Source of the DNA: a virus
Length of the DNA: 20,279 bases
Virus record (IMG/VR): IMGVR_UViG_3300028925_005534
Coordinates: 1 to 20,279 of that record
Strand: one strand, 5' to 3'
The position numbers were made by a program, and so were the translations under genes. The notes under the pieces were generated by a model. The model had not been told where the DNA came from, searched no databases, and was given only the letters and a program-made list of their open reading frames with translations. Numbering within the stretch: the stretch's first letter is position 1; each line of letters starts with the position of its first letter. Below, piece by piece: positions 1 to 20,279 of the stretch.

Positions 1-1
1 G

Positions 2-184
2 CGCAGTAATGTTGTGTGGGTTCTAGTCTGGGTTCAATTAATATCGGGCAAGCCAATGGATTACTTTCAACTGGGCTCTTATCAGAGTCATGCTATATGT
101 GAACAAGAAAAAGACAAAGCAGAAGTGATGGTTACCCACAATGGGATTGCACTTGCTTGTCTAAAGGTTGATCCAAATGATTGA
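2..184 (+). CDS. Hypothetical phage protein, 5' end outside window
   Basis: An open frame runs from the window edge to a TGA at 182-184, about 60 codons. The visible part has a hydrophobic stretch (VVWVLVWVQLISG) followed by a soluble tail with two cysteines (HAICEQE and LACLKV). The layout resembles the small proteins with an N-terminal hydrophobic segment found near the tail or lysis genes of marine podoviruses, but I do not recognise a named family. The internal ATG at 56 is not needed because the frame is open upstream. Its stop overlaps the next start in an ATGATTGA arrangement, which supports it as a real gene of the rightward module. The function is unknown. Confidence 0.55.
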   Translation, partial: RSNVVWVLVWVQLISGKPMDYFQLGSYQSHAICEQEKDKAEVMVTHNGIALACLKVDPND

Positions 185-650
185 TCCTATTACAGCATTC
201 TCTGCGGCAAGTATGGCCTTCTCAGGTCTAAAGAAGGCCATTGCTGTCGGCAAAGACATTACATCAATGGGGAGCACTCTTTCCCAGTGGTCTAAGGCTG
301 TTTCCGATATGGACTTTCTTGACGAGCAAGCCAAGAAGCCACCGATGTATAAGATGTTTTCTGACACACAAGCGTCAGCTCTGGACATCTGGACTAAGAA
401 GCAGAAGCTCGCAGAGATGCGGGAAGAGCTAAGAGCGCATATTTCTTGGACCTATGGGCCTTCGGCTTGGAAAGAAATTGTCAGGATTGAAGCACAACAG
501 CGCAAGGCTCAAAGAGAAGCAGTATACAAGAAACAAGAATTTGTCGACAGTTGCATTAACTGGGCCATTGGGCTGTTAGCTTGCTTTGCGGGAGCAGGCA
601 TCTTGTTCGTTGTGATATATATAATTGGTGCCAAGCAGGGCAAATGGTGA
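177..650 (+). CDS. Phage protein with one C-terminal membrane helix
   Basis: 157 residues from the ATG at 177, preceded by AAAGG with 9-nt spacing; a TTG nine bases upstream is in frame but sits on the ribosome site. The N-terminus (MIDPITAFSAASMAFSGLKK) is small-residue rich. Residues about 70-125 are charged and probably helical. One strong membrane segment lies at about 129-150, ending in GAKQGKW. From memory this layout matches a conserved uncharacterised protein found beside tail-fibre and lysis genes in marine T7-like and pelagiphage genomes. It could be virion-associated or part of lysis (spanin or holin accessory). It overlaps the preceding gene by 8 nt and its stop abuts the next small gene. 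Confidence 0.85.
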   Translation: MIDPITAFSAASMAFSGLKKAIAVGKDITSMGSTLSQWSKAVSDMDFLDEQAKKPPMYKMFSDTQASALDIWTKKQKLAEMREELRAHISWTYGPSAWKEIVRIEAQQRKAQREAVYKKQEFVDSCINWAIGLLACFAGAGILFVVIYIIGAKQGKW

Positions 651-785
651 GTGTTCCTTTTAGAGCAAAGGCGAAAATGGCTAGTTGTAGATGAATTCGG
701 GAAAATAGTCATAATCACCCGTGACAAGAATATTGCAATTAAATTTGCAAAAAACTGGAGAGATGCAAATGACAGAGTTCGATAA
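651..785 (+). CDS. Small hypothetical protein, 44 aa, GTG start
   Basis: A GTG directly follows the preceding TGA (TGA|GTG) and opens 44 codons ending in TAA at 783-785. The product is basic and compact, with the core RRKWLVVDEFGKIVIITRD followed by a likely helix (IAIKFAKNW). That alternation of hydrophobic strand and turn looks like coding sequence rather than chance. Its last 17 bases are shared with the start of the EF-hand gene in another frame. AGGG at 637-640 is about 10 nt upstream and may serve as ribosome site, helped by translational coupling. Without it, the space between the flanking genes would be 118 empty bases, unusual here. The function is unknown, and the start is less sure than the frame. 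Confidence 0.55.
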   Translation: MFLLEQRRKWLVVDEFGKIVIITRDKNIAIKFAKNWRDANDRVR

Positions 786-1113
786 GGCAGATTTAGATTC
801 CAACGGAAGCATTGACCGCTCGGAATGGAACAAACTCGAGCTAGAAGACAGAAGGCTTGAGATAGCTGACCAAGACCTGAAGCGCAATGCAGAGCGCAGA
901 TTCACAGGCTTGGCCTTGATGGGAATGCTGGTCTATCCGTTTATAATCCTGTTGGCCTCAGTTCTAGGCTTCGATAAAGCTGCTTCTCTTATAACTGACA
1001 TCGCATCCGTGTACGTCATTGCAGCCAGTGGTGTGGTTGCGGCATTTATGGGATTCAATGCATATGCTGGTAAGACCAAAAAAGCATCTATTTCGTATGA
1101 AAAAGACAAATAG
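769..1113 (+). CDS. EF-hand protein with two membrane helices (holin-like candidate)
   Basis: 114 residues. The ATG at 769 is chosen over 763 because GGAG at 757-760 lies 8 nt away. Residues 8-19 form a textbook EF-hand calcium loop, DLDSNGSIDRSE, with Asp, Asp, Asn, Gly, Ile and the final Glu in place. A charged amphipathic helix follows (20-45). Two hydrophobic segments lie at about 47-66 and 78-97, then a short lysine-rich tail. Similar EF-hand/two-helix proteins are common at the end of late modules in marine phages. A small two-helix membrane protein there suggests a holin or an inner-membrane virion factor, possibly calcium-responsive, but this is inference. The gene ends the rightward module and overlaps the convergent nuclease gene by 26 bp. 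Confidence 0.85.
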   Translation: MTEFDKADLDSNGSIDRSEWNKLELEDRRLEIADQDLKRNAERRFTGLALMGMLVYPFIILLASVLGFDKAASLITDIASVYVIAASGVVAAFMGFNAYAGKTKKASISYEKDK

Positions 1114-1507
1114 TTTTAGCCAGATCTTCCCAGTCTTCTGTGCTTAAATTCCCTTGTCTGCTCCAAGAGCTAATTTCTACAAGGTGCTTTCTGGATGGCC
1201 TGTCGAAAAGAGCCTTGGCATGCCTCCCACTGATCAGAATAGTAAAGTCTCTGCCAACACGAATCAGGATCCAACTGCTTCCTCTATTCAGTATGTACTT
1301 TGTTGCCCAGAAAACTTGATGTAATCTCAGCCCACTGACGAACCGCTTCTTTGGCCATTTATCAATGTACTTCAATTCTATCCATCCAGAGCACCCATCT
1401 TTTATGTAATGAACGTCTGGCATCCCTTGGGCAACTCTGTTTTCAACTCTGTACATAACTAAAGGCAAGTTGTTCCTTATTAGTGTCCAGAAATTCTTTT
1501 CACTCAT
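1088..1507 (-). CDS. VRR-NUC-type PD-(D/E)xK nuclease
   Basis: 139 residues. The restriction-like nuclease core is visible: Glu22 in a VENRV helix, GMPD at 28-31 (Asp31), WIELK at 42-46 (Glu44, Lys46) and a downstream Gln64 in RLHQVFW. This G-x-PD...ELK order is that of the VRR-NUC family (Holliday-junction or flap nucleases such as the FAN1 C-terminal domain and many stand-alone phage versions). It lies directly downstream of the SNF2 helicase with an ATGAGTGA 8-nt overlap, a pairing seen in many phages, so the two probably act together in recombination or replication-fork processing. It is the last gene of the leftward module and overlaps the rightward EF-hand gene at its 3' end. Confidence 0.85.
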   Translation of the reverse strand: MSEKNFWTLIRNNLPLVMYRVENRVAQGMPDVHYIKDGCSGWIELKYIDKWPKKRFVSGLRLHQVFWATKYILNRGSSWILIRVGRDFTILISGRHAKALFDRPSRKHLVEISSWSRQGNLSTEDWEDLAKTICLFHTK

Positions 1508-3197
1508 TCTCTTCCTCCGACATGAATAATGATATTGGGTCTTTTGTTATAATGTCAGCAAGGCTCTTCTTTTCTCGAAGTGCTTGGATTATTTTGCTGT
1601 CGACTGTTTTGCGGGTCTCAATGTCGATATAGGTTACATTGTTTTTAGTTCCTATGCGGTGACATCTATCTTCCGACTGCATGCGTTGCTCTAAATCGAA
1701 ACTGTTCGAATAGTAGATCACATAATCAGCCGCAGTAAGCGTCAAGCCTATTCCCCCAGACTGAGGCTGTCCGATAAAATATTGTATCTTTGGATCATTC
1801 TGGAAGCGGTCAACGGCAACCTCTCTAGCGTCACTAGATACATCTCCGTGATAACTTACCGCTAGATCTCCAAGAGCACGCTCTATGGCTCTTAAATCAG
1901 CCTTAAAACGTGCCCAGATAATAACCTTAGAGTCAATGTCACTTAGAATCTCTTTCATGGCTTCAATCCGAGGATTCTGCTCGTCTATCTGGGTGACACT
2001 GCCCTCACTAGGAAACCATCCGCAAAGTATCTGCTGGAGCCTTAGCAGGCGAGTGATTGCCTCTGGAGCCTCGATCATATTGCCTTCAAGCTCCGCAACA
2101 AAAGACTTCTTCATATTCTGGTAAAGTTTCTTTTGCTTTGCAGTCATCTCAACATAATGACGCTGATATATTTTATCAGGCAGGTCTAGGCAGTCTTTCT
2201 TCAGGACTCTGAAGCTGTGGCCTTCGATGTTCCGAGTCAGCTCATCTATATTCTGATAAGAGATAATCTGCTTGTTCTCGAATCCACCCATAACGCAGTA
2301 TCTTGCCCGAAAGGAATAAAAGCTGTCGTATCCTAGTGTTTGTGGGTCTAGGAACTTGAACTGAGAATAAACATCCTCTGGGCCTTTGGTCACAGGTGTG
2401 CCAGTCATTATCCTTTTGTAATCAGCTTGCTTGCCGAACTTGGTTATTATCTTTGTGCGCTTGGCTCCTGGACGCTTGATCCTAGAGCTTTCATCCACAA
2501 CCAACATCACCTTGTTGCTTACAAGTATTTTCTGCATATAATATATTGCCTTGGGACTAGTGAAAGCCTCGACATTGAATGTGAATATTTTAAGGTTGTT
2601 TTCTGAGGCGAAGACCTTGTCATATTCCTCTATGCGCTTCTTGGTCATTCCAGAGGTATAATAGAACGATTGATTTGTACACCAGTCAGGCATATGGATA
2701 TCAATCTCTTTAAGCCAGTTGCGGTGAACTCCATTGGGGGCAATAACAACCAGCGCAGTGATCTTGCCTTTCCCGTATAAATATGCGGCACTGTCTATGA
2801 TTACTTTGGTCTTGCCTGTGCCTTGTTCCATTAGCAATGCGAAGGCCTCTTTGTCTCGACTCATGTAGAAGGCTTTGCGCTGGTGTTCGAATGGCTTGGT
2901 TTTAAAATCATAATCGTCATTGCTAGGAAGCTCAGACTTCTTCATCTTTATGTTTTCTTCCATCTGCTGCAGGTTGAAAATATATCGATCAAGATCTGGC
3001 AGTGCAGAATTATCCCACTCAGCTTCTGGGAAATACTTATGGAGCCTTTCGATATTGGCTCCTGTGGGATCAAACAACAGATCTCTACCAACCCATCTTT
3101 TAAATCCAGGAAGCGTTGATAGCTTTTCAAAAGTATCGCCACCAAGACTAGACTTGATGACGAGATACTTTCCATAATCTGCTTTAGTTATTTTCAT
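1500..3197 (-). CDS. SNF2-family DNA helicase/translocase
   Basis: 565 residues from the ATG at 3197 (MKITKADYGKYL); an in-frame start 45 bases upstream would add an arginine-rich run translated from the neighbouring gene and is rejected. Superfamily 2 SNF2 motifs are complete: Walker A MEQGTGKTK (123-131), VVDESS (233-238, DE-box), TGTP (265-268), GGIGLTLTAA (481-490) and the arginine-finger motif QSEDRCHRIG (507-516). The HRIG signature separates SNF2/Rad54 enzymes from other SF2 helicases. Residues 1-100 carry a HARP-like or strand-rich N-terminal region typical of phage versions. It probably moves on duplex DNA to remodel forks or strip proteins, working with the coupled VRR-NUC nuclease. 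Confidence 0.93.
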   Translation of the reverse strand: MKITKADYGKYLVIKSSLGGDTFEKLSTLPGFKRWVGRDLLFDPTGANIERLHKYFPEAEWDNSALPDLDRYIFNLQQMEENIKMKKSELPSNDDYDFKTKPFEHQRKAFYMSRDKEAFALLMEQGTGKTKVIIDSAAYLYGKGKITALVVIAPNGVHRNWLKEIDIHMPDWCTNQSFYYTSGMTKKRIEEYDKVFASENNLKIFTFNVEAFTSPKAIYYMQKILVSNKVMLVVDESSRIKRPGAKRTKIITKFGKQADYKRIMTGTPVTKGPEDVYSQFKFLDPQTLGYDSFYSFRARYCVMGGFENKQIISYQNIDELTRNIEGHSFRVLKKDCLDLPDKIYQRHYVEMTAKQKKLYQNMKKSFVAELEGNMIEAPEAITRLLRLQQILCGWFPSEGSVTQIDEQNPRIEAMKEILSDIDSKVIIWARFKADLRAIERALGDLAVSYHGDVSSDAREVAVDRFQNDPKIQYFIGQPQSGGIGLTLTAADYVIYYSNSFDLEQRMQSEDRCHRIGTKNNVTYIDIETRKTVDSKIIQALREKKSLADIITKDPISLFMSEEENE

Positions 3198-3349
3198 TCC
3201 TCGTCTTCCTCTTGCTCTTCGATTTCGCCTGAGCCTTCGCAACTATCGCAGACCCCCCAAACAACATCGATGTACCCACCGTTGACTATGTCAACGACAG
3301 GCTTATCATATTCACGACGACCCCAACCTTCGCAATCAGGACAGTTCAC
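3194..3349 (-). CDS. DnaJ-type zinc-finger micro-protein
   Basis: 51 codons, GTG start at 3349 overlapping the upstream TGA as GTGA, with GAGAGG 8 nt upstream. The same frame also offers an ATG at 3370, giving 58 residues, but without a good ribosome site. The product has two CxxCxGxG units, CPDCEGWG and CDSCEGSG, spaced by about 30 residues, the zinc-binding pattern of the DnaJ cysteine-rich domain, followed by an acidic tail (EIEEQEEDEE). Its TGA overlaps the SNF2 start. Stand-alone DnaJ-like zinc fingers occur in phages as small accessory or binding proteins; no J domain is present, so it is not a co-chaperone in the usual sense. Confidence 0.82.
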   Translation of the reverse strand: MNCPDCEGWGRREYDKPVVDIVNGGYIDVVWGVCDSCEGSGEIEEQEEDEE

Positions 3350-4044
3350 AGTCCGAACCTCTCTGCACATATGGGGCCGATGCCACGCTCGATACTTGCA
3401 TGGACAGTCAGTTCACGGCCACAACACGCACAAGCTCCTGTTCTGCGACCATATGCCACAGCAGCAGAAAGTGGGCTCTCAGCTATCTGCTTGAGCTTAG
3501 ACAAAGTGTCTTCTGGAGTGAATCGGATACCGAAGAATTTGCCTTCCTTGACTTTGCCCATATATTCCCCGTCGACCTTGACGTAAAGAGCACCAGCATT
3601 AGCACCAGCATCGGGTGCACGGGAGATAACCAAGTCCTCAAAGCGGAACTTAGGAGTCTTGATGGCCTCGTGAGCCTTGTCGAAGATAGCAACAATATTG
3701 CTAAGGTCAACAGAAGGTGCCTCAGCACGTGCAGACTTGTTAGCCTTTACTTTCATAAGCATAGCAATCGCAGCACCAGTCTGCTTGTCGGAGAGCGAGC
3801 CACGATCAGAAAACTGCTCTACTAAAGAAGCAGCAAAAGAATTCCAAGAAGACAATTCTTTAAGTGCATCGATAAGTCCTGGATTGGCTTCGTTAAATTT
3901 AGCTTTATTTTCAGGAGCCATAAGCCTTGCTTTCTGCTGTGAAGCAAATTTCCTTTTCTGAATTCCACGAGCAACAATCCGCTCTTTGGTCCAAGTGCTG
4001 TAGTGGTAATTTCCTGCGCTGGTTACTGGTAAAAACATCGACAT
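3346..4044 (-). CDS. DUF6011-like phage protein with C-terminal zinc motif
   Basis: 232 residues starting at the ATG at 4044, with a perfect GAGAAAGGAA ribosome site. The middle (about 60-100) has the pattern SSWNSFAASLVEQF..GSLSDKQTGAAIAML, a helical module recurring in phage early proteins. Residues 130-180 look strand-rich (ALYVKVDGEYMGKV). The C-terminus, GACACCGRELTVHASIERGIGPICAERFG, has the CxxCGR..L....S...GIGP.C pattern of the DUF6011 zinc-ribbon family. That family is often found near phage replication genes, with no proven role; nucleic-acid binding is plausible. It is the first gene after one of the strong repeated promoters, so it is probably made abundantly and early. Confidence 0.8.
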   Translation of the reverse strand: MSMFLPVTSAGNYHYSTWTKERIVARGIQKRKFASQQKARLMAPENKAKFNEANPGLIDALKELSSWNSFAASLVEQFSDRGSLSDKQTGAAIAMLMKVKANKSARAEAPSVDLSNIVAIFDKAHEAIKTPKFRFEDLVISRAPDAGANAGALYVKVDGEYMGKVKEGKFFGIRFTPEDTLSKLKQIAESPLSAAVAYGRRTGACACCGRELTVHASIERGIGPICAERFGL

Positions 4045-4072
4045 AATAATTTCCTTTCTCAGTTGATAACTT

Positions 4073-4131
4073 ATTCTATCTTATTTAGACAGAAAGGTAA
4101 AGAACTTTGATCTATTCAAAAACAATGACTT
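4073..4131 (-). promoter_or_regulatory. Repeated early promoter, copy A
   Basis: Read leftward: upstream box AAGTCATTG (4123-4131), -35 TTTACC (4096-4101), 17-bp spacer, -10 TAGAAT (4073-4078), then a leader GTTATCAACTGAGAAAGGAA leading into the DUF6011-like gene. Sequence and spacing match copies at 5356, 14237 and 20071. The -10 differs from the sigma70 consensus at one position. Confidence 0.75.
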
Positions 4132-4139
4132 ACAGCTCT

Positions 4140-4577
4140 TTACTTTAATAGATTATCAGGTCTGGGCATTGGTTTAGGTATTGGCTTGTCAGAATAAAAC
4201 ACATGTTCGCCTATTCTATTGATCTGTTGGAAGTGCCTTGCCCAGTAGGGAGATATGCTTTGGTTGTGGTAGTGAGTTGCGTTATCTCCAACCGCCCAGA
4301 TATGCTCCCCTTCTTCAATCATCAGCTTGGCAATTATTTTTGATATTCTAAAAGCACGCTCGTCTTGGGGCATATCTGACTTGCCGTCACACCACCAGCT
4401 AAAGGCACAGCTCTTAGAATTGGACTGCAGGACAACCTCGCAAACTGTGTTGGGATAGCTGGGAGAAGCCACTCTGTTAAGAGTGACCTCTGCTACAGCA
4501 AATTGGCCGTGTATTGGTTGGTTCCTTGCCTCGAAATAAATATTCAAGGCAAGGCACATTATTGCTGTTTGTATCAT
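4140..4577 (-). CDS. SleB-type cell-wall hydrolase (endolysin candidate)
   Basis: 145 residues covering a full Hydrolase_2 (SleB-like) domain. The N-terminal LALNIYFEAR places the presumed catalytic glutamate at residue 16. It continues with GQFAVAEVTLNRV, YPNTVCEVV, CAFSWWCDG, a DNATHYHN segment and a closing IGEHVFY, all hallmarks of this peptidoglycan lytic transglycosylase/amidase fold. There is no clear signal peptide or anchor, so it would need a holin to reach the wall. It starts by a TAATG overlap with the upstream gene. Its place in the early leftward module rather than with late lysis genes is unusual. It is most likely the phage endolysin, although a role in wall remodelling cannot be excluded. 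Confidence 0.88.
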   Translation of the reverse strand: MIQTAIMCLALNIYFEARNQPIHGQFAVAEVTLNRVASPSYPNTVCEVVLQSNSKSCAFSWWCDGKSDMPQDERAFRISKIIAKLMIEEGEHIWAVGDNATHYHNQSISPYWARHFQQINRIGEHVFYSDKPIPKPMPRPDNLLK

Positions 4578-5068
4578 TATGCCACCAAATCAAAATCAAA
4601 AGTGAATTGATCATCGCAGTTGCTGTCGAACTTAGGATTCTCAACTTCGTAAAAAGCATGCACAAGCCTCTTGCTCCAGTGGTGAGAAGCATCCATGGCT
4701 CTCCACTCAGGGACTTGGTTGTCGATTGTAGTCCAGTCACGGGTGTCCATTACTAGGACATGGCGAGTGATCTGGATGATGTAGACTTTGCCCTGCTCTA
4801 AATTCTCAGGGACAAATTTACTCAGCTTGCGCTTTTTCTCTAGGTGAGTCCACTTGCCTTTAATGCCAAGCTGCTTACAAGCTTTTGCGATGTTTCCTGT
4901 TGTCACACCTTTACAGTGACGCTTGCCTCTGATATTTTTCAGGGTCTGGTATGCTGGCTCATATTCTTTACCAGAAACCAAAGCAACGGAAAATGGGCCG
5001 CACCACGTGATTCTTTTCTTGCCAGTCCAGTCAGTGATTTTTCTCTCCAGAGGGTTATGCTTATTCAT
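4577..5068 (-). CDS. Predicted papain-like cysteine peptidase-fold protein
   Basis: 163 residues from the ATG at 5068, with GAGAAAGGAA. No named family is certain, but the arrangement suggests a papain-like or C39-like fold: WCGPFSVAL with Cys23 at the head of a helix, a G-x-T helix-turn region (GVTTGNIAKACKQLGI), then a strand pair with RHVLVMDTR (His103) and WTTIDNQ (Asp116/Asn117). That gives the Cys-His-Asn/Asp order of such enzymes. The C-terminus is acidic. It is fused by a TAATG junction to the SleB hydrolase, so a shared role in the cell wall, such as cleaving peptide cross-links or maturing the lysin, is possible. It could also be an inactive or non-peptidase member of the fold. Confidence 0.6.
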   Translation of the reverse strand: MNKHNPLERKITDWTGKKRITWCGPFSVALVSGKEYEPAYQTLKNIRGKRHCKGVTTGNIAKACKQLGIKGKWTHLEKKRKLSKFVPENLEQGKVYIIQITRHVLVMDTRDWTTIDNQVPEWRAMDASHHWSKRLVHAFYEVENPKFDSNCDDQFTFDFDLVA

Positions 5069-5103
5069 TTTGTATTCCTTTCTCAGTGGGTTGATATTAA
5101 TAA

Positions 5104-5123
5104 GTGAGCAAATTAATGCTCAC
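5104..5123 (-). repeat. 7-bp inverted repeat in leader of 4577-5068 gene
   Basis: GTGAGCA (5104-5110) and TGCTCAC (5117-5123) form perfect arms around AATTAA. In the leftward transcript the hairpin lies between the 63-residue gene and the ribosome site of the peptidase-like gene. No uridine run follows, so an intrinsic terminator is unlikely; an operator or an RNA-processing stem fits better. Confidence 0.55.
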
Positions 5124-5136
5124 CAGTAAATATCAA

Positions 5137-5328
5137 TTATGCTGCCTTCCATTCTGCGATGATGTCGTCAAATTCACCAGAGTTCATATCATGGGCAAAC
5201 TTAACTTCATCAATGAAAGTCTTTAGACTAATCTCGCTGAAGTCTAGGTGGCAAATATCTTTGTAAATCTCACCAGCATATTCGCTGGTACATTTTAGAA
5301 TCTTTTGGATTTGCTCAATATTAAACAT
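5137..5328 (-). CDS. Small hypothetical protein, 63 aa
   Basis: 63 residues, acidic, probably all helical, with the sequence pattern IEQIQKILKCTSEYAGEIYKDI then SLKTFIDEVKFAHDM and EFDDIIAEWKAA. I recognise no family. Its ATG at 5328 is preceded by AGAAAGGAAC at ideal distance, and it is the first gene after a full copy of the repeated early promoter. A small acidic protein from a strong phage promoter could be a host-takeover or DNA-mimic factor, but nothing in the sequence proves that. The gene is separated from the downstream gene by a hairpin. Confidence 0.8.
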   Translation of the reverse strand: MFNIEQIQKILKCTSEYAGEIYKDICHLDFSEISLKTFIDEVKFAHDMNSGEFDDIIAEWKAA

Positions 5329-5355
5329 TTTAGTTCCTTTCTAAGTTGATAAGGA

Positions 5356-5415
5356 ACTCTATCTTTTCCCACCAGAGAAGTAAAGAGTTTTCTTTCTCAA
5401 TGAAACCAATGACTT
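5356..5415 (-). promoter_or_regulatory. Repeated early promoter, copy B
   Basis: Leftward: box AAGTCATTGG (AAGTCATTG at 5407-5415), -35 TTTACT (5379-5384), 17-bp spacer, -10 TAGAGT (5356-5361), then CTTATCAACTTAGAAAGGAA into the 63-residue gene. The box begins one base beyond the DnaE stop codon, so the promoter fills the whole gap. Confidence 0.77.
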
Positions 5416-5416
5416 G

Positions 5417-8227
5417 CTAGAGCTTACGCCACTTCTCTATATTCAACTTCCTGAAGCCTTTTCTTATTTTGCCTTTTAGAAGATACCAGTCGCCAATCTT
5501 CCCATCTTCAACTATTGGCTTGCCCAGCTTGTTATACTTGAATCTGTCTATCCCTGCGAGGATTGGGCCAGTGTCATCTTCGAACTTCATATTTAACCAG
5601 AGATTGTTGTTCTCAGCTCTGCGACCTCCTCGCTTGGCTAAGTTTACAGCCTCATTCAAGTCTCTGAGGTTCTTCTCAACTAATTTGCCGAAAACCACAA
5701 ATTCTCCTGGAGTGTCGGATTCAAGCAAGTTAATGTCTGATATTGGTGTTTTTATATTATGAGCCTCTGGATTCTGTTTCATGTGGCCAAATCTCCGCTC
5801 ACACTCAAATATATCGTCATATGGTGTTTCTCCCTCATCTAGGAGCTTTTCTTGCCTAGGAGTCAGGGGCTGGTGCAGATCTCTGCGATTGGCTATGTCT
5901 TCAGCCAGCTTTGGCCCAACACCTTTTATTCCGATGAGGCCACCTATAAGTTCACCATCTTGCACAGACCAGTTCAGCTTCGACTTGAATTTGTCATAAG
6001 GCTTGTATCCAAGACCTTCTCTAACAACCTCCCGCAAAAGTTTAATGCCTTGGTCTTCGTCCTTAACATTGCGCAAACATGCAGCAGCAAACTCTAAAGG
6101 AAAGCGACTTTTTAAAACACAGCACCAATAGCTGACCATCCCATAGGCAATTGCATGGCTCCGATTGAACGCCCATGATCCCATTGTGTTGATGTTCTTC
6201 CAGATCTTGATTGACTCGTCTTCTGGTATTCCTTGCTCTTCAGCACCAACCTTAAACTTTTGCCAATACTGGTCAAAGAACTCTTCGCCTAAAGATTTGC
6301 TCATTGCCTTGCGTAACTGGGAAACATCCTCCCAACTCAGCTTGCCCACATCACGAGCGATTGTCATAACCTGCTCTTGGTAAACGACAACGCCCAATGT
6401 GACTTTGGTTATCTCTTCAGCAAGGGGATGGAGATACGTTACAGGCTCTGTTCCGATCTTCCTTTGGATGTACTTAGTTGTGCCGCCTGAAGTTAATGGT
6501 CCAGGACGAGCTAGTGCTGTTATGGAGGCAATATCCTCGAAACTGCTGACTTTCATCTGCTTGGTTAAGGACTGCAAAGCATATCCTTCAAACTGGAAAA
6601 TGCCTGCGGTCTTCTCATCGTTTAAGATATCAAAGGCTTGCTTGTCTTCAAGAGGGAAATTTATCAGATATTCTTTTTCCCAGCCAACTTGCTCTACAAC
6701 ATCATTAAGAACAGAAAGTGTCCTCAGCCCTAAAGCATCGATCTTCAGAAGGTTCAAGGCTTCAGCATCGTGCTTGTCTATTTGGGCAGCACCATTCTGG
6801 GAGCTGACAGAGCAATAGTTGCTGACAGGCTCTTCTGTTACAATTATACCAGCGGCATGGACACCTGTGTGACGAGCATGGTTCTCCATTTTCTCCGCAA
6901 TCTTCATCTGCGGATACTTAGCTAGAACTTGCTTGCCTATATCTAGGTCATTGAACGTATCCATAATGCACATAGCAGAGCGAGCGTCTCCACCACTCCT
7001 TTCGATTATTGCACCTTTGAGATCATTAACTTCCCAAGCTGGTATTCCAAGCTCTTTGGCAACTTCGGTTATTGTGCTCTTGGCTTTATACCTGCTCACT
7101 GTTCCTAGGTGAGCAACCTTCTCTGCCCCATACTTATCTCTCAAATATTGGAACACCATTTCTCTGCGGTCGTCTTGGAAGTCAATATCAATATCGGGCA
7201 AGTCAGCACGGGTGATATCGATGAATCTTTCGAACAGCAGATCGAACTTTATAGGATCAACATCCGTTATCCCTGTGAGGTAACAAACCAACGAACCAGC
7301 TGAAGAGCCACGCGCTGGGCCAACAAACATATGCTTCTTTGCGTAGTTTATCATATCTGCGATAACATAGAAATAATCTTCAAACTTCTTGCTTGCGATC
7401 ATTTCAATTTCTCTTTTTAAACGATCACTGTAAACAGAGTCATTCAGATCAATACCTCTTGATGGAGCCGCATCTATGCACATCTGCTCTAGGCTTTTGT
7501 CTGGGGAGAAAGATATCATCTGCGCAACAGGCAAATCAGCATTGCACATGTCTGCTATTTTATAGGTGTTTTGTATTGCCTCATCAGGAAGCCAAGGGAT
7601 GCAATCTAACATTTCGTGTTCGTTCAAGAGGTGCATTGGTGAAGTGCGCTCTGTCCTATTCATACCAACAAGAACTTCATAGGCCTTCCTGTCCGAAACT
7701 TTAGGATAATAATTGTCTGAGGTGGCGACAGGCTTGAAGCCTTTCTTCTCGCAGAAGTCTAGAGCCTTCTTAGAACTCATCGGGTTGATCTCAATGTAAA
7801 GATCGTCTTTTCTGGTCAAAGGAAGAAGTCCCCACTCTGGATGGGTGCCACTCAAAATTATTACATTTTCAGAGACGTCAAACAAATCTGAATAGCTCAT
7901 CCTCGGATAGTAATAGAAATTCTCCTTGGATGAGCTTCTGGTGACCATAGCATATATCTCAGAAAGTCCTGCATTGTTCTTAGCAATGAAAGCCATCATG
8001 TTTGCAGCTTGTTTGGTTCTGTCTGTTGAGTCGATAACAACAGCAATCTCAGCTCCGAATATAGCCTTCTTCCCAGCCTTCTTACAGGCCTTGCTAAAAG
8101 GCACATGCCCCCATGTTCCTGAGTCTGCGATCCCCATAGCATCTTCGCCATCATCTTGTATTATGTTAGCGATTGGGCCATAGGCTTTGCGGAAAGAATA
8201 TTCGGTTCTGGTTCTGAGGTGAAGCAT
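5417..8227 (-). CDS. dnaE: DNA polymerase III alpha subunit (C-family), degenerate PHP
   Basis: 936 residues, shorter than the roughly 1160 of E. coli DnaE because the C-terminus is trimmed. It has a PHP domain at 1-200, then GPARGSSAGSLVCY (303-316). The palm motif PDIDIDF (344-350) carries catalytic aspartates, and the third aspartate is in LLKIDALGLRTL (Asp497). SHAIAYGMVSYW (690-701), a helix-hairpin-helix LIGIKGVGPKLAEDI (764-778) and an OB-like region (about 840-925) follow. Polymerase residues are intact. PHP metal ligands look lost: HLRTRTEYS has Arg where the second His is expected, and ATSDNYY lacks the later His. Proofreading should come from the DEDDh exonuclease two genes upstream. 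Most phages use family A or B polymerases, so this choice is notable. Translation probably reinitiates from the micro-ORF just upstream through TAATG. Confidence 0.95.
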   Translation of the reverse strand: MLHLRTRTEYSFRKAYGPIANIIQDDGEDAMGIADSGTWGHVPFSKACKKAGKKAIFGAEIAVVIDSTDRTKQAANMMAFIAKNNAGLSEIYAMVTRSSSKENFYYYPRMSYSDLFDVSENVIILSGTHPEWGLLPLTRKDDLYIEINPMSSKKALDFCEKKGFKPVATSDNYYPKVSDRKAYEVLVGMNRTERTSPMHLLNEHEMLDCIPWLPDEAIQNTYKIADMCNADLPVAQMISFSPDKSLEQMCIDAAPSRGIDLNDSVYSDRLKREIEMIASKKFEDYFYVIADMINYAKKHMFVGPARGSSAGSLVCYLTGITDVDPIKFDLLFERFIDITRADLPDIDIDFQDDRREMVFQYLRDKYGAEKVAHLGTVSRYKAKSTITEVAKELGIPAWEVNDLKGAIIERSGGDARSAMCIMDTFNDLDIGKQVLAKYPQMKIAEKMENHARHTGVHAAGIIVTEEPVSNYCSVSSQNGAAQIDKHDAEALNLLKIDALGLRTLSVLNDVVEQVGWEKEYLINFPLEDKQAFDILNDEKTAGIFQFEGYALQSLTKQMKVSSFEDIASITALARPGPLTSGGTTKYIQRKIGTEPVTYLHPLAEEITKVTLGVVVYQEQVMTIARDVGKLSWEDVSQLRKAMSKSLGEEFFDQYWQKFKVGAEEQGIPEDESIKIWKNINTMGSWAFNRSHAIAYGMVSYWCCVLKSRFPLEFAAACLRNVKDEDQGIKLLREVVREGLGYKPYDKFKSKLNWSVQDGELIGGLIGIKGVGPKLAEDIANRRDLHQPLTPRQEKLLDEGETPYDDIFECERRFGHMKQNPEAHNIKTPISDINLLESDTPGEFVVFGKLVEKNLRDLNEAVNLAKRGGRRAENNNLWLNMKFEDDTGPILAGIDRFKYNKLGKPIVEDGKIGDWYLLKGKIRKGFRKLNIEKWRKL

Positions 8228-8286
8228 TACATCACCATCGCAATGATAACATAGCTCACTACAAAACCTACAAGTGCAATTGTCAT
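8227..8286 (-). CDS. 19-codon hydrophobic micro-ORF between exonuclease and polymerase
   Basis: An ATG at 8286 shares its A with the exonuclease stop (TAATG), and the TAA shares its last base with the DnaE start (TAATG). AGAGGAG lies 7 nt upstream. The 19 residues are nearly all hydrophobic (MTIALVGFVV..IAMVM), enough for one membrane helix. Either this is a membrane micro-peptide or its only role is to carry ribosomes from exonuclease to polymerase, since DnaE has no strong ribosome site of its own. Precise linkage at both ends argues for translation; function is open. Confidence 0.5.
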   Translation of the reverse strand: MTIALVGFVVSYVIIAMVM

Positions 8287-8837
8287 TACAGTTCTCCTCT
8301 GTCTATGTACCAGTCAACAATTCTAGCTGTTGCCTCTACATCGTTTATTGATCGGTGGGCACCATCTATCTTCTCATCGAAAAGCTCTTCATAGATGTCC
8401 CCAAGCTTGCGCATCTTGCCCCAGACCTTTTGGCCTATTTCAACTGTGCAGATATGGTTTGGTGGCCAAGGGAACTTAGTCATCTTGTCCAGCCTTTCCA
8501 ATTCGAACCTCAGCACCTTCCTATCAAAAGGCAAGTTGTGCGCGACAAGGTCTCTTTCCCCTAGGAAGAAGTCAGTCAGCTGTTCAATTTTAGTTATGAA
8601 TGGCTTCTCGTCCTTCAGCATCTCGTCTGTGATACCTGTGATCTTTATTATCTTTGGGTCGAGCAGGTGTCCTGGATTGCAGAAGAATTCTAGCCTTGCT
8701 TCTTCGCGCATCTCTCCCTTGCCGATAAGATCATCATTATACTTTATGGCACCGAACTCAATGATCCTCGGCTGAAGGTCTAAGTCTGAGCCCTCAGCCT
8801 TGGGAAGTCCTGTTGTTTCAAGATCAAATACTATCAT
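8286..8837 (-). CDS. dnaQ: DEDDh 3'-5' exonuclease (DnaQ/epsilon-like proofreader)
   Basis: 183 residues with all five DEDDh catalytic positions: FDLETTG (Asp5, Glu7), HNLPFDRKVL (Asp105), and HRSINDVEAT (His161, Asp166). The size matches a stand-alone epsilon-type catalytic domain without the C-terminal alpha-binding tail of E. coli DnaQ. Located next to a C-family polymerase whose own PHP domain looks inactive, it most likely proofreads in trans as part of the phage replisome. The ATG at 8837 lies inside the end of the VOC gene, preceded by AGGA about 10 nt away. A role in RNA degradation (like RNase T or ORN) is the main alternative, but context favours replication. Confidence 0.92.
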   Translation of the reverse strand: MIVFDLETTGLPKAEGSDLDLQPRIIEFGAIKYNDDLIGKGEMREEARLEFFCNPGHLLDPKIIKITGITDEMLKDEKPFITKIEQLTDFFLGERDLVAHNLPFDRKVLRFELERLDKMTKFPWPPNHICTVEIGQKVWGKMRKLGDIYEELFDEKIDGAHRSINDVEATARIVDWYIDRGEL

Positions 8838-9315
8838 CTTTGTTTATCCTGACAATGAATTTCAGATCCACTCCTAGTATATCCTTGGTGTCAAAAATAA
8901 CATAGTTGTAAGATCTCTTGCCTGCTATAACAGGATTAGTGTGCGACTCAGTCATAACTTCCTGCGCAACTGGAATCCCACGGAACTCAAAGAAAACTCT
9001 CCACTTGATAAGGTCTTCCGCAGAACAATGCATACCTAAATGGCTGACTGTGTTTCTGCGTAATGTAAGGGAGTGGTCTCTGTCGTCAATCCAGTTGGGC
9101 CCAGAGGTATAGTCCAGGATCTCAAACTCATTGCCTGAAAACATATCATAGTTAAAAGACAGGTTGGCTTCATTAGTGCCTCGCTCTCCAAAAACATTAC
9201 CACTGGCAACAACATGATCTTCAGACCATTCAGTTGCTCCGATCTCAGACAGGAGCTTTTTAGCTGCAACAGGATCTTTAGGGACGATTGCTATTTGTTC
9301 GATTGTGAATTTCAT
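8824..9315 (-). CDS. VOC (glyoxalase/dioxygenase-fold) protein
   Basis: 163 residues from the ATG at 9315, preceded by GGAG; a start 12 bases upstream would precede that site and is less likely. The two beta-alpha-beta units of the vicinal-oxygen-chelate fold are visible: FTIEQIAIVPKDP (residues 3-15), NEFEILDY (62-69), then TVSHLGMHCSAEDL and a closing GVDLKFIVR. Candidate metal ligands are Gln7, Glu65 and His92; the last position, normally Glu, is Asp150. Substrate is unknown: VOC proteins include glyoxalases, dioxygenases and antibiotic-binding proteins. It lies between an SDR and the exonuclease with tight junctions, so it may be an auxiliary metabolic or detoxification gene. Confidence 0.7.
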   Translation of the reverse strand: MKFTIEQIAIVPKDPVAAKKLLSEIGATEWSEDHVVASGNVFGERGTNEANLSFNYDMFSGNEFEILDYTSGPNWIDDRDHSLTLRRNTVSHLGMHCSAEDLIKWRVFFEFRGIPVAQEVMTESHTNPVIAGKRSYNYVIFDTKDILGVDLKFIVRINKDDSI

Positions 9316-9316
9316 T

Positions 9317-10009
9317 TTAAGCTCCATATGGTAGGATGCATCCAGTCAAGTATTTGTGATGCTGTTTTGATTGAAGTAAATATCCGATGAATTCTGCTAA
9401 CTGGTTGGGAGGAGTTTCTTCACCTGTCAGCAATCCATTCAGTTGGTACTTTTGGGCATACTCTTTTGTCCATCCACGGGTTGCCACAACTTGCTCGTCA
9501 ATGGCATCGCTCATACCTGTGCCAGACAGTTTGTTGGGGGCTATACCGAAAACAGTAATGTCGTGTTTCTTGGTGAGCTCTCTGGCTAACTGTAGAGTCA
9601 TGATGTGGGCTGCAGCTTTAGAAGCATTGTAAGCCAAAGAGCAAGTCATGGGCATGTGGGCTGCATTGCTTACAATATTTACAATTGTGCCTTTATTTTT
9701 AGACAACATAGGCAAACAGGCTCTAGACATCATGTAGATGCCTTTGGCGTTTGTGTCCATTACTTTGTCCCAGTCTTCTTCTTCGAAGTCTTCCAGCCAG
9801 TTGATTACATTCACCCCAGCATTATTTATCAATATGTCGATATCTGGGATGGTGCGTTCACCTCCATCGCTATTAACAAAAGTTGGGTTGCGCACATCCC
9901 CACCACTATTAATATCGAAGCCATAAACTGTGTGGCCTTCCTTGCGAAGAGTTTCTGTGAGAGCCAAGCCCAAGCCTTTGCCAGAGCCTGTGATTAAAAT
10001 TTTACTCAT
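9317..10009 (-). CDS. Short-chain dehydrogenase/reductase (SDR)
   Basis: 230 residues, complete classical SDR. The NAD(P)-binding TGSGKGLG is at 7-14, INNAG at 61-65, catalytic Ser114 in IVSNAAH, and YNASK at 127-131 supplies Tyr127 and Lys131 at the usual 13-residue spacing from the serine. ELTKKHDITVFGIAPNKLSGTGM matches the family region after the active site, and LTGCILPYGA the C-terminal segment. The enzyme should oxidise or reduce a small alcohol/carbonyl substrate; which one cannot be read. The ATG at 10009 overlaps the upstream stop (ATGA) with GGAGG nearby. Phage-borne SDRs are thought to be auxiliary metabolic genes or to modify cell-surface sugars; its neighbours suggest neither clearly. 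Confidence 0.92.
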   Translation of the reverse strand: MSKILITGSGKGLGLALTETLRKEGHTVYGFDINSGGDVRNPTFVNSDGGERTIPDIDILINNAGVNVINWLEDFEEEDWDKVMDTNAKGIYMMSRACLPMLSKNKGTIVNIVSNAAHMPMTCSLAYNASKAAAHIMTLQLARELTKKHDITVFGIAPNKLSGTGMSDAIDEQVVATRGWTKEYAQKYQLNGLLTGEETPPNQLAEFIGYLLQSKQHHKYLTGCILPYGA

Positions 10010-10317
10010 TTCTTTTCCTCCTTTATTAGTGATTCAACCATCGCAGCATAGACTGCTGCATCGTGGATGCTGTCTTTGTGTTGAAGCTCGCTGTTTGCGA
10101 ACCTTGTTATCTTGACAATCATAAGCTCAAAAAGGTGCCAGACATTGTAATCCGAAACAGTGTTGAGCTGGATACCTTTAGGGAAAAGGCTTATCATGAC
10201 CTCCCCCACAGTCTTGTAGTTGTCGCCATAAACTTTATTGCGCTCTCGGAAAGTGTCAGCCATCTCTTCTAATATTTTGGCCGCATCTTTTTCGCCTGTG
10301 GGGTGGCGTTCATTCAT
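10006..10317 (-). CDS. MazG-like / DUF6378-type nucleotide-metabolism protein
   Basis: 103 residues from the ATG at 10317, preceded by AAGGAAGGGA; longer in-frame starts run through two other small genes and are rejected. The signature TFRERNKVYGDNYKTVGEVM, the HLFELMIVKITRFA helix and HKDSIHDAAVYAAMVESL with a His-Asp pair are those of the phage DUF6378/DUF1599-type family. I believe it to be related to all-alpha NTP pyrophosphatases and associated with nucleotide modification. It could hydrolyse a nucleotide to help control precursor pools. It ends by overlapping the SDR start. The family assignment is from memory of the pattern; the activity is inferred. Confidence 0.75.
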   Translation of the reverse strand: MNERHPTGEKDAAKILEEMADTFRERNKVYGDNYKTVGEVMISLFPKGIQLNTVSDYNVWHLFELMIVKITRFANSELQHKDSIHDAAVYAAMVESLIKEEKK

Positions 10318-10483
10318 TTTCGTCCCTTCCTTTTTCATATGATTCTCGGAGATCTTTTTCATAGTTGGTGGCCTTGTCGAAAAGGCTTTCAAGGTCTCTT
10401 CTGATGAAAGTATTGAGGTCGAAAAGCCTTGCAATCTTTTGGCCATCGAGCTCAATATCATTGCCTCTAATTTTAAGATCCAT
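10310..10483 (-). CDS. Small hypothetical protein, 57 aa
   Basis: 57 codons from the ATG at 10483, directly after a purine-rich GAGAGGAGAGGAAG, to a TGA at 10310-10312. The product begins MDLKIRGNDIELDGQKIARL, a strand-turn-strand reading resembling the small beta unit common in phage proteins, then becomes charged and helical (LESLFDKATNYEKDLRESYEK). It overlaps the upstream coiled-coil gene by 11 nt and the MazG-like gene by 8 nt, the usual packing here. Translation in this frame explains the gap left when the MazG-like start is set at 10317. The function is unknown. Confidence 0.78.
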   Translation of the reverse strand: MDLKIRGNDIELDGQKIARLFDLNTFIRRDLESLFDKATNYEKDLRESYEKGRDENE

Positions 10484-10658
10484 CTTCCTCTCCTCTCATC
10501 CATTTAATGTCGTTGGCTAAGAGAAGCTTTTCACTTGTTACTTTTTCAAGAGCTTGGGTAAGCCTTGCAACCTCAGTGCGTTGCTTTGCGATCTTACTTC
10601 TCAAAGCATCGTTCTCAAGCTGAGCATTCAAGATCCCATCAACAGTCCACTTAGCCAT
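10473..10658 (-). CDS. Small coiled-coil protein, 61 aa
   Basis: 61 residues from the ATG at 10658, which shares its first base with the upstream stop (TAATG) and has CAGGAG just upstream; the longer in-frame extension is discarded. From residue 12 onward the sequence is a single heptad-patterned helix (LNAQLENDALRSKIAKQR, VARLTQALEKV), so a parallel coiled coil or oligomerisation peg is likely. The C-terminus is acidic. No family is recognised. It lies between the HAD phosphatase and another small gene, all in one operon. Confidence 0.8.
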   Translation of the reverse strand: MAKWTVDGILNAQLENDALRSKIAKQRTEVARLTQALEKVTSEKLLLANDIKWMRGEEDGS

Positions 10659-11092
10659 TAGAAGTCTCCTGGAGCGACTTGCAGGCAAGTCAAGCCTTCG
10701 CCTCTCCACATATCAACAACAGACTTTCGGTCTTCTAAAACGAACCAAACATCTTTGTAGTCTATGTGCTTTTCGAGAAGCTTCTGCTTGCAGACTGGAT
10801 CAGGGGACTGATCCCACCTTGGCCTCATGAGCAACTCGTCATAAGGCACATCGTTCATCTCCAGCCACTTTTCAGTATCTGCTCGGCAACCTGCATCTCG
10901 AGCAGTCATGATAACAACTTTAGTTTCTTCGTCATGAAGCATTCTTATTATGTTGCAAATGTTCTCGATGGGCTTATCGTTTATGCCTGCCTTGTTAAAA
11001 GCATCGTAATCCTTCTTCTTGTAAAGAGAGATGCGGTGGCCATAATCGGAAAGTGTCCCATCAAGGTCTGCTATGATTAAACGTATGCCCAT
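10658..11092 (-). CDS. HAD-superfamily phosphatase, Pnkp 3'-phosphatase-like
   Basis: 144 residues from the ATG at 11092, with GGAGG 7 nt upstream; an in-frame start 24 bases earlier is possible but would swallow that site. HAD motifs: IADLDGTLSD (Asp9 nucleophile, Asp11 acid/base), VVIMTARD (Thr63 motif II), and FVLEDRKSVVDMW (Glu120, Asp121). The stretch ELLMRPRWDQSPDPVCKQKLL resembles the phosphatase domain of T4 polynucleotide kinase, where it carries the motif III lysine. It may remove 3' phosphates from nucleic acid ends or act on nucleotides. No kinase domain is attached. Stop and downstream start overlap as TAATG. Confidence 0.85.
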   Translation of the reverse strand: MGIRLIIADLDGTLSDYGHRISLYKKKDYDAFNKAGINDKPIENICNIIRMLHDEETKVVIMTARDAGCRADTEKWLEMNDVPYDELLMRPRWDQSPDPVCKQKLLEKHIDYKDVWFVLEDRKSVVDMWRGEGLTCLQVAPGDF

Positions 11093-11562
11093 GTTGGAGC
11101 CTCCGTGTAGTTCCACTTGGCAAAGCCTAGTTTCTCGTTGATGTAATAATCGTGATAGGCCTTAACAGTGTCGTCACCTTTATACTGATCTGGCATGCAT
11201 TGGGGTGGTTCTGTGAATCTCTTGTCCAATGAAATATACAAAGGCAATTTCCTTAAAGGATCAAGGAGCTTCTCGGTGCTGTGGGTCTTTTTGTACCTGA
11301 CCTCAAACTGCTCGCAAAGACTTACCAGCAGATAGAAGCTGTACAGATAATTATCAGCACACTCTCTTACCCAAACAGAACATGGGTGGTGCTGGAAGGC
11401 AGTTTTGTAAAGACCAGCTTTGTCAGCAGCCTCGTCACCATCAAGAATTCTCTGTGCTGTACAAAGAAGCTGTGCTGTTTCGAGTATCATTTTGACACAG
11501 TGCTTATCGCAATGCATCTCTGCACAGACCCGTGGGTCTGGGTCTAAGTAAAAAATATTCAT
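11077..11562 (-). CDS. Conserved phage protein of unknown function, 161 aa
   Basis: 161 residues starting at the ATG at 11562 after GAGAAAGGAAC. The N-terminus MNIFYLDPDPRVCAEMHCDK, then HCVKMILETAQLLCTAQRIL, is a very recognisable pattern in many unrelated phages; conserved Asp, His, Cys and Lys positions look like an active or binding site. HHPCSVWVRECADNYLYSFYLLVSLCEQFEVRY and a C-terminal proline/tryptophan segment (PPQCMPDQYKGDD, KWNYTEAPTWAYV) complete it. I know of no proven function; it often lies among nucleotide and DNA-modification genes, as here between the HAD phosphatase and ThyX. It overlaps the HAD start by 16 nt. Confidence 0.75.
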   Translation of the reverse strand: MNIFYLDPDPRVCAEMHCDKHCVKMILETAQLLCTAQRILDGDEAADKAGLYKTAFQHHPCSVWVRECADNYLYSFYLLVSLCEQFEVRYKKTHSTEKLLDPLRKLPLYISLDKRFTEPPQCMPDQYKGDDTVKAYHDYYINEKLGFAKWNYTEAPTWAYV

Positions 11563-11594
11563 TCTAGTTCCTTTCTCAATATCAGAATTGTATA

Positions 11595-11834
11595 TTATTT
11601 CTGCAAAAATGGAAACCGCTTTTTAATTCTTTTCCATATGGTATCGATCCTTTTAGATGCTTGTTCGACCTTTTCATATTCGACTTTTACAGACGGCTTT
11701 CTTTTTTCGAGAATGTAAGTAATGGCTTGTGCCTTTACTTTTAACTCTCCAGCAATTTTATGCTTGGGCCAGTGGTCTTTCATTGAATGAACTTTGTCGA
11801 CAAACTCCTGATTGTACTTTTGCTTGCGTCCCAT
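11595..11834 (-). CDS. Small helix-turn-helix DNA-binding protein
   Basis: 79 basic residues from the ATG at 11834, preceded by AGGAG. Residues about 5-48 read as a helix-turn-helix of the resolvase/homeodomain-like kind: YNQEFVDKVHSMKDHWPKHK, then IAGELKVKAQAITYILEKRK, the last part fitting a recognition helix. The lysine/arginine-rich C-terminus (KRIDTIWKRIKKRFPFLQK) could add DNA contacts. It is a plausible phage transcription regulator and one candidate to bind the GTAAC sites in the divergent control region, though nothing links them directly. It follows thyX by 8 nt. Confidence 0.72.
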   Translation of the reverse strand: MGRKQKYNQEFVDKVHSMKDHWPKHKIAGELKVKAQAITYILEKRKPSVKVEYEKVEQASKRIDTIWKRIKKRFPFLQK

Positions 11835-11842
11835 TTTATCTC

Positions 11843-12487
11843 CTATGGATTAAGTGATTTGCTCATTGATGGTGCAGCCCACTCAGTTGGTGTTAAGAAA
11901 GGTTCTGCCCATGGGTGCACTCGGACAATCTCAGCAACCATCAATTTAAACACTTGCTGGTATTCACCTTGGGCACGTGGGCTCAGGCGTGATTTAGCCA
12001 TCTCACTCAATGTTCGCAGATTGAACTTGGCTACGATATTGGTGTGGATGTTTGTTGGGAGGATGCCACGTGCATCTTCTGCTGGGACTAGATCTCTCAG
12101 CTTTTGATATGCGTCGGCAATATCAGCCATTGCATTGTCATATGCCTCCAGAGCTTCTGGGTTGTTCTCAATGCGGTCTGGGGTGTAATAGCTGAACCCA
12201 AACATATCAACTGTGCGCTGGGACTGCTGGGCATATGAAGCTTGGCGCGTCCTTACGAACTGGTGGGTGAACCCACGGCTGACGTCACGCACATTAAATG
12301 TGTAGTCAATGAACTCCCAAGATGAGCGGATTGTTTGGAGCATGTAATCAAGCTCTTTCTGCTTGGCGTCCTCTGGCCAAGAAGCAATCTGTTTGTAAGC
12401 ATCCTCGTCATCCATTAGGCGAGTGTTCTTTGTGAACAACAGCAAGTCTACTGCGTCCGAGGTGTAATTTACCAATTCTACTTTCAT
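11843..12487 (-). CDS. thyX: Flavin-dependent thymidylate synthase, variant motif
   Basis: 214 residues from the ATG at 12487, with AAGGAG upstream; the 38-residue in-frame extension is the reverse reading of the neighbour. ThyX makes dTMP from dUMP using methylene-tetrahydrofolate and FAD as a homotetramer. The family motif is at 79-91, RTRQASYAQQSQR, keeping Arg79, Arg81, Ser89 and Arg91 of RHRxxxxxxxSxR but with Thr for the usual His and Ala-Gln for the usual Asn-Glu. NIHTNIVAKFNLRTLSEMAKSRLSPRAQGE (residues 147-176) is the conserved C-terminal catalytic region with NLR and QGE. Gene overlap ATGA with the FAD oxidoreductase upstream means co-translation. It gives the phage its own thymidylate supply. 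Confidence 0.93.
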   Translation of the reverse strand: MKVELVNYTSDAVDLLLFTKNTRLMDDEDAYKQIASWPEDAKQKELDYMLQTIRSSWEFIDYTFNVRDVSRGFTHQFVRTRQASYAQQSQRTVDMFGFSYYTPDRIENNPEALEAYDNAMADIADAYQKLRDLVPAEDARGILPTNIHTNIVAKFNLRTLSEMAKSRLSPRAQGEYQQVFKLMVAEIVRVHPWAEPFLTPTEWAAPSMSKSLNP

Positions 12488-13422
12488 TGTGTTTCTCCTT
12501 TCTGAGAGTGCATCAATCGGGTGTAACTTGAACTTGACCGAATGAAATTTTCTATATGCTGGACATCTTCTGCAACGTCGTCGAGTAAAATTTGACGCCA
12601 TGTAGCAAAACGGCCAAGCGAGTATATTCCGTATTTAGTTGTCATTTCGAAAATAAACTGCTTCCTGATCTCTTCATTGATAGGCTTTATCTTGCCAAGA
12701 TACTGCTCTGAGGATTTCATGTCAACAAGTTTCTTAGGCTTAATGCCAAAGTCTTCTAGAAGTACATCCATCATATGGGGGCCAATATTGGCTTCTGGCT
12801 TCCTAATGAATTCAGATATAACAATATCACCAACTAAAGATATTCTGTAGTATGGAACTGTTGGGTCTGGGTAGTATATTGTTTGATGTACTTTGCAGTC
12901 TGGGGAATCAATGCGAGCCTTCTGCGTCCATATTTTCTGCGTGGGGAAGTCTGGCTTGTCTGGCCAGCCCATGATGTCCATCAGAGTTGGCATTGGGATA
13001 GTCGATATTGTAGGCACAGATCCCATATCATCTACAGCTGTCTTCGTCAGCTTCATGTCATATTGTATTTTGCAATTCTTAGACATGGTGCTTATAAGCT
13101 CCCATGGAGCTATGTATCTGTCGACAGCATCTAAGCTGTTGATAGACCTGTTCAGTATTGAGCCTGTTACTTTCTGAGAATATAAATTGCTCAGGAACAA
13201 GTTTGTCTCGGTGTGGAGCTTGCCATTATACTTTATGGCCTTGTGCACTTTTACTTTTGCGAAGGGGATAGCACAAGCTGTGCCAACCTTGTCAGTCCTG
13301 AATCGGAGCAGAGCTCCTTGGTTGTTAGGCAGTTCACTTTGGGCTTCGTAAATTATTGGATCGAAGCTCCTCAACATATTCCCCGCTAACAGACCCGCAA
13401 GCCCTGCTCCATATATAATCAT
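12484..13422 (-). CDS. FAD/NAD(P)-binding oxidoreductase
   Basis: 312 residues. The N-terminal Rossmann dinucleotide motif IIYGAGLAGLLAGNML (GxGxxG at 5-10) ends in a glutamate, FDPIIYEAQ, that would bind the ribose of FAD. The C-terminus, YGIYSLGRFATWRQILLDDVAEDV, has the G-R-F-A-T-W...D pattern by which amine-oxidase/UDP-galactopyranose-mutase-like flavoproteins close the FAD site. The substrate domain between is not recognisable. It is coupled by ATGA to thyX, so it may serve the same pathway, for example a reduced-flavin or base-modification step, or simply share an operon. ATGA coupling also joins it to the small gene upstream. Confidence 0.8.
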   Translation of the reverse strand: MIIYGAGLAGLLAGNMLRSFDPIIYEAQSELPNNQGALLRFRTDKVGTACAIPFAKVKVHKAIKYNGKLHTETNLFLSNLYSQKVTGSILNRSINSLDAVDRYIAPWELISTMSKNCKIQYDMKLTKTAVDDMGSVPTISTIPMPTLMDIMGWPDKPDFPTQKIWTQKARIDSPDCKVHQTIYYPDPTVPYYRISLVGDIVISEFIRKPEANIGPHMMDVLLEDFGIKPKKLVDMKSSEQYLGKIKPINEEIRKQFIFEMTTKYGIYSLGRFATWRQILLDDVAEDVQHIENFIRSSSSYTRLMHSQKGETQ

Positions 13423-13589
13423 GCTTCCTCCCTCTCACGCATCTTGTTTAGCTTTCTGGTTGCTCTTATAGCGATTGACTTCGTTCTAGATGAAGGGTGA
13501 CGATCTAGTTCATTCGGCCACATGCAAGCCTCGATTGCGATGAGCAAGAGACGTATCTCCTGCTCATTTAGTTTTACTTCAGCATTCAT
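13419..13589 (-). CDS. Small hypothetical protein, 56 aa
   Basis: 56 codons from the ATG at 13589, with GGAG 7 nt upstream, ending in a TGA that overlaps the FAD gene start (ATGA). It overlaps the end of the 209-residue gene by 11 nt. The product reads MNAEVKLNEQEIRLLLIAIE then ACMWPNELDR and a basic SSRTKSIAIRATRKLNKMRER tail: two helices with an arginine/lysine-rich second half. I recognise no named family. Without it there would be an unexplained 157-base gap in a region with no other gaps. Confidence 0.82.
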   Translation of the reverse strand: MNAEVKLNEQEIRLLLIAIEACMWPNELDRHPSSRTKSIAIRATRKLNKMREREEA

Positions 13590-14208
13590 CAATCAGCTCC
13601 ACTCTTCCTTTTTTGATATCATGTGCGAGGTCTTCGCGGCAACCACCTTTTGTGCTACCATGCATTTCAGCCAGCTTAACGAACTCTTCATACTTGAGAG
13701 TTGCATTAGAGCCTAGGAACACATTGAAGTTTTTAAAGCCACGTGTGCCTTCCTTGCGAGGATTGTCATTGACGAGACACTTGATAATCTTGCCAGCAAA
13801 AGAACCACGAGCCTTGACAACCTTTGGCTCATAAAGTCCTAGCGTTGCTACATCAGGATGCTCGACTGGAGCCTGTGGATAGTTTGGGCTTGGCTTGATG
13901 CCAAGAGGTGTCATTCCTGGAATTGCAGCAACCTGTGGGGTTGGGACGGCACGGACATGAATGTCTGCAATCGCAGCCATGTATCGCTTTGCACCAGTTT
14001 TATTGTCAGAGAATTTCTTGACAGGAGCGTCGGACACTTCATTGTAAGCATCGACCAAAAGCCTTGTTGTTACATTACGGTCAGCCAAAAGCTCTCCAGC
14101 ATTCGTAAAGAAGACAACGCCATTGCCCATCGAACGAGCAGCTTTGTCAGATGCATAACCTTTGACGACGAGGCTCTTCGGGTCGAGAGTGTAAGTTACA
14201 GTATTCAT
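13579..14208 (-). CDS. Hypothetical phage early protein, 209 aa
   Basis: 209 residues from the ATG at 14208 with AGAAAGGAA at ideal distance, first gene after a full copy of the repeated promoter. The N-terminal half has MNTVTYTLDPKSLVVKGYAS, DNKTGAKRYMAAIADIHVRAV and a proline-rich linker (KPSPNYPQAPVEHP). The C-terminal half, SFAGKIIKCLVNDNPRKEGT then GFKNFNVFLGSNATLKYEEFV, ends with a positively charged stretch. I recognise no family. The position suggests high early expression and a structural or DNA-binding role in replication, not shown by any motif. The last 11 nt are shared with the small gene downstream. Confidence 0.78.
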   Translation of the reverse strand: MNTVTYTLDPKSLVVKGYASDKAARSMGNGVVFFTNAGELLADRNVTTRLLVDAYNEVSDAPVKKFSDNKTGAKRYMAAIADIHVRAVPTPQVAAIPGMTPLGIKPSPNYPQAPVEHPDVATLGLYEPKVVKARGSFAGKIIKCLVNDNPRKEGTRGFKNFNVFLGSNATLKYEEFVKLAEMHGSTKGGCREDLAHDIKKGRVELIDEC

Positions 14209-14236
14209 TTTGTATTCCTTTCTAAGTTGATAATGG

Positions 14237-14296
14237 ATTCTATCTTTTATACACAGAGAAGTAAAGCACTTTGTTTTTGTTTAAAACCAATGACTT
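14237..14296 (-). promoter_or_regulatory. Repeated early promoter, copy C
   Basis: Leftward: box AAGTCATTGG (AAGTCATTG at 14288-14296), -35 TTTACT (14260-14265), 17-bp spacer, -10 TAGAAT (14237-14242), then ATTATCAACTTAGAAAGGAA into the 209-residue gene. It fills the gap after the UvrD-like helicase stop. Confidence 0.77.
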
Positions 14297-14301
14297 GTAA
14301 A

Positions 14302-15765
14302 TTAGATGGAAAAGTATCTTAGGCCTCTTGGCTGTACAAGATACAAATTTTCCTTCGCTCTGGTCAATGCAACATACCATACTCTGTTCTCCTCGTCACT
14401 TCCTAAGTTGTCCCAGCTCAGCTTGCCCATGTCAGTTACCAGCACAACATTGTCAGCCTCACCACCTTTGCTCTGGTGGATTGTAGAGATTGTTATTCTT
14501 GGCTTGTCGGTAAACTTCTCTCCATTACGCATGCAAGACCTTAGATATTCCCGCTCATCTGCTGGGAGGCCTTTTAAGATATCCATCCAGTCCCTAGACC
14601 TAGCATCCTCAGGCAGTCCCAAATCATTTATTCTATAGGTCTCTTTCTTTTCCAGCTTGATATTGAAGTTAAAGAAGTTGATTAGGTTCTTGGCTTCTGT
14701 CCTGTTGAGCTCTTTGCCTTTACGGATCTTCTCCCATGAAGTTATTGCTTTGGTCTCATTGGTGTCTAAAGAACTTTGCCCATTGTAAGTGTATGCATAT
14801 CCTTGCTGGCGGACAACCTTTTTAATTCTCTGGAGGAGATATTTACTGCGAGCCATGCAAAGCCAAGTCCCATCATGGGATGAGAAGTCAATGGAGTCAG
14901 CTTCTGATATGTAGTTTACTGTGCCCATATCCCTCTTGGGTTGCCATGGCTTAACATACCTATTCTTAATCCTCCCAACAACATCAGAAGCAAGCGCATG
15001 CACGCTGCGAGGAATTCTGAAGCTCTGAGGGAGAATTCTTTTGTCACCTTTTAGGCTGAGGAACTTACTTATGTCTGCTCCTGCCCATGCAAAGATTGCT
15101 TGGTCGTCATCCCCAGCAATGTAAACTTCTGAGGCCTCAGATGAAGCCATGATCGCCATTCTGTATTGCAGTGAGCTGAGGTCTTGTGCCTCGTCAACTA
15201 TGCATATTTCTATTGGCAAAGAGCTCTGATATCTTTCTAGCATATCAGTGAAGTCCAGCAGACCATTTTGCCTTTTGTAAGTTGTAAGGGATTGGTGGTA
15301 TTGCTTAACAGCGTGCAGAGTCAAGTCATTCTGGTTGGTTAATTGATATTGATCCTCCATTGAACGAATGCCAACTCTGGCTAGAGACTCAACTCTTGAA
15401 CATTTATCCCCCAGACCATCCCCTGTATGGATTCCTAGGTCTTCATCGTAAATGCCTTTGAACTCTACACCCAGAGCCTTGCCAAGCTTGCGATAGTGAA
15501 CATTGGTCATTACCTCGTCTCTTTGCAATCCAAGCATTCTAAAGGCCAGCGAGTGGAGTGTGCGGAAATACGGGAAACGATCCGCATCGAAGCCAAACTG
15601 AACCATTGCCCGTTCTTGAGCTTCGCTTGCAGCTTTCCGAGTGAAGGCCAAATATGCGATGCGCTCTGGTGGCACACCTCTTTTTAAAGCATCCTCAACT
15701 ATCTTCAGCAGAGTCGTTGTCTTGCCTGTTCCTGGAGGGCCCAGAATTATCTGCACGTGCCTCAC
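14302..15765 (-). CDS. UvrD/Rep-like superfamily 1 helicase
   Basis: 487 residues from a GTG at 15765 placed right after AGAAAGGAAATAAAA; the in-frame ATG six codons earlier lies within the ribosome site. SF1A motifs all appear: Walker A GPPGTGKTT (9-17), AFTRKAASEAQ (motif Ia, 40-50), VDEAQD (190-195, motif II), GDDDQAIFAWAGAD (218-231, motif III), STIHQSKGGEADNV (427-440, motif V) and VWYVALTRAKENLYL (462-476, motif VI). It is shorter than UvrD or Rep (about 720 residues), with reduced accessory domains. A 3'-5' DNA unwinding role in phage replication or recombination is expected. It sits in an operon downstream of the primase and overlaps the zinc-ribbon gene by 71 bp. Confidence 0.92.
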   Translation of the reverse strand: MRHVQIILGPPGTGKTTTLLKIVEDALKRGVPPERIAYLAFTRKAASEAQERAMVQFGFDADRFPYFRTLHSLAFRMLGLQRDEVMTNVHYRKLGKALGVEFKGIYDEDLGIHTGDGLGDKCSRVESLARVGIRSMEDQYQLTNQNDLTLHAVKQYHQSLTTYKRQNGLLDFTDMLERYQSSLPIEICIVDEAQDLSSLQYRMAIMASSEASEVYIAGDDDQAIFAWAGADISKFLSLKGDKRILPQSFRIPRSVHALASDVVGRIKNRYVKPWQPKRDMGTVNYISEADSIDFSSHDGTWLCMARSKYLLQRIKKVVRQQGYAYTYNGQSSLDTNETKAITSWEKIRKGKELNRTEAKNLINFFNFNIKLEKKETYRINDLGLPEDARSRDWMDILKGLPADEREYLRSCMRNGEKFTDKPRITISTIHQSKGGEADNVVLVTDMGKLSWDNLGSDEENRVWYVALTRAKENLYLVQPRGLRYFSI

Positions 15766-16003
15766 TTTTATTTCCTTTCTCATTAAGATGATTTAACAAA
15801 ACATCTTTGTACGTCTCTTGCTTATACTTCCACAGGATCCATTCATAATATCTTTCTGGTTCTTTTTCGTTGACGCTGTCTTTCCACTCTGTTATGATTA
15901 CGTTTTTACAGCTCCCACAAAGGACATCTTTGTCTAATATCCTGCCATGGGTGTGCTCTCCGCAGAAGTCACAAGGCACTGTTTCTTTGTAATATGGTAA
16001 CAT
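15695..16003 (-). CDS. Zinc-ribbon protein, 102 aa
   Basis: 102 residues from the ATG at 16003, which follows the primase stop without a gap and has GAGG 8 nt upstream. CDFCGEH (Cys11, Cys14) and LCGSCKN (Cys29, Cys32) form a four-cysteine zinc ribbon, followed by a tryptophan-rich helix (YYEWILWKYKQETYKDVLLNHL) and a charged, low-complexity tail. The final 24 codons overlap the helicase start region in another frame, so the tail may be constrained by that gene rather than functional. The protein may bridge primase and helicase or bind nucleic acid; no family is recognised. Confidence 0.72.
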   Translation of the reverse strand: MLPYYKETVPCDFCGEHTHGRILDKDVLCGSCKNVIITEWKDSVNEKEPERYYEWILWKYKQETYKDVLLNHLNEKGNKSEARADNSGPSRNRQDNDSAEDS

Positions 16004-17533
16004 TTAAAAGTCCTCAGTCACTGCACTAGGTATATCAAGTTGATCCTCGTCATCAAAGAATTCTGGCTCTGGCACAGACCAGACCTTCACAGGCTTAGAC
16101 TTGATCCTGAAAGTTTTACGGTCACCACCACTCGCTCTAAGCCAAGACCAGACTTGGTGCTGGGTGGTGTATCGGAACCTGCGAGCCTCTAAATAAATAA
16201 ATAGGTCTTCAGACCGAAAGTAAACTTTGCCCTCATCAGAGTCGTGCCATGGCTTGCCATTCATTATCTCGTCTTTCTGACGAGCTTGGACTTTGCCTGT
16301 TAAGAAGCTGTCTAACATTTTCTCGAACTGGCCTTGTGGCGAAGCATCGTCTGGGTCTACAATGACCTCGACATTCTCCAGCAGTTGGTTTATCCGCTGT
16401 TCCCAAGCTTGGGATGGCATTGTGCTGGGACACTTGTTTAGCTTCTCAACACAGATCTTTTGCAGCTGTCGCTGGTCCAGCAGTTGGGGTGTTGTTACTT
16501 CTATCCGCTCACCTTGCATCTCGATGTACCAACGCACAGACTGGCGGTTCTCAGTTTCGTATTTTGTTATCGCATCGACCTCAATAGACAGGCCACCGCC
16601 AACTCTTCCGACTCCATAGTCTCGCTTCATGCATTTAGACTTCTCGCAATAATTGCAGATTGGACTTTGTTTGCATGTGTAGGCATATTCTTTTTTGCTG
16701 ACTGACTTGACTAGGCCATTGACTTCACCCATTGGCAGAGGCTCTGGCAGGTGCTCATAATTGAACTTCATTAAGTCTTCTTGCCAGTCGTCAGGATTGC
16801 GCTTGCGGAAATAAACACCAACATTGAACAGAGAAATGTTTCTTCCACCTTCTGGGAAGCCCATGGTCATGATGTGTTGCAAGCAGGGAGGCCCATCGCT
16901 AAAGTGATCAACTAAGTCTGGCTTGAAATTCTCTAGCTTTTCAAATGTTGTTAGCTTCTTTTCAGCAAGGTCAATGAATTGTTCTAGGTTAAGTTTCTTG
17001 CCTTTATGGATTGCATGACGCTCAGTCTTGTCGCCATCCCAATAACACAAGTTGATCCAGTTGCCTCGATCTCTTTCATTGGCTCTAGATATTTGCTTGG
17101 GGAAAACTTCTGATCCGCCATAGCCTAGTAATGCAGCGAATTCATTTAGCTTTGCGACCATGTCAATAGCAGGAATGGCAGGACTGCAAAAAAGATATAA
17201 ATGAGCGCCACCAGACTTAGAACGGCATAGCACCAAAGGAGTGTCACGAATCTTTTTCTCGAGACTTTCAAGGCTTTCATTTAATTTGACCTCACCTCTT
17301 ATATCAATATCAATAACACCAAAGTGACAGCTGTTGTCCTGTAACAACGGGATGACACCTAAAATATATTCGCCACCATTCAAGTGTTCTTTAAAATTAT
17401 TTTCTGTTGCTGGTTCGCTAACAGTTATTGCTCGGCCAGACATTTTTCCGTCGGCTTCTTTTTTGTTTACTCGATACTGTCCGTGGGCAAGCTCAAAGCC
17501 TCTGAACAGTTTCATAAATCTTTTTACGTCCAT
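16004..17533 (-). CDS. Archaeo-eukaryotic-type primase (TOTE-like AEP)
   Basis: 509 residues from the ATG at 17533, with AGAAAGGAAG upstream. The AEP catalytic set is visible: GVIDIDI (Asp75, Asp77 metal ligands), CRSKSGGAHLYLF (His111 motif), and SEVFPKQ (141-147) followed by RGNWINLCYW, the pattern of TOTE-type primases. A primase C-terminal helical region contains four cysteines spaced C-x5-C-x2-C-x4-C (287, 293, 296, 301), likely zinc or iron-sulfur. The last 100 residues are probably a winged-helix DNA-binding segment ending in an acidic tail. Lacking a fused helicase, it should prime replication with a separate helicase. In TOTE defence loci such a domain has helicase and nuclease partners, but the surroundings here indicate replication. 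Confidence 0.85.
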   Translation of the reverse strand: MDVKRFMKLFRGFELAHGQYRVNKKEADGKMSGRAITVSEPATENNFKEHLNGGEYILGVIPLLQDNSCHFGVIDIDIRGEVKLNESLESLEKKIRDTPLVLCRSKSGGAHLYLFCSPAIPAIDMVAKLNEFAALLGYGGSEVFPKQISRANERDRGNWINLCYWDGDKTERHAIHKGKKLNLEQFIDLAEKKLTTFEKLENFKPDLVDHFSDGPPCLQHIMTMGFPEGGRNISLFNVGVYFRKRNPDDWQEDLMKFNYEHLPEPLPMGEVNGLVKSVSKKEYAYTCKQSPICNYCEKSKCMKRDYGVGRVGGGLSIEVDAITKYETENRQSVRWYIEMQGERIEVTTPQLLDQRQLQKICVEKLNKCPSTMPSQAWEQRINQLLENVEVIVDPDDASPQGQFEKMLDSFLTGKVQARQKDEIMNGKPWHDSDEGKVYFRSEDLFIYLEARRFRYTTQHQVWSWLRASGGDRKTFRIKSKPVKVWSVPEPEFFDDEDQLDIPSAVTEDF

Positions 17534-17555
17534 GCCTCTTCCTTTCTGATTGGTC

Positions 17556-17590
17556 GGGGGATAACTTCATTGGGACATGAGCTATCCCCC
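17556..17590 (-). repeat. Strong hairpin between SSB-like and primase genes
   Basis: GGGGGATA (17556-17563) and TATCCCCC (17583-17590) are perfect 8-bp arms, with a further TCAT/ATGA pairing inside. It lies in the only sizeable gap of this part of the operon, just before the primase ribosome site. No T-run follows in the leftward direction, so RNA processing, attenuation or a protein-binding hairpin is likelier than a classical terminator. Confidence 0.7.
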
Positions 17591-17612
17591 TAAACAACGT
17601 AATGCAGGGTGG

Positions 17613-18407
17613 CTACATTACATCATCATCAGAGGAGTCTGGTTGAACCTTGACTTCACCGTCACGAATGTTCTTGCGGAACTCTCGTGCTTCGAGATAG
17701 ATGCTTTGGCCTTGGTCTAGGTTCTGAATGATCCCTCCAGACTTAGCATCGAACATCATCTCAACTTCCCAGTTGAACCACGAGCCCATATCGTTCTGCT
17801 CAGGTGTTGTGGTCAGGTTGTAGGCAGTCCAGAACATGGCTGGATTGAATGTGCCTTTGCCTGTTGGGTGGACAACTTGTAGCCTGTTGATCATAGAGTT
17901 CCAACGCTTGGCTTTTTTAATGCCTGAAGAACTCATAGACAATATGGCAGGGGAAAATGTGCCGTCTTCACCAACAACATAAATAAAGTATTCTGCTGTC
18001 AATGATAGCTGGTTTCCGTCTGGTGTGCGCAATTTGCCTCGATCGTCTTGTACACACATTTCCATAATTGAAGGCTGTAGTCCGTGGTCTTTAACCAGCT
18101 TGCGCTCGTCAGTCCACTCGAGATATGTCTTGCGATAGCTAACAGGAACAGCTGTTATTCCCTTTTCACCATCGAACAATTCACCCGTTACATTGTCCAA
18201 GATCTGTCCAGCCTCAGCACCTTTTAGATAGGCACCATCAGCTTTATTGACTTGGGGAGATTGAGCTTGTAAGATCTTGAGACGTGGGATGAGCATATCA
18301 TCCGCTGTCATATTCTCACCTGCTGTGCCCGCATCTTCTAAAAGAATGGACGCATCAAATGCAATTACATTGCTCTCTTTTTTTACTTCTACTTCATTTT
18401 TAGCCAT
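17613..18407 (-). CDS. Candidate single-stranded DNA-binding protein with acidic tail
   Basis: 264 residues from the ATG at 18407, preceded by AGGAGG, one of the strongest ribosome sites here; a 24-residue extension upstream is rejected. It has an acidic N-terminus (NVIAFDASILLEDAG), then DDMLIPRLKILQAQSPQV, a strand-rich core (GITAVPVSYRKTYLEW, AEYFIYVVG, FNWEVEMMFD) and a C-terminus PDSSDDDVM like the acidic protein-interaction tails of SSB proteins (DDDIPF in E. coli SSB, acidic in T7 gp2.5). Strong expression, place beside the primase and an OB-compatible core make SSB the best guess; homology is not proven. It overlaps the upstream gene by 8 nt. Confidence 0.65.
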   Translation of the reverse strand: MAKNEVEVKKESNVIAFDASILLEDAGTAGENMTADDMLIPRLKILQAQSPQVNKADGAYLKGAEAGQILDNVTGELFDGEKGITAVPVSYRKTYLEWTDERKLVKDHGLQPSIMEMCVQDDRGKLRTPDGNQLSLTAEYFIYVVGEDGTFSPAILSMSSSGIKKAKRWNSMINRLQVVHPTGKGTFNPAMFWTAYNLTTTPEQNDMGSWFNWEVEMMFDAKSGGIIQNLDQGQSIYLEAREFRKNIRDGEVKVQPDSSDDDVM

Positions 18408-18996
18408 GGTATCCTCCTGTGATTTTGGCTTTACGACCTGTGAATAACTTAAACAGATCATGGGGAACATCCTTGCCATCAGTCAATCGCTCTTTGATAA
18501 AAGAGTTAAGTGACCCATGGTGGACGCCGACTGCACGTTTGTAAAAGAGATTTCTTTCACGCAACTCATCCGCAAAGTCATTGCATGCTTTGTCTTCATC
18601 TCTTCCGAACTGAACCTCAACATTGCTTTTAATTAAGTCACCAGCATTATTAGCTCGCAACCAATCGAAGCATTGTTGTTGACGCACTTCTAGTTCAGAC
18701 CTGTCATCTCCTCTTGCTTTCATAATAGCAGAAGCAGATGGAATAGAACCAGAAGTTATATCTTGAACCTCAACCTTACCACCATTGGTAAGAGTAAAGT
18801 CCTTGACGTTCAATTCTTGCATTAAGTCAGGCAAGTCATGTTCAGCCAACTTCGTCAGGTTCTGCTTTTTTTGCTTCAACAGCTCATTCAAATCATTTAT
18901 CTCTTTTTCAAGATCAAACATTTGTTGAGCCATATCAGCCACTGCACCTATTGAGTTGGACGCAGGTGCCACGTCCTCAAGCAGATTGATATTCAT
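18400..18996 (-). CDS. Conserved coiled-coil phage replication-region protein
   Basis: 198 residues. A clear coiled coil at about 20-55 (MAQQMFDLEKEINDLNELLKQ) is followed by a small strand unit DFTLTNGGKVEVQDI, then a C-terminal domain with QQQCFDWLRANNAGDLIKSN, VEVQFGRDEDKACNDFADEL, GVHHGSLNSFIKERL and VPHDLFKLFTGRKAKI. This arrangement recurs next to SSB or recombination genes in many T7-like and marine phages, but I know of no demonstrated activity. The ATG at 18996 has GAGAAAGGAAA about 12 nt upstream, a little far; no better start is in frame. It is probably a DNA-replication accessory. Confidence 0.8.
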   Translation of the reverse strand: MNINLLEDVAPASNSIGAVADMAQQMFDLEKEINDLNELLKQKKQNLTKLAEHDLPDLMQELNVKDFTLTNGGKVEVQDITSGSIPSASAIMKARGDDRSELEVRQQQCFDWLRANNAGDLIKSNVEVQFGRDEDKACNDFADELRERNLFYKRAVGVHHGSLNSFIKERLTDGKDVPHDLFKLFTGRKAKITGGYHG

Positions 18997-18997
18997 C

Positions 18998-19366
18998 TTA
19001 ATTTATTTCCTTTCTCATTTCTAAAGCGACAGGCATGTACCAGCCTTTGCGCCTGTCACGGTCTCCTTCTTCCATGTTACGTTCCCATCTAAGGACACGC
19101 ACCACTGGTGACATTTCAGCTGCGATCATACACGCTATCATAACAGCTATGGGGTCACCACCTCCTGGCCACAAAAGATAATCTTCCGTGGAGAAGTCTT
19201 TCATAATCTTACGAGCTTTTTGGATCGATGGACTAGGTAAAAACTGAGGCTTTTCATTAGGCTCAAATACAATTTCAAGCGAACCATAACGAGCAGCATC
19301 AGTCAGATCTGGAGTCCAACCGAACTTGTTCTCTCGTGGTCTTGTTACCACATAAACTTTTGACAT
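18998..19366 (-). CDS. Hypothetical phage protein, 122 aa
   Basis: 122 residues from the ATG at 19366 after GAGAAAGGAT. It reads KVYVVTRPRENKFGWTPDLT, LEIVFEPNEKPQFLPSPSI, STEDYLLWPGGGDPIAVMIA, then VRVLRWERNMEEGDRDRRKG and WYMPVALEMR. The LLWPGGGDPIAV segment and the beta-rich C-terminus are typical of a small conserved early protein family in marine podoviruses for which I know no function. Its stop lies 1 nt before the coiled-coil gene's ATG. It is the second gene of the leftward operon. Confidence 0.78.
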   Translation of the reverse strand: MSKVYVVTRPRENKFGWTPDLTDAARYGSLEIVFEPNEKPQFLPSPSIQKARKIMKDFSTEDYLLWPGGGDPIAVMIACMIAAEMSPVVRVLRWERNMEEGDRDRRKGWYMPVALEMRKEIN

Positions 19367-19387
19367 TCATTATCCTTTCTCAACGTG

Positions 19388-19431
19388 AAATAAACTTTAA
19401 CCTGTTTTCAATAGGAAGAAAAGTTTTATTT
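19388..19431 (-). repeat. Imperfect hairpin between first two leftward genes
   Basis: AAATAAACTTT (19388-19398) pairs with AAAGTTTTATTT (19420-19431) with one bulge, and CCT/AGG pairs inside. It begins at the stop codon of the zinc-ribbon gene and ends before the next ribosome site. It may be a weak terminator or processing site that lowers readthrough; AT-rich composition makes chance pairing possible. Confidence 0.45.
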
Positions 19432-19721
19432 TAATCAGCGATATCCTTGTCCAATATCGGTATTGGTCTGAGCATCCTGTCGTATGATACTCTTTCTTGC
19501 ACCCACAAGCCATCTATCTTCTTGTCCAGAGCCTTTTGTTCTTCTTCAAGGCTGGGGGAATTGTCACAACTCTTTGCCCTCACCCTCCTCATTACAACTT
19601 CTTCGGTTCTAAAACACGCATTGCAAACTGGGCATTTGCGAAGCCGAAAGCTGACGCCTTGTCTGGTGACTCCTGAGTTCGTTACTCTGGTTGTTTTCTG
19701 ATCGCAGTCTATACACCGCAT
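19431..19721 (-). CDS. NrdR-like zinc-ribbon protein without ATP-cone
   Basis: 96 residues. The first 45 match the zinc-ribbon of NrdR: MRCIDCDQKT (Cys3, Cys6), a basic strand GVSFRLRKCPVCNACFRTEEV (Cys30, Cys33, and the RTEE that parallels the NrdR FTTYE segment). NrdR represses ribonucleotide reductase genes through this ribbon plus an ATP-cone; here the cone is absent and the rest is a charged helix (SLEEEQKALDKKIDGLW). It is the first gene of the leftward operon, next to the control region, so a phage transcription regulator is a fair guess. The ATG at 19721 has GAGAAAGGATT upstream. Confidence 0.8.
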   Translation of the reverse strand: MRCIDCDQKTTRVTNSGVTRQGVSFRLRKCPVCNACFRTEEVVMRRVRAKSCDNSPSLEEEQKALDKKIDGLWVQERVSYDRMLRPIPILDKDIAD

Positions 19722-19750
19722 CTATAATCCTTTCTCAATATTAGAATTAG

Positions 19751-19779
19751 AGTTTAAATTCTAGAATTCTAAAAGTAAA
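19751..19779 (-). promoter_or_regulatory. Leftward control-region promoter with palindrome in spacer
   Basis: Leftward: -35 TTTACT (19774-19779), 17-bp spacer, -10 TAAACT (19751-19756), about 30 nt before the first gene's start. The spacer contains AATTCTAGAATT (19757-19768), a perfect 12-bp palindrome. It lacks the conserved TTATCAAC leader of the other four promoters but shares the -35 and spacing. Confidence 0.6.
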
Positions 19780-19791
19780 CATTTTTCTTGC

Positions 19792-20069
19792 GTTACCGAA
19801 CTTTTCAATATAGACCAAGCCAGTAACCAAAGAACCAGCGTTACCGAACTTGATTTGTTTTGGGGGACGTCCTATGGTTTACAAAACTATATAGGGGAAA
19901 AAATTTTGAGGTGAAAAATAATTCTTTAAAATTAGTGAAAGTCTGGAAACACTGGTAACGAAAGACGATTACTCTATACATTACAGAGGGTTGCGAGCGT
20001 TACCTAACAGGATAAATGATGGTAACCGAAACCACACACTGGTAACTTTCTTTCATAAAACATGTAACC
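19792..20069. repeat. Cluster of eight GTAAC-core sites in divergent control region
   Basis: GTTACC or GGTAAC occurs at 19792, 19840, 19954, 19999, 20021 and 20041, and one-mismatch GTAACC cores at 19823 and 20064. GCGTTACCGAACTT is repeated exactly at 19790-19803 and 19838-19851. ACACTGGTAAC is repeated at 19949-19959 and 20036-20046. The last four sites are spaced 22, 20 and 23 bp, near two helical turns. They occupy the 432-base gap between divergent genes and look like operators or replication iterons for one protein. Confidence 0.75.
19861..19947. other. AT-rich stretch inside the control region
   Basis: Between GTAAC sites 3 and 4 lies about 90 bases without sites or open frames, starting with a G-run (TGGGGGACG), a short CCTAT/ATAGG inverted repeat (19871-19895), then a strongly AT-rich segment at 19896-19936. 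Combined with flanking iteron-like sites, it could be an unwinding element of a replication origin, or just promoter DNA. Nothing else is seen here. Confidence 0.4.
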
Positions 20070-20070
20070 T

Positions 20071-20124
20071 ATTGTTTTATCGTGTTTCTTTTCTCTTTAC
20101 TTGTCTGCTAATAAAAGATAGAGT
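20071..20124 (+). promoter_or_regulatory. Repeated early promoter, copy D (rightward)
   Basis: Rightward: ATTGTTTT box (20071-20078), 21 nt, -35 TTTACT (20096-20101), 17-bp spacer, -10 TAGAGT (20119-20124), then CTTATCAACTTAGAAAGGAA into the gene at 20154. A GTAACC site abuts the box (20064-20069). Leader and core are almost identical to copy B. Confidence 0.77.
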
Positions 20125-20153
20125 TCCTTATCAACTTAGAAAGGAATTAACAA

Positions 20154-20279
20154 ATGGCACAACGTGAAGTAAAATATGAGAGCCCAGCACACAAAATCTT
20201 TGCAGGAAAAAGCAATTGGCAGGGATACAAAGAAAATGATGTTATAGCGATAGCATTTGAGTCAAGAAACCACGGCACT
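20154..20279 (+). CDS. Hypothetical early protein, 3' end outside window
   Basis: 42 codons are visible from the ATG at 20154, preceded by AGAAAGGAAT. The N-terminus reads MAQREVKYESPAHKIFAGKS then NWQGYKENDVIAIAFESRNH, with no recognisable domain. It is the first gene of a rightward unit driven by promoter copy D, back to back with the leftward module, so it is probably an immediate-early gene. Its product could not be judged from the visible part. Confidence 0.75.
   Translation, partial: MAQREVKYESPAHKIFAGKSNWQGYKENDVIAIAFESRNHGT

Follow-up and report, generated by a model that had tools for sequence, protein, structure and literature searches.

Between two gene blocks that point away from each other, the stretch of viral DNA analyzed here (hereafter the window, 20,279 bp, the whole length of its record) carries a dense cluster of GTAAC cores, raising the question of whether the region is an origin of replication, a control region for the flanking operons or something else. 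Eight GTAAC cores fall within 277 bp (19792-20068), and exact GGTAAC/GTTACC occurs six times over a span of 255 bp (at 19792, 19840, 19954, 19999, 20021 and 20041), out of 11 exact copies in the full window, where 3.95 are expected. A 260-bp stretch held at most 2 exact 6-mers in 200 simulated windows, and 5000 simulations at the region's own AT-rich composition gave a mean of 0.24 and a maximum of 3, bearing out the cluster as the initial annotation described it. The two longer exact repeats it reported are also real, being a 14-bp pair (GCGTTACCGAACTT) at 19790 and 19838 with no third copy in the window. The last GTAAC sites are spaced at 45, 22, 20 and 22 bp. The list of eight iteron-like copies, however, needed revision: the copy at 20064 is probably not an iteron because it falls within an IHF-like box, for which many relatives have TAAGTCATTG, and two sites with the same skeleton but other central bases, GGAAAC (19945-19950) and GAAACC (20028-20033), had been missed. 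The features of the region are collected in Table 1.

Table 1. Features of the element and its surroundings, in window coordinates.
Feature	Position	Strand	Description
Element	core 19884-20101, left arm from 19780		Single-copy, ~250 bases, between outward-facing gene blocks
Putative leftward promoter	19751-19779	-	-35 TTTACT 19779-19774, 17-bp spacer, weak -10 TAAACT 19756-19751
Left arm	19790-19851		GTTACC 19792-19797, GTAACC 19823-19828, GTTACC 19840-19845; two exact GCGTTACCGAACTT
CTATATAGG-AAAATTT block and AT-rich tract (candidate DNA unwinding element)	19884-19944		Conserved in the 69-row alignment
Skeleton site s0	19945-19950	+	GGAAAC; GGTAAC in close relatives, e.g. L004; GG invariant in 69/69 rows
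Skeleton site s9	19954-19959	+	GGTAAC
Skeleton site s54	19999-20004	-	GTTACC on the + strand
Skeleton site s76	20021-20026	+	GGTAAC
Skeleton site s83	20028-20033	-	GAAACC on the + strand, = GGTTTC; CC-N7-GG dyad with s96
Skeleton site s96	20041-20046	+	GGTAAC; CC (s83) and GG (s96) invariant in 69/69 rows
IHF-like site	20065-20077	-	AAACAATAGGTTA, 1 mismatch to WATCAANNNNTTR; box 20065-20074 = CAATAGGTTA; absorbs the eighth GTAAC
Rightward promoter	20096-20124	+	TTTACT-17-TAGAGT, ~30 bp before the first gene
NrdR-like zinc-ribbon ORF (ZnR)	19431-19721	-	Pfam Zn_ribbon_NrdR, score below cutoff
Replication operon core	16004-19366	-	gp32-like (122 aa), gp33-like (198 aa), gp34-like (288 aa), AEP primase (509 aa)

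Relatives of the locus were collected with the 122-aa protein encoded at 18998-19366, which yielded 70 distinct upstream regions, and a nucleotide profile of the core built from 40 of these matched all 70. Sixteen longer contigs each contained one strong match (16/16), with secondary matches many orders of magnitude weaker, and the element always separated the replication operon from the operon on the terminase side. For the right side we relied on the near-identical contigs L001 to L003, in which the terminase genes come next. GGTAAC sites recur at fixed spacing in many of the 70 regions, and relatives without GGTAAC have GGTTTC, GGGAAC or GGGTTC at the same places. Across a 69-row alignment we found a fixed skeleton of GGNWWC at 0, +9 (or 8), +54 (minus strand), +76, +83 (minus strand) and +96, with the GG of s0, s9 and s96 and the CC of s83 invariant in every row, whereas the middle bases vary. 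The GGTAAC type accounts for about 18 of 44 distinct elements, that of the window included, and central triplets agree within an element at 0.40 compared to 0.19 when shuffled, a figure that ignores kinship. The exact hexamer first taken as the motif therefore does occur at conserved places but is not universal, the conserved pattern being GGNWWC at fixed spacing. Equal density elsewhere in the genome and loss of position in relatives had been named as the observations that would speak against the cluster; nowhere else in the record do the sites reach a similar density, and both position and skeleton are conserved. We regard it as nearly certain that the element is a site where a specific nucleoprotein complex would assemble. 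Its site geometry outlives its site sequence, a property that helps find origins by architecture instead of motif.

The flanks of the core are less constant. Most lineages, but not all, have a left arm that carries further sites; a AAAAGTAAA block recurs in the relatives with this arm, and gp32 lies 53 to 906 bp from the element, with optional genes in the interval. In most relatives, the first gene on the right starts 50-87 bp beyond where the profile match ends. This gene differs in almost every lineage, with a promoter ahead of it at a near-constant place, and the place right of the element is an accessory slot for small early genes. Promoters had been predicted to fire out on both sides: the rightward one is good and lies at about the same place in relatives, but the leftward one, which would serve ZnR, gp32 and the replication operon, is weak. 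Where a good rightward promoter was recognized, it lies 45 to 75 bp past s96, at distances near 45, 55, 65 and 75 bp (a weak pattern, p=0.057).

Left of s0, relatives share CTATA(A/T)RGG-AAAATTT and an AT-rich tract. We computed nearest-neighbor stability in 60-bp windows on 16 contigs and found that the best 60 bp of this tract rank among the lowest 0.26% of the contig in 15 of the 16, the exception being G010 (2.7%), and form the single least stable peak in 7 of 16. The window's own tract ranks in the lowest 0.16%, as the eighth peak. An AT-rich tract next to the array, as expected of an iteron-type origin, is thus in place. On the other side of the array, a box with no more than one mismatch to the IHF consensus WATCAANNNNTTR is present right of s96 in 32 of 44 distinct elements (0.09 expected per 60 bp) and exact in 5 of 44 (0.006 expected per 60 bp), so that a predicted IHF site of the kind an IHF-assisted origin requires is in place. 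The distance from this box to s96 is mostly about 4-5, 12-15 or 24-25 bp, i.e. one helical turn apart (distinct-value p=0.0018, with related sequences non-independent and a few elements without a clear box left out). A second box, CAANNNNTTR, is found in the s9-s54 spacer of 29 of 44 elements, nearly always at -57 to -59 or -72/-73. The element thus has several copies of a sequence repeat in one non-coding region, in a fixed and helical register as measured by conserved spacing and quantized box distances.

The genomes in which the element sits are represented by contigs of 50-56 kb that appear to be circularly permuted; in them a single replication operon and a single packaging and structural operon diverge at the element. 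The replication operon encodes, in order, homologues of gp32, gp33 and gp34 of cyanophage Pam3, then an AEP primase and a UvrD helicase, and all five are present in 16 of 16 contigs. Further along are genes that we take, from their sequence, to encode DnaE and an SNF2-type helicase. The primase profile weakly matched the CRISPR-associated Prim-Pol structures 7nqd/7nqf (E 0.004); its own structure model was poor (pLDDT 57), and we found no relatives of it in bacterial genomes. In G012 (12751-13304), the primase gene is apparently split over two reading frames, by a frameshift or a sequencing error. The Pam3 homologue of the gp33-like protein (window 18400-18996) is annotated as a host-nuclease inhibitor, and the DSL-LC04 gene at the same place as a DNA-ends-protecting protein. 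An AlphaFold model of the gp33-like protein (pLDDT 81) has a 50-residue N-terminal helix and matched no PDB entry at E ≤ 0.001. In all ten near-complete contigs (10/10), cumulative GC skew reaches its minimum at the element. The maximum, however, is mostly near +17 kb, where the two operons converge, and not at the antipode, and the arms beyond the maximum show no replication-dependent sign change. GC skew here follows gene direction and therefore reports transcription; the skew analysis that the initial annotation proposed does give a minimum here, but one wholly explicable by divergent transcription, and it is no proof of an origin.

We found that the element travels with this replication module. 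The gp32-like, gp33-like, gp34-like and primase genes always accompany it, while Roseobacter phage CRP-902, whose TerL is 82% identical and which has a PrimPol replication module, lacks the element and likewise gp32, gp33, gp34, the AEP primase and UvrD. Among 80 contigs surveyed by anchoring on TerL, 22 with module genes carry the element and all 5 scored as PrimPol do not. Two apparent exceptions are explained, L175 as a PrimPol contig with a gp32 homologue and L188 as a contig end that retains 29 residues of gp32; L201 carries the element but no module gene within the sequence available, and the remaining 50 contigs, many of them short, have neither the element nor module genes. The homologue in L175 (1183-1524), a CRP-901-type PrimPol contig, is 61% identical to the 122-aa gp32 protein, and the element is absent there; gp32 was rejected on this basis as the element's partner. 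By reading, the element is not visible in the short divergent gaps of the isolates DSL-LC04 and 023Pt_psg01, which have the same gene order. In contigs G012, G013 and G015, TerS fits the family profile chiefly in its C-terminal part, as in CRP-902, beside a TerL that is 82-83% identical, a pattern that points to exchange of the TerS N-terminal part.

A natural experiment is provided by L091 (4210-4600), which is near-isogenic to L083 and G004 (27780-32100) except that the ~350-bp element has been replaced and the rest kept. Identity is ~65% across the element compared to 91-100% in most adjoining 100-bp blocks, and the GGTAAC/GGTTAC set is exchanged for GGGAAC/GGTTTC. No donor was found, the best match to the L091 element being its own group (67%). 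Replacement of the element alone indicates that it behaves as a cassette. The gp34 and primase genes of these contigs remain ~79-99% identical per 100-bp block despite the swap, so it is not obvious that these proteins set the central bases, and recognition of GG-N-W-W-C by the binder is probably loose. Strict co-evolution of the motif with one protein was rejected, as the L091/L083 swap shows that a large protein change is unnecessary.

Three proteins had been put forward as the binder, and none is universal. The NrdR-like zinc-ribbon protein was not found in near-complete contigs G001, G003, G004, G007 and G009, all of which have the element; the HTH protein (11595-11834, 79 aa, HTH79) was detected in a minority only; and the gene at 20154 occupies the variable accessory position. 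Zinc-ribbon proteins of this kind are very diverse and adjoin the element in about half of lineages. Another protein, p209, shows a motif-distance correlation of 0.59, on 16 elements only, and was rejected because it is not universal. The universal candidates for an initiator are gp32, gp33, gp34 and the primase, and none of the replication-operon proteins scanned was recognizably like a known iteron initiator (RepA, Pi, lambda O, DnaA). Similarity of site sequences correlates with that of gp34 (r 0.58) and the primase (r 0.53), compared to 0.23-0.29 for gp32, gp33 and TerL, and gp32 and gp33 lie nearer to the element than gp34 and the primase, yet correlate less. The state of s9 (TAA or other) requires 3 parsimony changes on the gp34 and primase trees versus 5 on those of gp32, gp33 and TerL. 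These sequence comparisons are no more than suggestive of a motif-protein association, and our best guess for the initiator among the universal phage proteins is the gp34-like protein or the primase.

Given its architecture, its association with the replication module and its unstable tract, we lean toward the element being the replication origin of this phage family, of an iteron/IHF type with divergent promoters built in. The initial annotation's reading of the region as a divergent, iteron-like control region and possible origin is thereby supported as the best explanation, though not the three binders it named. An initiator would bind the GGNWWC array, bending by IHF would bring its distant sites together on one face of the helix, and the AT tract would melt; the products of the neighboring genes, AEP primase, gp34-like protein, UvrD helicase and DnaE polymerase, could then load there. 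The same complex would probably couple replication to the two outward promoters. A more specific proposal, which we regard as possible rather than likely, is an origin class whose initiator, Pam3-gp34-like or AEP primase, is not yet known as one and reads a degenerate GG-N-W-W-C array together with IHF, the sites keeping their geometry, changing sequence in concert and being exchanged as a ~350-bp cassette, as if pressed by something that targets origins.

Many of the same features could instead serve purely transcriptional master control, in which a phage regulator on the GGNWWC array would, with IHF, activate or repress two divergent early promoters while replication starts elsewhere. Promoters on both sides and an IHF-like site between the array and the rightward promoter would suit such a switch, and the roughly 10-bp steps in the position of that promoter, weak as they are, would fit helical phasing. 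We nevertheless consider it rather unlikely, as the right -35 is 55-150 bp downstream of the sites, a long way for an operator, while on the left inserted genes alter the distance to the first operon gene (53 to 906 bp) and the arm beside the leftward promoter is lost in some lineages. Furthermore, no universal gene is of a recognizable DNA-binding regulator type, with ZnR, HTH79 and p209 all failing, and an operator needs no unstable 60-bp tract.

Two other roles are much less probable. In phage lambda, gpNu1 binds cosB with help from IHF. A packaging site (pac or cosB-like) could share this design of protein-binding repeats that include an IHF site, with the small terminase binding GGNWWC and IHF helping, and the element does lie on the terminase side of the genome. 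A packaging role is very unlikely here: in G012, G013 and G015, the match of TerS to the family profile is confined mainly to the last ~50 positions, the rest of the protein being different, but their GGTAAC set and spacing are unchanged from those of the window group; site similarity tracks TerS less than it does gp34 or the primase; and a tract of genome-minimum stability is unexpected at such a site. We judge it highly improbable that the region is a structured non-coding RNA or attenuator, starting near TATAAGG and ending at the CC-N7-GG hairpin and T-run. A short CCAG/CTGG hairpin followed by T-rich sequence does recur in many lineages, but RNAalifold detected nothing in the element beyond a hairpin of 4 bp, the seven inner bases of the CC-N7-GG motif show no stem-like covariation, and an Rfam search with the element gave no match.

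Taken as an origin, the element resembles described systems in part. Iteron arrays in helix phase, AT-rich DNA unwinding elements and IHF are described parts of lambda and plasmid iteron origins (PMC5043065), and like the origins of P1, RK2, R6K gamma, pSC101 and lambda (PMC5043065) the element combines an array of repeated binding sites in helical register with an adjoining AT-rich unwinding tract, IHF and neighboring replication genes. In contrast to these, it has mixed site orientations at fixed, non-uniform spacing and only 6-bp GGNWWC cores whose middle bases drift, and it has no recognizable initiator gene and no DnaA box noticed by eye on reading the region. The PLE origin and RepA of Vibrio cholerae satellites, with selection by the ICP1 nuclease Odn (PMC8263062, PMC7145576), likewise have iterons in a non-coding region and modular origins that differ among close relatives through swapping or restructuring, and PLE origins are swapped under attack by an origin-directed nuclease (PMC8263062). 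However, RepA and the PLE origin covary as a pair, whereas in L091 the element alone was swapped and the flanking replication genes little changed. NrS-1 PrimPol pairs an AEP-superfamily primase with a short recognition motif, the template site TTTGGTTA (PMC8718748). One exact TAACCAAA, the complement of that site, lies in the left arm of the window (19824-19831); it is not conserved in relatives, and the NrS-1 site is read on a single-stranded template. By terminase, the closest isolates are Roseobacter phages CRP-901 and CRP-902 (PMC10149686; TerL about 80-82%), which differ in having the PrimPol replication module, with CRP-902 lacking the element.

The papers found here did not describe origins for phages that combine an archaeo-eukaryotic-type primase with a DnaE polymerase, and these results yield a precise 250-bp candidate origin and a short list of universal possible initiators. 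The family with the element is found widely in marine viromes and is a marine family that probably infects roseobacters. Within its replication operon, the window also encodes an apparent FAD-dependent oxidoreductase, ThyX, a HAD-like protein and an SDR (8824-13422; identities from sequence only), metabolic genes that some relatives have and others lack.
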